A stretch of DNA of 64,000 nt from Cyanobacteria bacterium SBLK (GCA_017746715.1 JAGHZQ010000053.1:1-64000); one strand, 5' to 3'. Shown: positions 1 through 64,000, counted from the stretch's first letter. Translations and numbers: made by a program. Notes: generated from the sequence alone by a model not told the origin.

Positions 1-107
1 AAGATCCTTGTGCGGGTAAAGATCCTTGTGCGGCAAAAGAAGATCCTTGTGCGGGTAAAGATCCTTGTGCGGCAAAAGAAGATCCTTGTGCGGGTAAGTC
101 CGAATAA
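1..107 (+). CDS. C-terminal end of a Cys-repeat low-complexity protein (5' partial)
   Basis: The frame beginning at base 3 is open from the window edge to a TAA at 105-107. It encodes tandem DPCAGK and DPCAAKE units and ends in K-S-E. Cyanobacteria commonly encode secreted low-complexity proteins built of (N/D)PCA-type repeats with one Cys per unit; their function is not established. The N-terminus, where a signal peptide would be expected, lies outside the window. Evenly spaced Cys next to acidic residues could bind metal or form disulfides, but that is inference. Confidence 0.6.
   Translation, partial: DPCAGKDPCAAKEDPCAGKDPCAAKEDPCAGKSE
3..95 (+). repeat. 39-bp tandem repeat encoding DPCAGKDPCAAKE
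   Basis: Two full 39-bp units plus a partial third are visible, each built of two diverged 18-21 bp sub-units sharing gatccttgtgcgg. The unit length is a multiple of three, so copy number could change without breaking the frame. Confidence 0.8.
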
Positions 108-342
108 GAAAAAAACTGTCAAAATTGTCTCAAATAACTTTCCCATTGCGGGAAACAATCAACTCTGTCGGAAGTTAGATTGACTGAATTCGACAGGGTT
201 GATTTTTACGGGTTTGACAGTAAAAACAGGCGTTAAACTCGCATCTCGATTGGCGATCGCCTCGAAAGAAAAATTACGTTACCGTTCGGATAAGAGCGTA
301 CAATTGCTTTGTTAGCCCCGATCGCCGTCTTAGCCGAACCCG

Positions 343-1644
343 ATGAAGTCCCCTGAAATACGTGCCGAACAATTACTCGAATTATCCCTCGCCTCGGGAG
401 CGAGTTGTGCCGAAGTCTATCAATCGCAATCGCTCTCTCGTCCGATTTTTTTTGAAGCCAATCGCCTCAAGCAATTAGAGAGTTGTGAGTCGGAAGGCAC
501 GGCACTGAGGGTATGGCGAGACAATCGTCCGGGTCTGGCAGTTGCTTATGGACGCATCGAACCCACAGAATTAGTCGAAGCCGCGATTGCCCTGTCGGAA
601 TTGAATCCCCTCGAAACCATCGAGTTGGCTGAAGCCAAGACTTTTGTACTGCCGGATTTGGGGGAAGCAGTAGAGGTGGGAGAATTGGTGAAAATGGGAC
701 GCGAAGCGATCGCCTCGATTCGCGATTGCTATCCGGAAGTCCTCTGTAGTGCGGAATTTGAATGCGAGCGAGAAACAACAAGCCTGACCAACACTCAAGG
801 ATTGCACTGTCAGTATACAGATATTACCCTGAGTGGCTCTTTGGAGGCGGAATGGGTGCGCGGAGAAGACTTTCTCGGGATATATGAAGATCGCGAAGAA
901 CGAGATCGCCTGAATGTGAACAGTCTCGTTCGCGGGATTTTAATTCGGCTGGCATGGGCTCGGGAAAATACTCCCCCACCCTCGGGGAACGTTCCCATTC
1001 TCTTCACCGGAAAAGCCGCAACTTTATTTTGGGAGACCGTTTCTGAAGCGATCAATGGCAAGCGGATCTTGGAAAAATCCTCCCCGTGGAGCGATCGCCG
1101 AGGGCAGTTGGTGATGTCCGAATGTCTTTCCCTCAGCCAGCAACCGGAACGAGGACCTTATAGCTGTCCTTTCGATGATGAAGGCACGAAAACGCAATTT
1201 CTCTCCCTCATCCAACAAGGCAATCTGGCCCGATTTTATTGCGATCGCGCTACGGGTCGCGCACTGGGAATAATGGGGACGGGAAATGGCTTTCGGCCTT
1301 CCCTCGAACGCTATCCTACTCCCGAACTGGTTAATCTGGTGGTCGAACCCGGTCGCGGAACTCTTGACGAGCTCATTCATCAACTCGATCGCGGTTTATT
1401 AGTGGATCAAATGTTGGGAGGAGGCAGCGATATTTCGGGAGACTTTTCCGTTAATGTCGATCTCGGCTATCGCATCGATAGAGGAGAAATTGTCGGACGG
1501 GTTAAAGATACCATGGTTGCAGGTAATGTCTACAATGCCCTCGAGCGGGTTTTGGCTTTGGGAAGCGATAATCGATGGCACGGTTCTTGTTATACCCCTT
1601 CTCTTATTGTTGAGGGCTTATCGGTAGTGGGGAGTGGGATATAG
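343..1644 (+). CDS. TldD/PmbA family protein, TldE (PmbA)-like subunit
   Basis: The protein is 433 aa, close to the family norm of about 430-450. The N-terminus fits the TldD/PmbA N-domain (AEVYQ, then FEANRLKQLES), and the C-terminal half has the family's glycine-rich signature with DFSVNVDLGY followed by GRVKDTMVAGNVYNAL. No HExxxH metal-binding motif is present, which places it with TldE/PmbA rather than the catalytic TldD. In characterised systems TldD and TldE form a cytoplasmic metalloprotease that trims modified peptides and CcdA antitoxin. No tldD partner lies in the window. The ATG at 343 is followed at once by family-like sequence, so this start is adopted. Confidence 0.85.
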   Translation: MKSPEIRAEQLLELSLASGASCAEVYQSQSLSRPIFFEANRLKQLESCESEGTALRVWRDNRPGLAVAYGRIEPTELVEAAIALSELNPLETIELAEAKTFVLPDLGEAVEVGELVKMGREAIASIRDCYPEVLCSAEFECERETTSLTNTQGLHCQYTDITLSGSLEAEWVRGEDFLGIYEDREERDRLNVNSLVRGILIRLAWARENTPPPSGNVPILFTGKAATLFWETVSEAINGKRILEKSSPWSDRRGQLVMSECLSLSQQPERGPYSCPFDDEGTKTQFLSLIQQGNLARFYCDRATGRALGIMGTGNGFRPSLERYPTPELVNLVVEPGRGTLDELIHQLDRGLLVDQMLGGGSDISGDFSVNVDLGYRIDRGEIVGRVKDTMVAGNVYNALERVLALGSDNRWHGSCYTPSLIVEGLSVVGSGI

Positions 1645-1668
1645 GGATGTAGCAAGCACCGTCCCTAT
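1641..1668. repeat. Small inverted repeat after the tldE-like gene
   Basis: ATAGGGA and TCCCTAT arms enclose a short loop containing tagca. The same arms and loop style recur at 42659-42690, so this looks like a dispersed hairpin repeat. It has no T-tract and is not a clear terminator. Confidence 0.5.
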
Positions 1669-1784
1669 AGAGATTAGGGATTATTTATGGCTCTTCAAAA
1701 GTTAAATGAATCAGGAATCCTTAAAGATAACCCAATAACAAGCAATAGCATGGAAATAGATAAATTGCTAAAGCAGGAATTATT

Positions 1785-2240
1785 ATGGAAAATTTGCAAA
1801 CTCAACTCAATACGCTAAACGGTAAGGTTGATGCGCTTTATCAACTCGTGGAGCAAATGTCGCATCAGCTGAGCGCTCTCTTGGCAGGACAACAGACAGA
1901 TGTTGGTGCCCTCAAGCAAGTTGAGGGTCGTACTTCCTCCTCCTTGCTGTCGACTTCCTCAATCCCTCAAATCTCAACGGTATCTCGCGTTTCGAGTGCG
2001 GATGAGTTGAGTATCGGACATAAGGATGTGCTCGAAGACGAACAAAACTTGGATCGCTTGCTCGATTACAATACCGACGAGCGATCGCTCTCGCCTGATT
2101 TGCAAATTCGACGGCTGACCGCTCAAGTCACGGCCGCTTACAATCGCATTGCCGCTCTAGAAGAGCAATTGCTGGCTCGCAGAAGCGATCGCGAAGACAA
2201 GAAATTGACGCGTTCTCTCGCCGAAGAAACGCAAAAATAA
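1785..2240 (+). CDS. Hypothetical coiled-coil protein
   Basis: The 151-aa product is not recognised. Residues 1-35 show heptad-like hydrophobic spacing (LQTQLNTLNGKVDALYQLV) that predicts a coiled coil. A Ser-rich linker follows (about 50-75), then a second helical, charged region ending in a coiled coil (AAYNRIAALEEQLLARR). No signal peptide or membrane segment is visible. It is convergent with lexA and 66 bp from it. Its form suggests a small cytoplasmic oligomerisation or scaffold protein, which is inference. Confidence 0.6.
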   Translation: MENLQTQLNTLNGKVDALYQLVEQMSHQLSALLAGQQTDVGALKQVEGRTSSSLLSTSSIPQISTVSRVSSADELSIGHKDVLEDEQNLDRLLDYNTDERSLSPDLQIRRLTAQVTAAYNRIAALEEQLLARRSDREDKKLTRSLAEETQK

Positions 2241-2306
2241 AATCTTTCTCCTCTCCCATTAAACCTCAAGATTTGATAGGAGAGAATCGAGATGTTTCTG
2301 GAGAAT

Positions 2307-2930
2307 TTACCAATCGCGCTTGTTGACAATATCTCGCCAGACGGCAATGAGAACCCCTTGGATTTCCACTTTGTCAGCTTCGACCTCAATGGGATTGAAG
2401 TCGGGATTGGAGGGTTTTAAGGTGACGCGATCGGCAAATTTGTAAAACCGTTTTAAGGTGGTGCCCGCACCATCCACCCTGGCGGCAACGATTTCCCCAT
2501 TACGGGGCAGATCGCTGCCCGGGGGTTTTTGCATGACGACAAAATCACCATCTCGAATCATATCTTCGATCATGCTATCCCCGGTGACTCGCAAGGCAAA
2601 ACAGTTCGGACGGTGCAAAATTGCAGTAATATCCAGTTGCTCCTTGTCGTCGGCAAATGGCTCGACCAATCCTCCCGCTGCGATCGCTCCTTCAACTTGC
2701 AAGCCCCGTTTTTTAGGGGGATAAAGAATGCGAATCGTTCGCGCTTTTCCTTCAGTCCAATCGATGTATTTTTTATTCCGCAAGCGCTCCAAACGGCTTT
2801 GGATGGGAGCGGGGGATTTTAAGTTCATCGCTCGCATCATTTGCCGAATGGAAGGAGCGTGCTGTTCGGTGCGAATGTATTCTACCAGCCAGTCATACAG
2901 TTCCTTTTGGGCTGGTGTCAATTTTTCCAT
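2307..2930 (-). CDS. lexA: LexA-type repressor (S24 autopeptidase)
   Basis: The protein has an N-terminal winged HTH (APSIRQMMRAMNLKSPAPIQ) and a C-terminal S24 peptidase-like domain. An upstream in-frame ATG at 2969 exists, but starting at 2930 (MEKLTPAQKELYDW) gives 207 aa and puts the catalytic Ser at 119 in TGDSM, the Lys at 160 in TTLKR and the Ala-Gly cleavage site at 85/86. These agree with E. coli LexA (Ser119, Ala84-Gly85), with the Lys close to Lys156. The cleavage dipeptide and both catalytic residues are present, so it should be able to self-cleave, unlike the Synechocystis 6803 LexA reported to lack them. Operator-like repeats lie upstream at 3001-3036, suggesting autoregulation. 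Confidence 0.93.
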   Translation of the reverse strand: MEKLTPAQKELYDWLVEYIRTEQHAPSIRQMMRAMNLKSPAPIQSRLERLRNKKYIDWTEGKARTIRILYPPKKRGLQVEGAIAAGGLVEPFADDKEQLDITAILHRPNCFALRVTGDSMIEDMIRDGDFVVMQKPPGSDLPRNGEIVAARVDGAGTTLKRFYKFADRVTLKPSNPDFNPIEVEADKVEIQGVLIAVWRDIVNKRDW

Positions 2931-3000
2931 TTTTTCCATGATGTTTTTTGGGTTGATGAATATTGACACGATTAAAAGATTTGTGGCTCTTAATCATTCT

Positions 3001-3036
3001 GTTCTTATTTTAGAACGATGGTACTTATTTGAGAAC
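3001..3036 (-). promoter_or_regulatory. Putative double LexA operator upstream of lexA
   Basis: Two 20-bp direct repeats start at 3001 and 3021, each of the form GTnCTTATTTnAGAACG. Between them they form AGAAC-GATG-GTACT at 3012-3025, which fits the published cyanobacterial LexA box RGTACNNNDGTWCB with one mismatch. Each repeat is also an interrupted palindrome (GTTCT-N6-AGAAC). The 20-bp spacing is about two helical turns, which would place two dimers on one face of the DNA. The site is 70-105 bp upstream of the chosen lexA start. Confidence 0.65.
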
Positions 3037-3151
3037 GGTTTTATCAAAAAAAATTTATGAATTCAAGTAGAACAAATCATCAAAAAAATAATGCAAGTCT
3101 CCAAGGAAAGATTGTGGGAATTTCCTCAAAAAAATGCCTCTCGCCAGTAAA

Positions 3152-3181
3152 AAAATAGACGCTATCAATAGTGTCTATTTT
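3152..3181 (-). terminator. Rho-independent terminator of the FIST gene
   Basis: AAAATAGACGCTAT pairs with ATAGTGTCTATTTT with one G:U and a tiny loop. On the minus strand the stem runs into about seven Ts. It sits about 35 bases beyond the stop of the FIST gene. Confidence 0.8.
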
Positions 3182-3214
3182 CAAAACAGAGTTCACCAAC
3201 GCTATATGTAGAGT

Positions 3215-4465
3215 TTAATAAAAGATGGCAAACACCGAGGTATACCCGTGTAAAAAGGTGCTACTCCCCACCGGACCGATTTCCCCATTGCAGAAAAATC
3301 CACCCACGGGAATATTGCCCAAATAGCGCTGAAACAGCCTCGAGTCAAAATTAGGCTTGCCGTATAGCCCCTCTCCCCGACCCAAACAAGAAAACATTAA
3401 CGCCCCGATTGCGCCTTCGGGATTCGAGTGTTCCCGTTGATAGCGTCGCAACAGCACCTCGAGATCTTCCTCGGACGTTCTCGAATCTCGCAGGTGAAAG
3501 CGGAGGCGCTGACCCGGGCGCACGCGATCGCCAATCGCTACGGCTCCCACATTGGGATCGACCCCGATGAGATTGCGAATCAAAAAATCCCCTTGATTGA
3601 GATCTGCTTTAAATTCATCTCGCGCCAGTCCTACAAAGAGAGAATGCTGCGCCAGTTCGCGATCGCTCTCATCCAAGTTTTGCAGCAAATTCCGCAATGC
3701 CGTTAATGTGGGTTGGGACTCCTCTTCAGCTAGCGTTTGGCTGAATTCGGCAATTTGTAAAATCACATTGCGCTGGCCTTGGGTGACTTGAAAGGTTTGA
3801 CCGATGGGGCGACAGCCTTGGGCGACAATCGCATTGACGGTAATTGCCCCGCTCAAGGCTACGCCAACGGTTCCTTCGCGATAGAGAGACCCGCCAGAAG
3901 CCAAAGAATCGTAATAGAATAAGCCGCTTTGCCCTCCCACGGCCCCGTTACTGGCCAAACCGCCGACCTTAATCGAACTGGGATAAGCAAAATCCAACCC
4001 CTGTAACAAATCCGTAATTTGGGCGGAAAAGGGATCTGCCAGCAAAATAAAACTGGGATTTTCTTGGGGATCTACCCCAATTAATTCGCTCCAACGCTGG
4101 GGGGGACTATCGAGATCGGGTAAAGTTCTGCTGGCGATATGAAACGGACGAACGTTAACCTCGGGGAGGGACGCCACGCTCAAACTCAACGCTGGATTGC
4201 CTTCAACCTCCAAAGCATCGCAGCGATCGCCCGTGCCGACGACTCCACCTCCCCCACAACCGATCAAGGTTTTTAAGGGTAACTGCTCCACCAATAAGGG
4301 AACCAAACGAGGATATTCGCTGGCATAGGCTGCAGAAATAAAGGCAATGCCCAAGTCGGGATCTCCAGACAAAGATTGCCGAACGGTGGCGGCAACTTCT
4401 GCGATCGCGGCTTCGAGGGAAGGTCGAGTTGAGAGGGCATTCACCCATTGAATTCGTTCGCTCAT
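3215..4465 (-). CDS. FIST-domain signal sensor protein (FIST_N plus FIST_C)
   Basis: The product of about 416 aa matches the FIST family: an N-terminal half with Gly-rich turns (LIGCGGGGVVGTG) and the IKVGGLASNG motif, then a C-terminal domain that ends with FFCNGEIGPVGSSTFLHGYTSVF, a FIST_C hallmark. FIST domains are thought to bind small ligands such as amino acids and are often linked to two-component or c-di-GMP signalling; cyanobacteria carry stand-alone copies like this one. The in-frame ATG at 4465 (MSERIQWVNALSTRPS) matches the usual family N-terminus better than the earlier starts at 4480-4483. A strong terminator follows the gene. Confidence 0.85.
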   Translation of the reverse strand: MSERIQWVNALSTRPSLEAAIAEVAATVRQSLSGDPDLGIAFISAAYASEYPRLVPLLVEQLPLKTLIGCGGGGVVGTGDRCDALEVEGNPALSLSVASLPEVNVRPFHIASRTLPDLDSPPQRWSELIGVDPQENPSFILLADPFSAQITDLLQGLDFAYPSSIKVGGLASNGAVGGQSGLFYYDSLASGGSLYREGTVGVALSGAITVNAIVAQGCRPIGQTFQVTQGQRNVILQIAEFSQTLAEEESQPTLTALRNLLQNLDESDRELAQHSLFVGLARDEFKADLNQGDFLIRNLIGVDPNVGAVAIGDRVRPGQRLRFHLRDSRTSEEDLEVLLRRYQREHSNPEGAIGALMFSCLGRGEGLYGKPNFDSRLFQRYLGNIPVGGFFCNGEIGPVGSSTFLHGYTSVFAIFY

Positions 4466-4603
4466 CGGCTTAAATCTCATCAAATCTTAAAAAATCGGGA
4501 TCGATAGAGGCTTTGAATATTCGCTAGGATATCAATAAGAAGAGAGGCTGTTTCAATTCAAAGCATAACAGACCTACTCTCTTCCGATCGCGATAAACCT
4601 CTA

Positions 4604-4617
4604 AGACCGGCCGGTCT
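4604..4617. promoter_or_regulatory. Perfect 14-bp palindrome upstream of cp12
   Basis: AGACCGGCCGGTCT is perfectly self-complementary and lies 35 bases before the cp12 start in the space between divergent genes. It could be an operator or sit in the 5' leader; no regulator is assigned. Confidence 0.4.
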
Positions 4618-4651
4618 GCTGTCCTTTCAATCTCACTGGAATAAACGCATA

Positions 4652-4873
4652 ATGAGCAACATTCAAGAAAAAATCGACCAAGAACGCGACCAAGCCAGAG
4701 CGGTTTGCAGTACTGAAGGTGCTACATCTCCCGAATGTGCAGTTGCTTGGGATGCCGTTGAAGAATTGCAAGCCGAAGCCGCCCACCAACGCCAAGAACA
4801 ACCCAAAAGCTCTCTAGAACAATATTGCGATGATAACCCCGATGCGGTTGAGTGCCGCATTTACGATGACTAA
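4652..4873 (+). CDS. cp12: Calvin-cycle regulator CP12
   Basis: This 73-aa, highly acidic protein carries the CP12 core AWDAVEELQAEAAHQR and two Cys pairs: Cys19/Cys29 and Cys59/Cys68. In oxidised form CP12 is known to fold on these disulfides and join GAPDH and phosphoribulokinase into an inactive complex, switching off carbon fixation in the dark. The C-terminal pair lies in the GAPDH-binding tail (YCDDNPDAVECRIYDD), which is intact. It is monocistronic, with a clear terminator after it. Confidence 0.95.
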   Translation: MSNIQEKIDQERDQARAVCSTEGATSPECAVAWDAVEELQAEAAHQRQEQPKSSLEQYCDDNPDAVECRIYDD

Positions 4874-4932
4874 TCTTTCGGGTTAATTATCAAACTCGCC
4901 AATTTGACGAGCATATTTGTCTGTAAGAATAA

Positions 4933-4970
4933 CAGGAAACCCTCAATATGAGGTTTCCTGCTATTTTTTT
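4933..4970 (+). terminator. Rho-independent terminator of cp12
   Basis: CAGGAAACC and TCA arms pair with TGAGGTTTCCTG (one bulged C), followed by TTTTTTT at 4964-4970. It overlaps the first possible ATG of the next open frame, which is why that ATG is not used. Confidence 0.9.
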
Positions 4971-5019
4971 GCGATCGCGAGGCTTTACAATAGTCTCGAG
5001 CAATCCGAGAAAATCAATT

Positions 5020-5613
5020 ATGCCCGACATTTGGTTTAAGCCCTTAATTTGGATGGACTATCGATTGGCGGTTCTCTTTACTGTCATCGCCCCTGTGGTC
5101 TTATTAATATGGGCGGCAATTCGCAAGGAAGAGGCGATGACTCGCCTCCTGATTATTTATTGGCGAGTGGCCAGTTTGCTGATGATTACCGTATATTTAA
5201 TGATTCCCTCTTGGACGATTGGTTATTTTACAGGATTTGCTGCCAGAATATTAATGCCAATTTCTTTGTGGTTTTGGATCGATATTAATGACGAAATCGA
5301 CGACCATAATTTTAGCCCCCTCAAGTTAATGCTGACCTCTTGGCGGTGGGCGGTGACGGTTTATTGTACTCTCGGTACTTTGGCTTTTATTCCTTTTCTC
5401 CCTTGCGGATTTGCGGCGGCTCCTCGGGAAAATCCCATGTGTCGCGCTTGGCTCGAGCCGACCTTCCTCTACAAAAGTTGGTTTCATGCCAATTCGACTC
5501 CCGGTTTCCTCGGTTTTTTAGCGGGGATTGGGTTGACGGCTTATCTGGTTTACTTTATTTATTTTGCCGTGGTGCGTTTGGGTAAACAGGGGCGATCGGC
5601 AATGGAAAAATAA
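5020..5613 (+). CDS. DUF3177 family membrane protein
   Basis: The 197-aa product has five to six hydrophobic segments (about residues 15-35, 50-75, 80-95, 110-130 and 165-190) and resembles the cyanobacterial DUF3177 family, which has no known function. The start at 5020 (MPDIWFKPL) is chosen because the earlier in-frame ATG at 4948 lies inside the cp12 terminator. A conserved-looking loop holds Cys (PCGFAAAPRENPMCRAW). It is likely in the cytoplasmic or thylakoid membrane. No operon partner is evident. Confidence 0.8.
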   Translation: MPDIWFKPLIWMDYRLAVLFTVIAPVVLLIWAAIRKEEAMTRLLIIYWRVASLLMITVYLMIPSWTIGYFTGFAARILMPISLWFWIDINDEIDDHNFSPLKLMLTSWRWAVTVYCTLGTLAFIPFLPCGFAAAPRENPMCRAWLEPTFLYKSWFHANSTPGFLGFLAGIGLTAYLVYFIYFAVVRLGKQGRSAMEK

Positions 5614-5800
5614 ACCCCTCAAGGGCGATCGCTGATTCCTAATTTCTAGAGAAAGTTTGCTCTAAAATGGAATGCAGCTTGCTCATTCTTAGCCATGGCC
5701 CTCATATCAAATTTAAGCAGAGAAATGAGATCTGAGTGGAGGCGCGATCGCAAAATAGCGATATTGTTGAACAATAATCCAATGCGATCGCCAAGACGGC

Positions 5801-7123
5801 TCAAACCGGAAGCACGATCGCAAACTCCGTCCCCTCCCCGATCGCCGAATGGCAATTTAGCTCCCCTTGATGCTTATCGGCGACAATTTGACGGCTGATC
5901 GACAATCCCAAACCCGTTCCCTTATTAGCGGGTTTTGTGGTAAATAGGGGTTCGAATAGTTTGTGGCGAATTTCCTCGCTCATCCCCAAGGCATTATCGG
6001 CAATGAGAATAGTTACGCAATCGCCATCGCTAACTTTCGTCGCGATCCGAATTTGCGGAGACGTAAAACTTTTCCCTTGTTTTGCCATTTTTTCTTCTAA
6101 CGCATCGATCGCATTGGCAAAAATATTCATAAACACTTGATTGAGTTGTCCGGGGTAACAATGAATATCGGGAATATCGCCATAATGTTTAATCACTGCA
6201 ATTTCCGGGCGATCGCCGACGGATTTCAAGCGATGCCCCAAAATCAACAGGGTATTATCCAAACCTTCGTGAATATCCGTCGGCATCTTGACCGATGTAT
6301 CCGCACGGGCAAAATTGCGTAGGGAAACGGCAATCTTTAAAATGCGATCGGCTCCCAATTCAAGAGAATCAAAAATTTTAGGTAAATCTTCTAGAGTAAA
6401 TTCTAAATCCACATCTTCAGATTCCTCTTGAATCTCTGCAACCGGATCGGGATAATATTCTTGATAAAGACGCAAGATGCGAATCAGATCGTCTAAACTC
6501 GCTTTAGCTGGTGCAATACTATGAGAAATAAAGTTAACGGGATTATTAATTTCGTGGGCAACTCCTGCAACTAATTGACCCAGTGCTGAAAGTTTTTCTT
6601 GTTGAATCAATTGTAATTGCATATTTTGTAGATCGTTGAGCGCTTTTTTTAACGTTGCCGTTCTCTCTTCAACCCGCCCTTCTAATTCCGTATTATTTTG
6701 CTGGAGTTGCCGATTTTGTTCTGTGACGGTTTTCATTAAATGACGAATTTGCAAGTGGGTTTTAACGCGTACTAAAACTTCTTCTTTTTGAAAAGGTTTT
6801 GTAATATAATCAACTGCTCCCGTATTTATGCCCTTGACTTTATCTTCCGACTCTGCTAAAGCTGTCATAAAAATTACGGGAATCTCGCGAGTTTCGGGAT
6901 TGCTTTTGAATCTCCGACAGGTTTCAAAACCATCAATACCCGGCATGAGAATATCTAATAAAATTAAATCCGGCGGTCGGTGTTCGACCTGTTCGATCGC
7001 GCTTTCTCCATCGACGGCAACTGCGACTTTATAGCCGGCATCTTTCAAGGCTTTGGACAAAACTTTCAGATTGGTTGGCGTATCGTCCACAATCAGTAAT
7101 GTCTGTTGTTCTCGAGCTTGCAT
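5801..7123 (-). CDS. Response-regulator/histidine-kinase fusion
   Basis: The 440-aa soluble protein starts with a REC domain (acidic pocket D13/D14, phospho-acceptor D57 in LILLDILMPG, Lys109 in YITKPF). A coiled-coil linker (about 125-175) follows, then a HisKA-type dimerisation domain with His190 in AHEINNP and an HATPase_c domain with N-box NAIDAL and GTGLGLSI. The G1 box reads DNALGM instead of the usual DNGxGM, an uncommon change at the ATP lid. This REC-first layout is frequent in cyanobacteria and would receive a phosphoryl group and pass it on or be regulated by it. It is on the same strand as the large hybrid kinase 122 bp upstream and may act with it. Confidence 0.88.
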   Translation of the reverse strand: MQAREQQTLLIVDDTPTNLKVLSKALKDAGYKVAVAVDGESAIEQVEHRPPDLILLDILMPGIDGFETCRRFKSNPETREIPVIFMTALAESEDKVKGINTGAVDYITKPFQKEEVLVRVKTHLQIRHLMKTVTEQNRQLQQNNTELEGRVEERTATLKKALNDLQNMQLQLIQQEKLSALGQLVAGVAHEINNPVNFISHSIAPAKASLDDLIRILRLYQEYYPDPVAEIQEESEDVDLEFTLEDLPKIFDSLELGADRILKIAVSLRNFARADTSVKMPTDIHEGLDNTLLILGHRLKSVGDRPEIAVIKHYGDIPDIHCYPGQLNQVFMNIFANAIDALEEKMAKQGKSFTSPQIRIATKVSDGDCVTILIADNALGMSEEIRHKLFEPLFTTKPANKGTGLGLSISRQIVADKHQGELNCHSAIGEGTEFAIVLPV

Positions 7124-7245
7124 GGCAATTTCAGGCGTTATAGTTTTAGCATAGCGATCGCTTGAGGCATTCGCAAATACTTGTAGATTTTACTGAGGAG
7201 CATTAACGCTCGATATAATTTAATTATCGATCGCGAATTGACAAA

Positions 7246-10167
7246 TTAACGAACTTTTAAATGCGCTCCGATCAACTCGCGGATCTGTTTGATTTGGAAA
7301 GAGTCGGCAAGTTGCTGAATCTCTCGAGTAAATTCCTCATATTGAGAATCTAATCGTTCGACGCGTTCGACGAGATCGTCAAGCAATCCGCCTTTAGCGA
7401 GATCGTAAAGTTCGTTTAGTATTTCATCTGGCAGTATGAGGGAAGATTTGTCCGCTTGGTTTTCACCGGCTTCGCCCCCAAAGGTAGCAGGAAATACAGA
7501 AAGTTGTTTCTTTTTTTCGTAAATCCAGTCTAATTGGAGATATTTTTGTAAAGCATTTAATAATTGTTCGAGTTGAATGGGCTTGGCAATAAACATATCT
7601 GCGCCAACCTCCAAACTGTGATGGCGATCGGCTTCAAAAACGCTGGCAGAAGAAACGATCGCCACCATATTGTGTAGTTCTGGAGATTGGCGCAAGTGTC
7701 GCAGCATTTCAAAGCCGTCCATGACAGGCATGACCAAATCGATAATCGCGAGATCCGGTCGATGTCTGGCAGCCATGTCCAATCCTTCTCGACCATTCCC
7801 CGCTTCGAGGATTTCGAATCCGAGGGGAGCGAGAATATTATCGACGACAGAACGATTTTCCCATTTGTCATCGACAACGAGAACGCGCCGCCGTTTCCCT
7901 TGATAACCGGAAATCGCGGGTTGGGAGTCGATCGCGGTATCCGAAAAGGCTGTTGTAACGGGTAGTTCTACCTCAAAAGCAAAACAACTGCCGCGATCGA
8001 GTTTGCTCGTCACGGTTAAAGTGGAATTCATCATTTCGAGAATTTTCTCGGTAATGGGCAATCCCAACCCCGTTCCTTCGGCTTTGCGACTGAGCGCTCC
8101 CACTTGCTCGAAAGGCTGGAAGATTTTTTCGATTTGTGCTTCGCTTAACCCAATACCCGTATCTTCAATTTGAAAGTGTAGTTGAACTGAAGAGGAAGAA
8201 GCACTGGCATTGACAGAAAAGGTGATGCCACCGCGATCGGTAAATTTAACGGCATTGCTTAAGAGATTCATCAACACTTGTCGCAAGCGTTTGGGGTCGG
8301 CACGAACACCATTGGGTAAAGCAGATCGGGTTTGGTAGGTAAAAGCAATTTCTTTTTGTTCGGCACGGATGCGACAGATATCAGCGATACTTTCCAGAAA
8401 AGAAGGCAAATGAAAATCAACGGGATAAAGCTCCATTTTCCGCGCTTCAATTTTGGCGATGTCTAAAATGTCATTAATTAAGGTTAGCAGGTGGGTACCG
8501 CATTGATGAATGACATGAATGCCCTTCAGTTCGCTTTTCGTCATGGTGCAGGAACTTTGCAGGGTTTGGGTGTAACCTAAAATGCCATTGAGGGGAGTTC
8601 GCAGTTCGTGGCTCATATTGGCTAGAAACTCGCTCTTGGCGCGATTGGCAGTTTCGGCATTCTCTTTCGCGTCTTGTAGGGCAATTTCTGCGGCTTTGCG
8701 ATCGTCGATATCGGCGATCGAACCCGCCATGCGAATGGGTTGGCCCGTTTCGTTCCAAAGCGCTTGACCCCGCACTAAAACCCATTTATACGCCTCGGAT
8801 TTCGTCCGCAAGCGATATTCTAAATAATAGGGAAGGCGTTTATTCCAATGGTTTTTCATTGCGGTAAACGTCGCCTCGCGATCGCCCGGGTGCAATCGGG
8901 ATTCCCAAGCCGAAAATTCATTGGGCATTTCCTCATCTTGGTAGCCTAAAATTTCTTTGAAACGCGGGGAATAATAGATTTCGTTAGTGACGATATTCCA
9001 ATCCCAAAGGCCGTCTTTTGCACCTTGAACGGCTAAAGTATAGCGTTCTTCGCTCAACCGCAAATATTCTTGAGTTTTTTGCGCGTGCTGGCGTGCGGTG
9101 GCAATAACGAGAGCGGTAATGCCTGCCAGCAAGGTTAAAATCCCCGTTAGGGGAAATAGCCTCGTCAAAGGTTGATTGCGGTTGTCGATTAAGATGTCTC
9201 GGGAAACATGGCTGACAATTTTCCATGCGTAATTTTGCTGGGAGCGATCGCTTTCCCGAAAAGTCGTTTGTTGAATTTCTTGCAGGGGATAAACGGTAAT
9301 AAAGGTAAATAACCCTTCAGAATTTTGAAATTGTCCTTTTTCTTCGGTAGAAATTTTTTGCCATGCTTTGGGAAAGGCTTTGCTAAACGTTTTGTCTTGG
9401 CGATCGCGATACATAAAACCCCATTCATCTGCCCGTGTCTTTCCTTTGAGCCAATACCCTTCTGCATTGAGCAGCATTAAATCCCCCGAGGAACTCTTAT
9501 CTTCTGTCGTTAAGTTCTCAATAAAATTTTTGCCCAAATAGTTGAGAATGATAATTCCTCGTTTTTGCCCGTTGCGATTGAAGGCAGGAGTCCCAAATCT
9601 AATCACGGGTTTCCAAGGTCGTTCGATTTGGCCTTCTTCCATATTTAGATCGAGGGGAGAAATATAAATTTCTTCTTCTGATAAAGCCATGGTTTCGCTA
9701 AACCAATAGCGATCGCTTTTATCTTGCAGGCCATCGTCGGTAATGCTTATCGGTGTCCCCCCATTGAGGTTCACTCGTATAACCTCTTTCCCGGTTTCAT
9801 CTAACAAGCGAATTTGGTCGTAAAGTCCTTTGTATTTCGCAAAAGAAATATATTCCTCGATTAAAATACTGCGCTCTTTTTTTTTCGAGGTAGAATCGGC
9901 ATCGAGTATTGAAAGCAATCGATGTTGCGAAGCTAGAAAGCGCAAACCCGAAGCCACGATATTAAAATCTGCGGCGGCGAGTTCTGCCTGTCGTTCGATG
10001 TTTTGCGTTTCGTTAATTTCCAGTTTTTCGCGATTGATTGTGACTTCCGCTCGATAAAGAGATGCGACGATAACTGCGATCGCGCCTAGCAGAGGAATAA
10101 AGATCCACAAGAAAAAAGTCAGGGTCGCCAGATTAAAATTTTTTCTGATTCGTATTGGAAGTACCAT
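7246..10167 (-). CDS. CACHE-PAS hybrid sensor histidine kinase
   Basis: The 973-aa membrane kinase has a first membrane helix at about 14-38, a periplasmic sensor of about 290 residues with CACHE-like features (LDETGKEVIRVN; FGTPAFNRNGQKRG), and a second helix at about 337-357. A PAS domain with PAC follows (about 370-490). The HisKA box has His520 in SHELRTPLNG; the HATPase boxes are NLLSNAVKF, EDTGIG and GTGLGL. A C-terminal REC domain (about 761-885) has phospho-acceptor D810. The last 90 residues are helical without a clear HPt His. The ligand cannot be read from the sequence. The REC-kinase gene directly downstream is a plausible partner. Confidence 0.88.
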   Translation of the reverse strand: MVLPIRIRKNFNLATLTFFLWIFIPLLGAIAVIVASLYRAEVTINREKLEINETQNIERQAELAAADFNIVASGLRFLASQHRLLSILDADSTSKKKERSILIEEYISFAKYKGLYDQIRLLDETGKEVIRVNLNGGTPISITDDGLQDKSDRYWFSETMALSEEEIYISPLDLNMEEGQIERPWKPVIRFGTPAFNRNGQKRGIIILNYLGKNFIENLTTEDKSSSGDLMLLNAEGYWLKGKTRADEWGFMYRDRQDKTFSKAFPKAWQKISTEEKGQFQNSEGLFTFITVYPLQEIQQTTFRESDRSQQNYAWKIVSHVSRDILIDNRNQPLTRLFPLTGILTLLAGITALVIATARQHAQKTQEYLRLSEERYTLAVQGAKDGLWDWNIVTNEIYYSPRFKEILGYQDEEMPNEFSAWESRLHPGDREATFTAMKNHWNKRLPYYLEYRLRTKSEAYKWVLVRGQALWNETGQPIRMAGSIADIDDRKAAEIALQDAKENAETANRAKSEFLANMSHELRTPLNGILGYTQTLQSSCTMTKSELKGIHVIHQCGTHLLTLINDILDIAKIEARKMELYPVDFHLPSFLESIADICRIRAEQKEIAFTYQTRSALPNGVRADPKRLRQVLMNLLSNAVKFTDRGGITFSVNASASSSSVQLHFQIEDTGIGLSEAQIEKIFQPFEQVGALSRKAEGTGLGLPITEKILEMMNSTLTVTSKLDRGSCFAFEVELPVTTAFSDTAIDSQPAISGYQGKRRRVLVVDDKWENRSVVDNILAPLGFEILEAGNGREGLDMAARHRPDLAIIDLVMPVMDGFEMLRHLRQSPELHNMVAIVSSASVFEADRHHSLEVGADMFIAKPIQLEQLLNALQKYLQLDWIYEKKKQLSVFPATFGGEAGENQADKSSLILPDEILNELYDLAKGGLLDDLVERVERLDSQYEEFTREIQQLADSFQIKQIRELIGAHLKVR

Positions 10168-10302
10168 CAGATTGCTTTTACATCAATGTTTTCAATTGAG
10201 ATAAGGACAGATGGAAACAAGACAAGGAATGCTGAGTATTTGCACCTAAAATTCACTGTAACCTAACTTTGATTGGAATCGACTCTGCAATAAGAGCGAT
10301 CG

Positions 10303-12324
10303 TTATCGACGATCGAATAGCTGACAGACTTCATGAGAAGGCATCGGTTTGCCTACATAATATCCTTGTATGACATCGACTCCATAGCGTTGAAGCAGCT
10401 GTAGTTGGGAAGATGTTTCGACTCCTTCTGCCACTACAAAAAAACCGAGATCGCGACATAGCTGTATTGTAGATGCGAGCAACACCCGACCGCGCTCGGC
10501 TTCAATTTCATGAGCGACGACCAGTTTTCGATCCAGCTTAATTTCGTCAGCTTCTAAGACTAATAAATTATTTAACGAAGAATAACCCGCTCCAAAATCA
10601 TCAATGGCAATGCGATGACCTGCCGATCTCAATTGACGAAGCACCGATCTTAGGGTTTCCCATTCTACAGTATAGGTATGTTCTGTAATTTCAAGATAAA
10701 AACATATCTCTTCTCGATTGGCTCGATTGATAAATTCTTTAATAGCGCTGCGATCGAGCAAAAAATCTTTATCAAAGTTAATGGCGATCGGGGGGACTTG
10801 CAATCCCATGTATCGCCATTGTCGAATTTGAGAAAATGCCATATCAACCACTTTTTTATCGATCGCTTTGGATAAACCTTGCTGATAGAGTATCGGCAAA
10901 AAAGTAGGGGGTAGAATCTTTCCCGTTGCACTCTCAAATCGAAGTAATGCCTCTAATCCCAATATTTTCAACGATGCGGCATCAACTTTGGGTTGAAAGT
11001 ATAGAATAAATTTTCCGCCTTGTAATTTTTGTAAAACTTTCCGTGCTGCGGCCATCTCGTTGAGTTCGGATTTTTGCTTGACTAGAAATAGGCGTTCTTG
11101 CTGGCGATCGATTTCTTCAGCAATGAAGTCATGAGCATCTTTTCCAAATAATTTTAGTAAATGAAGAGGGACATGATATTGGCGAGAGGCTAAAAGCAAA
11201 AAAGGGAAATAAATGCACCCATCTACGATAATACAAAATAGTTGAGTTAACATTGCCCCTATCGATCCATTAGTCGCAAGATACGCACTATAGATGGGGG
11301 GAGACATCCAGTGAATGGGATTGAGAGCAAAGGAAAATGCACCAAAATGAATGGCAATCAAGGCGATTCCCATATTAACAAATGGGGCTAAAAAAAATGG
11401 AATGATAAAGCGAGGATTGAATAAAATAGGCAATCCAAATAACAGTATCTCATTAACATTAAAAAATGAAAATATTAAGCTCAAACGTGCAATAGATTTA
11501 AACTGACTGATGGATTTACTGAAGAGAATAAGTAAGGGAATAATAAATGTTGCGCCAGCACCACCGATGTTCATAAATACATCATGAAAGGCTTTGAGTC
11601 GAATACTGTATACCTCAGTTGAAGGAATATTATTGAGCAGTCGAAATATCCCATCTGCGCTATGCTCTCCATGCAAACCAAAGTACCATGCAAATAGTGA
11701 AATGAGTTTATATAAGATTCCTTCTTGAAGTGGGGTAATTCGACCAATTTTAATGATATTGATATCTACTTTTATGACTAATTCTAGTAGTTGCCCTATT
11801 AATTCAAAACTCAAAACCGTTAAGAGAGCGGGTAACATTAAATTTAGCGTATTTTTGAGACGAGGGTTGATATCGCGTTGGTGGCGAATTAATCGAAATA
11901 GGGAAATCCTAGAAAAATACTGGAGTAGTGCGATCGCAATCCAAGTGCTGAGGATACTGGTGAGAATTGAACCTCTTGAGGAAATGAGTTGATTTGAGTC
12001 ATTGATACTGAGGAAACCAGAAGCCAGAAAAAAACAAACCATGGCTACTAAAATCGTGAAAATTGTGTCAAGATTTTTTTCTTTTGCCAACAAGTGACTC
12101 AGAGATAAATTGACAAATAAAGGAATTAAAAAAATACATAATCTGTTTATTTCATCAACATTCAAAATAGGTTTTACTATTAGTCCGTAACCTTGTAATA
12201 GATCGGTTATCTCACAAAGTACAACTAAAATATTCATTACCAAAATAATCGGTAATAGAGAAAGAAATGCCTCTCTGAGAATCAACAAGGGTTTGAATTC
12301 AAAAATTTTTATCCTAGAAAACAT
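10303..12324 (-). CDS. PTS EIIC-like membrane domain fused to EAL c-di-GMP phosphodiesterase
   Basis: Residues 1 to about 400 are polytopic, with features of the PTS EIIC permease fold (YFGLHGEHSADGI; MNIGGAGATF; NEILLFGLPILFNPRF; PFVNMGIALIAIHFG). A linker leads into an EAL domain (about 440-673) with the catalytic set intact: EALLRFE, the Asn in AINFD, LEITEH, IAIDDFGAGYSSL, EIKLDR, VAEGVE and GYYVGKP. The EAL part should hydrolyse c-di-GMP. No EIIA, EIIB, HPr or EI gene is visible, so the EIIC part is more likely a sugar sensor than a working PTS transporter; that is inference. Minus strand, monocistronic by position. Confidence 0.85.
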   Translation of the reverse strand: MFSRIKIFEFKPLLILREAFLSLLPIILVMNILVVLCEITDLLQGYGLIVKPILNVDEINRLCIFLIPLFVNLSLSHLLAKEKNLDTIFTILVAMVCFFLASGFLSINDSNQLISSRGSILTSILSTWIAIALLQYFSRISLFRLIRHQRDINPRLKNTLNLMLPALLTVLSFELIGQLLELVIKVDINIIKIGRITPLQEGILYKLISLFAWYFGLHGEHSADGIFRLLNNIPSTEVYSIRLKAFHDVFMNIGGAGATFIIPLLILFSKSISQFKSIARLSLIFSFFNVNEILLFGLPILFNPRFIIPFFLAPFVNMGIALIAIHFGAFSFALNPIHWMSPPIYSAYLATNGSIGAMLTQLFCIIVDGCIYFPFLLLASRQYHVPLHLLKLFGKDAHDFIAEEIDRQQERLFLVKQKSELNEMAAARKVLQKLQGGKFILYFQPKVDAASLKILGLEALLRFESATGKILPPTFLPILYQQGLSKAIDKKVVDMAFSQIRQWRYMGLQVPPIAINFDKDFLLDRSAIKEFINRANREEICFYLEITEHTYTVEWETLRSVLRQLRSAGHRIAIDDFGAGYSSLNNLLVLEADEIKLDRKLVVAHEIEAERGRVLLASTIQLCRDLGFFVVAEGVETSSQLQLLQRYGVDVIQGYYVGKPMPSHEVCQLFDRR

Positions 12325-12661
12325 ATAATAAGATTAAATTATGTTTGATTGATGGTCAGTTAATTTACAACTGCCCTATTTTCGATCGAGCATAAAACAA
12401 GAATGTGAAAAACTCGTGAAAGTCTAGACGAGCGCAGGACTTTCGCTCTCGTAGGATTCAGTTTTTTGACAGCACGCGATCGCTTTTGTAATGATTTCCT
12501 CCACGATCTTAACGTAACGGCATAAGGAGAGGAAATTATGCGACGGTATTGGTTGGGAATAGAGAGCGTCGCTACAAGATCGCCATCGTCGGTTTTGGCG
12601 AGATCTAGATCTCTGACGGGACTGTTTGCGATCGCTTCCAAAGAACCCACTGCATTTTAAA

Positions 12662-12699
12662 ATAAAAAAGAACCAAGAGGATTGCAGTCTCTTTGGTTC
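12662..12699 (-). terminator. Minus-strand terminator downstream of the Asn-repeat gene and structured region
   Basis: Read on the minus strand, GAACCAAAGAG pairs with CTCTTGGTTC (one bulge), followed by TTTTTTATTTT. It is the only strong terminator beyond the stop of the minus-strand repeat gene at 12910, so that transcript would carry the whole structured region as its 3' part unless the region is transcribed alone. Confidence 0.75.
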
Positions 12700-12726
12700 G
12701 CATTATAAAAAAGTTAATTTCCTTTG

Positions 12727-12921
12727 TTAAATACTTGTTCTGGTAAAACAGGTATTTAAGCCCAGTTTAAAAAAATGAATCGCTTAGCAAAAAGTCATCC
12801 TACTTACTTTTTGTTAGACTTGTGTGTAACTTTCCACATTACCCCAAGTCCTGCGAATAAACTCTATATAAAACTGGGCTCGGGAATCTGTTCTGGCACA
12901 CTTGAGGTGTCAGTTTTTTTT
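12727..12921. ncRNA. Candidate structured non-coding RNA region
   Basis: Several nested inverted repeats lie between two terminators. TTAAATACTTGTT (12727-12739) pairs with AACAGGTATTTAA (12747-12759) with one wobble. AGCCCAGTTT (12759-12768) pairs with AAACTGGGCT (12871-12880) as a closing stem. Inside it, AGCAAAAAGT pairs with ACTTTTTGTT, and GACTTG pairs with CAAGTC. No protein-coding frame fits. No known RNA family is recognised, and the transcribed strand cannot be decided because terminators cap both directions. Confidence 0.5.
12893..12921 (+). terminator. Plus-strand terminator at the end of the structured region
   Basis: CTGGCAC pairs with GTGTCAG (one G:U), followed by TTTTTTTT. 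It would end a plus-strand transcript of the structured region and overlaps the last codons of the opposing repeat-protein gene. Confidence 0.65.
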
Positions 12922-13371
12922 ATCCCATTCAAAACCCGTTGACTTCGATGGAAACAAAAAGGTCACATCGAAATATGTTGAATTTTCTTCAACGTAATAG
13001 TTAGTTACATTTTTCTTGAAGGTGGGACTGTTCTTGAAGGTGGGACTGTTGTTGAAGGTGAGACTGTTATTACAGATGAAACTATTGTTGAAAGTGAAAC
13101 TATTGTTGAAGGTGGGACTATTATTGAAGGTGGGACTGTTTTTGAAGGTGGGACTGTTGTTGAAGGTGAGACTGTTGTTGAAGGTGAAACTATTGTTGAA
13201 GGTGAAACTATTGTTGAAAACTGGACAAATAATTGTATTTCCAATTACTTCCAAACTTCCAAAAATAGCAGCTAAAACGATCCGGAACAAAATCCAATTT
13301 GGAGGAGATTTGCGATCCTTTTTTTTAGAGATCGACTTCTCTCTGTTCGTCAAGGATGTTTTGTATGTCAT
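12910..13371 (-). CDS. Asn-rich hexapeptide-repeat protein with an N-terminal membrane anchor
   Basis: The family is not recognised. From the ATG at 13371, preceded by AGGA about 8 nt upstream, the 153-aa product has a basic N-terminus (SLTNREKSISKKKDRK), a hydrophobic segment (about residues 26-45, ILFRIVLAAIFGSLEVIG) and then about twelve six-residue repeats of the form FNNS(F/L/P)T. The order of variants is repeated (F,F,L,P,KP, then P, then F,F,L,P,KP), showing an internal duplication of about 108 bp. A regular Asn/Ser/Thr ladder suggests a beta-solenoid or fibrous surface structure, which is inference. The longer frame from 13446 lacks a ribosome-binding site. Confidence 0.6.
   Translation of the reverse strand: MTYKTSLTNREKSISKKKDRKSPPNWILFRIVLAAIFGSLEVIGNTIICPVFNNSFTFNNSFTFNNSLTFNNSPTFKNSPTFNNSPTFNNSFTFNNSFICNNSLTFNNSPTFKNSPTFKKNVTNYYVEENSTYFDVTFLFPSKSTGFEWDKKN
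13014..13218. repeat. 18-bp tandem repeats inside the Asn-repeat gene
   Basis: About eleven to twelve near-identical 18-bp units of the type ttgaaggtgggactgttg lie head to tail. Because 18 is a multiple of three, several frames stay open on both strands; only the minus frame has a proper start and anchor. There are no spacers, so it is not a CRISPR array. Confidence 0.9.
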
Positions 13372-13951
13372 TGTTTTCCTACGTGAAAGTACTTGACAAA
13401 ATTTAAGTGGAATTACGGGGCGAAAGTAAATTCGGAACGCAGACAAAGCAATCGAGCATATTTTTTCGTTTGCTAAATAAAATTTAGCAAGACAAAAATA
13501 AACAGCTCAAAAGTCTGTTACTGAAGGACCTTGTAGGTAATATACTTGTAACTTCTAAGTTACTCCCATATTCATACTAGCGAATTTTTTTTAGGTTATA
13601 CCAGTATTTTCTCTTACTTCACAAAATCTTGATAAAACTCTGGGAAATGTAAAATTACGGTGAAAAAAGTAGTGATAAGTATAAATACACAAAAACAAAA
13701 CGATTCAATAGAACAAAAGTAGATTGCTTAAGTACAAGAACTTTCTGGAATGCACCAGATCTAACATTTTTATTCTTCAGAAAAAACTTAAAAACAAACA
13801 TCGATATACTCTTGTAAGTTCTGGGTGATGTGGCGTAATTTTCTTGAAGTGTTTCTCTGGAGTTACCGATCGCATTTCCTGACCCACTCTCTTCTCAGTC
13901 GCGATCTCAGATGATAAATTTGGGGTGTTGGATTTCCATGCTCAAAATCCC
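13372..13951. other. AT-rich intergenic region of about 580 bp
   Basis: No convincing gene is visible. The space carries the leader of the Asn-repeat gene (Shine-Dalgarno AGGA near 13380) and the upstream region of the pentapeptide gene. A short palindrome GTAACTT-CT-AAGTTAC lies at 13548-13563. It is strikingly AT-rich compared with the flanking genes. Confidence 0.5.
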
Positions 13952-15379
13952 ATGCACCAGAGAATTTTCAAGGGTTTGCGCGATCGCCTGCCCGCCCCGA
14001 ATAAAAGAACCTTCTATAGTCTGCTCTTCTTGGTTTCCTTCGTCGCGATCGTCTTGATAACCCCTGCCGCGATCGCCTACAGCCGGAAAGATTTAGCGCA
14101 GTTAAGGGACGAAAAAGCCTGCATCGGCTGCAATCTCCGTCGGGCTCCCCTAGGCGGGGAAGATCTGCGCGGTGCAGATATTGAAGATGCCGATCTTTTC
14201 CGAGCCGATTTCAAAGGAGCAAAATTAGAAGGGGTTAATCTCTTGGGGGCAGATCTGCGTCGAGCTGATTTTCGCAATTCTAATTTGGGTGCGGCGACAA
14301 TGCAAAACGCCAACTTACAAGATGCTCTACTCCCCGGGGTTTATATGTATCGGGCAGATTTAGAAAACGCAGATCTCTCCCGAGCGGATTTAGAACGGGT
14401 GAATTTAACGGGAGCGAATTTAACCTTTGCCAATTTAACGGAAGCCAATATCGAAGATGGCATTTTAAAGAGTGCCAATTTAACAGAAGCCAATTTAGCC
14501 TTGACAAATTTAAGTAATGCCAATTTTAAAAGCGCGAATTTATCCGGTGCGAGTTTGGTGGGGGCAAATTTACTCAGAACAACCTTACAAGACACCAATT
14601 TACAGGGGACTCATTTGGGAGGAGCAAATTTATTTCGGACGAATTTTAAAGGCAGTCAAATTAGCAGCGAAACGGTTCTAGATAGCAAGTGGTTATTGGT
14701 GTGGGAATTGGTGAATAAAAGGGAATTGGGGCGAGAATTAGCAGGAGTCGATCTCAGTGGCGCGAACTTGGAGGGGGTTAATTTTGAAGGCTCGGATTTG
14801 GAAGAGGTGAATTTTGAAGGGGCATATCTTTTTATCACCAAGTTACGAGGTGCTAATCTCAAACGGACGAACTTTGAATCGGCATTACTCGTCTATGCAG
14901 ATATGGATAATACAGATTTAACGGCAGCGAATTTTATTGGGGCAGAGTTGCGCCATACGGATTTGCGCGGGGCAGATTTAACGGGGGCATATTTTGAAAA
15001 TACCATCTTAACGGATGTGGATTTACGGGGGGCGAATTTAAGTTTGGTCGATTTTCGAGGGGCAACCATTAATCCCGGTACGTTAATTGAAGAGCGATCG
15101 GAACGAGTGGCAGAATTGGTGAATGAAGGGACGGAAGATAAAGATTTTCGAGATGCAGATTTATCTCGTGCTTATTTAGCCGGAATGGATTTACGGGGTG
15201 CAAATTTAACCAATGCGAATCTAGAGGGAGCGAATTTGGAAGGGGCAGATTTAACTGGGGCAAGATTAATCGATACCAATTTAAGAGATGCAAATATAGA
15301 GGATGCCATTTTAGAAGGGGTTTTCTTTTGCCGTACGATTATGCCCGATGGAGAAGTCACGCCTTGCGATCGCCGATAA
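13952..15379 (+). CDS. Secreted or anchored pentapeptide-repeat protein
   Basis: From the ATG at 13952 the protein is 475 aa; a GTG at 13925 is an alternative. A hydrophobic helix near residues 20-45 (FYSLLFLVSFVAIVLITPAAIAY) acts as signal or anchor, followed by a CIGC pair. Most of the rest is A(D/N)LxxAN-type pentapeptide repeats in three blocks separated by two spacers (near LLVWELVNKRELG and VAELVNEGTEDKDF). Such repeats fold into a right-handed quadrilateral beta-helix. Cyanobacteria have many; most have no known role. It is followed by a TPR gene on the same strand after a heptanucleotide-repeat spacer. Confidence 0.85.
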   Translation: MHQRIFKGLRDRLPAPNKRTFYSLLFLVSFVAIVLITPAAIAYSRKDLAQLRDEKACIGCNLRRAPLGGEDLRGADIEDADLFRADFKGAKLEGVNLLGADLRRADFRNSNLGAATMQNANLQDALLPGVYMYRADLENADLSRADLERVNLTGANLTFANLTEANIEDGILKSANLTEANLALTNLSNANFKSANLSGASLVGANLLRTTLQDTNLQGTHLGGANLFRTNFKGSQISSETVLDSKWLLVWELVNKRELGRELAGVDLSGANLEGVNFEGSDLEEVNFEGAYLFITKLRGANLKRTNFESALLVYADMDNTDLTAANFIGAELRHTDLRGADLTGAYFENTILTDVDLRGANLSLVDFRGATINPGTLIEERSERVAELVNEGTEDKDFRDADLSRAYLAGMDLRGANLTNANLEGANLEGADLTGARLIDTNLRDANIEDAILEGVFFCRTIMPDGEVTPCDRR

Positions 15380-15380
15380 A

Positions 15381-15500
15381 GAATTAAGAATTAAGAATTA
15401 AGAATTAAGAATTTAACCTACCCTCAACCCTCTCCCAAGAGAAGGAGAGCAAGAGGACAGAGTGATAACCAACAATCAACAACCAACAACTAACCAATAA
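15381..15500. repeat. Heptanucleotide tandem repeats (STRR) in the pentapeptide-TPR spacer
   Basis: GAATTAA is repeated about four times from 15381. Further on, 7-bp variants of the AACCAAC/AACTAAC type run to the TPR start codon. Such short tandemly repeated repetitive sequences are typical of cyanobacterial intergenic DNA. Confidence 0.7.
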
Positions 15501-15503
15501 CCA

Positions 15504-17189
15504 ATGCAATTTAAACGTTTTTTAGCAATTATTCCGGTTTCTTTGTTGCTTTTCCCCTCGATCGCGGTCGCTCAAGAGAAGCTCGTCGATTTCGATTACT
15601 GGGCGAGTTTGTGCGATACCTTACTGCAAGCAGAGGATTACGAAAAAGCCCTTGAAGCCTGCGACCAAGCCGTGGGACTCTTTCCCAACGATCCCGAAGC
15701 ATGGAAAAATCGGGGGGATGTTCTTTTTGCCCTCGCTCGCTACGGGGATGCGTTAGTGTCCTACGAACAGGTGTTGCGGCGCTCTCCTACGGACTCCCTC
15801 GCACTGGCAAAGCGATGCGCTTCCCTGACGGCGTTGGGACGCACGGATGATGCGGTGGTGGCTTGTGAAGAAGGGTTGGAAATCGATGGAGATTGGGGGG
15901 AAGGGACTCCGGCGATCGCTTGGTACAACCGAGGGGTTGCCATGACGCAGGTGGGGGATCATTCTCAAGCCCTCGAGTCCTACGATTGGGCGATTCGCAC
16001 CAATCCGGGCTATTCTCCGGCTTATGCGGGACGATGCTCGACTTTGGCGGAATTCTCTCGTTTTGAGGAAGCGTTGAAGGCCTGCGATCGCGCCATTCAA
16101 GCAGACAATTGGAGCGATATCAATCCGACGACGGCACTTGTCAATCGGGGTCGGATTTTGGTACAACTGGCTCCAACTCAAGATACCTCCCAAGAGGCAC
16201 TCACTTTTTATCAGGAGGCGTTAAAAACTTATGACGAGGCACTGGCAGCCGATCCCGATAATGAGGAGGCATGGACGGAACAGGGGACGGTTTTAGGACT
16301 CTTGGGACGCAATACGGAGTCGTTGGCTTCTCAAGATTGGGCATTGACTTTAGATGAAAATTACGCTTTAGCCCTCGCCAATCGCTGCGCTGCCCTTAAT
16401 CGCTTGGGACAGTATACCGATGCTCAAGCTGCTTGCGATAAAGCCTTACAAGAGGGAGACGATCGCTGGAATCGAATCGGCTCGGCTTATGCGTGGAGTC
16501 AGCGCGGCAATTCTCTCGCGGGACAGTTCAAATATGAGGAGGGTTTAACTTCTGTCAATCGCGCCCTCACTTTGAACCCAACCTACGAACAGGCATGGAT
16601 CAATCAATCGACCCTATTATGGTTGTTGGAACGTTATGACGAAGCCTTAGTCTCGACGCAGGAGGCGATCGATCTCAATCCCGAGTCCTCCCGAGCGTGG
16701 TATAACCGAGGGCGAATTCTCACGACTTTGCGGGAATATGAAGATGCGATCGTCGCCTATCGCATGGCTTTGGAAGGCGATGCTCAAATTGGCGGACAGC
16801 CTTCTCTAGAAAAGATTGCTATCAATCTTAGTGCCGTACTTTGGCGAGCGGGGCGGTATGAGGAGGGGGTACGGGCGGCGGTGGAGGCAATTGGACTCAA
16901 TCCCGATTCTGCTTTGGGATGGTACAATCGCGCTCTCAATCTCATGTCCAATCGCCAGTATACTAAAGCATTAGAAGCCTATCAAAAAACCTTAGAGTTA
17001 AATCCCAATGATGCTAATGCTTGGATGGGTTTGGGCGTGACTCATCGCGCTTTAAAAGAATATCCCGAATCGTTAGCGGCTCTGACAAAAGCATTAGAAC
17101 TCAATCCCGATAATACCCAGGCTCAGGAAAATTTCGACGATGTTACTAAAATCCTTGAAGATTTGCAAAATGAGGCTAGTGGCGGTTAG
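15504..17189 (+). CDS. Exported TPR-repeat protein
   Basis: The 561-aa product starts with a clear signal peptide (RFLAIIPVSLLLFPSIAVAQE, cleavage near residue 24). Tandem TPR motifs fill the rest, with the W-N-G-Y-A-Y-P signature seen in units such as SRAWYNRGRILTTLREYEDA and SALGWYNRALNLMSNRQYTK; about twelve units can be counted. TPR proteins serve as protein-binding scaffolds, here in the periplasm or thylakoid lumen. Several units carry Cys at the same position (ALEACDQA, ALKACDRA, DAQAACDKA), a feature of unknown meaning. The partner is not known. Confidence 0.85.
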   Translation: MQFKRFLAIIPVSLLLFPSIAVAQEKLVDFDYWASLCDTLLQAEDYEKALEACDQAVGLFPNDPEAWKNRGDVLFALARYGDALVSYEQVLRRSPTDSLALAKRCASLTALGRTDDAVVACEEGLEIDGDWGEGTPAIAWYNRGVAMTQVGDHSQALESYDWAIRTNPGYSPAYAGRCSTLAEFSRFEEALKACDRAIQADNWSDINPTTALVNRGRILVQLAPTQDTSQEALTFYQEALKTYDEALAADPDNEEAWTEQGTVLGLLGRNTESLASQDWALTLDENYALALANRCAALNRLGQYTDAQAACDKALQEGDDRWNRIGSAYAWSQRGNSLAGQFKYEEGLTSVNRALTLNPTYEQAWINQSTLLWLLERYDEALVSTQEAIDLNPESSRAWYNRGRILTTLREYEDAIVAYRMALEGDAQIGGQPSLEKIAINLSAVLWRAGRYEEGVRAAVEAIGLNPDSALGWYNRALNLMSNRQYTKALEAYQKTLELNPNDANAWMGLGVTHRALKEYPESLAALTKALELNPDNTQAQENFDDVTKILEDLQNEASGG

Positions 17190-17228
17190 CGATCGGGTGA
17201 AATTTGCTCATCCCAAAATTACACTTTA

Positions 17229-17382
17229 AGAGACTGTTTATAAAATAAAAATTAAGCCAGTAGGGTGCAGTTAGCGACAGCGTAACGCACCAATTTTTAG
17301 ACTTCTGGTGCGTTACGCTCCATTCCATTACGCTAACACACCTTACGACTTTCATTTAATATTTGCTTTACGAACAGTCTCT
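17229..17382. mobile_element. MITE-like palindromic element, 154 bp
   Basis: Perfect 10-bp terminal inverted repeats AGAGACTGTT and AACAGTCTCT bound the element. Inside, GCGTAACGCACCA pairs with TGGTGCGTTACGC, and a further outer arm pairs imperfectly (agggtgcagttagcg with gctaacacacctt). There is no coding frame, so it is probably a non-autonomous transposon relic. No matching transposase is in the window. Confidence 0.65.
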
Positions 17383-17465
17383 AACTTAGAGCGATCGCTT
17401 GTCTTTGAATAAAAATCGTATCATCGCTATAATTAAAAAATGTTTTATTGTCAAAGAAAAGTTCA

Positions 17466-18038
17466 ATGTCTGTCTCTTTACCGCTTAAAACCGATCGATT
17501 ATCCTTACAAGAATTTCTGGATTTACCTGAAACAAAACCCGCTAGCGAATATATCAAAGGAGAAATTCATCAAAAACCCATGCCGAAAGGAAAACATAGT
17601 ATCCTTCAAGGTCGTCTTGGCGAAACAATTAATCAAATTGCCGTCCCTCAAAAAATTGCTTATAGTTTTCCCGAGTTACGCTGTTCTTTTGGAGGGCGTT
17701 CTCTTGTTCCCGATATTGTTGTTTTCGAGTGGAAAAATATCCCCCTTGATAAGACTGGGGAAATCAAAAATAATATCGAGATTGCTCCCGATTGGACGAT
17801 TGAAATTCTCTCGCCAGAACAACGTCCCTCTCGCGTCATTGATAATATTTTATACTGCTTAAGCGATAATACTCAATTGGGATGGTTAATTGACCCACAA
17901 GATCGTTCCGTATTGGTATTTTATCCCGAACGGAAACCTCAATTTTTAGAAGGAGAACAAATTTTACCCGTTTTGGACGTATTGAGCGATTGGCAATTAT
18001 CGGTTAATGAATTATTGAGCTGGCTGAGTTTTTCTTGA
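17466..18038 (+). CDS. Uma2 family (DUF820) PD-(D/E)XK nuclease-like protein
   Basis: The 190-aa protein from the ATG at 17466 has the Uma2 layout: an N-terminal helix with YIKGEI, then the nuclease core with the Asp in LVPDIVVFEW, the Glu in DWTIEILSPEQ and a strand LGWLIDP. Uma2 proteins are very abundant in cyanobacteria and share the restriction-endonuclease fold, but their substrate is unknown. It follows the MITE-like element directly and is monocistronic. Confidence 0.85.
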   Translation: MSVSLPLKTDRLSLQEFLDLPETKPASEYIKGEIHQKPMPKGKHSILQGRLGETINQIAVPQKIAYSFPELRCSFGGRSLVPDIVVFEWKNIPLDKTGEIKNNIEIAPDWTIEILSPEQRPSRVIDNILYCLSDNTQLGWLIDPQDRSVLVFYPERKPQFLEGEQILPVLDVLSDWQLSVNELLSWLSFS

Positions 18039-18053
18039 CGAGAAATGCGATCG

Positions 18054-18926
18054 CTAATGGATAGGATATCCTGCTTCGATGCAAAGCGGTTCGCAATATT
18101 TTATCAAACGTTGCACGAGTTCGGCATCTAAAGAAGTTTTCCAACTGTCGATCTTGCCTTTTCTAAAGGTGCGAGCATTGGGATTATAAATTTCTTGGGC
18201 TTTGGCGATAATTCCCTCATCAAAAGGTACATCTAAATACTTGGCAATACGCTCGATCGCTTGCATTTGTTTTTCGTGACTTCCTCCTCCTCCTTCTCCG
18301 ACTAAATCCTCAAAATGTAGGAATAAAAGACCGGGGCGATCGCGCCATGCTAACATGGAGCGATAAACTTCTGCAAAACTTTTGATCGGAACCCCCGCAC
18401 GTTCTGCATAGCCTCCTTCTAAGACGAATTTAACGCGATCGCTTGGAGATAATGCCTTAATATCCTCCTCTAAAAAATGTCTGGCGGGCATTTTTCCCGT
18501 ATCCAAAAAGAAGGGGATGGAGGAAGCAACAACCGATCGGGGATCGCGAATAATAAAGACGTGATGAAAGCCGCTCTCTTCCAAAATCGGATTTAATAGC
18601 AAAGTATAAGGAATGTGACCGAGAATATAACTGCCCGGTTTCATTGCATCCAGCCAGCGTTGCACAACAGAGGGTTCGACAAACAAGGGAGTTAAAGCAC
18701 CGATACTAATTCCCGTATCGGGATGGGGAGCAAGGTTTTCTCGCTTTAAAGCCTTGAGGGATTCGCGCCGATTGAAGAAAATCGGGGTAATCGATTCGGA
18801 ATCGTCCTCGATATTGGGGCGATCGCTAAAATGCTCCTCGTATCCAAAAATCTCGATCGCTTTTGCTAAAAGATGCGTCCCGCTTTTGGGCAAAGAATTG
18901 ATTAAAATTTTCTGTTTCGATTTCAT
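18054..18926 (-). CDS. PAPS-dependent sulfotransferase (cluster gene)
   Basis: The protein of about 290 aa has the 5'-phosphosulfate loop in ILINSLPKSGTHLL and the 3'-phosphate loop in FIIRDPRSVVASS, both standard for PAPS sulfotransferases. The C-terminal RKGKIDSW element also contacts PAPS in the family. The start at 18926 is preferred because the upstream methyltransferase stops at 18931, leaving a gap of four bases; the longer frame from 19004 would overlap it. It probably adds sulfate to a hydroxyl of a small molecule, together with the methyltransferase. It is the last gene of the minus-strand biosynthetic cluster. Confidence 0.85.
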   Translation of the reverse strand: MKSKQKILINSLPKSGTHLLAKAIEIFGYEEHFSDRPNIEDDSESITPIFFNRRESLKALKRENLAPHPDTGISIGALTPLFVEPSVVQRWLDAMKPGSYILGHIPYTLLLNPILEESGFHHVFIIRDPRSVVASSIPFFLDTGKMPARHFLEEDIKALSPSDRVKFVLEGGYAERAGVPIKSFAEVYRSMLAWRDRPGLLFLHFEDLVGEGGGGSHEKQMQAIERIAKYLDVPFDEGIIAKAQEIYNPNARTFRKGKIDSWKTSLDAELVQRLIKYCEPLCIEAGYPIH

Positions 18927-18930
18927 CTCA

Positions 18931-19974
18931 TCAATTGGGAATGCACTCAACAATACTAACCACTGACTCGGTTGGAATAATTCTGACAATTTTGAATTTT
19001 GCAACTTTAAGCAGTTCCTTTAATTCATGCTCCATGCGAAACTTCCCTGATGATAAAACCAAAGAGTTCAAATTTGCAAAATAGTTTGTCCAATCAGTCT
19101 TGGAAATTCCCATGACTCTCTCAACTATTAATAATTTCGCCCCCTTCTTCATACTTTTGTGAAGATCCTGAAGGAGATTAATTGCGATAGGTTTTTCCAG
19201 AGTTTGAATAACATTTTTCATTAAATAGAGATCTGCTTCGATCGATATAAACTTGCAGAAGTTGCCAACAACTAATTCACAGCGATCGCGAACTCCCTCT
19301 CGATTCAGTAAATCTTTGGCTTTTTCAACGGGGTAGGGTTGCTCAAATAGAATACCTTGAAGAGTGGGATATCGCTTGAGAATTGATGCAAGCAAACTTC
19401 CTTGACCTCCGCCTATATCTGCTATTTTTTTTGCAATAGAAAAATCATAAGCGTTGATTATCGCAGAAGTTTGTATTGCTGATAAACTTGTATTTAATCC
19501 ATCCCAAATTTGACCAATTTTGGGATTTTGCTGAAAGTACTGAATACGTTTCATGCCATAAAGAAATTCAAAGGAATTTTGACCAGTCTGAAGACTGTGA
19601 ATCAATTCACCCCAGCAAGCATATCCGACTTCTCCTTGGAATAAAACATAGTTTCTCATCGAATCGGGACGATCGAGCAAACAAGTTCCTAGAGGAGTAA
19701 GGTGAAAACACATTGTCTCATTTTCTAAAAAAATTCCAACACTTGCTAAGGCCCTTAGCAGACGATAAAGAGCCTCACCATTCGTATTGGATTTTTTTGC
19801 TAGTTCGTTGCAGGATGTGCAACCTTCTTGAATCAGATCGGGAATGCCAAGTTTGGTCACAACAAAAATAGATTGCATTATTTGAAACCCTTGTACCATC
19901 TCCTTTAGTTGAGTTCCCAAAAGAGTTTTGTCGCCTAAATTACAAGGATTGAGTTGATTTTCTTTTTGTTTCAT
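18931..19974 (-). CDS. SAM-dependent O-methyltransferase
   Basis: The 347-aa product follows the plan of the acetylserotonin/caffeate/hydroxyneurosporene O-methyltransferase family: an N-terminal winged-helix dimerisation domain (LGIPDLIQEG; YRLLRALASVGIF) and a Rossmann domain with SAM loop IADIGGGQGSLL. The usual catalytic His in the DLHHW-type motif is not seen, and the matching region reads LMKNVIQTLEKP, so it may differ in mechanism or act on another group. It is translated just ahead of a sulfotransferase, suggesting methylation and sulfation of the same scaffold. Confidence 0.8.
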   Translation of the reverse strand: MKQKENQLNPCNLGDKTLLGTQLKEMVQGFQIMQSIFVVTKLGIPDLIQEGCTSCNELAKKSNTNGEALYRLLRALASVGIFLENETMCFHLTPLGTCLLDRPDSMRNYVLFQGEVGYACWGELIHSLQTGQNSFEFLYGMKRIQYFQQNPKIGQIWDGLNTSLSAIQTSAIINAYDFSIAKKIADIGGGQGSLLASILKRYPTLQGILFEQPYPVEKAKDLLNREGVRDRCELVVGNFCKFISIEADLYLMKNVIQTLEKPIAINLLQDLHKSMKKGAKLLIVERVMGISKTDWTNYFANLNSLVLSSGKFRMEHELKELLKVAKFKIVRIIPTESVVSIVECIPN

Positions 19975-20076
19975 TAGAAATCATTGAAACGCCAAGAAAA
20001 ATCATAATACAAAAAATCAACTTAGTGAACGGAGAACAGATCTTATGAAGAGTAGCTTCTTGCCTATTAAGTTTCT

Positions 20077-21840
20077 CTAAAACATTCCCAAAGGCGACAG
20101 GGCTTCGGGATCGATATGCACGTCTAACACCGTGGGTCCGGAATGGTTGCAAATTTCCTCATAGTCTAATTTCTGGAAATCTTCTGGCTGGTGAATGCTG
20201 TATCCTCGCGCCCCCATCGCCTGCGCCATCAAGCTAAAATCGACGGGAGGAATGGCAAAACCCAAACCATCTTTTACGACTTGGCGATGTCGTTGTTTGA
20301 CCATGCCGTAGGAGCGATCGTTTAAGATAATGAAAATAATTGGCAATTGTTCGGCTACGGCGACGGTAATTTCCTGTCCGTTCATTAAAAAGCTGCCATC
20401 CCCTGTCAGACAAACAACAGGCGTATCGGGAGTTCCCAAAGCCGTTCCCACGGCTCCCCCGATCGCCCAACCCATGGCCGCTAATTCTACCGAAGAGCGA
20501 TAATATTGCGGTTGGGGCAAAAATAGGTAATGAAACGACCAAACCATACAATTTCCCGTATCGATGAGAAAGCGGGTATGTTCTGGAAAACCCTGCATGA
20601 TTTCGTACATCAAACGAGTCGGATGAATAGGAGTCGCATTGCTGCGATAATCCTCGGGTTTTTGCACTTCAATTTGCGGCGGTTTTTCCCGCTTATTGAC
20701 TTCTGGCAATGTCTCCACCGATTTGTTGCCATTTGTCCCATTGAGGACATTCTTTTGCCGTCCTAACAACGCCTCAAATACGGTTTTGGGATTGCCGTAA
20801 ACGTGCAATCGTGCCATTGGCGATCGACTGAAAAAACTATTGTCATGATGAACGTGCACCAGTTTCTCATTTAAAAGCGCTTTATCCCAAGTCGAGGTTG
20901 CCCATTGCCCCAACGTCGTCCCCACTGCGAGAATGAAATCCACCGATTCATCCGTGAGAGCTGCGCGAGCGCTTTGATGCCCGGCAAACCCAAACACTCC
21001 CTTATACAAAGGATGATAGGGATTCACGCAAGATTTGCCCCCTTGGGTGGTGACGATCGCCGCTCCCATCAACTCGGCAAAGGCAATAATTTCTTCACCG
21101 GCTCGGGTGCAGTCTTCTCCCACCAATAAGACGACTTTGCGATCGCGTTTTTGAGTCTCGATTAAAAGTTGCGATAATTCTTCAATCGCCGCGAGATCGG
21201 CAAACGCTGGCACTTGCAGCAAGCGATCGATGTGAGGGTAACTCATGGACTCCGGTGCGGGAGCGCGAAATACATCGACGGGGACGCTCAAATGTACGGG
21301 ACCCGAGGGCGATTGAAAGGCGTGTTTGAAGGCGGCGATAAATTTCTGTTCGAGTTGCTTGGGATGGGTAATCACCGTGTTATAGCGCGTGCAGTTAGCA
21401 AACATTGCCCCAGTATCCAGCCAATCCGGGGAGGATTCTTGAAAGGCTCCCGCACCGAACTTAGGTAAGAGGGTCTGGCCGGTAATGGCTAAAATGGGGA
21501 TGCGATCGCTATAAGCAGAGGCAATGCCGGTAATGAGATTGGTCGCGCCGGGTCCCGTGGTGGCGCAGCAAACTCCCAGTTTTCCCGTTTCTCGGGCGTA
21601 ACCGTCTGCCATGGAAGCCGCACCGCTTTCTTGACGGGAGAGAATGGCTCGCATTCCTCCTCTACGCTGGCTGCGTTCTAAGGCTTCGTAGAGAGGGGCA
21701 ATATGTCCTCCCGGCACGCCAAAGACGTATTCTACTCCCAAAAGTTCTAAATAATCGACGACGAGATCGCTGAGGTGTCGGGGTTGGGAATCGGTCGGGG
21801 GTGGTGCTTTTTGGGTTTGCGGGACGATTTGGGCGGTCAT
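20077..21840 (-). CDS. Acetolactate-synthase-like ThDP-dependent enzyme
   Basis: The 587-aa protein has the three ThDP-enzyme domains: an N-terminal PYR domain with the cofactor-activating Glu in RQESGAAS, a central domain, and a C-terminal PP domain with the ThDP/Mg motif running from GDGSFLMNG to LNDRSYG. GVPGGHIAPLYEAL is typical of the acetolactate synthase, glyoxylate carboligase and benzaldehyde lyase group. The product cannot be told from sequence. Placement between an aminotransferase and an O-methyltransferase argues for a biosynthetic C-C ligation or decarboxylation step rather than housekeeping valine synthesis. No small regulatory (IlvN-type) subunit follows it. Confidence 0.82.
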   Translation of the reverse strand: MTAQIVPQTQKAPPPTDSQPRHLSDLVVDYLELLGVEYVFGVPGGHIAPLYEALERSQRRGGMRAILSRQESGAASMADGYARETGKLGVCCATTGPGATNLITGIASAYSDRIPILAITGQTLLPKFGAGAFQESSPDWLDTGAMFANCTRYNTVITHPKQLEQKFIAAFKHAFQSPSGPVHLSVPVDVFRAPAPESMSYPHIDRLLQVPAFADLAAIEELSQLLIETQKRDRKVVLLVGEDCTRAGEEIIAFAELMGAAIVTTQGGKSCVNPYHPLYKGVFGFAGHQSARAALTDESVDFILAVGTTLGQWATSTWDKALLNEKLVHVHHDNSFFSRSPMARLHVYGNPKTVFEALLGRQKNVLNGTNGNKSVETLPEVNKREKPPQIEVQKPEDYRSNATPIHPTRLMYEIMQGFPEHTRFLIDTGNCMVWSFHYLFLPQPQYYRSSVELAAMGWAIGGAVGTALGTPDTPVVCLTGDGSFLMNGQEITVAVAEQLPIIFIILNDRSYGMVKQRHRQVVKDGLGFAIPPVDFSLMAQAMGARGYSIHQPEDFQKLDYEEICNHSGPTVLDVHIDPEALSPLGMF

Positions 21841-21844
21841 TTCA

Positions 21845-21872
21845 GTTATCAGTTATCAGTTATCGGTTATCA
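21845..21872. repeat. GTTATCA heptanucleotide tandem repeat
   Basis: About four copies of a 7-bp unit (GTTATCA with one variant) lie directly upstream of the ThDP-enzyme start, separating it from the aminotransferase gene. Confidence 0.7.
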
Positions 21873-21956
21873 GTCGATCGGTTTCAACCGCTAAAGCGGG
21901 AGGCTTGAGACCCAATTATTTTGGTCATAATGGTTTGATTCTGATTTTTTCATGCT

Positions 21957-23318
21957 TCATGATTCGACACAAACAAGATTGAGAGATTTTTTCACTTGGG
22001 CAATGGTTGTTGCCAAAATTTCTACGAGTTCGTCGCATTCCTCTTCCGTAATCACGAAGGGGGGAGAAATCAAAATATGATCGCCATCTTTCCCCATACC
22101 GGTGCCGTTTCGACCTCGAATAATCAAACCATTTTCCAAAGCCGTTTTGACGATGGTTTTCGTGAGCTTTTTGGCAAAGGGAAAGGGTTCGCGAGAGGTG
22201 CGATCGCGTACGAATTCCAAGCCGATTAATAGCCCTTTCCCTCGCACGTCGCCGATTAAGAGTTCGCGATCGGCGAGGTCTTTTAATTTGCCTTTGAGGT
22301 ACTCTCCCCTCGCAGCACATTGCTCGATTAAGTTATGCTCGGCGATGTAATCTTGCACGGCAAGCGCCGCCGCGCAACTGATGGGGTGTCCTGCATAGGT
22401 AAATGAGATGGGGATAAATGGACGACTGCTGTCTTTGAAGGTTTTGCAGATGCGATCGTGCACGATCATTGCACCAATGGGGGCATAACCGCTACTGAGG
22501 GCTTTTGTTGCCGTGATGATATCGGGGGTTACGTTCCAATGTTCGATGCCGAAATTTTTCCCCGTGCGTCCAAACCCCGTGATTATCTCTTCGGAAATAA
22601 AGAGAATATCGTAAAAATCGCAGATTTCGCGGATTTTTTGATAATAGTCCGGTGGGGGAACGATCGCGCTTCCGGCCCCTCCGACGATGGGTTCGGCGAT
22701 GAAAGCGGCGATCGTGTCGGGATTTTCCTGTTCTAAGGTTTTGGCTAGATCTTCGGCACAGGCAAGCTGACAGTTGGGATAAGTCAGTTTGTAAGGACAC
22801 TGGTAACAGTGAGGAGCTTGAATGTGAGGAAAATCAAAGTTATGAACGAGTCCCCTGCGGACGAACATGCTGCCCGAAACGGCTAGGGTGGCCATGGTGC
22901 GTCCGTGATAGCTGTGCCACCGCCCGATAATTCTCGTTTTACTGGGTTTCCCTCGTTCTTGGTGATAGTACAGCGCCAGTTGACAGGCCATCTCATTGGC
23001 TGTGGATCCCCCTGTGGCAAAGGCAACCCGATTCATCTCTGCTGGTGCCATGGCTGCAATTCTCGCGGCAAGGCGTTCTTGCACTGCGGTTGTAAACTGA
23101 GCTTTATGGACGAAACAAAGTTTTTTGGCTTGTTCGGCCATCGCTTCCCCAATTTCTGCCACCCCGTGTCCGATAGAAATCACATGCGTTCCACCGATGC
23201 CATCTAGATAGCGTTTGCCTTCAGAGTCGTAGACGCAAACACCTTTACCGCTTTCTAGGACGGAATATGAGTGATTAAAACCCATCGGATAAAAAACATG
23301 AGATTCGGCTTGTTCCAT
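21957..23318 (-). CDS. Class III PLP-dependent aminotransferase
   Basis: The 453-aa protein matches fold-type I class III aminotransferases (omega-amino acid, taurine or beta-alanine transaminases). Visible are the phosphate-binding FATGGSTANE, the aromatic stacking region GRWHSYHGRTMATL, the FISEEIITGFGRTG motif and the PLP Lys in ITATKALSSGYAPIG. A Cys-rich insert (HCYQCPYKLTYPNCQLAC) in the middle is unusual and might bind metal, though it could be only a variable loop. It lies 31 bp downstream of the DUF98 gene and probably forms an operon with it. The amine substrate is unknown. Confidence 0.85.
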   Translation of the reverse strand: MEQAESHVFYPMGFNHSYSVLESGKGVCVYDSEGKRYLDGIGGTHVISIGHGVAEIGEAMAEQAKKLCFVHKAQFTTAVQERLAARIAAMAPAEMNRVAFATGGSTANEMACQLALYYHQERGKPSKTRIIGRWHSYHGRTMATLAVSGSMFVRRGLVHNFDFPHIQAPHCYQCPYKLTYPNCQLACAEDLAKTLEQENPDTIAAFIAEPIVGGAGSAIVPPPDYYQKIREICDFYDILFISEEIITGFGRTGKNFGIEHWNVTPDIITATKALSSGYAPIGAMIVHDRICKTFKDSSRPFIPISFTYAGHPISCAAALAVQDYIAEHNLIEQCAARGEYLKGKLKDLADRELLIGDVRGKGLLIGLEFVRDRTSREPFPFAKKLTKTIVKTALENGLIIRGRNGTGMGKDGDHILISPPFVITEEECDELVEILATTIAQVKKSLNLVCVES

Positions 23319-23349
23319 TGAATTATTGCTCTCTTAAAAAATCGAAGGA

Positions 23350-23934
23350 TTAAGAACGAAAGTAGGTTTCGGGAAATTTTTCGGTAATCATCATCACGGG
23401 TTTGCGATCGGTGAACACTAAATAAGTTCTGAAGAGAATCTTATCATCGGGTCCGATGAGAAAATAATCGGCTAATTTCCCGGCGGGTTCTTTGCCCGAG
23501 TCGATAATTTCTTTAAAGGTCTCTACTTTATGTTGCAACCACAATTTGCCAATGGGGGTTTTGGTTTTTAGCAATCCGTCTTGAAAGCGTTCGTCTAGCC
23601 TTTCGGGGACGATAATCGATTCGGCATAGAGAAAATTTTTGTGGCTGATTTTGCCTTGCAATAAGATTTTGCGTTCGACGATCGGCGTACCGCGTTGTAA
23701 TTTCAAAGGCGGAATTTCTTTGACTGTGGTAACTAAACCTTCTCCCAATTTGACTACTTTCATATTTTCCAGCAAATAGGCTTCTAACATTTCGGTTACG
23801 GTTCCGTCTGTTGTCAGGAGAATCCGTTGGAAAGTGCTGAGGCTGGCTGGTTCGATGTGACTGCGTTTTAAGGATTGATCTAAGTCTGCCCTCATTAAGT
23901 TAGGGGCATCGGTTGCGAGTTGATTGGCGTGCAT
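23350..23934 (-). CDS. DUF98/Ycf21 family chorismate-lyase-like protein
   Basis: The 194-aa protein resembles the DUF98 (chorismate pyruvate-lyase-like, Ycf21) family: FQRILLTTDGTVTEMLEAYL near residues 37-56, AESIIVPERL, TPIGKLW, and a C-terminal hydrophobic strand. In Synechocystis the sll1797 homologue makes 4-hydroxybenzoate from chorismate for plastoquinone. This copy could be the housekeeping enzyme or a paralogue that feeds 4-hydroxybenzoate to the surrounding cluster. The short spacing to the aminotransferase supports the second reading but does not prove it. Confidence 0.75.
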   Translation of the reverse strand: MHANQLATDAPNLMRADLDQSLKRSHIEPASLSTFQRILLTTDGTVTEMLEAYLLENMKVVKLGEGLVTTVKEIPPLKLQRGTPIVERKILLQGKISHKNFLYAESIIVPERLDERFQDGLLKTKTPIGKLWLQHKVETFKEIIDSGKEPAGKLADYFLIGPDDKILFRTYLVFTDRKPVMMITEKFPETYFRS

Positions 23935-24122
23935 TTTTTTGCTCCCTTAATTGTACTCGGATCGATTGTACTCGGCACTATTTGCGAAACTACCCCGTTC
24001 TTATTTGGTTATAAGCTAGAACCCGACCTTCTCGCAAGATAAATTCTGGAAATTATGCTTCTGTCCTTCGATTGAATCAAAGCAATGGGCGATCTTAACG
24101 GTTTGTTCGGTGTTTGCGTTCA

Positions 24123-25439
24123 TTATTTTTCGGAGTGAATGTCGATCGTGTGGATATCAGGTGAGGAGGAGAAAGTACGAGAAAAATTTTGCCTGGGTTC
24201 AGGGGAGCGATCGCTCTCGGGAATTTCGCCGATTTTCTGCCAGTAAGAAAGATAGACGGATAAGAGTTTTCGGTCGATTGTCGGACAAGAAATTGATGTA
24301 TTTGCTAATCCTTCTCGAATCCGTTCTATATCGAAGAGGGGTTTGCGAGCAAATAACTTAATTTGCGAGTTAAAGAAGAGTCGAGAAATTGAATAGAGTT
24401 CTTTGTCGTTTCGAGCTTTCGCATATTTTTTGAGTTCCTCGACCCATGTTTTATAATGCGTCTCTTCTAGATTGTAACCAAAGCCTTGAATTTCTTGAAT
24501 TAATTTTTTCCAAGGAATGGGTTGTGGATTTAAAAGGTGAAAAGATATATGTTCTTGAGATTGTTGCGCTAGCGATGCTTTTTGTTGGGATAAATAAACA
24601 ATTGCTTGACTGACATAATCTATCGGCACGATATTGAGTGTCGTATCTATATCGGGAAATTTACCCATTGCAATACAGGCTTTAATTGCCAAATATAAGA
24701 TATCTTTAAGATTGCCAGCAATACCGGTTTTACTGTGTCCCATAATTCTTCCCGGTCTGTAAATACAAGCGGGCAATCCTTTTTCTTTTGCTTTAAGAAT
24801 TAATTGTTCGGCGACCCATTTACTCTGCTTGTATCCTCCTTTCAAGGTTTCCGATGTCGGCAAATCGGTTTCTTTAATTGCGCGATCGATGAGGTTGTCG
24901 GTAAAATAATAAGGACTAAAAAAAACACCAATTGTGGAAATAAAATGAATGGGTTTGACTTTCGGGTAACTGGCTAAGCGTAATATCTCTTGGGTGGCTA
25001 AAACATTAGCCGCTTTTAAAGTTGCATAGGGATAGAATGAATTGACCCAAGCCCCATTATGATAAATAACATCAATGCGATCGCTTAATTCCTCAAACTG
25101 CTCTCGAGATAGATCGAAATGCGGTTTCGCTAAATCTCCTTTAATGGTAATAATTCGCGTTGTAAATGCTTCTTGCCATAACAAATAATGCTCTAAATTT
25201 GCTTTGATGCGCTCCGTTCCGGCTGCAAAATCATCACAGCGCACTAAACAATAAATAGTTGCCTTCGTTTTCTGAATTAATTCTACCAGTAAATGAGCGC
25301 CGACAAAGCCGGTTACTCCTGTTAAGAGAATCGATTGGGGTTGCAGCCAAGACTCGGAGAAGGCATTTTTAGGCAAAGAATGGTCAAACTTAATATCTGG
25401 ATCGAGTCTGGCTTCTGCGAGCAAGTCAAGTGATTTCAT
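24123..25439 (-). CDS. Stand-alone thioester reductase (NAD_binding_4/SDR)
   Basis: The 438-aa protein has an NADPH-binding Rossmann motif GVTGFVGAHLL at about residues 41-51, the catalytic YxxxK in YKQSKWVAEQL, and INVIP-type signatures (NIVPIDYVSQAI) of the thioester reductase domains that close NRPS/PKS lines and carboxylic acid reductases. Here it stands alone, with no adenylation or carrier domain in the gene or next to it. It may reduce an acyl-CoA or acyl-carrier thioester made elsewhere to an aldehyde or alcohol. The Ser/Pro-rich tail of about 25 residues looks disordered. Confidence 0.8.
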   Translation of the reverse strand: MKSLDLLAEARLDPDIKFDHSLPKNAFSESWLQPQSILLTGVTGFVGAHLLVELIQKTKATIYCLVRCDDFAAGTERIKANLEHYLLWQEAFTTRIITIKGDLAKPHFDLSREQFEELSDRIDVIYHNGAWVNSFYPYATLKAANVLATQEILRLASYPKVKPIHFISTIGVFFSPYYFTDNLIDRAIKETDLPTSETLKGGYKQSKWVAEQLILKAKEKGLPACIYRPGRIMGHSKTGIAGNLKDILYLAIKACIAMGKFPDIDTTLNIVPIDYVSQAIVYLSQQKASLAQQSQEHISFHLLNPQPIPWKKLIQEIQGFGYNLEETHYKTWVEELKKYAKARNDKELYSISRLFFNSQIKLFARKPLFDIERIREGLANTSISCPTIDRKLLSVYLSYWQKIGEIPESDRSPEPRQNFSRTFSSSPDIHTIDIHSEK

Positions 25440-25601
25440 TACATATTTGCTTGAGGGTACTTTAATAATCTGAGAACCTATTGCTCTTAGCTTAATCGAT
25501 GTAATTATTTTGTCAAGTCAAATTATTTTTTTTGAATTTTATTATTTTATAGAAAACATTCTCCTAAATAACAATCTTAAATGTTAGCGGATTTTTTCTG
25601 C

Positions 25602-26300
25602 TTACAAACCTGAAGAAATTGCCAGAGATTGAAAATCGACATTCTCGTTATCAAAATCATAACCAAATAATTGAATATCCTCCTGAAATATATCTGCAAC
25701 TATTCCTTTTGTTTTTTCGTTATAATAGGTTCGGTAATCTTGTTTGGTTCGACTCGATTGGTTAACGTGAGGCAAATGTGCCTCAATATGGAGCCGATCG
25801 CAGACAGATTGAAAATCCTGCGCCAAATTTTCATAGCGTCCGATAAAGTCAACCATAATTTTTCCATTGCGATCGCTAATAATATCTTTTTGTAATTTAG
25901 TTGCTCCCTTTGCATAAGGTCTATCTGTTATGGCAACCCAGTCTAAATATTCTTCAAATGTTACCCAAGGTCTGGTTTCTTCATAAATCTTTTCTTTAAT
26001 CATAAAGTTGTACATCGACACCTGCCAATCCCAAGGGTTTCGAACGAAGGCAAACTTATAAAAATCATGATAAACCTCTGATGGCAGATATTTTTCTGCG
26101 TCTCGTGCTTTGGCATGCCACAAAAAACTAAACCACATTTCGTAGAGGGGATTGGGTTTACCTTCTAACATTTTAGGAGGGCGAGCAATTCTGAATTTAT
26201 CGGGTTCTCGCGCGTACTCTTTGAGTGCTTCTCGCATGCTCGTTCCGGCAACTTTCGCAACGTGAAAGAAAATGAATTTTTGGGTATAGGAAATTAACAT
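25602..26300 (-). CDS. Sulfotransferase, Sulfotransfer_2-like
   Basis: From the ATG at 26300 (MLISYTQKFIFFHVAKVAGT) the product is 232 aa. The 5'-PSB loop is HVAKVAGTSM and the 3'-PB region is FAFVRNPWDWQVSMYNF, as in the HNK-1/heparan type Sulfotransfer_2 family. Starts further upstream would lie well inside the preceding gene. The chosen start overlaps the stop of the 498-aa sulfotransferase by seven bases, so the two are probably translationally coupled. The acceptor is unknown; carbohydrate or hydroxylated lipid is usual for this family. Confidence 0.82.
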   Translation of the reverse strand: MLISYTQKFIFFHVAKVAGTSMREALKEYAREPDKFRIARPPKMLEGKPNPLYEMWFSFLWHAKARDAEKYLPSEVYHDFYKFAFVRNPWDWQVSMYNFMIKEKIYEETRPWVTFEEYLDWVAITDRPYAKGATKLQKDIISDRNGKIMVDFIGRYENLAQDFQSVCDRLHIEAHLPHVNQSSRTKQDYRTYYNEKTKGIVADIFQEDIQLFGYDFDNENVDFQSLAISSGL

Positions 26301-27790
26301 AGATTTTGACTTTCTATCAGATTGACAATCGGTTCGACAATAGGCAGGACTTTGAGAATTTCTCGTTCGTTTTTTCGCCATTTATCGGGAGAGGGTTGAG
26401 AAAAGCTCATGCGAGAAACGGGTAAAGATTGAGAAACAATTCCTTCTATTTTCTCATCCCAACTCAATTTGGTAAATTTACCGATTTTTGTTATGCTTTC
26501 TTTGGGATCGCCAATGAGATCGCGATAGTTCAAACTGCACCAATCGGAGGCAGGAATTGCTTTTAAATCTTCGAGAATGTAAGTATTGGCAGCTTTCCAT
26601 TGATGCGCTGCAATTTCAGCTAGAGAAGATTCTTTTAAAGATTGCCATTCGGGAATCAACAGAAAATTCCAATCTCGATGCGGCCAATTAGGGAGAGAGG
26701 GATAAGCCATAAAGCGACGCGATCGCCATCCTTCCATAATGCTGCTGATATTTCCCTTTGGCTCTCGATAGAGAAAGATAAACAGAGCATCGGGAAAAAC
26801 AGCTTTGAGAAAGGAAACCCGCAGGGCATTTCTCGGGGTTTTCTCTAGAAAGCGAATTGTTTCGGGACGCTGGCCGGGTGGAACGTTAAGATAGGCAGAT
26901 TGAGAGCGATCGCGCAATTGTCGGGTAAACCCTTCTCGCAACTTTTCTCCAATATCGGGGGAAGCGTTGTCTGCCGTCAAGCGGTTGGAGCTATAATTCC
27001 GAGTAGCGGGATGCAGTTCTGGAATGGCTTCGATGATATCGTGGCTTTCCGTGCCGAGACCCCAGAGGTTTGGGAATTGAGAGAGGGTCTCAAATAACAG
27101 CGTACTCCCCGCTCTCGGGGCGGAAACGATAAAGATGGGTCTCTCGAATTCTGGCAGGGATAACGCTTCTTCGAGTTGTTTGAGAGCGATCGCTTTTTGT
27201 AAGACCCGAGCAAATTCTTCCGAGTTTTGCGGTTTGGGTTTCTCGGTATCTAAAGAAGAAGGAAGTAATGAGAGTTTTTGCCAGACTTCCTCTGGTGTTG
27301 TTGGAGAACGAAAAAATTCTAAAATCCCTTTGTCTTCCAATAATAGATCTTGCTGGGAATTCTCTGTAAAGTGCTGGGTCGTGCGATAACGAGCATTCCA
27401 GTGCAGTTGGGTTTTGACTCCTAATTTGAGTCTCGCCAATAAACGCAGATTGATGGGTTTTGATTTGGGTGTTTTGGGAATGGGGAACATTGCAGAGATC
27501 TCTGCGATCGCTTTCCTCCCTGCACTCGACTCGGGTAATTTTTTGTCAACTTTCGCAACAATTTCCTCTTGAAAACCAATGAGTAAATCGCGATAGCTTA
27601 ATTCTCCGCGATCGCTATCCCCAAAGCGAACATAAGTATTTTTCCAATCTCGCATAAATTTATCGAGAGATTGTTCGAGAGCGGTTACTTCGCTTGCGGG
27701 TATATTTGCACCTTTTAATTCGGCAAGCAATGTCTTGCCTAGCTCGAAAATTTTTTCGGGGGGTCGTATCTTAAAGGAATTCGCTTCCAT
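26294..27790 (-). CDS. Sulfotransferase, Sulfotransfer_3-like, with an N-terminal extension
   Basis: The 498-aa product has the sulfotransferase domain in its C-terminal 300 residues: the PAPS loop FIVSAPRAGSTLL near residue 215, LEKTPRNALRVSF, and the 3'-PB motif FLYREPKGNISSI. The first 200 residues are mostly helical and not recognised; they may be a docking or acceptor domain. It is the first gene of the minus-strand cluster, overlapping the next sulfotransferase. Long two-part sulfotransferases of this kind occur next to cyanobacterial polyketide and peptide pathways. Confidence 0.82.
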   Translation of the reverse strand: MEANSFKIRPPEKIFELGKTLLAELKGANIPASEVTALEQSLDKFMRDWKNTYVRFGDSDRGELSYRDLLIGFQEEIVAKVDKKLPESSAGRKAIAEISAMFPIPKTPKSKPINLRLLARLKLGVKTQLHWNARYRTTQHFTENSQQDLLLEDKGILEFFRSPTTPEEVWQKLSLLPSSLDTEKPKPQNSEEFARVLQKAIALKQLEEALSLPEFERPIFIVSAPRAGSTLLFETLSQFPNLWGLGTESHDIIEAIPELHPATRNYSSNRLTADNASPDIGEKLREGFTRQLRDRSQSAYLNVPPGQRPETIRFLEKTPRNALRVSFLKAVFPDALFIFLYREPKGNISSIMEGWRSRRFMAYPSLPNWPHRDWNFLLIPEWQSLKESSLAEIAAHQWKAANTYILEDLKAIPASDWCSLNYRDLIGDPKESITKIGKFTKLSWDEKIEGIVSQSLPVSRMSFSQPSPDKWRKNEREILKVLPIVEPIVNLIESQNLC

Positions 27791-27976
27791 TCAATCCTCA
27801 AAACCAAAGGAAGTTGTTACAAAAAATTAAAGACAATAGATTGCGTGAGTTTCAGATAATTTTTCCCATCGTTTGGGTTAGGCGTCTAGGCATTACCCGA
27901 GACAGGTCGATCATACAAGGCCATCGCCCTTGTTCCCGCAACTTTACAAATCTTAAAATATTTGCGCGATCGCCGT

Positions 27977-28591
27977 TCATTCTCTCTCTAAAATCCCGAT
28001 AATCGTTCGCACGAGAATCTCTAAATCGTCGGGAACCCGAAGCGATCGCACATCTTGTTCGATTTTCCGCTCCTCTTGTCGGAGCACCCCAAAAATCCAG
28101 ATATCGCCAATGGTCACGGCTCCATAAAGACACGTTAAACTCGAGTCCCATTCTGACAGCGCAATCAGTTCTACTGCCAGTTGGGTAAATCCTCGCGTTA
28201 AATCGTCATTTTTGGCTTCAATAACGAGGAGTTGATTTTGGCTGCGGAGTAAATAATCGAGGATGCCTTTTAAGCGATCGTTGACTTGTAAAGGGTATTC
28301 AATTCTTAACTGACACTGACAATAACGAGCAATCTCTAAAAGAACGGGAGCAATGAGAGTTTCTCGTCGTGCGGCTTCGCTACTGAGGCGAATTAATGGT
28401 AAGGTTTCTTCAATGCGTTGCTGAAGTTCTGGAATTTGCGTTAACAGGCGATCGCTTTGGGGTAAAAATAATCGCTTGCGTGCGAAAGTATAGCCGAATT
28501 CAGCGAGAATATCTTCTGCTTCGTAAGGCAGTTCAAAATAAGAGGAAAATTTGTAAGTGCGATCGGCTTGCAAGATAGGAGTTTTAGACAC
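27977..28591 (-). CDS. Conserved hypothetical protein with a PD-(D/E)XK-like core
   Basis: The 204-aa protein has a helical N-terminal half and a nuclease-like core with the Asp in RLKGILDYLL followed by Glu-x-Lys in LLVIEAKNDD, the spacing expected of a restriction-endonuclease-like fold. Strands LTCLYGAVTIGDIWIFGVLR follow. Proteins of this type are common in cyanobacteria and have no assigned role. It stands upstream of the sulfotransferase cluster on the same strand, but with a gap of about 190 bp and no functional link. Confidence 0.65.
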   Translation of the reverse strand: MSKTPILQADRTYKFSSYFELPYEAEDILAEFGYTFARKRLFLPQSDRLLTQIPELQQRIEETLPLIRLSSEAARRETLIAPVLLEIARYCQCQLRIEYPLQVNDRLKGILDYLLRSQNQLLVIEAKNDDLTRGFTQLAVELIALSEWDSSLTCLYGAVTIGDIWIFGVLRQEERKIEQDVRSLRVPDDLEILVRTIIGILERE

Positions 28592-28736
28592 TGTAATGTA
28601 TAGCGAACTCCAAGCAAATTATAGAGCAAGGCGAGCGCACTAGAGGAAAACTTTGTGCTTGACTTTCTGTTCATTGTTCCGTTAAAATGATAATAGCAGG
28701 AATAACAAACCCACAACAAGAATTAGGAGTAGTAGG

Positions 28737-28967
28737 ATGAGTGACACCACACGACAATACATGTCTGATTATGATGTTGTTGTTGAATACTTGAAAAACA
28801 ACACACCGAATTCTCCATTGGTTCAAGTTACCGAACCAGATAATCTCAATACTAGATATCTTTTTTCTCATGAGCAACTCAACCAACCCACAGAATACAC
28901 CGTCGTCACCGAATTTCTCCGAAATAACATTTCCTCGAACGAAGAAAATCCCAAATCAATCACCTAA
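28737..28967 (+). CDS. Small protein with two VV(V/T)E(Y/F)L(K/R)NN repeats
   Basis: This 76-aa product is not recognised. It has a strong Shine-Dalgarno (AGGAGTAGTAGG just before ATG). It contains two related segments, SDYDVVVEYLKNN and TEYTVVTEFLRNN, about 40 residues apart, which look like a duplicated helix-turn unit. Its 3' end overlaps the next frame by about 100 bases. It may be a regulator or partner of the ClpP-class protease that follows, or the true N-terminus of that protein separated by a frameshift. Confidence 0.55.
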   Translation: MSDTTRQYMSDYDVVVEYLKNNTPNSPLVQVTEPDNLNTRYLFSHEQLNQPTEYTVVTEFLRNNISSNEENPKSIT

Positions 28968-29749
28968 ATACTGGGTCAAAGAGAAGGATCGATACTTACG
29001 TCAACTTTTAATTAGAGATATTCAAGAAGATACTGGACGTGAGCTAGTTGTTTATTTTACAAATTTTGAAGGAAGTGGAATCATTTCCTATCCTGATGCT
29101 TCCGATCTTTCAGAGGTTCTAGGAGATTGTAAGTCATTGAAGGTAGATTTGCTATTTGCTCCTTCATACTCTGGGCGGAATGGTAGATGCGTGCGAACAA
29201 ATTATTAGTATTTTACAACTTCGCCTCCCTGAAGGATATCGCGTTATTGTTCCCGGCATGGCCAAAAGTGCAGGAACAGTTATTGCTCTTTCTGCTAGTG
29301 AGATTGTTATGGGGGTAAATTCTGAATTAGGTCCTATCGATCCGCAATTCAATGGTATACCCGCAGAATTGATTGCTCAAGATCCCGAGTCATCTTATAG
29401 AGTTCAACAAATCGCAAAAAATACAATTGCAAGAACGGAAAAGCTGGCAAAAAATGTATTGCACTTAGGAATGTGGAAAGACAAAAAGCAAGAAGATATA
29501 GATGAATTGGTAAAACAACTTTCCTCTACTCAAAGTTACTTCTCTCATGCTGCTGTGATTAATGTCATGGAGGCAGAAAAATTGGGTTTGCAAATACAAA
29601 ACTTAAGTGCAAGTGACGAACTTTGGAAGAAGCTATGGTTACTTTTCTGTATGTACGATTATGATTGCCGGCAACTCGGTTACTCTAAAGTTTTTGAGGG
29701 AGCGCGAATTAGTTTGATTAAACCCCTTCCTCCTCCCAAATCACAATAA
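28870..29749 (+). pseudogene. ClpP-class serine protease (SDH_sah family), frame broken
   Basis: Two frames together encode one protein: 28870-29208 gives a lead-in domain (KYWVKEKDRYLRQLLIRDIQ; ELVVYFTNFEGSG) and 29156-29749 gives the catalytic core. Removing one T near 29149-29151 joins them as VDLLLLHTLGGMVDACEQI, the family's expected sequence. Core motifs are HTLGG (oxyanion turn), Ser in GMAKSAGTVIAL, and NSELGPIDPQ. The family contains membrane-associated proteases often found beside SPFH proteins, as here. This is either a recent pseudogene, a programmed +1 frameshift, or a sequence error. No start with a ribosome-binding site is evident for the 28870 frame. Confidence 0.7.
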
Positions 29750-29918
29750 AAAACTTTGACTGTAATTTCTTTGTTATTGCGATCGCTCCCCTCGCGACAA
29801 CTCGGCCAAAATTTACTTGTCCTTCGCGAAAAAACTAAACTATGCTGGAAACAGAAATCCCAAACCTGTAGATCGGGTTAGAACAAACGAGATGCAGCAA
29901 CATAGGAGCAGTAAATCA

Positions 29919-31238
29919 ATGGGCTGGTTACAGGGTCAACTTATCGATATTATCGAATGGTTGGACAACAGCAACGACACGATCGCTTATCGCTTCGAGC
30001 GACACAATAACGAAATCAAACAAGGGGCGCAACTCATCGTGCGACCCGGACAAAAAGCCGTTTTTGTCAATGAAGGATTTGTAGCAGACGAATTTACCGA
30101 AGGAACTTACGAACTCTACACTCGCAATTTACCCGTTCTCAGCACCCTCAAAGGCTGGAAATATGGTTTTGAGTCTCCCTATAAAGCGGAGGTTTATTTC
30201 TTCAATACGCGCAATTTCTCGAACCTGAAATGGGGAACTTCCAACCCGATAATGATTCGCGATCCTGAATTTGGAGCGGTTCGCATTCGCGCTTATGGAA
30301 ACTATAGTATTAAAGTTGCCGATCCCCGCAAACTCCTCGAAGAAATGATAGGTACCGACGGGTTATTTCAAGTCCACGAAATTAGCAATCATCTTCGCAA
30401 TATTATTCTGCCTTCGATTACCAGTTGGATTGCCGGTTCGGGTTTGGCCTTATTAGATTTTGCCGCTCACTATCGGACGATGGGCGATCGCGCCAAAGAA
30501 TTCATACAAAAGGATTTTGATCGCATCGGAGTCGAACTCACTCAGCTTTTAATTGAAAATATTTCCCTCCCGAAAGAGGTCGAAGAGAGCCTCGATAAGC
30601 GCTCTTCCATAGGCATTTTGGGCAATATGCAGCAGTATACGCAGTACCAAACCGCCAACGCGATCGAAAATATGTCCCAACGTCCCAGTAGTACCAGTCC
30701 GGCGATGGAAGCAGGAATGGGTTTAGCCATGGGACAGCAGATGGCAAATGCCATGCAGCAACCCCAAACCCCGCCAACCGCTCCCCCTCAAACTCAATGG
30801 TATATTGCTCGCAACGGTCAGCAAGTCGGTCCGTTATCGAGCGATCGCCTCTCGGTTGAAGGCATTACCCCCGATACCCTAGTCTGGCGAGCGGGAATGG
30901 CCAATTGGCTACCCGCATCCCAAGTCCCCGAACTTGCCACCCTCTTATCTCCCCCTTGGGCTGAGCGAAGCCGAAGCCCCGCTCCCCCATCTCCCCCCGC
31001 TCCCCCATCTCCCCCATCTCCCCCCTCTCCCCCTTGGGCTGAGCGAAGCCGAAGCCCCGCTCCCACAGAAACCTCCGAATGGTACGTCTTCCGCAGCGGC
31101 CAGCGATTAGGTCCGTTTACCAAAGCGCAATTGCGCCAGCAGGGAGTCACTGGGCGTACTAATGTTTGTAAAGAAGGAGAAACTGAATGGACTCGGGCGC
31201 GAGAAATTCCCGAACTCGAGGATATTATTGAGAGCTAG
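29919..31238 (+). CDS. SPFH/Band 7 protein with two C-terminal GYF_2 domains
   Basis: From the ATG at 29919 (AGGAG 10 nt upstream) the protein is 439 aa. An SPFH-like domain of the YdjI/virion-core type covers residues 1 to about 240 (LIVRPGQKAVFVNEG; YGNYSIKVADPRKL). A Met/Gln-rich linker follows, then two GYF_2 (DUF4339) modules with WYIARNGQQVGPL and WYVFRSGQRLGPF, separated by a Pro-rich stretch. SPFH proteins form membrane-associated rings, and GYF_2 domains bind Pro-rich peptides. The neighbouring ClpP-class protease fits the known stomatin/protease operon pairing. The Pro-rich linker contains a 39-bp DNA repeat (30948-31064). Confidence 0.85.
   Translation: MGWLQGQLIDIIEWLDNSNDTIAYRFERHNNEIKQGAQLIVRPGQKAVFVNEGFVADEFTEGTYELYTRNLPVLSTLKGWKYGFESPYKAEVYFFNTRNFSNLKWGTSNPIMIRDPEFGAVRIRAYGNYSIKVADPRKLLEEMIGTDGLFQVHEISNHLRNIILPSITSWIAGSGLALLDFAAHYRTMGDRAKEFIQKDFDRIGVELTQLLIENISLPKEVEESLDKRSSIGILGNMQQYTQYQTANAIENMSQRPSSTSPAMEAGMGLAMGQQMANAMQQPQTPPTAPPQTQWYIARNGQQVGPLSSDRLSVEGITPDTLVWRAGMANWLPASQVPELATLLSPPWAERSRSPAPPSPPAPPSPPSPPSPPWAERSRSPAPTETSEWYVFRSGQRLGPFTKAQLRQQGVTGRTNVCKEGETEWTRAREIPELEDIIES
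30948..31064. repeat. Two 39-bp hairpin repeats inside the SPFH/GYF gene
   Basis: Positions 30948-30986 and 31026-31064 are identical over 39 bases, containing cttgggctgagcgaagccg. Each can form a GGGCT/AGCCC hairpin. Short ctcccccat units fill the gap. The repeat is read through in frame as PPWAERSRSPAP, which looks like an intergenic-type repeat captured by a coding sequence. Confidence 0.8.
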
Positions 31239-31242
31239 GGCT

Positions 31243-32751
31243 TTAAGTGGGAGGTCCATCAGTTTTAGGTTCTGAAGAAGGTAGCGAATCTGGCGATCGC
31301 TCCCTCTCGGAAGCGTCGGAACTGCTCCCAAAAAGATTGGTCAAGCGCTTGCGAACCCAAACCACAGGATTGCGATCGTCTTCGCGATCGTCTACCAAAC
31401 CCATTTCTCGGAGTTGTCTTTGACGTTCTTTTAACTCTTCTCTGCGTTCGCTCAATTGTTGCGCGATTTCTTCTTGTAATGTCGGTTGTTCTTCTAAAAG
31501 TCTCTTGAATCCTTGATTGTTGATAAAAAATACCGTTGTTTTTTCTAAGGCTTTTACGGAAGCAGTACGAGGAATACCAAGCAGTAAAGATAGTTCCCCA
31601 AAGAAACTTCCCGTATTTAAAGTTGCCAAGGTTTTTCCCATCTTTTCCGTATAAATTTCTACCGTCCCAGATAAAATCACATAAAACGCATCCCCGTAAT
31701 CCCCCTCTCTAAAAAGAATTTCTGATGGCTCTAAAGTTTTACGATACCCATACTCGATCAATCTTCTTAATTCTAGTTCGTTGAAATTCTGGAAATATTC
31801 AACTTTTTTCAAATGATCTTTGATATAGAGCGAATTATTTTTGCGAACCGAACTCAAGAAAAGTTTTGAACCTTGGACATTTTCGCGATGTTTTTTGGGA
31901 TCGTCTCCCAGCATATAAACTTTACGTTCGTTATCATCGGGGAAATAGATTCCGGCTTGCCGCAAGTTGTATTCTACTGTATAATGAAGAGAGCTTCGTG
32001 CTTCTTTAAAAAGCGTAAAATCTTCCAACCAAAAAATTAACTCGAATTGGAAAAAACCATCTTGATAGCCATTGAAAAACACTTTAGGAGGCTTTCGATG
32101 AGAAACCAAGGGATCGCGAGAAGCGGAATCGATCAGAATTTCCGTGACGAGGAGAGGATTGTATTCCGGTTCGATTTTGAGATGAATTAAACTATATCCG
32201 CTTTGAGATTCATGGGTCCAATTAACGAGTTTCTTTTCAATTAAATTTCCATTAGGAATGACAACATTTTGACCGATAGGCGTCCTGATCGTTGTCGTTC
32301 TCAGAGAAATTTCTTGAATATTTCCCTGTACTTCTTCAAAGTCAATAAAGTCACCGACTTTTAACTTTTGCTCTAATAGAATTGTAATTCCGCTAATAAA
32401 ATTATTGGTAATTTGTTGCAAACCAAAACCAATTCCTACCCCCAAGCCTCCAATAATCACAAAGATGGAAGAAAAGTCAAACCCCATGGTTTGAATAATT
32501 AAAATGAACCCAAAAGCACCAATAAAATAACTGATTAAAATAGAAATTGAGGCTCTAATTCCAGCATCGATATTGAATTTTGTGAGAATTCTCCGCTCTA
32601 ACAGATAGCGCGTCGTTCTCGACAAAAATAAAACCAAGAACGTAGCGAGAGAAATTTGAAAGATTGTAATTAAAGAAATCTCTGTATTGCCTAGTTTGAA
32701 TAGGCGAATTGACAAAATAGAATCAAGGTATTGAACTAATATTTCAATCAT
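31243..32751 (-). CDS. MscS-family channel with cyclic-nucleotide-binding domain (copy 2)
   Basis: From the ATG at 32751 the protein is 502 aa. Three membrane helices precede the MscS pore motif (IIGGLGVGIGFGLQQITNNFISG), then the beta domain (VGDFIDFEEVQGNIQEISLRTT; VIPNG) and a C-terminal cyclic-nucleotide-binding domain (about 365-470) with the phosphate cassette GELSLLLGIPRTASV, where the key Glu and Arg are present. Cyanobacteria are known to have cNMP-gated MscS-like channels. The start follows the stop of its paralogue by eight bases, so they form an operon. The acidic, Arg/Ser-rich tail is variable. Confidence 0.88.
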   Translation of the reverse strand: MIEILVQYLDSILSIRLFKLGNTEISLITIFQISLATFLVLFLSRTTRYLLERRILTKFNIDAGIRASISILISYFIGAFGFILIIQTMGFDFSSIFVIIGGLGVGIGFGLQQITNNFISGITILLEQKLKVGDFIDFEEVQGNIQEISLRTTTIRTPIGQNVVIPNGNLIEKKLVNWTHESQSGYSLIHLKIEPEYNPLLVTEILIDSASRDPLVSHRKPPKVFFNGYQDGFFQFELIFWLEDFTLFKEARSSLHYTVEYNLRQAGIYFPDDNERKVYMLGDDPKKHRENVQGSKLFLSSVRKNNSLYIKDHLKKVEYFQNFNELELRRLIEYGYRKTLEPSEILFREGDYGDAFYVILSGTVEIYTEKMGKTLATLNTGSFFGELSLLLGIPRTASVKALEKTTVFFINNQGFKRLLEEQPTLQEEIAQQLSERREELKERQRQLREMGLVDDREDDRNPVVWVRKRLTNLFGSSSDASERERSPDSLPSSEPKTDGPPT

Positions 32752-32759
32752 TTGTCTGT

Positions 32760-34325
32760 CTATTTCGCTCGCTTTGCGGCGATTTGTGAATAGAGATTTT
32801 CGGTTTGGGTTTCTTCTGGAGAGCCAAACAGATTGGTCAAGCGCTTGCGAACCCAAGAAACAGCATTGCGATCGTCTTCATCATCATCAACCAAACCCAT
32901 TTTTTGCAATTGCTCTTTTCGTTGCTGAAGTTCTTCTTGATGAATGCTAAGTTGTTGAATAATTTCTTCTTGCAATTTGGGTTGTTCTTGAATAATTCGT
33001 TTGAATCCTTGACTGTTCAAAACAAATAAAGTGGTTTGTTCTAAGGTTTTAACGGATGCCGTTCTCGGTATTCCCAATAATAACGAAAGTTCTCCGAGAA
33101 AATCCCCCGATTTTAATGTCACTAAAGTTTTATCGAGTTTTTCGATAAAAACCTCAACCGAGCCGGAAAGAATAACATAAAACGCATCTCCGGGATCTCC
33201 TTCTCGAAATAACAATTCTTCAGGTTCAAGGGTTTTTCGATAACCATATTCAATTAATTTTCTTAATTCTAGTTCGTTAAAGTTTTGGAAATATTCGACT
33301 TTTTTCAAGTAATCTTTAACATATAGTTTTCCTTCTTCGCGATCGCCAGCAGGCTGAAGCTGCGATTCTTCAACTTTTCCATTTAAAGGATCGTAAGTCA
33401 GAGATATTTTGCGTTCGTTATCATCGGGAAAGAAGATTCCGGCTTGTCTTAAATTATATTCAACAGTATAATTTAAAGAACTTTTTGCTTTTTTATAATC
33501 TTTAAAATCATCTATCCAAACTGCGAGTTGAAATTGAAAAAAGCCATCGTCATAGCCATCAAAAAAGATTTGTGGGGGACGTTTTTGCGAAATAAAAGAA
33601 TCAAGATAAGCCGATTCGAGAAGGATTTCCGTGACCAACAAAGGATTATTTTCCGATTCAACGCCGATATCGAGAGAAACATAGCCGCCGTCTTTATCAG
33701 AAGTTCGATTGGTTAATTTATTTTGGAGTAATGAGCCATTGGGAATAATCACCTTTTCGTCCATTGGCGTTTTAATTGTCGTTGTCCGTAAGGAAATTTC
33801 TTGAATTCTTCCTTGAATGTCTTCAAATTCTACAAAATCGCCAACATTTAATTTTCTTTCAATTAAAATCGTGATACCGCTAATAAAATTACTGGTAATA
33901 TCTTGCAAACCAAAACCGATACCAACGCCCAAACCGCCAATAATCAGGGAAATAGAGGAAAAATCCAAGCCTATCGTTTGCAGAGCGATCAGAAAACCCA
34001 AAGCACCGATCGCGTAGCTCAGTAATATTGATAATGAAGCCTTCGCTCCCGTATCGATATTGAATTTTGTGAGAATTCTTCGATCTAATAAAAGTTTTGA
34101 CGTTCGCGTAACAAAAAAAACTAAAACAATTGAAATAGAAAATTGCAGAACCGTCAGCAAAGAAATCGAAGTTTCTCCGATTTCAAAGAGCTTAATCAAA
34201 AAGAGAGATTTCAGATTTATAAAAATAGCCTGAAGATATCGAATAATCGTTTCAATTATTCCGTACTGAATAAAAATTTCAACCATTGCATCCCCGATGG
34301 CATTCATCAATCGTGCTAATATCAT
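32760..34325 (-). CDS. MscS-family channel with cyclic-nucleotide-binding domain (copy 1)
   Basis: The 521-aa paralogue of the downstream gene shares the whole layout: an N-terminal helix pair, the pore motif LGVGIGFGLQDITSNFISG, the MscS beta domain, and a cNMP domain with GELSLLLGIPRTASV. Identity is visibly high in the pore and cNMP domains and low at the N-terminus and tail. The pair could form mixed heptamers or respond to different signals. Three nearby Met (residues 1, 7 and 14) make the exact start uncertain. It probably acts in the plasma membrane in osmotic or ionic adjustment. Confidence 0.87.
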   Translation of the reverse strand: MILARLMNAIGDAMVEIFIQYGIIETIIRYLQAIFINLKSLFLIKLFEIGETSISLLTVLQFSISIVLVFFVTRTSKLLLDRRILTKFNIDTGAKASLSILLSYAIGALGFLIALQTIGLDFSSISLIIGGLGVGIGFGLQDITSNFISGITILIERKLNVGDFVEFEDIQGRIQEISLRTTTIKTPMDEKVIIPNGSLLQNKLTNRTSDKDGGYVSLDIGVESENNPLLVTEILLESAYLDSFISQKRPPQIFFDGYDDGFFQFQLAVWIDDFKDYKKAKSSLNYTVEYNLRQAGIFFPDDNERKISLTYDPLNGKVEESQLQPAGDREEGKLYVKDYLKKVEYFQNFNELELRKLIEYGYRKTLEPEELLFREGDPGDAFYVILSGSVEVFIEKLDKTLVTLKSGDFLGELSLLLGIPRTASVKTLEQTTLFVLNSQGFKRIIQEQPKLQEEIIQQLSIHQEELQQRKEQLQKMGLVDDDEDDRNAVSWVRKRLTNLFGSPEETQTENLYSQIAAKRAK

Positions 34326-34473
34326 AGCACTCTTTAGTTTGGCAAACAGGATCTAGAATTGAAAAAATTGATTCAAGTGGGTCGCGTTTCTTAAGCGCGT
34401 TAATCTGGCGATCGCTCATCTCTGATACCCTTGTCAGTTCTCGATCGCGCGATCGCCATGGATTGGCAACAAC

Positions 34474-35478
34474 CTACAGTTTCATATTTTTTAAATGAGA
34501 GCGAGGGTTCTGCGTCCTGACATTGCGGATTTTTTCATAATATTCTCGCTCGAGGGAACTGGGATTTTGAGGGGTAGCCACGATAATTTTTACCATCTGA
34601 TCCGTTCGTCCGCTTTTCGCGGCAATCCAGCCTTTCCCTCGCAAGCGTAAGGTTTGCCCGGAGCGAATGCCCGCAGGAACTTTCATCGTGACCGCACCAT
34701 CAGGGGTGGGAACTTCGATGGAAGCCCCCAAAACAGCTTCATCGGGAGCAATGGGCAATTCGCAAGTGAGGTTATCGCCATCAAACTGAAAAAAGGAATG
34801 GGGCTCGAGTTCCACATTTAAATATAAATCTCCCCGCCTTTGCAGAAAACTGTCAAATTGACCTTTTCCTTTGACTCTAACGCGGCTGCCCGGTTTTGCC
34901 CCGGGCGGAATGCGAACGTCAATCGTTTCTCCGGCTAAATTCAAGCGTTTCTGCACGCCGCGAAAAGCTTCTGAAAACGTGAGGCGAATGCTGGCTTCTT
35001 TGTCGCTGGGGGTGGGTTGTTCGCTAAATCCGGTTCTAAACCCGCTCGAAGAGGGGCGATAAGTATTTTGCTGTCGTGCGGTGGTCGTGGTGCGATAGGT
35101 ACGAGTGCGAGTGCTGCTGCCCCCTCCCAAACCCCCTAAAAGATCGTTGATAAATTCTTCAAAACTGCCGTACTGGCCGAAGTCAAAACCGCCAAAATCC
35201 GTCGAAGTTCTGTTAAAACCGCCACCGGAAGGAGTCGAGCCGACTTGCCGCCAATACTGGCCGAATTGGTCGTATTTCTTGCGCTTGTCAGAATCCGAGA
35301 GAACTTCATAGGCTTCGCTGATTTCTTTGAAGCGAGCTTCTGCTTTTTTATCGCCGGGGTTGCGATCGGGATGATATTTTAGGGCAAGTTTGCGAAAGGA
35401 TTTTTTGATTTCCTCCGCACTCGATGTTTTGCTCACCCCGAGGATGGCATAGTAGTCTTTGAAGTCAGTCGAGGCCAT
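34474..35478 (-). CDS. CbpA-like J-domain co-chaperone
   Basis: The protein of about 334 aa begins with a J domain holding the HPD motif (KYHPDRNPGD) that stimulates Hsp70, then a Gly/Phe-rich linker (GFNRTSTDFGGFDFGQYG) and a Ser/Thr/Arg-rich segment, and ends with the two DnaJ C-terminal peptide-binding beta domains (IDVRIPPGAKPGSRVRVKG; VPAGIRSGQTLRLRGKGW). No CXXCXGXG zinc finger is present, so it is a type II (CbpA/DnaJB-like) protein. The ATG at 35478 is used, with AGAGGAG about 12 nt upstream. Confidence 0.9.
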   Translation of the reverse strand: MASTDFKDYYAILGVSKTSSAEEIKKSFRKLALKYHPDRNPGDKKAEARFKEISEAYEVLSDSDKRKKYDQFGQYWRQVGSTPSGGGFNRTSTDFGGFDFGQYGSFEEFINDLLGGLGGGSSTRTRTYRTTTTARQQNTYRPSSSGFRTGFSEQPTPSDKEASIRLTFSEAFRGVQKRLNLAGETIDVRIPPGAKPGSRVRVKGKGQFDSFLQRRGDLYLNVELEPHSFFQFDGDNLTCELPIAPDEAVLGASIEVPTPDGAVTMKVPAGIRSGQTLRLRGKGWIAAKSGRTDQMVKIIVATPQNPSSLEREYYEKIRNVRTQNPRSHLKNMKL

Positions 35479-35638
35479 CAACAGCAGTCTCCTCTTAGAT
35501 TTTACCGATTATAGGCAGTTCTTCCCCTTTTCCGGGATATCGCGATCGCAAGAGCGAATTTCAGCCAATCTTAACACCGTTCAGAATAACAAAATTAGGG
35601 AGGGGGTGAGGTTCGGTTTTTTGGGTAAAAAGAAGGCT

Positions 35639-36502
35639 TTAGGGTAAAAGTCTATCGATCGTGCTGCGGGCTTGAGATTCGTAGCCACCGCCGAATAAAT
35701 TAAAATGGTTGAGAACGTGATAGAGATTATAAAGGGGTTTGCGCGTCTCATAGTCGCGATCGAGTTGCCAAGTTTGGTTGTAGCCCCGGTAAAATGCGGC
35801 GGGAAATCCTCCAAACAACTCTGTCATGGCCAAATCAACTTCGCGATCGCCCCAATAAGTCGCCGGATCTAAAATAACGGGTTCTCCTGCTACGGTACAA
35901 GCGGCATTCCCCGACCAAAGATCCCCGTGAACGAGGGAGGGTTGAGGGTTGCGATCGCTTAAAATGTCTTTGACCCTCGCCACTACTTTTCCGGTATCGG
36001 GGAAATTCCCCCCCCGTCGCTTGGCAAGACGCAACTGAAAGCCGATGCGTTGTTCTGCAAAAAAATCGCTCCAATTATCGCTCCACGGGTTGATTTGAGG
36101 GGTAGAACCGATGGTATTGTTGCGATTCCAACCAAAGCGATCGCTCCCCTTCGCTTGGTGTAGTTTGGCGAGATTTTGTCCCATCAACTCCCAAGCACGG
36201 CTATCTCCCCGTCCGAATTCCAGCCACTCCATGACGATAAAACTAGAGTCCCCTGCGATGCTGCAACAGAGGGGTTGGGGGATGCGGATGGTTTGGGTGT
36301 CGTACATTTGCTGCAACCCCAAATATTCCGCTTCAAACATGTCAATTTGATTGGCTTGGTTGATTTTGACAAAATAAGAGAGCGTGCCGTCACTGACGGA
36401 ATAACTTTGGTTGATGCACCCGCCGCCAACGGAACGATGAGTGGTAATTTCAAAGGGTTGTCCCGTCGTTTCCGAGATTTTTGCTGCAATTTCTTTCCAC
36501 AT
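35639..36502 (-). CDS. Fructosamine kinase family protein
   Basis: The 287-aa protein is of normal family length. It has the kinase-like N lobe (SVGGGCINQSYSV, SYFVKINQ), the hinge VMEWLEFGRG, the catalytic loop LVHGDLWSGNAA and the metal site ILDPATYWGDREVDLAMTELF that are diagnostic of fructosamine-3-kinase/ketosamine kinases. Bacterial homologues phosphorylate glycated amines or ribulosamines so that they break down, a protein-repair role. It stands alone on the minus strand, 160 bp from the dnaJ-like gene. Confidence 0.9.
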   Translation of the reverse strand: MWKEIAAKISETTGQPFEITTHRSVGGGCINQSYSVSDGTLSYFVKINQANQIDMFEAEYLGLQQMYDTQTIRIPQPLCCSIAGDSSFIVMEWLEFGRGDSRAWELMGQNLAKLHQAKGSDRFGWNRNNTIGSTPQINPWSDNWSDFFAEQRIGFQLRLAKRRGGNFPDTGKVVARVKDILSDRNPQPSLVHGDLWSGNAACTVAGEPVILDPATYWGDREVDLAMTELFGGFPAAFYRGYNQTWQLDRDYETRKPLYNLYHVLNHFNLFGGGYESQARSTIDRLLP

Positions 36503-36612
36503 TTTTATCGATGAATGAACGAACGATGATTCGCGATCGCGCGATCGCTCCCCTTCTGTAGTATTTCCTCTTTAGGCTACAATAACGAGATTGCTGAAAA
36601 AATCAATTTGCA

Positions 36613-37557
36613 ATGACCGATCGGCCTCACGACCAATTTGCCAAACAATATCTCGAAGGACTTCTCGCACCTATCGGGGAGGTTAAGATTAGCCTTGAAG
36701 TCGCTTCTGAAGTGCGTCAAGTGGATGTTTATTTTTCTCCTTCTCCCACTCCCCCACCTTCACCCCCAAACTTAGGACTTCTCGGGCAAATGGTCGTTAC
36801 GCCTTGTTCTCTCGAACCCTTCCGCAATCAACCCAGCGAAACCGAGATTCGTAATTGTATCTTGAAGTTGTATTCGCTGCACGGTCAATTACAACGCCAA
36901 GCTAGAAGAAGCGATCGCGCTCTTAGCGATCGCGAACTTCCTCATCTGTGGATTATTACACCATCTGCGAGCGATCGGCTTCTCGAACGTTTCAAATTTG
37001 CTCGTAAGGACAACTGGGAACGAGGATTTTATTTTCTTGGAGAGGCTCAAAAAACGGCTCTCATTGCCATTAACCGATTACCTGAAACTCCAGAAACCCT
37101 CTGGTTGAGAATATTGGGAAAAGGTAAACTCCAAGAACGCGCTATCCTAGAATTGGCTGGACTTGCAAGCGATAACCCCTTGCGAATTCATGCTCTAGAA
37201 CAAGTTGCGACTTGGCGAGTGAATTTGCAAATGCAAGTCAATCGAAACAAAGAAGAAGAGGAGTTAATGATGGCACTATCCCCCGCTTATCTCCAATGGC
37301 GAGAAGAAACGCTAAACAAAGGATTGCAACAGGGATTGCAACAAGGATTGCAACAAGGATTGCAACAGGGACGACGCACGATGCTAGAAACGATGCTAAC
37401 AGTGCGCTTTGATTCTTTTGACGAACGAGTTTTAAGGATTTGCGATCGCCTTTTTGAACTCCCAACGCAAGAAGCGGTTGCTCTCGCCATGCAACTGACG
37501 AATGAAGAGTTATTGAGTCGTTTTGGTGGTGAAGAAGAACTCGAGCGAGATTGTTAG
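36613..37557 (+). CDS. Rpn/PD-(D/E)XK-like protein with a GLQQ repeat
   Basis: The 314-aa protein starts DRPHDQFAKQYLEGLLAPIG and has the (S)VxxVDVYFSP strand expected of Rpn-type or DUF4351-like cyanobacterial proteins with a degraded nuclease core. The C-terminal third contains four GLQQ repeats coded by 12-bp units (37326-37373) and a helical end (QEAVALAMQLTNEELLSRF) typical of the group. Its function is not established; relatives are sometimes called recombination-promoting nucleases. The start has the ATG at 36613. Confidence 0.7.
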   Translation: MTDRPHDQFAKQYLEGLLAPIGEVKISLEVASEVRQVDVYFSPSPTPPPSPPNLGLLGQMVVTPCSLEPFRNQPSETEIRNCILKLYSLHGQLQRQARRSDRALSDRELPHLWIITPSASDRLLERFKFARKDNWERGFYFLGEAQKTALIAINRLPETPETLWLRILGKGKLQERAILELAGLASDNPLRIHALEQVATWRVNLQMQVNRNKEEEELMMALSPAYLQWREETLNKGLQQGLQQGLQQGLQQGRRTMLETMLTVRFDSFDERVLRICDRLFELPTQEAVALAMQLTNEELLSRFGGEEELERDC

Positions 37558-37904
37558 GTGCGATCGCAACCCGCGATCGCCAAATTAAAGCAACAAAATA
37601 AGATAGGTTTGGTGGTCATTGTGGACAATATGGGCTTTATTGCGGCGAGTGCGGCAAACTAAGAAGATAAGCGATTCTTTAGAATATCCAGCCCTCATTC
37701 GCAGTCGGTTTGTGTTTGAATATTGCGACAGTGAGGGGTTGTCTTGGTTTGATGTTAATCCTGTATTGACAGATGCAGAAGAATTGCGTCATGAATCAGA
37801 TGGAAATCACCATGAACTCGCCTGAAAAAAAACTTTGCGATCGCGCCAGCATTGACAATAAAAAATAATGCTACGATCGCATCATCCTCAAAGCGCGATC
37901 GCAC
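37558..37904. other. Intergenic region of about 350 bp before the accessory array
   Basis: No secure gene is visible. An open frame at 37619-37825 (68 codons, TTG start) ends in WFDVNPVLTDAEELRHESDG and could be the remnant of a lost gene, but it has no ribosome-binding site. Several HIP1 octamers occur near the end, at 37836-37904. Confidence 0.4.
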
Positions 37905-38240
37905 TTAATCAAAACCAGCCAGAGCAATTTTTACACAATTACAAACACCTTGCCAATCTCGTTCCGATAAATGACCGATGAGAACCAAATTTGCAGAAGG
38001 AGGAAGAGTAACGATAAAACTTCGGAAGATGGAAGCAACGCGCAAACCTGCTGAAGACCAATCTTGAAGGATATAATCTGTTACTCCAAGATTAGATGTT
38101 TGTGTAGTAATCAATCCTACAATAATATCAGGGCGAAGGGCATGATAAGTTTTTGAAGAAAGTACGACAACAGGACGGCGTTTAATCCCCGTAACGCCGG
38201 GAAAATCTACCGTAATTACATCACCGGGTTTAAATGTCAA
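37905..38240 (-). CDS. PemK/MazF-type endoribonuclease toxin
   Basis: The 111-aa product has the PemK/MazF beta-barrel signature: PGDVITVDFPGVTGIKRRPVVVLS at the N-terminus (kept here in part), the Thr-rich strand LITTQTSN, and the C-terminal IGHLSERDWQGVCNCVK. MazF toxins cleave RNA and halt translation until bound by the antitoxin. The small gene ending eleven bases upstream is the expected antitoxin, making a type II pair. It is the last gene of the minus-strand accessory array. Confidence 0.85.
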   Translation of the reverse strand: MTFKPGDVITVDFPGVTGIKRRPVVVLSSKTYHALRPDIIVGLITTQTSNLGVTDYILQDWSSAGLRVASIFRSFIVTLPPSANLVLIGHLSERDWQGVCNCVKIALAGFD

Positions 38241-38251
38241 TGAACATTCTC

Positions 38252-38476
38252 CTATTCTTCAAAATAAGCCATAGCTGAATTTTGCCAAGAAAAGGCAGCA
38301 ATTTCTCGTCGATCTTGTTCCGTCCACGTGTCGCTATAATCTATGTTTTGGACGGATGGCTCTTTTTGAGTTAAATTGTTTAAAATTAGAGCAGCCAAAC
38401 GTAATTGTTCTTCTGTCGACAAATTACAAATTTCTCGAGTATAAATTTCTTGGATGGTACGATCGCTTGTTTGCAT
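38252..38476 (-). CDS. Antitoxin partner of the PemK/MazF toxin
   Basis: The 74-aa protein has an N-terminal helical part (TIQEIYTREICNLSTEEQLRLAALILNNL) and an acidic, probably disordered tail (DTWTEQDRREIAAFSW), the usual shape of cyanobacterial antitoxins paired with PemK/MazF or RelE. It overlaps nothing and lies eleven bases upstream of the toxin. Repeat copy A, carrying a possible promoter, lies 37 bp upstream. The DNA-binding fold cannot be assigned with confidence. Confidence 0.75.
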   Translation of the reverse strand: MQTSDRTIQEIYTREICNLSTEEQLRLAALILNNLTQKEPSVQNIDYSDTWTEQDRREIAAFSWQNSAMAYFEE

Positions 38477-38512
38477 TGTTTCTGATGATGACTATAGACT
38501 GCGTTGCGATCT

Positions 38513-38591
38513 GAGATACTCTTATAATACCAGACTGAAAGAAGAAATGCGATCGCCCCAAAATTCCCAGACCAAAACAAAAGCGATCGCA
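38513..38591 (-). repeat. Accessory-array repeat, copy A
   Basis: This 79-bp copy runs from GAGATACTC to the second of two GCGATCGC octamers and abuts the stop codon of the Uma2 gene. Read on the minus strand it ends with TGGTATTATAAG, an extended -10-like sequence pointing at the antitoxin gene. It is nearly identical to copy B. Confidence 0.85.
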
Positions 38592-39281
38592 CTAGATCGC
38601 GTCAGGGTCGATACCTGCTGCACGAAGCCGATCGCGTAAATCCTGCAACTTTTCCTCGGCGGTCAATAACAAATTCCCCTCACTATCCCACCAACGCAAC
38701 CAAGGGAGAGCGTGATTCTGATAGACTCCTTGCCAAATTCCCAGTTCAACTCCCAAGGGTTCAATCGGGAAATGCCCCCTTGCATTGGGAGACATGAGTT
38801 GGTAGCGTCCGTTAACTAAGCGATATACTTCGACTCGCGCCTCTCGTACCTCGTAAATACCATAGTATTCCGGCTGGATTTGAGTTTCGTAGACCCAAAA
38901 TTTCCCCGTTTCTGGTGTAAGATCGCGTTCTTCGTTGCCATTTCCCGACACGAATTCTAAGGCGATCGCAGGGGGTGTTTGTTCTTGCCAAAGGACATAA
39001 GAACGTCGCATTTGCCCGTTCAATAGGGGTGGGATATTAGGAATGTAGAACCAATCGGGAGAGATGCAGCCTTTGAGAGGAGGATTAGTGATGCGCCAGT
39101 AGATACCGCAATCTTGCCCAATGTCATATTGTCCGTCGGGGTGCAGGCGATCGAGTATGGGACGAATAGATGTGGTGATTAAGATGCTTTGGGGATGTTC
39201 TTGGAAATTTTTCACGGGGATACCGTCTTCGCAAGGGAGTTGCGTATGATCGGGAAGGGTCGTTAGAGGTTGACTGACCAT
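38592..39281 (-). CDS. Uma2 family nuclease-like protein
   Basis: The 229-aa product has the Uma2 core: the Asp in GCISPDWFYIPN, the Glu in PAIALEFVSGNG, and later strands YYGIYEVREARVEVYRL. The tail is the usual helical ending (AEEKLQDLRDRLRAAGIDPDAI). It is larger than the Uma2 at 17466 and belongs to a different subgroup. It is one of three unrelated minus-strand genes separated by the same repeat. The biological role of Uma2 is unknown. Confidence 0.85.
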   Translation of the reverse strand: MVSQPLTTLPDHTQLPCEDGIPVKNFQEHPQSILITTSIRPILDRLHPDGQYDIGQDCGIYWRITNPPLKGCISPDWFYIPNIPPLLNGQMRRSYVLWQEQTPPAIALEFVSGNGNEERDLTPETGKFWVYETQIQPEYYGIYEVREARVEVYRLVNGRYQLMSPNARGHFPIEPLGVELGIWQGVYQNHALPWLRWWDSEGNLLLTAEEKLQDLRDRLRAAGIDPDAI

Positions 39282-39369
39282 CGTTATATTGAAAGCTCTA
39301 TTTTTTTAATTTAAGCGATCGGGACATTTTTGCACTATTCTTTCTCAATTACAATCATTAATTTCTGAT

Positions 39370-39449
39370 GAGATACTCCTATAACACCAGACTGAAAGGA
39401 AAAAGAGCGATCGCCCCAAAATCCCCAAACCAAAACAAAAGCGATCGCA
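39370..39449 (-). repeat. Accessory-array repeat, copy B
   Basis: This 80-bp copy aligns with copy A over its whole length with only a handful of changes, including both HIP1 octamers. It starts 89 bp upstream of the Uma2 start and ends four bases from the xisI stop codon. Confidence 0.85.
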
Positions 39450-39453
39450 TATC

Positions 39454-39799
39454 CTAAGCCACCGCAAAACCCGTTTCTTTTCTGATCCCAGGATCGTAAA
39501 ATGCCAAGACAATTTTATCTTTGGGAACGCCGAAATTTAATAATTCTGATGCAACCCCCTCCTCCGTTCCATCCCGTTGAATCCAGATTTTATCATTAAT
39601 AATATCGATATGAATCAAACAGCCGTGAACTCGCTTAGTTGCTGTGGATTTATGATTGATTTTTTCGCGACCCACCAACATTAATAGATAGCGATCTTGC
39701 TGGCGATTGAAAATCGTTTCCAGTTCAACATCATCCTCATAAGGGACTTCTGTATGAGAGATAATAATATTTTGGATTAATTCGCGGTAGATAGTTCAT
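39454..39799 (-). pseudogene. xisI: XisI family gene, frameshifted near its start
   Basis: The intact part (39454 to about 39788) encodes YRELIQNIII, then VPYEDDVELETIFNRQQDRY, then VHGCLIHIDI, WIQRDGTEEGVASELLNFGV and GFAVA, a close match to the XisI (fdxN-element excision controlling factor) family of about 110 aa. In the frame of the natural ATG at 39799 only M-N-Y is read before a one-base shift (TAT-C-TAC) leads to a stop after 20 codons. Removing that base restores a full-length protein. No xisH is adjacent, so the gene would be an orphan even if intact. Confidence 0.75.
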
Positions 39800-39849
39800 A
39801 ATTTTATCTATACTTTTCTACCCATCTGCTTCTTTAAACTGTGTTGCAA

Positions 39850-39921
39850 TATGGTATTTATAATACCATATTGAAAGGAAAAAGAGCGATCGCCTTGCCA
39901 TCTCCAAACCAGAGCGATCGC
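39850..39921 (-). repeat. Accessory-array repeat, copy C
   Basis: This diverged copy shares ATTGAAAGGAAAAAGAGCGATCGCC and the second HIP1 octamer with copy B. It begins with a perfect palindrome CAATATGGTAT-TTATA-ATACCATATTG (39847-39873). It is 51 bp upstream of xisI. Confidence 0.75.
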
Positions 39922-40006
39922 TGCTCTCCCTTGGCATCTTCGACCCTTTGTCTGTTGCCAAAAACCGGCAAACTTGGCACGATCGCAATAGGGCAACGTC
40001 GATCGC

Positions 40007-40831
40007 ATGAATCCAACCCCCCCCAGTCAACATCCCCAGCAGCAAAGTCCCTCCCTTTGGCCAGCATTCGCGGGACTGGGGAGCTTTTTGGTGCTATGGC
40101 AACTGGGAGCAATGGGTTATAGCACCGTCGTTTTGCCTTCTCCCGTCGAAACTTGGATGGCTCTGCAACGTCTGGCGATCGCGGGAAAATTAACCCATGC
40201 GCTTTTAATTACCAGTTTTCATCTTTTTAGTGCCTTTGCGATCGCCGTCCTCTTAGGCGTTATTGCCGGGATCGGGGCAGGAATTTGGCCGGGGTTGCGA
40301 TGGGGAATTTCTCCTTTAATTAGTGCCCTGCAAGGCATTCCTCCCATTGGTTGGATCGTCCTCGCCCTACTCTGGTTTGGAAGCGGTCACGGAACGCCCA
40401 TTTTTACCATTACTGCTGCCGTCCTACCGATCGTTTTTCTCGGTACTGTAGAAGGAATGCAACGTTTTCCCTTACCTTTAGCAGAGATGGCACAAATCTA
40501 TCGCGCTCCCGATCGCCTATTGTTGGTCGATCTTTACTTTCCTCACTTGCTTTCCTATCTTTTTCCCGCTTTAACTGCAGGCTTGGGACTGGCATGGCGA
40601 GTGGCAGTCATGGCAGAACTCCTCTCCTCGGAAACCGGGATCGGTGCAGAATTAAACCTCGCGCGAATTAATTTAGAAACCGATGAGGTGATGGCCTGGA
40701 TTGCGATCGCCGTCTTCTCGATCTGGATCTGCGAATATCTCTTGCTGCGTCCCTTGCGCCGATGGTTGGAACCTTGGCAGCATGGGGATACCCCCAAAAA
40801 CTCCCATCGCGATCGCCCATCTTCTCGTTAA
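40007..40831 (+). CDS. ABC transporter permease, SsuC/TauC-like
   Basis: The 274-aa protein has six predicted membrane segments and the cytoplasmic EAA-type loop (AEMAQIYRAPDRLLLVDLYF) that binds the ATPase. QGIPPIGWIVLALLWFGSG is typical of permeases for nitrate, sulfonate and taurine. It is the first gene of a three-gene operon with an overlapping ATPase and a lipoprotein binding protein. Substrate prediction is weak; small organic anions are likely. Confidence 0.87.
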   Translation: MNPTPPSQHPQQQSPSLWPAFAGLGSFLVLWQLGAMGYSTVVLPSPVETWMALQRLAIAGKLTHALLITSFHLFSAFAIAVLLGVIAGIGAGIWPGLRWGISPLISALQGIPPIGWIVLALLWFGSGHGTPIFTITAAVLPIVFLGTVEGMQRFPLPLAEMAQIYRAPDRLLLVDLYFPHLLSYLFPALTAGLGLAWRVAVMAELLSSETGIGAELNLARINLETDEVMAWIAIAVFSIWICEYLLLRPLRRWLEPWQHGDTPKNSHRDRPSSR

Positions 40832-41600
40832 ACTCAAAAGTCCCTTGCTGATTCTCGATCGCATTGCTCACCAATACAACCGCCGCCTCATTCTCGACGG
40901 CATTTCCTTCACTTTAAAACTCGGACAAATTCTCTGTTTGACAGGACCGTCCGGTTGCGGCAAAACGACACTCTTGAGAATGGCGGCAGGTTTAGTCTCC
41001 CCGAAGGTCGGGACGATCGCCAATGGCTTTTCTCGCACGGGCTACGTTTTCCAAGACCCCCGACTCCTTCCGTGGCAAACTGCCCGCGAGAACCTTGCTT
41101 TCGGACTTAAAGCCCGAGGCATTGGCAAATCAGAACGCGATCGCGCGGCACGATCCCTAGGGAAGCAGTTGGGTTTGGAATCAGTCCTTCACTACTATCC
41201 CCATCAACTCAGTGGGGGGATGCGGCAAAGGGTCGCATTAGGCCGCGCCCTTGCGATCGAGCCGGATCTACTGCTCCTCGACGAACCCTTCCACGGCTTA
41301 GATGTGGGTAGACGGCGGGAGTTTCAGGCTCTGATGTTGCAGTTATTGCGCGATCGCGGCCTCGCAGCTTGTCTGGTGTCCCACGATCTTGCTGAAGCCG
41401 TCCGGTTGGGCGATCGCCTCCTTGTCCTTTCCCCGTCCCCCAGTCGGATCGTCCATCAATGGCAAGCATCGCGATCGACGGGCGATCGCGACGAAGCCTA
41501 TATTTATCGCGAAGTGTCCCAACTCCTGAGTATCCCTCAAGTGAGCCAATGCTTCGGCTTGCAAAATATGTCTTCTCCTTCAGAATTTATGAGGTCTTAA
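40782..41600 (+). CDS. ABC transporter ATP-binding protein, SsuB/TauB-like
   Basis: From the ATG at 40782 (MGIPPKTPIAIAH) the protein is 272 aa. It has Walker A GPSGCGKTTL, the Q-loop in YVFQDPRLLPW, the signature LSGGMRQR, Walker B LLLLDEPF, the D-loop GLD and H-loop SHD. The start lies inside the last 50 bases of the permease gene, showing translational coupling. The frame continues upstream of this ATG, but that part has no family-like sequence. It drives the adjacent permease. Confidence 0.88.
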   Translation: MGIPPKTPIAIAHLLVKLKSPLLILDRIAHQYNRRLILDGISFTLKLGQILCLTGPSGCGKTTLLRMAAGLVSPKVGTIANGFSRTGYVFQDPRLLPWQTARENLAFGLKARGIGKSERDRAARSLGKQLGLESVLHYYPHQLSGGMRQRVALGRALAIEPDLLLLDEPFHGLDVGRRREFQALMLQLLRDRGLAACLVSHDLAEAVRLGDRLLVLSPSPSRIVHQWQASRSTGDRDEAYIYREVSQLLSIPQVSQCFGLQNMSSPSEFMRS

Positions 41601-41602
41601 TC

Positions 41603-42619
41603 ATGCTTCCCAAACGCCGTCGCTTTTTACAATTCCTTGCCGCAACTACCGGGTTAACCCTAACGTCTCCGCTGTGGGGATGTAATGGGCAAGTTGACTC
41701 TTCATCTCAAAAGCAGGCGATGGAAAAGTTAAGTATCGGAGGTTCTCCCATTACCATCACTGTCTTGCTAGCATACTTATCAGAACAACCCGATTTACAA
41801 GCCTTAGCCGAAGAAGTCGATTTTCGTCTTTGGAAAACTCACGACCAACTCCGCGCCGATGCCGTATCGGGTCAATTGCAAATCTCGGCGACTCCCACCA
41901 CCCTCGCCGCCAATCTCTATCAGCGAGACGTACCGATTAAATTGCTCAATGTTTTGGTTTGGGGAATTTTGAATCTTTGGAGTGCCGATGAAACCATTAG
42001 TAGTTGGGAAGATTTACCGGGGAAAAAGATTTTAATTCCCTTCCGAGGCGGATTGCCTTCACAGTATTTCTTCTATCTTGCCGGGGAAAATGGTTTAGAT
42101 CCAGAGCAAGATTTAGACATTCAATATACAACGGATTTTGCCCAAGCCATTCAACTTTTATTCGCAGGACGAGGAGATATTGCCCTACTCTCAGAACCCG
42201 CAAGTTCGGGGGCAGAAATTCAAGGAGAAACCCAAGGAATGCCGGTGCAATTAGTCCTCAATTTGCAACAGGAATGGGGGAAAGCAACGGGCAAAGAATC
42301 GCGCATTCCTCAAGCGGGAACTTTGGCGCTGGCTTCCCTCATTGACGAGCATCCAGACGCGATCGCTCTCGTGCAAGAGACCCTAAACACGGCGGTGTCT
42401 TGGGTTCAAGAAAATCCCTCAGAAGCCGGAGAATTAGGAGCAAAATACTTGGGATTGAAACCTAAAGTTATCGAGCGTTCTTTGGCAAGAACGCCCTTGG
42501 AAATGGTGGCAGCCGTTGACGCAAAAGAAGAGTTAGAGTTTTGGTTTTCCCGTCTGCTCGAACAAAATCCTAAACTCTTCGGCGGCGAATTACCCGACTC
42601 TGGATTTTATTATGGGTAA
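41603..42619 (+). CDS. Twin-arginine lipoprotein, SsuA/TauA/NMT1-like substrate-binding protein
   Basis: From the ATG at 41603 the product is 338 aa. The N-terminus combines a twin-arginine motif (KRRRFLQFLAATTG) with a lipobox LWGC, so a folded precursor would be exported by Tat and anchored as a lipoprotein in the plasma membrane. The mature part has the periplasmic-binding fold of the NMT1/SsuA group (GSPITITVLLAYL; GKKILIPFRGGLPSQYFF; GRGDIALLSEPA). It begins two bases after the ATPase gene. The ligand is unknown; nitrate, sulfonate, or thiamine-precursor types are possible. Confidence 0.85.
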   Translation: MLPKRRRFLQFLAATTGLTLTSPLWGCNGQVDSSSQKQAMEKLSIGGSPITITVLLAYLSEQPDLQALAEEVDFRLWKTHDQLRADAVSGQLQISATPTTLAANLYQRDVPIKLLNVLVWGILNLWSADETISSWEDLPGKKILIPFRGGLPSQYFFYLAGENGLDPEQDLDIQYTTDFAQAIQLLFAGRGDIALLSEPASSGAEIQGETQGMPVQLVLNLQQEWGKATGKESRIPQAGTLALASLIDEHPDAIALVQETLNTAVSWVQENPSEAGELGAKYLGLKPKVIERSLARTPLEMVAAVDAKEELEFWFSRLLEQNPKLFGGELPDSGFYYG

Positions 42620-42639
42620 GATTAAATCCGTATTGCATG

Positions 42640-42690
42640 GGATGTTTTCCCATCCCGTCTGTAGGGACATAGCATACTACGTCCCTACAG
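42640..42690. repeat. Hairpin pair between the ABC operon and the porin gene
   Basis: GGGATG pairs with CATCCC at 42640-42657, and CTGTAGGGAC pairs with GTCCCTACAG at 42659-42690 around a 12-base loop. The second hairpin belongs to the same repeat type as 1641-1668. Lying between convergent genes, it may also end transcription although no T-tract follows. Confidence 0.65.
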
Positions 42691-42714
42691 GTGTTCGGGC
42701 GTTCGTGCAATCGA

Positions 42715-44307
42715 TTAAAACCGAAAAACAGTGCGAATCGTTCCCACATAAATCGGGTCATTATCGCTACTGCCTTCGGGATTGAGAACCACCAAAAAAC
42801 CGGGATTAATACTGATATTATCCGTCAGAGGATAGCGATAGAATGCTTCTAGATGCCAAGATGTATCGCTGTTGGTCAGACCGCTATCATTATCGGTCAC
42901 GCGCGGCGGATTTCCGATAACAAATCCCAACAAACTATTCTCCTTGCCAACATCGGGAAACGCCAGAGAAATCGCCCAGTTAAAAATAGTCGCGCGATCG
43001 CTCTGATTGACACTGGTCCCCCCAAAGCTCGTCCCGCTTGTTTCGGCGCGGGCGCGAGTCAGTCCCGCCCAACCGGACAGGGTAAAATCCGGACTGACGC
43101 GAAAGCTGGATTGAAAACCGAAATGATCCGCCGAGGTAGGTAACGTACCAAAAGGAGCATTGGCCAAGCGAGTTCCGGTGACTCCCGATACAAAAGCCTC
43201 CCCCGCCGGATAATAAGCGCGGACGTAGGTTAATCCCAAACGAAAGCGATCGCTCGGGGCAATGTCCAATTGCGCGAGAGCAGCATAAGAGCCATTAAAA
43301 AGGCCATCTTCGGCATCACTGGCATTTCTGGCTAAATATCCGAGGGAAAAACTGAGAGAATCGCTAAATTTATAATTTCCCGTAACGCCACCGCCTCCGG
43401 CACCTTGGATGTAAATGGGGTTGAACCGTCCGAACCGAGAAATCGAACCAGTGAATCCATTGGCAAAAAAGCGATTGAAGTTATCGACATTAAAATTATA
43501 ACGGCCGCCAGTCGCGTCAAGGTGAAGGCGAAACTTTTTCGAGATCGGGACGCGATAAAAAAGTTTGCCAATATCGAAATCGTTGTTATTGTTGCGTTGG
43601 GCAGCTAAACGAGTCATATTCGTCCCCGTCACGGGTATGGCAAAAGGCACCGGATTGAGAGCATCCAAACGCACCCGCAACAAGTCCCGACCTGTAAAAC
43701 TGGTATCGAAATTGAGGCGCACTCGGTCGTTAAAAACAATATTGCTATCGATTGCGTCGCCACTCCCATCGGCTTTTTCGTTGCCGAATACGCCACTGGC
43801 CGCAAACATAACCTCGCCGCGCAGTTTGGTCGTGGTGGAAAACTGATGATCTTCTAGAAAGGCAACGCGACCTTCAAGGCCATCGACTCGCGTTCCCAAA
43901 ACCGCAAGTTCCTCAGCAAATTCATCCATCAAGCGGGTCAGGATTTCGAGATCCTCGCGAAAGGCGAAGTTATTGTCTTGCAATAAGCGCTCGATCTGAC
44001 CCAAACAAGCATTTAATCCCGCCGCAAATTCATAGCGACTCATCGTCCGATCGCCCCGATAGGTGCCATTGGGATAGCCGACAATGCAATTGTAGCGATC
44101 GCTCAGATTTCGCAGTGCCTCAAAAGCCCAATCCCCGGGGAAAACATCTCGAAATTGCGAAACAGAATTAATCTGTTCTAGAGCATTGTTTTCCAGCGTA
44201 TAAGAGTCAAGAGTTTCCAAAATTTCGACGGCAGCAACATCAAGTGCAGCCATTCCCAACATGAGAGAAGAACTCAATCCTAAAGCACATATTCTCGTTG
44301 TTACCAT
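42715..44307 (-). CDS. SLH-domain outer-membrane porin (OprB/iron-uptake porin type)
   Basis: The 530-aa protein has a signal peptide (CALGLSSSLMLGMAALDVAA), then an SLH domain at about 55-105 (FRDVFPGDWAFEALRNLSDR; RYEFAAGLNACL) that links the protein to peptidoglycan or pilin-like wall polymers. A short coiled coil follows (VLGTRVDGLEGRVAFLED), then a 16-strand-type beta barrel ending in F (TIRTVFRF), as outer-membrane proteins do. It matches cyanobacterial SomA/SomB and iron-uptake porins. It is divergent from the ethylene-receptor-like kinase 208 bp away. Confidence 0.9.
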   Translation of the reverse strand: MVTTRICALGLSSSLMLGMAALDVAAVEILETLDSYTLENNALEQINSVSQFRDVFPGDWAFEALRNLSDRYNCIVGYPNGTYRGDRTMSRYEFAAGLNACLGQIERLLQDNNFAFREDLEILTRLMDEFAEELAVLGTRVDGLEGRVAFLEDHQFSTTTKLRGEVMFAASGVFGNEKADGSGDAIDSNIVFNDRVRLNFDTSFTGRDLLRVRLDALNPVPFAIPVTGTNMTRLAAQRNNNNDFDIGKLFYRVPISKKFRLHLDATGGRYNFNVDNFNRFFANGFTGSISRFGRFNPIYIQGAGGGGVTGNYKFSDSLSFSLGYLARNASDAEDGLFNGSYAALAQLDIAPSDRFRLGLTYVRAYYPAGEAFVSGVTGTRLANAPFGTLPTSADHFGFQSSFRVSPDFTLSGWAGLTRARAETSGTSFGGTSVNQSDRATIFNWAISLAFPDVGKENSLLGFVIGNPPRVTDNDSGLTNSDTSWHLEAFYRYPLTDNISINPGFLVVLNPEGSSDNDPIYVGTIRTVFRF

Positions 44308-44515
44308 CGTTTACCCAAATTAGCTTAGAACGTAGTTTGGGAGAGAATATCTGCGAATGTCAAAAGACAATTGGTCGATCTACAGATCGTAATCTTGGGT
44401 CAAAACGCGATCGCTTGTTTTCAAAGCCTGCATCCCTTGGGTGTGACTTAAACCATAACACATTCCAGATCGGCGAGGCATAATTAATTATTGATAGTTA
44501 ATAATTGAAAACATA

Positions 44516-46657
44516 ATGCTTGCTTTTATTCCTCACGGGCATTGTTATTTGTGGCAAACAAATTTAGTCAGATTGCACATTTTCTCAGATTCTCTTATTG
44601 CTTTAGCTTATGCCGCGATTCCCATTATTTTAGTATATTTAGTGAACAAACGCGAAGATATTCCCTTTAATTGGGTATTTTTTATGTTTGGTGCGTTCAT
44701 TCTCTCCTGTGGCACAACCCATGTTATGGGAGTCTGGACGTTATGGCATCCCAACTATTGGCTATCGGGGGCAATTAAAGCCGTCACTGCTATTGTTTCG
44801 GTGACGACTGCGATCGCCTTAATTCCCCTCATTCCGAAAGTTTTGGCCATTCCCAGTGCCGCCCAACTCGAGGAAGCCAATCGCCAACTCGCCGAACAGA
44901 TCGATCGGAAGATGGAGATCGAGCAATCTTTGCAGAAAGAGCGAGAATTTTTAAAGGCTTTATTAGAAAACTTATCCGATGGCATTGTGGCTTGCAACGA
45001 AAACGGAATTTTAACCCTCTTCAATCGCGCCACGCGAGAATTCCACGGACTCCCCTCCCAAACCTTACCGCCAGAACAATGGGCAGAGTATTTCGATCTT
45101 TATCAAGCGGATGGCAAAACCTTGATGTCAACGGATGAAATTCCTTTATTTCGGGCATTTCAGGGGGAAAAACTGCGAGATGCGGAAATGGTCATCGCTC
45201 CCAAACAAGGCGAAATGCGGGCGATCTTGGCAAGCGGACAGCCCATCTGCGATTCTCGCGGGGAGAAATTGGGGGCAGTGGTTGCCATGCACGATATCAG
45301 CGATCGCAAGCAAGCAGAAAAGGCACTCAAACAAGCCAATCAAGAATTAGAATCTCGCGTGGAAAAGCGAACTCGAGAACTCAAAGAAAGTCAAGAACGC
45401 TATCAAAAATTAGTGGACAATATTCCGGGGATGATTTTTCAGTATCGCTTCGATCCCGACGGTTCTCATGATTTTGTTTACGCTTCGACGAGAAGTCGCG
45501 ATATTTTTGAAGTCGAACCCGATCGCCTTGACGGTCTTTCCATGGCGCATCCGGACGAACTCGAGGGCTTGCAGGCGAAAATGCTTGAATCGGCGCAAAC
45601 CTTAAATCGGTTCAATTGGGAGGGCAGGATCGTCACGTCTTCCCAAAAAATTAAGTGGATTCAGGCCATATCTCACACAAAACGGCTGCCTGATAACGCA
45701 ACCTTATGGGAAGGGGTTATCCTCGATATTAGCGATCGCAAGGAAGCCGAACTCAAACTCGAACAACAGACCCGAGATTTGGAAAATACCCTGCGAGAAT
45801 TACAACGTGCTCAAGGGCGCTTGATTCAAAGTGAAAAAATGTCAGCTTTGGGACAATTGGTTGCTGGGGTCGCTCATGAAATCAATAACCCTGTTAATTT
45901 TATTCACGGAAATTTGACTCCTGTTGAAGACTATGTAAGAGATGTATTAGTTGCCTTGGATCTTTATCGCCAACACTGTACCGATCTCGATCCGGAATCA
46001 GTAGAACAATTAGAAGAATTAGAAGTTGATTTCTTACAGGAAGATTTGCCCAAAGTGGTAAATTCGATGAAAGAAGGGGCGAGACGAATTCGCGAAATCG
46101 TGCTTTCTTTGCGAACGTTTTCCCGCTTGGACGAAGCCGAATTTAAAGATGCAGATATTCATGAAGGAATCGATAGCACTTTAACTATTCTGCAACATCG
46201 CCTCAAGAAAACTCCAGACTCTCCCGCCATTCAAATCGTTAAAAATTACGATCGCCTGCCTCGCATTGATTGCTATGCCGGACAACTCAATCAGGTCTTC
46301 ATGAATATTCTCAGCAATGCGATCGATGCTATAGAAGAGCGAAACAAGCAACGAACCCGAGAAGAACGACAAACAAATCCCGGCACGATCTCCATTATGA
46401 CAGAACTCGATCGAGCAGAATCTTTAGTCAATATTCGGATTCGCGATAACGGGATGGGTATCCCAAAAGATACAAACAATCGAATTTTCGATCCCTTTTT
46501 TACCACCAAAGCGATCGGCAAAGGAACGGGTTTGGGGATGTCGATTAGCTATCAAATTATTGTCGAAAAACATGGCGGTCATCTCTCTTACACTTCTTCT
46601 CTCGGTGAGGGAACGGAATTTATTATCGAGCTGCCTTTATCGAAGAACAAGTCATAA
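44516..46657 (+). CDS. Ethylene-receptor-like histidine kinase (ETR1/Slr1212-type sensor)
   Basis: The 713-aa kinase starts with three membrane helices that copy the ethylene-binding domain: Asp25, Tyr32, Ile35, Pro36, Ile62, Cys65 and His69 all sit at the same numbers as in plant ETR1, where Cys65 and His69 hold the copper ion. Two PAS domains (about 145-265 and 295-410) follow, then a coiled coil, a HisKA domain with His454 in AHEINNP, and an HATPase with NAIDAI, DNGMGI and GTGLGM. The Synechocystis homologue Slr1212 binds ethylene and affects phototaxis. No REC domain is attached and no response regulator is adjacent. A 7-bp inverted repeat (44486-44506) precedes it. Confidence 0.88.
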   Translation: MLAFIPHGHCYLWQTNLVRLHIFSDSLIALAYAAIPIILVYLVNKREDIPFNWVFFMFGAFILSCGTTHVMGVWTLWHPNYWLSGAIKAVTAIVSVTTAIALIPLIPKVLAIPSAAQLEEANRQLAEQIDRKMEIEQSLQKEREFLKALLENLSDGIVACNENGILTLFNRATREFHGLPSQTLPPEQWAEYFDLYQADGKTLMSTDEIPLFRAFQGEKLRDAEMVIAPKQGEMRAILASGQPICDSRGEKLGAVVAMHDISDRKQAEKALKQANQELESRVEKRTRELKESQERYQKLVDNIPGMIFQYRFDPDGSHDFVYASTRSRDIFEVEPDRLDGLSMAHPDELEGLQAKMLESAQTLNRFNWEGRIVTSSQKIKWIQAISHTKRLPDNATLWEGVILDISDRKEAELKLEQQTRDLENTLRELQRAQGRLIQSEKMSALGQLVAGVAHEINNPVNFIHGNLTPVEDYVRDVLVALDLYRQHCTDLDPESVEQLEELEVDFLQEDLPKVVNSMKEGARRIREIVLSLRTFSRLDEAEFKDADIHEGIDSTLTILQHRLKKTPDSPAIQIVKNYDRLPRIDCYAGQLNQVFMNILSNAIDAIEERNKQRTREERQTNPGTISIMTELDRAESLVNIRIRDNGMGIPKDTNNRIFDPFFTTKAIGKGTGLGMSISYQIIVEKHGGHLSYTSSLGEGTEFIIELPLSKNKS

Positions 46658-47605
46658 TTATCGCAGCATGGCGATATGCACGATCGCATCCCCTTGATTG
46701 ACTAAAGGATTTTGGGCGTAACCGATGACCAAACCCGTTAAATTGGCGCGAACGGAAACGGTTTTTTCTCCAAAAGCATCAAAAATCGTCCCGATCGCCT
46801 GCCATTTTTCCACTTTTTCTCCCAAAGCGATCGATAGGCGCAAAATTCCGCTTCTGGAGGCACGCACCCATTTAGAAGAATGAACCTCTACTGATTCCGA
46901 TACGGGGTCGATCGCGATAGGACTCAACATTTCCAAAGCTGCCATAACGCGGAATACCCCTTCTACACCGATGCGAATGGCATTGCGATCGAAACGCAAG
47001 GCTTCTCCTGCTTCGTAGAGCAATACGGGGATTCCTTTTTGTCCGGCAGCTTCTCGCAAGGAGCCATCTCGCGTATTCGAGTGCATCATGACCGGCGCGC
47101 CAAACTCTCTGGCAAAGCGATAAGTTTCCTCGTGCTCTAAATTGGCGCGAATTTGGGGTAAATTGGTGCGACCGTCGGAAGCCGTATGCAGATCGATGCC
47201 GTGGGTGCTGCGATTGACAATTTCTTCCATGAATAAATGGGCTAGGCGAGAGGCGAGAGAGCCTTTGGGAGAACCGGGAAAACAGCGATTGAGGTCGCGG
47301 CGATCGGGAAGATAGCGAGATTGTTGCAAAAAGCCAAAAATATTCACAATTGGAACAGTAATTAAAGTACCGGACAAATTTTCGGGGCGAATATGTCCCA
47401 CGACTTGACGCACGATCTCGACTCCATTTAATTCATCTCCGTGAATTGCCGCACTCAACCATAAAATCGCCCCAGCTTCCCGACCGTGAATCACCGTAAC
47501 CGGTAGGGAAAGTAATGTTTGCGTCGGTAGTCGCGCCACGGGAATCTCAATACGCTGGCGTTTTTCGGGAACAAAGGTAAAAGCCTGACGATAATCGGTA
47601 TCCAA
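46658..47605 (-). CDS. Succinylglutamate desuccinylase/aspartoacylase family protein
   Basis: The M14-like zinc hydrolase has SAAIHGDELNGVE (first two zinc ligands), DRRDLNRCFPG, GIDLHTASDGRTNLPQIRA (third ligand) and a C-terminal beta domain with the catalytic Glu in YEAGE. Upstream ATGs exist (47671, 47710), but they lie inside rimK and would force a heptanucleotide repeat (tgataat) into the protein; a TTG at 47605 just after the repeat gives the usual N-terminus before IEIPVARL. The start is therefore uncertain. Homologues are found beside rimK and rimB in other bacteria, as here, suggesting a role in processing glutamate tails, which is inference. Confidence 0.8.
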   Translation of the reverse strand: MDTDYRQAFTFVPEKRQRIEIPVARLPTQTLLSLPVTVIHGREAGAILWLSAAIHGDELNGVEIVRQVVGHIRPENLSGTLITVPIVNIFGFLQQSRYLPDRRDLNRCFPGSPKGSLASRLAHLFMEEIVNRSTHGIDLHTASDGRTNLPQIRANLEHEETYRFAREFGAPVMMHSNTRDGSLREAAGQKGIPVLLYEAGEALRFDRNAIRIGVEGVFRVMAALEMLSPIAIDPVSESVEVHSSKWVRASRSGILRLSIALGEKVEKWQAIGTIFDAFGEKTVSVRANLTGLVIGYAQNPLVNQGDAIVHIAMLR

Positions 47606-47627
47606 CTTAATTGATAATTGATAATTG

Positions 47628-48536
47628 TTAATAGGGGATGCGATCGCGGTTTTTCCCAGAAGAAACGGCATTTTTGGCCACAAATTCAATAATTTTCCCC
47701 GCAACATCAATCCCCGTTGCTTGCTCGATCCCTTCTAAACCCGGGGAAGAATTCACCTCGATCGCCACGGGTCCGCGATCCGATCGCAGTAGATCTACCC
47801 CCGCAACCCGCAATCCCATTGCTTTTGCCGATCGCACGGCGGTACTGCGCTCTTCTGGGGTTAATTTAATCGTTTTTGCCGTTCCACCCCGGTGTAAATT
47901 AGAGCGAAACTCTCCTTCTGCACCCTGCCGCTTTATGGCTGCAATGACCTTTCCTCCCACCACCAAACAGCGCAGATCTGCCCCTTTGGCTTCTTTGATG
48001 AATTCTTGAACTAAAATATTGGCATCCAAACATCGAAAGGCTTCGATCGCTGATTTTGCGGCTTGTCGGGTTTCGGCCAGCACCACGCCGATCCCTTGGG
48101 TTCCTTCTAAAAGTTTAATGACCAAAGGGGCGCCTCCTACGGTTTCAATCAATCCGTCAATATCTTGAGTGGCGTGGGCAAACCCCGTCACGGGCAATCC
48201 AATGCCATCTCGCGCTAAAATTTGCAAGCAGCACAACTTGTCTCGCGATCGCGAAATGGCTTGAGATTCGTTGGCACTAAACACTCCCATCACTTCAAAC
48301 TGACGCACCACTGCCGTTCCGTAAAACGTTCTCGATGCACCGATACGAGGAATAACGGCGTCAAAGGCTTCTAGAGGCCGGCCGTTATAAACGACTGTCG
48401 GTTTATGAGAGGTAATATTCATATAACAGCGCAAGTAGTTGACGACCCGTACTTTGTGCCCCTGTTCTTCACCCGCTTCTTGCAAGCGCTTGGTAGAATA
48501 CAACTTGGCATCTTGAGATAAAATAGCAATCTTCAT
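47628..48536 (-). CDS. rimK: RimK-type alpha-L-glutamate ligase
   Basis: The 302-aa ATP-grasp enzyme has the RimK N-domain ([18 protein letters not shown]), the ATP-grasp core ([35 protein letters not shown]) and the metal-binding end [15 protein letters not shown]. RimK adds Glu residues to the C-terminus of ribosomal protein S6. It lies downstream of a decayed rimB, the protease that in Pseudomonas cuts RimK and processes the modified S6. The stop is followed by a heptanucleotide repeat. Confidence 0.9.
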
Positions 48537-48541
48537 ATGGG

Positions 48542-49013
48542 TTATTTTTCATCAATATCGGCTTGGCTTGCTTTTTGGGGATTTTGAAGGCAAGAATTGC
48601 CCGCATCTACAAGAAAGCGCCCCCTGATTGCTTCTCGTCTCAAGAGCATCCTAAACCCATTTCACTGCAATTGGTGAGGGTTAATTCGATCGCCCATCGC
48701 TGCCCGCCTAATTCTACTACAGTTTGAATGACCGGGCGCAATTGGGACTCACTGCTCGAACTGCGGATGCTGCGGCGATTCGATAACAGGGTGTTGGCGA
48801 TGACAGCGCGATCGCTATCTCGCCGGTCGGGACAAAGGTTGAAACTCACTATTGTTTTTCCGTCTCGTTCGAATTCGGCAATCTTAAAGGCGTGCAGGGC
48901 AGACGAGCGCGCCCCCGTGTCGATTTTGGCTTTAATTTCAGGGATATGTAATTCAGTCCGGGCAATATATTCGCGTTATCTAATCATGGGAAGTTCGGAT
49001 ATTTCAATGACCA
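48542..49013 (-). pseudogene. rimB: Decayed rimB (retropepsin-like Zn protease partner of RimK)
   Basis: Read on the minus strand, one broken frame encodes REYIA, then AKIDTGARSSALHAF (the retropepsin-like active-site motif), LRPVIQTVVELGG and WAIELTLTN, then in a second frame FRMLLRREAIRGRFLVDAG. Two lesions separate the parts: an in-frame TAA near 48977 where the family has Trp in IGWREY, and a missing base near 48653 (MG/FRMLL). Both halves match the family, so a full-length gene once existed. Only a 69-codon fragment is open at one stretch. The start is a guess at a TTG near 49013. Confidence 0.75.
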
Positions 49014-49034
49014 ATGACCAACTATTAATTATCA

Positions 49035-49730
49035 ATGGAAGAGAACAAAATTTTTTGTTTGCTTTGGCGATTTAATGCCGTTGTTATTGCTGGAGCGGGT
49101 TTGTTGGCGATCGCCGTCCTCGGATTTACTGCCCTCAGCATTCTCCGAGATGTCACCCGAGAGCGACAGGTGGGCAGTATCGTCAATATCGATGAAGAGA
49201 GCGAAATTGAAGAAGAATTACAGTTTGGAGAACTTCGCGAAATCGGCGGAACGCCCTATCTTCTCCTGCCTTTGTCGTCTTATCAATCGTACGATCGCCC
49301 TTCCTATACCAAATCAACGGAATCGACCCGCAATTTTCTCTTTTTCGATAGCGAAACGGGAGAACAAAACTGGTTATTTCCCCACTATGACTATTTAATT
49401 GTTAGCGATCGCCATCTGGTCGAGTCTTCCCCAAACCCCCAAACCCAACCCGTTCTCGCCATTTTATATTCTCTGGTGCAAAAAGATAGCGATGGCGATA
49501 AACGCTTGAGTCCTCGCGATCGCTTAACCGTTGCCCTGAGTCAACCCAATGGAGGAGAATATCGCGAAATCTTAACAGATGTCGAAAAAATCTTAGGTCA
49601 CCAGCTCCTCGATCGCGAAACTCTGATAATTTTTTATCAAAGCGAGGACCATGCCCGCGTTGCCAAAATTTCCTTAAAGGATTTTACCGCGATCGAGCAA
49701 ACGCAATTACCTCTGACAGGTGCAAAGTGA
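49035..49730 (+). CDS. Hypothetical membrane-anchored protein
   Basis: The 231-aa product is not recognised. One membrane helix (about residues 14-37, AVVIAGAGLLAIAVLGFTALSIL) is followed by an acidic linker (IDEESEIEEELQFGE) and a beta-rich domain that reads FFDSETGEQNWLFPHYDYLI, then KDSDGDKRLSPRDRLTVALS. The DSDGDKRLSPRD stretch resembles an EF-hand-like or dockerin-type calcium loop. Most of the protein should lie outside the cytoplasm. No partner is evident; the downstream TpsB gene is 119 bp away. Confidence 0.65.
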   Translation: MEENKIFCLLWRFNAVVIAGAGLLAIAVLGFTALSILRDVTRERQVGSIVNIDEESEIEEELQFGELREIGGTPYLLLPLSSYQSYDRPSYTKSTESTRNFLFFDSETGEQNWLFPHYDYLIVSDRHLVESSPNPQTQPVLAILYSLVQKDSDGDKRLSPRDRLTVALSQPNGGEYREILTDVEKILGHQLLDRETLIIFYQSEDHARVAKISLKDFTAIEQTQLPLTGAK

Positions 49731-49849
49731 AGCCAGCAAGCGGATCGGCATCAGTTATTGTTGAAACGATCCGGATGCGGCTGCAATCTAGCTGTTAGAA
49801 CAAAGATAGGCGATTATAGTAGTCGTTCAGATTGGAGCCAAGAAGAAGC

Positions 49850-52141
49850 ATGCAGCCCCTGCTAAAGGCATTTTTGAAACAAAATCCCTCAACCTATCTC
49901 AACCCTTCCTTGCTATTGCTCTGTATTTCGAGCATTTGGACTTTGACAGTTTCAGAAAGCCTTGCCGTACCTTGGATGGAGGAAACGATTGCAAGCGAGC
50001 GTTCCCTTGCGTTCCAATTCCGAGAACAGTCGAACCCAAAACCCCACACTCAACTCATTCGAGACTGGCCGAAACAGGAAGCTCGCTTTCTCCAATCTGA
50101 AAAACGAAAAATTGCCGAACCCCTTGTCCCAGAGACATTTATCCCTTCTCCATTGTCGTCTGCCGAGGCCAAGGAGATGGATGTACCTCGCAGCAAACCC
50201 GACGAAAATTTTCAATTTTCCGATGAAAATTTAATCTCTCTCTTCCATCGCGATCTTGCTCTCTCTCGCCCCTTGCTTGCCGATAATAAAACGGAACGCC
50301 CCCTCGTGGAGGAAGAGACTATCTCTTTTCCTCGAGGCGATCGCCTTGAAAGCTCCTCCATCGATAACACCGCAAAACCGCTTCTCAAACGAGAAGATGT
50401 AACCTTGCCGATCCTTCTTGCAACTCATTCCCTCGCAACTCTCCCAAGCGATCGCTCATTTTTCTCGCCCGACCGGGAAAATTCCTTGGAATTCCACTCA
50501 GTAGAGAGAATTCCACTCGCTCAAATTCCCGAACCGCCAGAACCCATCGAACCCATAGAACCTTTCGAGCCAGAAGAACCCGAAGAACCCGTAGAACCGG
50601 AAACGCCGTCAACACCCTCTCCCATTCCCGAACCCGAAGCGGGAGATATCAAAGTGAACGCCATTGTTATTCAAGGTGGAACCCTTTTTACTGAGGAAGA
50701 TTTTTCTCCCCTCATCCAATCCTATCTCAATCGTAGTGTTAGTGAGGAATCCTTGCAAACTCTTGCCGATAGCATTACCGAACGCTATTTGGAATTGGGG
50801 TATATTACCTCTCGCGCCGTTCTCGATACCAATTCTTTTGCCAGTGGCGATATTGCCCTTCGCATTCTCGAGGGAAGCATTGAAAAAATTGAGGTAGAAG
50901 GGGTGCGGCGTTTAAGGGCAGCTTACGTGCGCGATCGCGTGCGCTTGGGAGCCGGCGCGCCTTTAAATACGGGCAAATTAGAAGACCAACTGCGCTTGTT
51001 GCGGGCAAATCCCCTCATTGACAATATAGAAGCCAGCTTGCGAACCGGCAGCACTCCCGTACAGAGCATTTTAATCGTCCGCGTTACCGAAGCCAATCCT
51101 TTCCGTGCCAGTGGCAGTTCCGATAACTATTCCCCTCCCAGCGTCGGTTCCGAACGTTTTGGATTAAATGCGGGTTGGCTGAATGTGACGGGGATCGGCG
51201 ATAGCGTTTCTGCGGGCTACACCCGTACCACCCGGGGGGGATCCGATACGTTTAATTTCAGCTACAGCGTGCCGTTAAACGCCATGGATGGGACGCTAAC
51301 TTTGAGAACGTCTCTCAACCGCAATAATGTCGTTCAAGAACAATTCAGCGCCCTCGATATTCGCGGTAATTCCGCACTTTACGAAATTAGTTTTCGCCAG
51401 CCCCTCGTTAAAACCCCTCGGCAAGAATTTGCCCTTTCTGCGGGTTTTGCCTACCAAACCGGGCAAACTTTTACTTTTTTGGGGGGGACTCCCTTCGGTT
51501 TCGGTCCGGAAGCCGACGGCACGACAACCACCAGTATTTTTAAATTCGGACAAGATTACATTCGCCGCGATACTGCTGGGGCTTGGGCATTTCGCTCTCA
51601 AGTTAGCTGGGGAACGGGACTTTTGGACGCAACGATAAACGCTGACCCGATTCCCGATAGTCGCTTTTTAAGCTGGTTGTTGCAAGCACAGCGCGTTCAA
51701 GTGATTAATGAAAACAATTTTTTGATTATTTCTGCCGATTTGCAGTTGTCTACAGAACCCTTATTATCTTCGCAACAGTTTGTTGTCGGTGGCGGTCAAT
51801 CCGTGCGAGGTTATCGCCAAAATGCTCGCTTTGGCGATAATGGCTTGCGTTTTTCCATTGAGGATCGCATCACTTTGGTTAGGAATGAGGCAGGGAATCC
51901 TACATTTATTGTCGCTCCCTTTTTCGATCTCGGTTGGGTGTGGAATAATCCCGATAACCCCAACCCCCAACCCGTTCCCGAGCAAACGTTTATTGCTGGA
52001 GTTGGGGTAGGCTTGATTTGGGAAGCCGTGCCGGGGTTGAACATCCGGCTCGATTTGGCTTATCCATTGATGAATTTAAGCGATCGCCAAACGAATGCTC
52101 AAGATGATGGATTATATTTTAGCGTTTTGTGGAATTTCTAA
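49850..52141 (+). CDS. TpsB/ShlB/FhaC-type outer-membrane secretion protein
   Basis: From the ATG at 49850 the product is 763 aa, longer than the usual 550-600 because of a Pro/Glu-rich N-terminal region (about 30-265) after a signal-like helix. A POTRA_2 domain follows (IKVNAIVIQGGTLFTEEDF; LETSRAVL-type turn), then a second POTRA and the ShlB barrel with RGYRQNARFGDNG and a terminal Phe (YFSVLWNF). Such proteins export large adhesins or exoproteins by two-partner secretion. No TpsA substrate is within the window. The stop overlaps the convergent FHA gene by four bases. Confidence 0.88.
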   Translation: MQPLLKAFLKQNPSTYLNPSLLLLCISSIWTLTVSESLAVPWMEETIASERSLAFQFREQSNPKPHTQLIRDWPKQEARFLQSEKRKIAEPLVPETFIPSPLSSAEAKEMDVPRSKPDENFQFSDENLISLFHRDLALSRPLLADNKTERPLVEEETISFPRGDRLESSSIDNTAKPLLKREDVTLPILLATHSLATLPSDRSFFSPDRENSLEFHSVERIPLAQIPEPPEPIEPIEPFEPEEPEEPVEPETPSTPSPIPEPEAGDIKVNAIVIQGGTLFTEEDFSPLIQSYLNRSVSEESLQTLADSITERYLELGYITSRAVLDTNSFASGDIALRILEGSIEKIEVEGVRRLRAAYVRDRVRLGAGAPLNTGKLEDQLRLLRANPLIDNIEASLRTGSTPVQSILIVRVTEANPFRASGSSDNYSPPSVGSERFGLNAGWLNVTGIGDSVSAGYTRTTRGGSDTFNFSYSVPLNAMDGTLTLRTSLNRNNVVQEQFSALDIRGNSALYEISFRQPLVKTPRQEFALSAGFAYQTGQTFTFLGGTPFGFGPEADGTTTTSIFKFGQDYIRRDTAGAWAFRSQVSWGTGLLDATINADPIPDSRFLSWLLQAQRVQVINENNFLIISADLQLSTEPLLSSQQFVVGGGQSVRGYRQNARFGDNGLRFSIEDRITLVRNEAGNPTFIVAPFFDLGWVWNNPDNPNPQPVPEQTFIAGVGVGLIWEAVPGLNIRLDLAYPLMNLSDRQTNAQDDGLYFSVLWNF

Positions 52142-52827
52142 AATTGATGGTGCTGTTGGTTGAAGAAGCGATCGAGAATGTCTGATTGTCGATTGGAGTC
52201 GATCTCGAGTAAATTCTCGCTCTGAGTTCGCTCTTCTTCGCTGAGAAAAAAATGGGTTTTTTGTTCCAAGGGTTCGGCAAGTTCTGGGGAAAAGGCAAGG
52301 GGCTTATTCTTATTTAAGAGACTGGCAACATTTTTGGGAATATTGGCCAGTTGTCGGGATTCCAGACAGGAGGAAAAATAAAAAACAAGACTTCCCAAGC
52401 GCACCCGATCGCCTTCTTGTAACAGAAGACGATCGCTGCCGATGGGTTCTTGGTTGACGTAAGTTCCGTTCGTGCTATTGAGATCTTGGATGTAAAAACC
52501 GCGATCGCCAACGTATTCAATGGCGGCATGATTGCGGGAGAGGCGATCGTCTGCCAGAGAAATTCCGGCTTTTTTACCCCGTCCGATGGTCCAAATATTT
52601 TGGGGTTGAAAGATTTTTTGGCTTTGAGAATCCAATAAGTTCGCGATTAGGTAAGCACGTTTCTCTTCGACGACCCCCATGATATATTTATATTTTCCCC
52701 GAGAGCGAGTCAGAGCACGATCGCTGGCATTCTCCAATTGGAGAATTTCCTCGAGCAAACCGCGATCGTTCTCATAAAGATTCAAAAAGACTTGATACAA
52801 ACCCAGTTTTTGTTCCAGTTCCAGCAT
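52138..52827 (-). CDS. FHA-domain protein
   Basis: From the ATG at 52827 the product is 229 aa. A helical N-terminal part (MLELEQKLGLYQVFLNLYEN) is followed by an FHA domain (about 80-150) with the phosphothreonine-binding set GR in TIGRGKK, SRNH, and NSTNGTYVN. FHA domains read phosphothreonine on partner proteins, often in secretion or division systems. The C-terminal 75 residues are acidic and probably disordered. The earlier start at 52956 would add 43 low-complexity residues and is not used. Confidence 0.85.
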   Translation of the reverse strand: MLELEQKLGLYQVFLNLYENDRGLLEEILQLENASDRALTRSRGKYKYIMGVVEEKRAYLIANLLDSQSQKIFQPQNIWTIGRGKKAGISLADDRLSRNHAAIEYVGDRGFYIQDLNSTNGTYVNQEPIGSDRLLLQEGDRVRLGSLVFYFSSCLESRQLANIPKNVASLLNKNKPLAFSPELAEPLEQKTHFFLSEEERTQSENLLEIDSNRQSDILDRFFNQQHHQF

Positions 52828-53046
52828 GAAAGAGAGGGGGTGAGGGGTCTTCCCCTCTAGATTAACCGAAGATTGGCTGGATCGGGAATAGCAGCGAAGC
52901 GAGTCGGAAGAGGTCGCGATCGCGCCATTTTTCGTTTTTTCGCAACATCTCCGCAAAATTTCTTAACTTTTGCTAATTTTTTTGATAAATTTTGATAATA
53001 TTCGTAATATAATTCAATAAAGTTTTTAAGAAAAGGAGATTTAACG

Positions 53047-53352
53047 ATGGCAGACTTCTTCCTCGAGCCCGATGAAGCGAAAACCCTTGGCGATATTGAA
53101 TATATGCGCCAGCCCAACACCGTTACTCGTACTTTTCCCGGTAACGTTGCGAATGGCGGTTCTTTTTCCGTGACCAAGCAGGTTAATGCTATGGAAGAAA
53201 AAGTGATGGATGCGCGCTCGGGTTTTTCTCCTGCACCTGCATCCGAACCCAAGGCGAGCGCTCCCACAGCACCTAAAACCACTCCTTCTCGTCCCGTTCA
53301 ATCTTCCGGCAGCGTCGATTTTCTGAAAATGGCTAAAGGCATGAGACGTTAA
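53047..53352 (+). CDS. Small conserved-looking cyanobacterial protein
   Basis: The 101-aa product has a strong Shine-Dalgarno (AAGGAG ending nine bases before ATG) and its own terminator. Its N-terminal part (ADFFLEPDEAKTLGDIEYMR, then RTFPG) looks like a folded, conserved domain. A Pro/Ala/Ser-rich linker (about 60-85) follows, and a short basic end (DFLKMAKGMRR). I recognise the pattern as common in cyanobacteria but cannot name a function. The strong translation signals suggest good expression. Confidence 0.75.
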   Translation: MADFFLEPDEAKTLGDIEYMRQPNTVTRTFPGNVANGGSFSVTKQVNAMEEKVMDARSGFSPAPASEPKASAPTAPKTTPSRPVQSSGSVDFLKMAKGMRR

Positions 53353-53390
53353 TTTTGCCAATAGCGCTAAATATTAAAGAAAATACCATG

Positions 53391-53418
53391 AGGAGAGCGA
53401 GTAACCGCTCTCCTTTTT
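53391..53418 (+). terminator. Terminator of the 101-aa protein gene
   Basis: AGGAGAGCG pairs perfectly with CGCTCTCCT around a six-base loop, followed by TTTTT. It also faces the convergent ruvB gene. Confidence 0.85.
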
Positions 53419-53438
53419 GTCTGCTCCGAACACCCCGT

Positions 53439-54524
53439 TTAACCCCCGGAAAATCCCAAATGCTTATAAGCAGCTTCTGTGGCAATTCGTCCCCTTGCGG
53501 TGCGGTTGATAAAGCCAATTTGTAACAAATAGGGTTCGTAAACTTCTTCAATGGTTTTAGAGTCTTCTCCCGTTGCAGCGGCAACAGCTTCTAAACCCAC
53601 CGGACCGCCGCGAAATTGTTCGATAATAGCGCTTAAAACAAGGCGATCCGTCCAATCTAAACCCTTCGGATCGACATTGTAGCGATCCATGGCTTCTCCT
53701 GCCAAGTTGCGATCGATTTCCGGTTTGCCTTTCACTTGCGCGTAGTCCCGCACCCGACGCAACAGGCGATTAGCGATGCGAGGAGTGCCGCGCGATCGCC
53801 GTGCGATTTCTTCGGCACCTTCTAAAACTAGGGACATTTGTAATAAATTGGCACTGCGCCGTACGATTTCCGTCAGTTCGTCCACTTCATAAAAACGCAG
53901 TCGTTGAATGAGACCGAAGCGATCGCGCAAAGGAGAAGTTAAAGAGCCTACATTAGTCGTCGCGCCAATTAAGGTAAATTGCGGTAAGGGAATGCTGCGA
54001 GTACGTGCTGTTTGTCCCTTACCGATGGTAATATCCAAGCGACCGTCTTCCATGGCTGGATAAAGAAGTTCTTCGGTGACGCGGTTGAGGCGATGAATTT
54101 CGTCGATAAAGAGGACATCTCCAGGTTTGAGATTCACCAGCAATCCGGTAATATCTCGAGGTCGCTCTAAAGCGGGTGCGGCGGTAATTTTGCAGTTTAC
54201 CCCCATTTCCGAGGCCAAAATGAGAGACATGGTGGTTTTTCCCAAACCGGGAGGACCGTAGAGGAGAATGTGATCCAGTGCCTCTCCGCGAGATTTTGCC
54301 GCTTGAATGGAGATTTGCAAAACTTCCTTCAAGTCCTTTTGACCGATATAATCTTTGAGGGAGCGAGGTCGGATAGTTTCTTCACTGCTTGTTGTCTCCT
54401 CAATGCCAGCCGTAGCAAGGAGTAAACTTTCTTCATCGGAATTTTCTTTTTTCTTGCGTCGCTTTTTTCCTTGGCCGCGATCGCCTTGAGGCTCCGGCCC
54501 ATTGTCAGATCGTTTAATTGCCAT
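53439..54524 (-). CDS. ruvB: Holliday junction branch migration helicase RuvB
   Basis: The 361-aa protein has a charged N-terminal extension (residues 1-50), the [11 protein letters not shown] start of the helicase core, Walker [10 protein letters not shown], Walker [10 protein letters not shown], sensor-1 LIGATTN, the arginine finger in SPLRDRFG, and the C-terminal winged helix ending in [10 protein letters not shown]. RuvB drives branch migration with RuvA during recombination repair. ruvA and ruvC are not adjacent, as is usual in cyanobacteria. Confidence 0.95.
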
Positions 54525-54528
54525 AGAA

Positions 54529-54573
54529 TTGATAATTGATAATTGATAATTGATAGTTGATAGTTGATAGTTG
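54529..54573. repeat. Heptanucleotide tandem repeat between ruvB and hisF
   Basis: Six copies of 7-bp units TGATAAT and then TGATAGT lie in the short space between divergent genes and end just before the hisF start. The repeat must hold or displace the promoters of both genes. Confidence 0.75.
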
Positions 54574-54578
54574 AAAAA

Positions 54579-55349
54579 ATGTTAGCGAAAAGAATTTTAC
54601 CGTGTTTGGACGTTAAAGCCGGACGAGTCGTGAAAGGGGTTAATTTTGTCGATCTCCAAGATGCAGGAGATCCGGTAGAATTGGCCCGTGCTTACAATGC
54701 AGCCGGTGCTGATGAGTTGGTCTTTCTCGATATCACGGCCACCCACGAAGAGAGAAGTATTATCTTCGATGTCGTTTATCGTACCGCAGAACAAGTGTTC
54801 ATCCCTCTAACTGTCGGCGGCGGTATCGATTCCTTAGAAAATATTAAAAAATTGTTAAGAGCGGGGGCCGATAAAGTGAGCATAAATTCGGCTGCTGTCA
54901 GGAATCCGGATTTTATTAACGCGGCGAGCGATCGCTTTGGCAATCAGTGTATTGTCGTCGCCATAGATGCAAGGCGCAGAGCGGGTTCTGAGGATTCAGG
55001 CTGGGATGTTTACGTGCGGGGAGGGCGAGAAAATACCGGACTCGATGCCCTTGCTTGGGCGAAGGAGGTGGCGCAACGGGGTGCGGGAGAACTACTCGTG
55101 ACCAGTATGGATGCGGATGGAACTCAAGCTGGGTATGACTTAGCGCTGACTCGGGCGATCGCGGATGCGGTGGAAATTCCAGTGATTGCTTCGGGGGGTG
55201 CGGGGACGGTGCAGCACATTTACGAAGCCTTTGACGAAGGGAAAGCAGAAGCAGCGCTCTTGGCTTCCCTACTGCATTACGGGCAACTCTCAATCTCAGA
55301 AATTAAAGAATTTTTACAACAACAGCACATCCCGATCCGCAATCCGTAA
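54579..55349 (+). CDS. hisF: Imidazole glycerol phosphate synthase cyclase subunit HisF
   Basis: The 256-aa (beta/alpha)8 barrel from the ATG at 54579 has [19 protein letters not shown] with the catalytic Asp, the second catalytic Asp in VVAIDARR, and phosphate-binding loops LTVGGGI and VIASGGAG. HisF turns PRFAR plus ammonia from HisH into IGP and AICAR in histidine synthesis. The upstream TTG in the open frame lies in the tandem repeat and is not used. Confidence 0.95.
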
Positions 55350-55435
55350 TATTGCCTACATTTTTTTACCAGATTTCCTGTATCTCTGAGAAAATTGTGT
55401 ATTAGAATAGAGAAAAGTTTACAAATTGTAAGATT

Positions 55436-55627
55436 ATGTTGATTCCTATTTTAATCTTTGATGTAGCGCTGGTGGCATGGTCGCTCCATTTGATGCAGGA
55501 ATCTTTTCACAAGCGCGAATTTTCTTTGCTGTTGGCGGGTCTGTTGGTCTCCCTTTCTGCTGGCGCGTTAATGGTTGTTTACTTTTTAATGAACCACTGT
55601 ATGAGTTCTTTGGCTCAGATGGGTTAA
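55436..55627 (+). CDS. Small two-helix membrane protein
   Basis: The 63-aa product has two hydrophobic helices (about residues 2-18 and 29-52) with a charged hairpin (QESFHKREF) between them. It is not recognised. ATG at 55436 follows an AT-rich leader. It could be a small thylakoid or plasma membrane subunit. Confidence rests on composition and the absence of a better frame. Confidence 0.55.
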   Translation: MLIPILIFDVALVAWSLHLMQESFHKREFSLLLAGLLVSLSAGALMVVYFLMNHCMSSLAQMG

Positions 55628-55763
55628 ATTTTTGATTGAGGAAGGTTTAGCCGAGAAACGATTTTCTCATAATTTCTGTATTAAAAATTAAATTTTGCTT
55701 GAAGGGGTTGACAAAAGCAAACATTTTATGAGATATTGATGGACGGACTTTAATTAAACTTAC

Positions 55764-55836
55764 GGGGTTATAGCTCAGTTGGTAGAGCACCTCAATGGCA
55801 TTGAGGGGGTCAGCGGTTCGAATCCGCTTAGCTCCA
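55764..55836 (+). tRNA. tRNA-Ala (anticodon GGC)
   Basis: All four arms fold: acceptor GGGGTTA/TAGCTCC (two wobble pairs), D arm GCTC/GAGC, anticodon stem CCTCA/TGAGG with loop ATGGCAT (anticodon GGC at 55797-55799), and T arm AGCGG/CCGCT with loop TTCGAAT. Discriminator is A and the CCA end is not encoded. Confidence 0.95.
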
Positions 55837-56130
55837 TTTTTTTCAATTTATATTCCCCCTAAACCCCTGTGACTTTTACGGGCGTTGGGAATCAGCGCTT
55901 CTGCGGAGGGAGGGGATGTGAGACTTGCCATCAATTCAATTGATGGACAGCAATCCCTGATGAATTCCGAAGCCGCTCATCTATCCGTAGGATGATGAGC
56001 GGTAGTTCACCAACGAACACCAAGAAACTGAAAGTCGGTTGCGAATTGACTTCTATAATCCGACAATTGCGATCGCTCGACTTCATAGAAAAATTTCGAA
56101 GAGATGCGATCGCATTCTATAAACTTAAAT
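55837..56130. other. Intergenic region after tRNA-Ala with two palindromes
   Basis: No gene is seen. CCATCAATT-C-AATTGATGG (near 55928-55946) and CCGCTCATC/GATGAGCGG (55973-56002, 12-base loop) are clear inverted repeats. Neither has a T-tract. Their role is unknown. Confidence 0.5.
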
Positions 56131-56322
56131 TCATTCTCCTTCGATGGAGTGGATTTTGCCCATTTGCACGCGATCGAAAATTTGATTGATTTGCTTGCGA
56201 TCGCGATCGCTAACTGTTGCATCCGACAAAAAAAAGCTCACTAATTGAAAATGTTCTCGCCGCGTCAAACGACCGTTTTTCAGAATTTGTTTGAGGGGAA
56301 GTTGACCATTTTTTTCGGACAT
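56131..56322 (-). CDS. Small conserved cyanobacterial protein
   Basis: The 63-aa product (LKQILKNGRLTRREHFQLVS, then DRKQINQIFDRVQMGKI) resembles a family of short cyanobacterial helical proteins with an ILxxGRLTRxEHxQL start and a QINxIFDxxQxG end, known to me only as hypothetical. It is divergent from gloB 67 bp away. No membrane segment. I favour it over other frames in the region because of this pattern. Confidence 0.6.
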   Translation of the reverse strand: MSEKNGQLPLKQILKNGRLTRREHFQLVSFFLSDATVSDRDRKQINQIFDRVQMGKIHSIEGE

Positions 56323-56389
56323 TATGCAATACCCATGCGTTTTTACTTAAAATGACAATATTCTCTACAGTAAAGAATATTTTTCTCCC

Positions 56390-57163
56390 ATGCAAGTGAT
56401 TCGCCTTCCCGTCCTCGCTGACAACTATATTTTCTTACTCTACGACGCAACTCAAAATATTGCTGCCGTTGTCGATCCCGCCCTCGCCCCTCCCGTGTTA
56501 CAACGGTTAAATATCCTCAATGCCAGACTCGTAGCCATTTTTAACACCCATCACCACGGGGATCATATTGGCGGCAATCAAGAACTTTTGCACCATTTTT
56601 CCGATCTGGTCGTTTATGGGGGTGCCGAGGATCGGGGTCGCCTCCCCGGACAGCAGGTATTTTTAAAAGAAGGCGATCGCGTGGGATTTGGCGATCGCCA
56701 AGGAGAGGTATTTTTTGTTCCCGGACATACTCGCGCTCACATTGCCTATTATTTCCCGCCCTGTAAAACTGGTGAAACAGGAGAACTATTTTGCGGCGAT
56801 ACCTTATTTTCCGGCGGTTGCGGACGCTTATTTGAAGGAACCCCCGCTCAAATGGTCAATTCCCTCGGAAAACTGCGAAATTTGCCTGACGAGACCCGCA
56901 TTTGGTGTGCTCACGAATATACCCTCAACAATCTGAAATTTGCCCTCACCGTCGATCCGAATAACCCCGACTTACAGGCACGTCACGCCGAAGTTAAAGC
57001 CCTGCGATCGCGCCAAGAACCCACCATTCCCGCCGCGATCGGCAGCGAAAAACGGACGAATCCCTTCTTGCGCTGGGATAACCCGGAAATTCAAAAAGCC
57101 ATGGGAACGCAAGACGAAGTCAGAACTTTTGCTCGCCTGCGCGGAAAGAAAGATTTATTTTAA
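56390..57163 (+). CDS. gloB: Hydroxyacylglutathione hydrolase (glyoxalase II)
   Basis: The 257-aa metallo-beta-lactamase-fold enzyme has the metal motif THHHGDHIGGN, later ligands in FVPGHTRAHIAYY, CGDTLFSGGCGRLFEG and WCAHEYTLNNLKF, and the C-terminal HAGH domain with RTNPFLR. It hydrolyses S-lactoylglutathione to lactate and glutathione in methylglyoxal detoxification. Length and motifs are standard. Confidence 0.93.
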   Translation: MQVIRLPVLADNYIFLLYDATQNIAAVVDPALAPPVLQRLNILNARLVAIFNTHHHGDHIGGNQELLHHFSDLVVYGGAEDRGRLPGQQVFLKEGDRVGFGDRQGEVFFVPGHTRAHIAYYFPPCKTGETGELFCGDTLFSGGCGRLFEGTPAQMVNSLGKLRNLPDETRIWCAHEYTLNNLKFALTVDPNNPDLQARHAEVKALRSRQEPTIPAAIGSEKRTNPFLRWDNPEIQKAMGTQDEVRTFARLRGKKDLF

Positions 57164-57247
57164 AAAAGTGTAGAAAAAGCGCGACCGCATTGTACCATAG
57201 AAGATTGCGACCAAATTCCAGACAAACTTTTAGATTTACGGAGAATT

Positions 57248-57706
57248 ATGTCCAAACGCGTACAAGTCGTTTTAAATCGAGATGTCAGCAAACTCGGCAA
57301 AAATGGCGATGTCGTCGATGTTGCCCCCGGATACGCCCGCAATTACCTCGTTCCTCAAGGATTGGCCGTGCGCGCTACCCCAGGCATCATTAAAATGGTG
57401 GAACAAAGAAGAGAGAAAGAACGCCAGCGCCTACTGGAAATCAAACGCCAAGCCGAAGCTCGCAAAACAGCCCTTGCAACCGTGGGTCGCTTGATTATTC
57501 GCAAGCAAGCGGGAGAAGAAAAAGCCATTTTTGGAACGGTTACATCACAAGATGTTGCCGATGCGATCAAGGAAAGAGCCGGTCAAGATGTGGATAAGCG
57601 CGATATTGACATTCCCGATATTCGCAAACTGGGCAGCTATCAAGTCGAACTCAAACTGCATGCCGAAGTCACCGCAATCGTTGAAATTGAAGTGGCTCCG
57701 CTTTAA
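57248..57706 (+). CDS. rplI: 50S ribosomal protein L9
   Basis: The 152-aa protein has the L9 N-domain ([20 protein letters not shown], then [13 protein letters not shown]), the long central helix and the C-domain with [12 protein letters not shown] and [14 protein letters not shown]. It binds 23S rRNA. ATG at 57248 has GGAG five bases upstream. Confidence 0.96.
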
Positions 57707-57727
57707 ATGGAAAAGCGATCGATAATG

Positions 57728-57747
57728 AGGAAGAGATATCTCTTCCT
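57728..57747. terminator. Perfect 20-bp palindrome after rplI
   Basis: AGGAAGAGATATCTCTTCCT lies 21 bases after the rplI stop. It can form a strong stem but lacks a T-tract, so termination is only probable. Confidence 0.5.
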
Positions 57748-57923
57748 TGTCTCCACTTTTCGATTTATTTTTCCCGATTCCTCTGCTTCCTATTGTCGAT
57801 TGTCTATTGCTCTATTGTCCGTTACCTATTACTAAATAATAAACATTCTCAATTAGAAAAAATAGTTGAAAATGTCGAGGAAAACGGCCTATTATTTTCA
57901 ATAGGTCGCTCTTTCTGAGAATC

Positions 57924-58487
57924 ATGTTGCCCTACACCGCCAAGACCCTCAAAGCCGAACTCAACTCTCGAGGTTGGCGTTTAACCCCACAACGGGAAAA
58001 AATCCTGCATGTTTTCCAAAATTTACCCCGAGGAAACCACTTAAGTGCAGAAGAACTGTTTCAAGTTTTAGAGCAGCGCGGCGAATCCATCAGCCTCTCT
58101 ACGATTTATCGCAGTGTCAAGCTCATGGCGCGGATGGGAATTTTAAGAGAATTGGAACTGGCAGAGGGTCACAAACATTACGAACTCAATCAACCCTATC
58201 CCCATCACCATCACCATATGGTGTGCATTCAATGCAACAAAACTATTGAATTCAATAATGATTCGATCTTAAAACAAAGCCTCAAGCAGGCAGAAAAAGA
58301 AGGATTTCAACTCATTGATTGTCAGTTAACCGTCATGACCATTTGCCCGGAAGCCTTGCGTTTGGGCTGGCCGTCTGCCTTACCGAGTCATTGGTCTTGT
58401 TCGCGATCGATTTCTGAAGGGCACGACAACAAAACAGATTTTGAGGACGCGGATTTTGAGGACGCGGATTTCGCTGAAGATGAATAG
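57924..58487 (+). CDS. Fur family transcriptional regulator (PerR/FurC-like)
   Basis: The 187-aa protein has the Fur winged helix (RLTPQREKILHVF; ISLSTIYRSVKLMARMG) and the metal-sensing region GHKHYELN followed by a His run and CIQC. Sequence after that (IEFNNDSILKQSL; FQLIDCQLT) fits the cyanobacterial PerR/FurC subgroup. The second CxxC of the structural zinc site is not standard: only CPEA is seen, with another Cys 22 residues on (WSC). The acidic tail has a short repeat FEDAD. A palindrome CCTATT/AATAGG just upstream could be an operator. It likely controls peroxide or metal stress genes. Confidence 0.85.
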   Translation: MLPYTAKTLKAELNSRGWRLTPQREKILHVFQNLPRGNHLSAEELFQVLEQRGESISLSTIYRSVKLMARMGILRELELAEGHKHYELNQPYPHHHHHMVCIQCNKTIEFNNDSILKQSLKQAEKEGFQLIDCQLTVMTICPEALRLGWPSALPSHWSCSRSISEGHDNKTDFEDADFEDADFAEDE

Positions 58488-58562
58488 TCGGCGATCGCAA
58501 TTTAGTTAAAACTCTTAACATTTAAAAATTTTCGTTCTCAAAATGGTAAATTAGCTCTTTAA

Positions 58563-60038
<1,476 letters not shown>

Positions 60039-60134
60039 AGGATGAGAGATGAGGGGCAAACAAAGAGAAATAAATGATATTTCTCCCCCCTCTCCCCATG
60101 CTCCGACGCACTCCTCTCTCCTGAAGCCCTACAT

Positions 60135-61013
60135 TCAACCTCCAAACAAGCGTTGTAACAACGCCCGCCCGCGAGCGCCCAATTTCCGACTCAAACGTCC
60201 GATATTGGGCGTTGAATCTCGTTCTACAGCACCCGAGAATTTAAGTTCTAGCAATTCCTTCAGTTTGCTACTCGTCAAAGGTCGATTTAAGCTCCGTCCT
60301 TCCGCGAGGGAAATCGATCCCGTTTCTTCCGAGACGACAATACACAAACAATTATCGACTCGTTCTGTAATTCCCATTGCTGCCCGATGGCGGGTTCCCA
60401 ATTGACGGGAAGCAACTCGTTCTGAGAGGGGTAAAATAATTGAAGCGGCAACGATACGAGAACCGCGAATGTGTACTGCGCCATCATGTAAAAGCGTACT
60501 GGTTTGAAAAATAGTTTGCAAGATTTCCTTAGAAACCTCGGCATCTAAAGTCACCCCCGATACGGAAAAAAAACGCTCGTCAATCGGGTCTCCCGTTTCC
60601 ATCATAATGAGGGCTCCCGTGCGGTTTTGGGAAAGCTCCTTAATCGCATCGACAATTTTATCGATGGTATTTTCCTGCTCGGGTACGAAACGGTGAGAAG
60701 TGTGAAAAACGTGGAGAATATCGCCCCGCCCGAGTTTTTCTAAAAACTGGCGAAATTCCGACTGAAAAACGACCGCCATTGCCACCGCCGACCCTAAAAC
60801 TAACCGTTCTAAAACAAAACTTAAATGAGGCAGCTGAAGTTTTTCACTCACGACAGCCGCCAGCATGAGCACGATTAGACCTCTGACCATCCAAAGCGTT
60901 CGCCGTTCTCCGATCGCGAGGAGAACAGCATAGGTCAGCAGGAGAACGAGGCCAATATCAATAATTTCGAGTAACCAAGGAGGAATTGCATTCGGGTCAA
61001 CCAGAAAACCCAT
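60135..61013 (-). CDS. cdaA: Diadenylate cyclase CdaA
   Basis: The 292-aa protein has three membrane helices in the first 90 residues and a DAC domain with the catalytic DGA in LLHDGAVHI and RHR in LGTRHRAAMGI. CdaA makes c-di-AMP, which in cyanobacteria is linked to potassium and osmotic control and night survival. It is directly downstream of lysA on the same strand with a gap of 89 bp. Confidence 0.93.
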   Translation of the reverse strand: MGFLVDPNAIPPWLLEIIDIGLVLLLTYAVLLAIGERRTLWMVRGLIVLMLAAVVSEKLQLPHLSFVLERLVLGSAVAMAVVFQSEFRQFLEKLGRGDILHVFHTSHRFVPEQENTIDKIVDAIKELSQNRTGALIMMETGDPIDERFFSVSGVTLDAEVSKEILQTIFQTSTLLHDGAVHIRGSRIVAASIILPLSERVASRQLGTRHRAAMGITERVDNCLCIVVSEETGSISLAEGRSLNRPLTSSKLKELLELKFSGAVERDSTPNIGRLSRKLGARGRALLQRLFGG

Positions 61014-61102
61014 CGATCGTTAAGGATTGAGACTCGAGCGTGAATAGAGAGGAGAAGATTTTGTAACTTAAGGGAGGAGAGAGGATTCTCCTCCCGATGG
61101 GT

Positions 61103-62500
61103 TTAACTCTCGCGCAAGCGCTGTGGCAATCGGTCTTGACGAATTAAATCCGCATAAGTTTCCCGTTCTAATATTAAACTAGCTTCTCCCTCATTGACGA
61201 TCGCGGCAGCAGGACGCGCAATGCGATTGTAGTTGGAAGCCATGCTGTTATTGTACGCTCCCGTTCCCAAAACGACTAACACGTCTCCGGCTCGGGTTTG
61301 GGGAAGTTTGGCATCTTTAATGAGCACATCCCCGGACTCGCAATGTTTCCCGGCAACGGTAATGGTTTCCGAGAGGGGAGCGGACATTCGATTGGCAAGG
61401 ACGGCACGATAAACGGATTGATAGGTAATGGGGCGAGGATTGTCCGACATTCCGCCATCTACGGCAATATAAGTTCGCAGATCGGGAATTTCTTTGCGAC
61501 TGCCAACGGTATAAGCCGTCACGCAAGACGAACCTACAAGCGATCGCCCGGGTTCGCACATGAGTTTCGGGTAGGGTAAATTGTGAGTATCGCAGGCTTT
61601 GACCACGGCACGACAGGCTGCACCGACCCATTCTTCGATACTGGGAGGATCGTCGGCTTCGGTGTAGCGAATGCCCAAACCGCCACCAATATTTAAGGTT
61701 TTGACTTGTAATCCCGCAGCGATTGCGCTTTGCAACCATTCTACCATTACGCCGCCTAAATCTTGATGGGGTTGGCGCTCGAAGATTTGCGAACCGATAT
61801 GGGCGTGCAGGCCGATAAAATTCAGTTGGGGGCGATCGCGAATCCAAGTAAAGACTTCGGGTAATTGATTGGGATCGAAGCCGAATTTACTATCGAGGTG
61901 TCCGGTACGAATGTAGTCGTGGGTGTGGCATTCAATACCCGGAGTCAGGCGCACCATAATGGCGATCGGGGTTTCGGAAGTGGCAATTTCTGCCAGCATT
62001 TCCAACTCCAGCCAATTATCTACCATTATCGTACAGCCCTCGCTGTAGGCATATTGCAACTCTTCGCGAGACTTATTGTTGCCGTGAAAATAAATGCGAT
62101 CGGCGCTAATTCCAGCTTGTCGGGTGGTATATAATTCGCCCCCGGAAACGACATCAAATCCCAGTCCTTCGCTGGCAATGACGGCACAGACTGCCAGACA
62201 ACTCCACGCTTTAGATGCAAAAATGACTTGGGATGCTCCTGGATAATGGCGAATAAAGGCATCCCGGTACTGGCGACAGGCGGTTCTTAGGGTGTATTCG
62301 TCTAAGATGTAGAGGGGCGAGCCAAATTGTGCCAGTAATTCCGTCACGTCGCAACCGCCGATTTCTAGGCGATCGCTTTCGTTGACGCGAGCCGTTAGGG
62401 GGGCAAGCATTTGATTGGGAGAAATCTCGCCTTCGGTTTCTGAGGACGGTTGCAAATATTGCAAACTCGTATTTTCAGTTTTAGGCTGGGTTAAGAGCAT
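61103..62500 (-). CDS. lysA: Diaminopimelate decarboxylase
   Basis: The 465-aa alanine-racemase-fold enzyme has PLP Lys in VIFASKAWSCLAV, the Gly-rich loop NIGGGLGIRY, CEPGRSLVG, and the active-site Cys in CESGDVL. It makes lysine from meso-DAP. An N-terminal extension of about 40 residues precedes the barrel. It is probably co-transcribed with cdaA, an order I know from other cyanobacteria. Confidence 0.95.
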   Translation of the reverse strand: MLLTQPKTENTSLQYLQPSSETEGEISPNQMLAPLTARVNESDRLEIGGCDVTELLAQFGSPLYILDEYTLRTACRQYRDAFIRHYPGASQVIFASKAWSCLAVCAVIASEGLGFDVVSGGELYTTRQAGISADRIYFHGNNKSREELQYAYSEGCTIMVDNWLELEMLAEIATSETPIAIMVRLTPGIECHTHDYIRTGHLDSKFGFDPNQLPEVFTWIRDRPQLNFIGLHAHIGSQIFERQPHQDLGGVMVEWLQSAIAAGLQVKTLNIGGGLGIRYTEADDPPSIEEWVGAACRAVVKACDTHNLPYPKLMCEPGRSLVGSSCVTAYTVGSRKEIPDLRTYIAVDGGMSDNPRPITYQSVYRAVLANRMSAPLSETITVAGKHCESGDVLIKDAKLPQTRAGDVLVVLGTGAYNNSMASNYNRIARPAAAIVNEGEASLILERETYADLIRQDRLPQRLRES

Positions 62501-63101
62501 AAGCGAATTTTAGTGATGGGGTAGGGTTGAGGGAAGTTCAAGTCAGACGGCGATCGCCTTGCATGAGGTCGAGCGAAAATTTCGCGCGAACTATTTACGA
62601 TACATCCTTTCAGCCTATCAAGTTTAGCGATCGAAAATGTCCACAAATTCTACAACGATCGCTCCCCCGATTTGTTTCTTAAGATTTTGTTCATGAATTA
62701 GCGCTTAGGCGATTGCCGGGATGGGAAGGGTTTTGGGGGAGGCAAGGCTCTTGCAGTTATTACAATAACTCTCTCATTATCGATCCGTGCTTCGGCGTTG
62801 CTCAGCGACCACCGAGGATTCAAAGTCTCCGTCTCATATAAAAGTCTATCAAGAGGACTGCATCAATCCCTAACAGCCAGCTTTTGCAGTACGATATTTT
62901 TAGGAGTCAGGCAAGACGCAACCAAAACAATGCTCATTGAGTCGCGAGAACCGATTGCACCGCCAAGGTTAGCCCGAGAAATTCTGGAGGGACAAATCGC
63001 GATCGCTCACTTCTTGTCCCCCTTTGTAAGGAGGAAGCTAGAGGATGCTTTGCTTTTTAAGGATGGGGGACTTTGCAATAATTTATCGAGGAATGGAATC
63101 A
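62501..63101. other. Intergenic region of 600 bp between lysA and the propeller gene
   Basis: No secure gene. An open frame at 62798-63202 has no family-like sequence and runs through the signal peptide of the next gene in another frame. An AAGGAGG-like site near 63028-63035 precedes an in-frame ATG at 63045 and could be an alternative start for the propeller gene. Confidence 0.4.
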
Positions 63102-64000
63102 ATGAAACCGATCGCTTTAACAATCGCCGTAGCACTCTCTCTCGGAATAGCGAATTATCGTTGCGATCGCACTTGGGCGCAAAATTTGCCCCCACTCTAT
63201 GAAAATACGCCCCAAGAATTAGCACCCGCTCATTCGATCGCTCGTTTTCCCATCAATACCTTCTTAGAAAGCATCGCGATCGACGATCGCGGTACGCTGT
63301 TTATTACCAGTCACGACGATGGCAAAATTATTCGTTTGTATCCCGATGGAAGACAATCCATTCACGCAGAAATTAAGGGAAGAATTGCCGGGTTAGCTTG
63401 GGGCGATCGCGACACGCTTTTAGTCACGGGATGGAATGAGACGGGAATTCCCCATATTCTTCAAGTTTCTCCGAGAGGAAATGTCGAAGTTTTGGCAACG
63501 TTGCCCGAGGCAATGTTTCTCAATGGACTGACTAAATTAACAGGCGATCGCTATTTGATCGCCGACTCTTATCGCGGGGCAATTTGGGAATTTGATGCGC
63601 GTCGAGGAGAGAAAAAGATATGGCTGGAACATCCTTTTTTAGCGCGATCGACGGCTGAAAGTATCACGCCCGGAGTGAATGGTCTAAAAATCTTTTCGGG
63701 GGTGTTATATGCCTCGAATTCCGACAAGGCGCATTTAGTTAAAATTCCTTTACAACAAGATTTTTCAACTGGGGAACCGGAGATTTTTATTGATAAAACA
63801 GTCATTGATGATTTTGCCTTCGATCGCGAGGGCAATCTTTACGGGGCAACCCATATTTTTAATAGCGTCGTGCGAATTTCTCCGGAGGGGGCGATCTCGA
63901 CAATTGCCACGGCAGAACAAGGCGTAACCGGAAGTACGGCGATCGCATTCGGTCGTCTGGAAAGCGATCGAACCAGCATTTATATTGTTACCAATGGCGG
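63102..64000 (+). CDS. Secreted SMP-30/gluconolactonase-like beta-propeller protein (3' partial)
   Basis: The frame is open from an ATG at 63102 to the window edge (about 300 codons), with GAGGA nine bases upstream. A signal peptide is clear (PIALTIAVALSLGIA, then TWAQ). The mature part shows blade repeats with FLESIAIDDRGTLFIT, GRIAGLAWGDRDTLLVTG, MFLNGLTKLTGDRYLIAD, VNGLKIFSGVLYASN and DDFAFDREGNLYGAT, typical of SMP-30/NHL-type six-bladed propellers. A lactonase or binding role is possible. ATGs at 63045 and 63093 are in frame but add no useful sequence. Confidence 0.8.
   Translation, partial: MKPIALTIAVALSLGIANYRCDRTWAQNLPPLYENTPQELAPAHSIARFPINTFLESIAIDDRGTLFITSHDDGKIIRLYPDGRQSIHAEIKGRIAGLAWGDRDTLLVTGWNETGIPHILQVSPRGNVEVLATLPEAMFLNGLTKLTGDRYLIADSYRGAIWEFDARRGEKKIWLEHPFLARSTAESITPGVNGLKIFSGVLYASNSDKAHLVKIPLQQDFSTGEPEIFIDKTVIDDFAFDREGNLYGATHIFNSVVRISPEGAISTIATAEQGVTGSTAIAFGRLESDRTSIYIVTNG

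Follow-up and report, generated by a model that had tools for sequence, protein, structure and literature searches.

Cyanobacteria bacterium SBLK carries eight consecutive minus-strand genes at positions 18054 to 27790 of a 64,000-nucleotide stretch of DNA, hereafter the window. Three sulfotransferases are encoded beside a thioester reductase and a chorismate-lyase-like protein. Does this set form a biosynthetic unit and, if so, what might it make? An earlier note had proposed an undescribed cluster, with no NRPS or PKS, acting on a chorismate-derived aromatic acid.

The eight-gene locus

All eight ORFs are open and intact, and Pfam and TIGR matches bear out the families that the earlier note had named (Table 1). 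The ST2 and ST1 starts were set differently from the longest ORFs. For ST2, the ATG listed is the most likely start because conservation among relatives begins at MLIS; it overlaps the ST3 stop by 7 bases. The ST1 ATG is 4 bases past the OMT stop and the remaining intergenic gaps are 31-188 bases. Promoter and terminator scans gave chance-level results only. Outside the locus, 11 copies of an 18-base unit are repeated in tandem at positions 13016-13218 of the window, within a repetitive ORF on the minus strand (12910-13446).

Table 1. Genes of the window locus, in order of transcription.
Gene	Product and family	Length (aa)	Position	Strand	Basis
ST3	Long sulfotransferase, Sulfotransfer_3	498	26294..27790	-	Pfam, 89.9 bits
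ST2	Sulfotransferase, Sulfotransfer_2	232	25602..26300	-	Pfam, 62.1 bits; start ATG 26300
TR	Stand-alone thioester reductase, NAD_binding_4	438	24123..25439	-	TIGR01746
DUF98	Chorismate-lyase-like protein, PF01947 (Rv2949c-like)	194	23350..23934	-	Pfam
AT3	Class III aminotransferase, Aminotran_3	453	21957..23318	-	Pfam, 314.8 bits
ThDP	Acyloin-type enzyme, three-domain	587	20077..21840	-	Pfam; nearest structure BbmA 8x3x
OMT	O-methyltransferase, Methyltransf_2 + Dimerisation	347	18931..19974	-	Pfam, 105 bits
ST1	Sulfotransferase, Sulfotransfer_1	290	18054..18926	-	Pfam, 50.2 bits; start ATG 18926

Alignment of ST3 with its relatives reveals a conserved PAPS-type motif (SAPR.GS.LLF) and a conserved LYR. 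The ST3 gene adjoins radical-SAM or ST2 genes in Spirulina, Trichodesmium, Xenococcus and genomes G172, G064, G253, G235 and G357; in Thioploca it is similarly placed, but on the opposite strand. ST2 is directly upstream of DUF98 in most cyanobacterial and sulfur-bacterial relatives (gap of -52 to +35). With regard to the ST2 acceptor, a profile search found no relative among solved structures, and the predicted model had a mean pLDDT of 53, too low for a structure search. In Spirulina, G064, G235 and G357, the gene immediately after ThDP is ST1. TR exceeds the cut-off of the thioester reductase model TIGR01746 (318.8 bits versus 213.35) and its TGxTGFxG (Rossmann) and YxxxK motifs are conserved. 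AT3 has 67-84% identical relatives next to DUF98 in Spirulina and G064, as well as in the G253 and G235 clusters. OMT has 41-44% identical counterparts in the G253, G235 and G357 clusters and is absent from that of Spirulina. The clusters of G064 and Trichodesmium have APS kinase genes nearby, consistent with the PAPS demand of sulfotransferases.

Conservation of the gene set and a second locus

The earlier note held that separation of the genes in close relatives would speak against a joint pathway. Instead, the nearest relative, Spirulina sp. CCY15215 of the same genus, keeps seven of the eight together. Genome G064 has a single cluster of ~15 kb comprising ligase, carrier, radical-SAM, ST3, DUF98, AT3, flippase, ST2, ThDP, ST1 and TR genes. 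The whole set is spread over one contig in G235 and G357, where ST2 is about 20 kb from DUF98, beside ThDP. TR sits between ST2 and DUF98 in the window and Spirulina; the ST2-DUF98 order is rearranged in G064. One DDE transposase gene (L065:10993-12168) lies between ST3 and DUF98 of the G064 cluster. The G235 cluster has four tandem ORFs of about 270-284 aa, alike at their starts, between ST1 and TR (L150:3681-7129); the three tested had no Pfam match.

Relatives of DUF98 with at least 50% identity occur in 12 of 386 cyanobacterial genomes. In named genomes we located 27 loci, including those of Spirulina, Trichodesmium, Xenococcus, Thioploca, Halobeggiatoa, Thiomargarita, Marithrix and a Desulfobacterales MAG. 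Clustering by neighbours split the loci into three groups. Group 1 carries sulfotransferases, together with ligase, carrier and HemN-like radical-SAM genes, often directly upstream. Group 2 is free of sulfotransferases and has aryl ligase, DAHP synthase, carrier and condensation-carrier-thioesterase genes as neighbours. Group 3 has neither type of neighbour. Loci of the group 2 type are L034-L037, L063, L064 and L049, and some of them also encode a halogenase-like FAD protein or a 4-hydroxybenzoate 3-monooxygenase-like protein (a hydroxylase).

The radical-SAM protein is present in 16 of 33 genomes (DUF98-bearing plus control), and 15 of these also have ST2. In the sixteenth, Thioploca SL4, ST2 was not seen in the 20 kb examined. 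The stretches examined in the other 17 held no full-length ST2; Parabeggiatoa 3 has a fragment. Among the 386 cyanobacterial genomes, the radical-SAM protein (at least 60% identity; next best about 32%) and ST2 (at least 58%) occur in exactly the same six: the window genome (G000), G064, G172, G235, G253 and G357. At a threshold of at least 57% identity, ThDP is present in five of the six and nowhere else; its four relatives outside the window genome are 57-58% identical and all accompany the cluster. Genus-collapsed hypergeometric p values were about 6e-8 (radical SAM and ST2) and 8e-6 (ThDP), and are guides only because the genomes are not independent. On this phylogenetic profile, the grouping of the eight genes is not due to chance. 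Thus, the set behaves as the co-occurring unit that the earlier note had suspected, with far better support than the window alone could give.

Outside the cyanobacteria, the core is present in Thioploca, Halobeggiatoa, Thiomargarita and the Desulfobacterales MAG, usually with ST2 and DUF98 back to back. The sulfur-bacterial loci examined have the core without ThDP and TR and, hence, the full chain is not universal. The Desulfobacterales locus encodes an anSME-like radical-SAM protein and a condensation-carrier protein. LamG-sulfatases or related sulfatases are encoded in the Trichodesmium, G357 and G235 clusters. Predicted sulfatase functions therefore recur at these loci; that they act on the pathway product is only possible. 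The Thiomargarita ligase match (L093, G401:C108:19251-20690) contains one in-frame TAG stop. The genes point to an undescribed sulfated metabolite, and their distribution among cyanobacteria and large sulfur bacteria, both tight and patchy, suggests pathway exchange and a shared ecological use. A literature search for a link between Beggiatoa and cyanobacteria via sulfotransferases returned nothing relevant by title.

Another contig of the window genome, C36, encodes an AMP (aryl-acid) ligase together with a carrier protein and a radical-SAM enzyme of HemN-like type (G000:C36:51039-54257). This trio is followed by genes for two alkylsulfatase-like proteins, a Wzx/MATE-like flippase (Polysacc_synt), a formylglycine-generating enzyme (FGE) and a type I sulfatase. 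The second locus of Spirulina is collinear, but has one alkylsulfatase-like gene. Flippase, FGE and alkylsulfatase-like genes at a second locus were found in this genus only; the flippase is also in G064. The carrier motif LGxDS, with its Ser, and the radical-SAM motif CX3CX2C are conserved. The match of the radical-SAM protein to NocN is limited to residues 40-238 (85.8 bits), and that to HemN covers a longer region (119 bits); the protein is also close to HemW. Hence, C-methylation is only one option for its activity.

By uniting genes of both kinds, the single G064 cluster ties the C36 locus to the window locus. Thioester reductases, by family, require a carrier thioester, and the predicted carrier protein of the C36 locus can supply one for TR. 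The second locus accounts for the absence of carrier-protein enzymes from the window locus, which looks free of NRPS genes because it is apparently half of a carrier-protein pathway. The absence of NRPS and PKS genes thus holds for the window but not for the genome, given the ligase, carrier and radical-SAM genes on C36; some relatives add condensation-carrier or NRPS modules.

The chorismate-lyase-like protein and the ThDP enzyme

DUF98 exceeds the curated Pfam cut-off (PF01947, 59.8 bits versus 22). Its predicted structure (pLDDT 77) has a chorismate-lyase fold (2nwi, Z 17.6) and also aligns with E. coli chorismate lyase bound to product (1fw9, Z 10.4). Residues R88 and E185 are invariant among relatives. 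These data agree with the family assignment in the earlier note. GntR effector domains have the same fold and, hence, the fold alone does not prove function.

The housekeeping chorismate lyase, NF037993, is related in sequence and is expected to make 4-hydroxybenzoate. DUF98 scores only 30-31 bits with that model, against a cut-off of 175, and belongs to a separate subfamily. Searches of the window genome with PF01947 and NF037993 each matched the window gene only, and no second chorismate lyase was found in this 95% complete assembly. Because of that incompleteness an unassembled copy is possible, yet the genus-mate (99% complete) also has none. Almost every other member of the Cyanobacteriia that was searched has a gene scoring above the NF037993 cut-off, among them G116 and eight more genomes of the same family. 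The window genome and its genus-mate have only the new-type DUF98, as do G172, Xenococcus and about eight more (the genomes with this pattern are G000, G406, G172, G394, G360, G300, G422, G391-G393, G395 and G396). Both types are present in G064, G235, G253, G357, a Trichodesmium MAG and others, and DUF98 is kept in the cluster.

DUF98 is therefore the sole chorismate-lyase candidate in about a dozen cyanobacteria, several of them plastoquinone makers. For this reason it is probably a working chorismate lyase and, in the window genome, may also serve plastoquinone synthesis. As judged from sequence, it is a distinct subfamily of predicted chorismate lyases that also occurs in sulfur bacteria. 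In several cyanobacteria this second subfamily seems to have taken the place of the housekeeping gene, an apparent repeated displacement of a plastoquinone gene. We rejected a single clean sulfotransferase-linked DUF98 clade, since the label requires at least 3 changes on the tree. In the loci of two tree rows labelled A, Thioploca SL4 and Parabeggiatoa 3, ST2 is either missing or reduced to a fragment.

The earlier note would also have counted against itself DUF98 and ThDP being the only housekeeping copies in the genome. This is half the case, because DUF98 is the only chorismate lyase found. ThDP is not a housekeeping enzyme. The true acetolactate synthase large subunit is encoded on contig C61 and scores 1154 bits, over the cut-off, compared with 263 for the window gene; we therefore rejected that role for ThDP, which also fails the acetolactate synthase equivalog model (TIGR00118, 301.8 bits versus 538). 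Scytonemin ScyA is likewise an acetolactate-synthase-like ThDP enzyme of cyanobacterial secondary metabolism, but the window protein is far below the cut-off of its model (NF035923, 243.6 bits versus 1020).

The nearest solved structure is that of BbmA, and CsmA is also near. With CybE, these acyloin synthases of cyanobacterin-type and related pathways are the nearest characterised relatives and combine C-C coupling with decarboxylation. CybE is described as coupling two 2-oxo acids (PMC12395478) and CsmA as an acyloin synthase (PMC13307353). ThDP scores only 335 bits with BbmA. Pfam and NCBIfam family models named none of the eight cluster proteins as the furanolide synthase CybF.

A proposed two-locus pathway and its alternatives

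The reading we favour, at about even odds, is that the eight genes supply one half of a two-locus pathway to a sulfated metabolite derived from 4-hydroxybenzoate. The genes, their family assignments, their joint conservation and the second locus are observed; the substrates, order of steps, export and desulfation set out here are inferred. DUF98 would convert chorismate to 4-hydroxybenzoate, which the C36 ligase would load onto the C36 carrier protein. The HemN-like radical-SAM enzyme would then modify the carrier-bound ring; the simplest change, and by analogy with NosN a guess, is C-methylation. TR would release the product reductively as an aldehyde. ThDP could couple this aldehyde, or else a 2-oxo acid, with a 2-oxo acid that is decarboxylated; AT3 would transaminate the resulting alpha-hydroxy ketone to an amino alcohol. 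OMT and the three PAPS-dependent sulfotransferases would decorate this compound, and the flippase would export the sulfated product. The sulfatases encoded beside the flippase, one with an FGE activator, may strip sulfate outside the cell. Against this scheme, CybE joins two 2-oxo acids rather than a TR-derived aldehyde, the two loci are on different contigs in the window genome, and DUF98 may be kept for plastoquinone alone. The scheme gives a testable parts list over two loci, which a cluster finder restricted to one locus could miss or underrate. Its boldest form is doubtful: that 4-hydroxybenzoate is radical-modified on a carrier, multiply sulfated, exported in sulfated form and unmasked outside by FGE-activated sulfatases, as a new pathway class that filamentous cyanobacteria would have in common with giant sulfur bacteria and a Desulfobacterales lineage.

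The NRPS-type modules of some relatives suggest another product. Here, 4-hydroxybenzoate would start or cap a short peptide, with modules elsewhere adding amino acids; TR would free a peptide aldehyde, AT3 would convert it to an amine, and sulfation would follow. TR is fused to a condensation-carrier didomain next to DUF98 in G172, the condensation-carrier protein of the Desulfobacterales locus fits the same scheme, and NRPS proteins of 1464-1501 aa are encoded in the G253, G235 and G357 clusters. The group 2 neighbours of DUF98 point the same way. Conversely, no condensation-domain protein was recognised at the known loci of the window genome, Spirulina or G064, and we regard a peptide as a somewhat unlikely product. 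Distinctly less probable is a role in surface decoration, in which the Wzx-like protein would flip a glycan or lipid for export, the sulfotransferases and sulfatases would act on this molecule, and the aromatic unit would be an ester or ether ornament of it. The Polysacc_synt flippase of the second locus and the G064 cluster, and the type I sulfatase and FGE of the second locus, would suit such a role, as would a polysaccharide-export gene near the Trichodesmium ligase and a UPP-synthase-like gene in G253, G235 and G357. However, no glycosyltransferase or UbiA-type prenyltransferase was recognised among the proteins scanned, and TR, the class III aminotransferase and ThDP are better suited to small-molecule chemistry.

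DUF98 could also be merely the plastoquinone chorismate lyase, beside an unrelated sulfotransferase and redox cluster. It is the only gene of its type found in the window genome, the same-genus genome and G172, and the eight family genomes without new-type DUF98 carry the usual housekeeping gene. We nonetheless judge this highly unlikely, given that ST2 and DUF98 are back to back in both cyanobacteria and sulfur bacteria and that genomes with a separate housekeeping copy still keep DUF98 in the cluster.

The proposed two-locus pathway to a sulfated 4-hydroxybenzoate compound, whose core recurs in giant sulfur bacteria, is apparently undescribed. As the earlier note had supposed, a literature search combining chorismate lyase, sulfotransferase and radical SAM gave no match, and a wider search gave no matching pathway by title. 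On sulfotransferase-sulfatase prodrug logic, the search found only fungal aryl sulfotransferases. The closest likeness to the C36 trio is NosI-NosJ-NosN, which C-methylates an aryl acid on a carrier for the nosiheptide side ring (PMC5585349). Both systems pair an adenylating ligase and a stand-alone carrier with a HemN-like radical-SAM enzyme; for nosiheptide these work on an aryl acid bound to the carrier as a thioester, and here they may do the same. However, NosL supplies 3-methyl-2-indolic acid for nosiheptide, a thiopeptide, whereas the acid here is probably 4-hydroxybenzoate from DUF98. The reductase, ThDP enzyme, aminotransferase and sulfotransferases also set the present system apart. 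In the Microbulbifer 4-BP cluster, a dedicated chorismate lyase with a neighbouring DAHP synthase gene supplies an aromatic natural product (PMC10579414). This cluster differs in pairing the lyase with a halogenase to give a brominated biphenyldiol; carrier, radical-SAM and sulfotransferase genes are not among the parts described in the available portion of that report. Within the genus of the window genome, Spirulina sp. CCY15215 encodes a Trp-halogenase-like FAD protein between TR and DUF98 (L032:8138-9907) that is missing from the window. Hence, the product in Spirulina may be halogenated.
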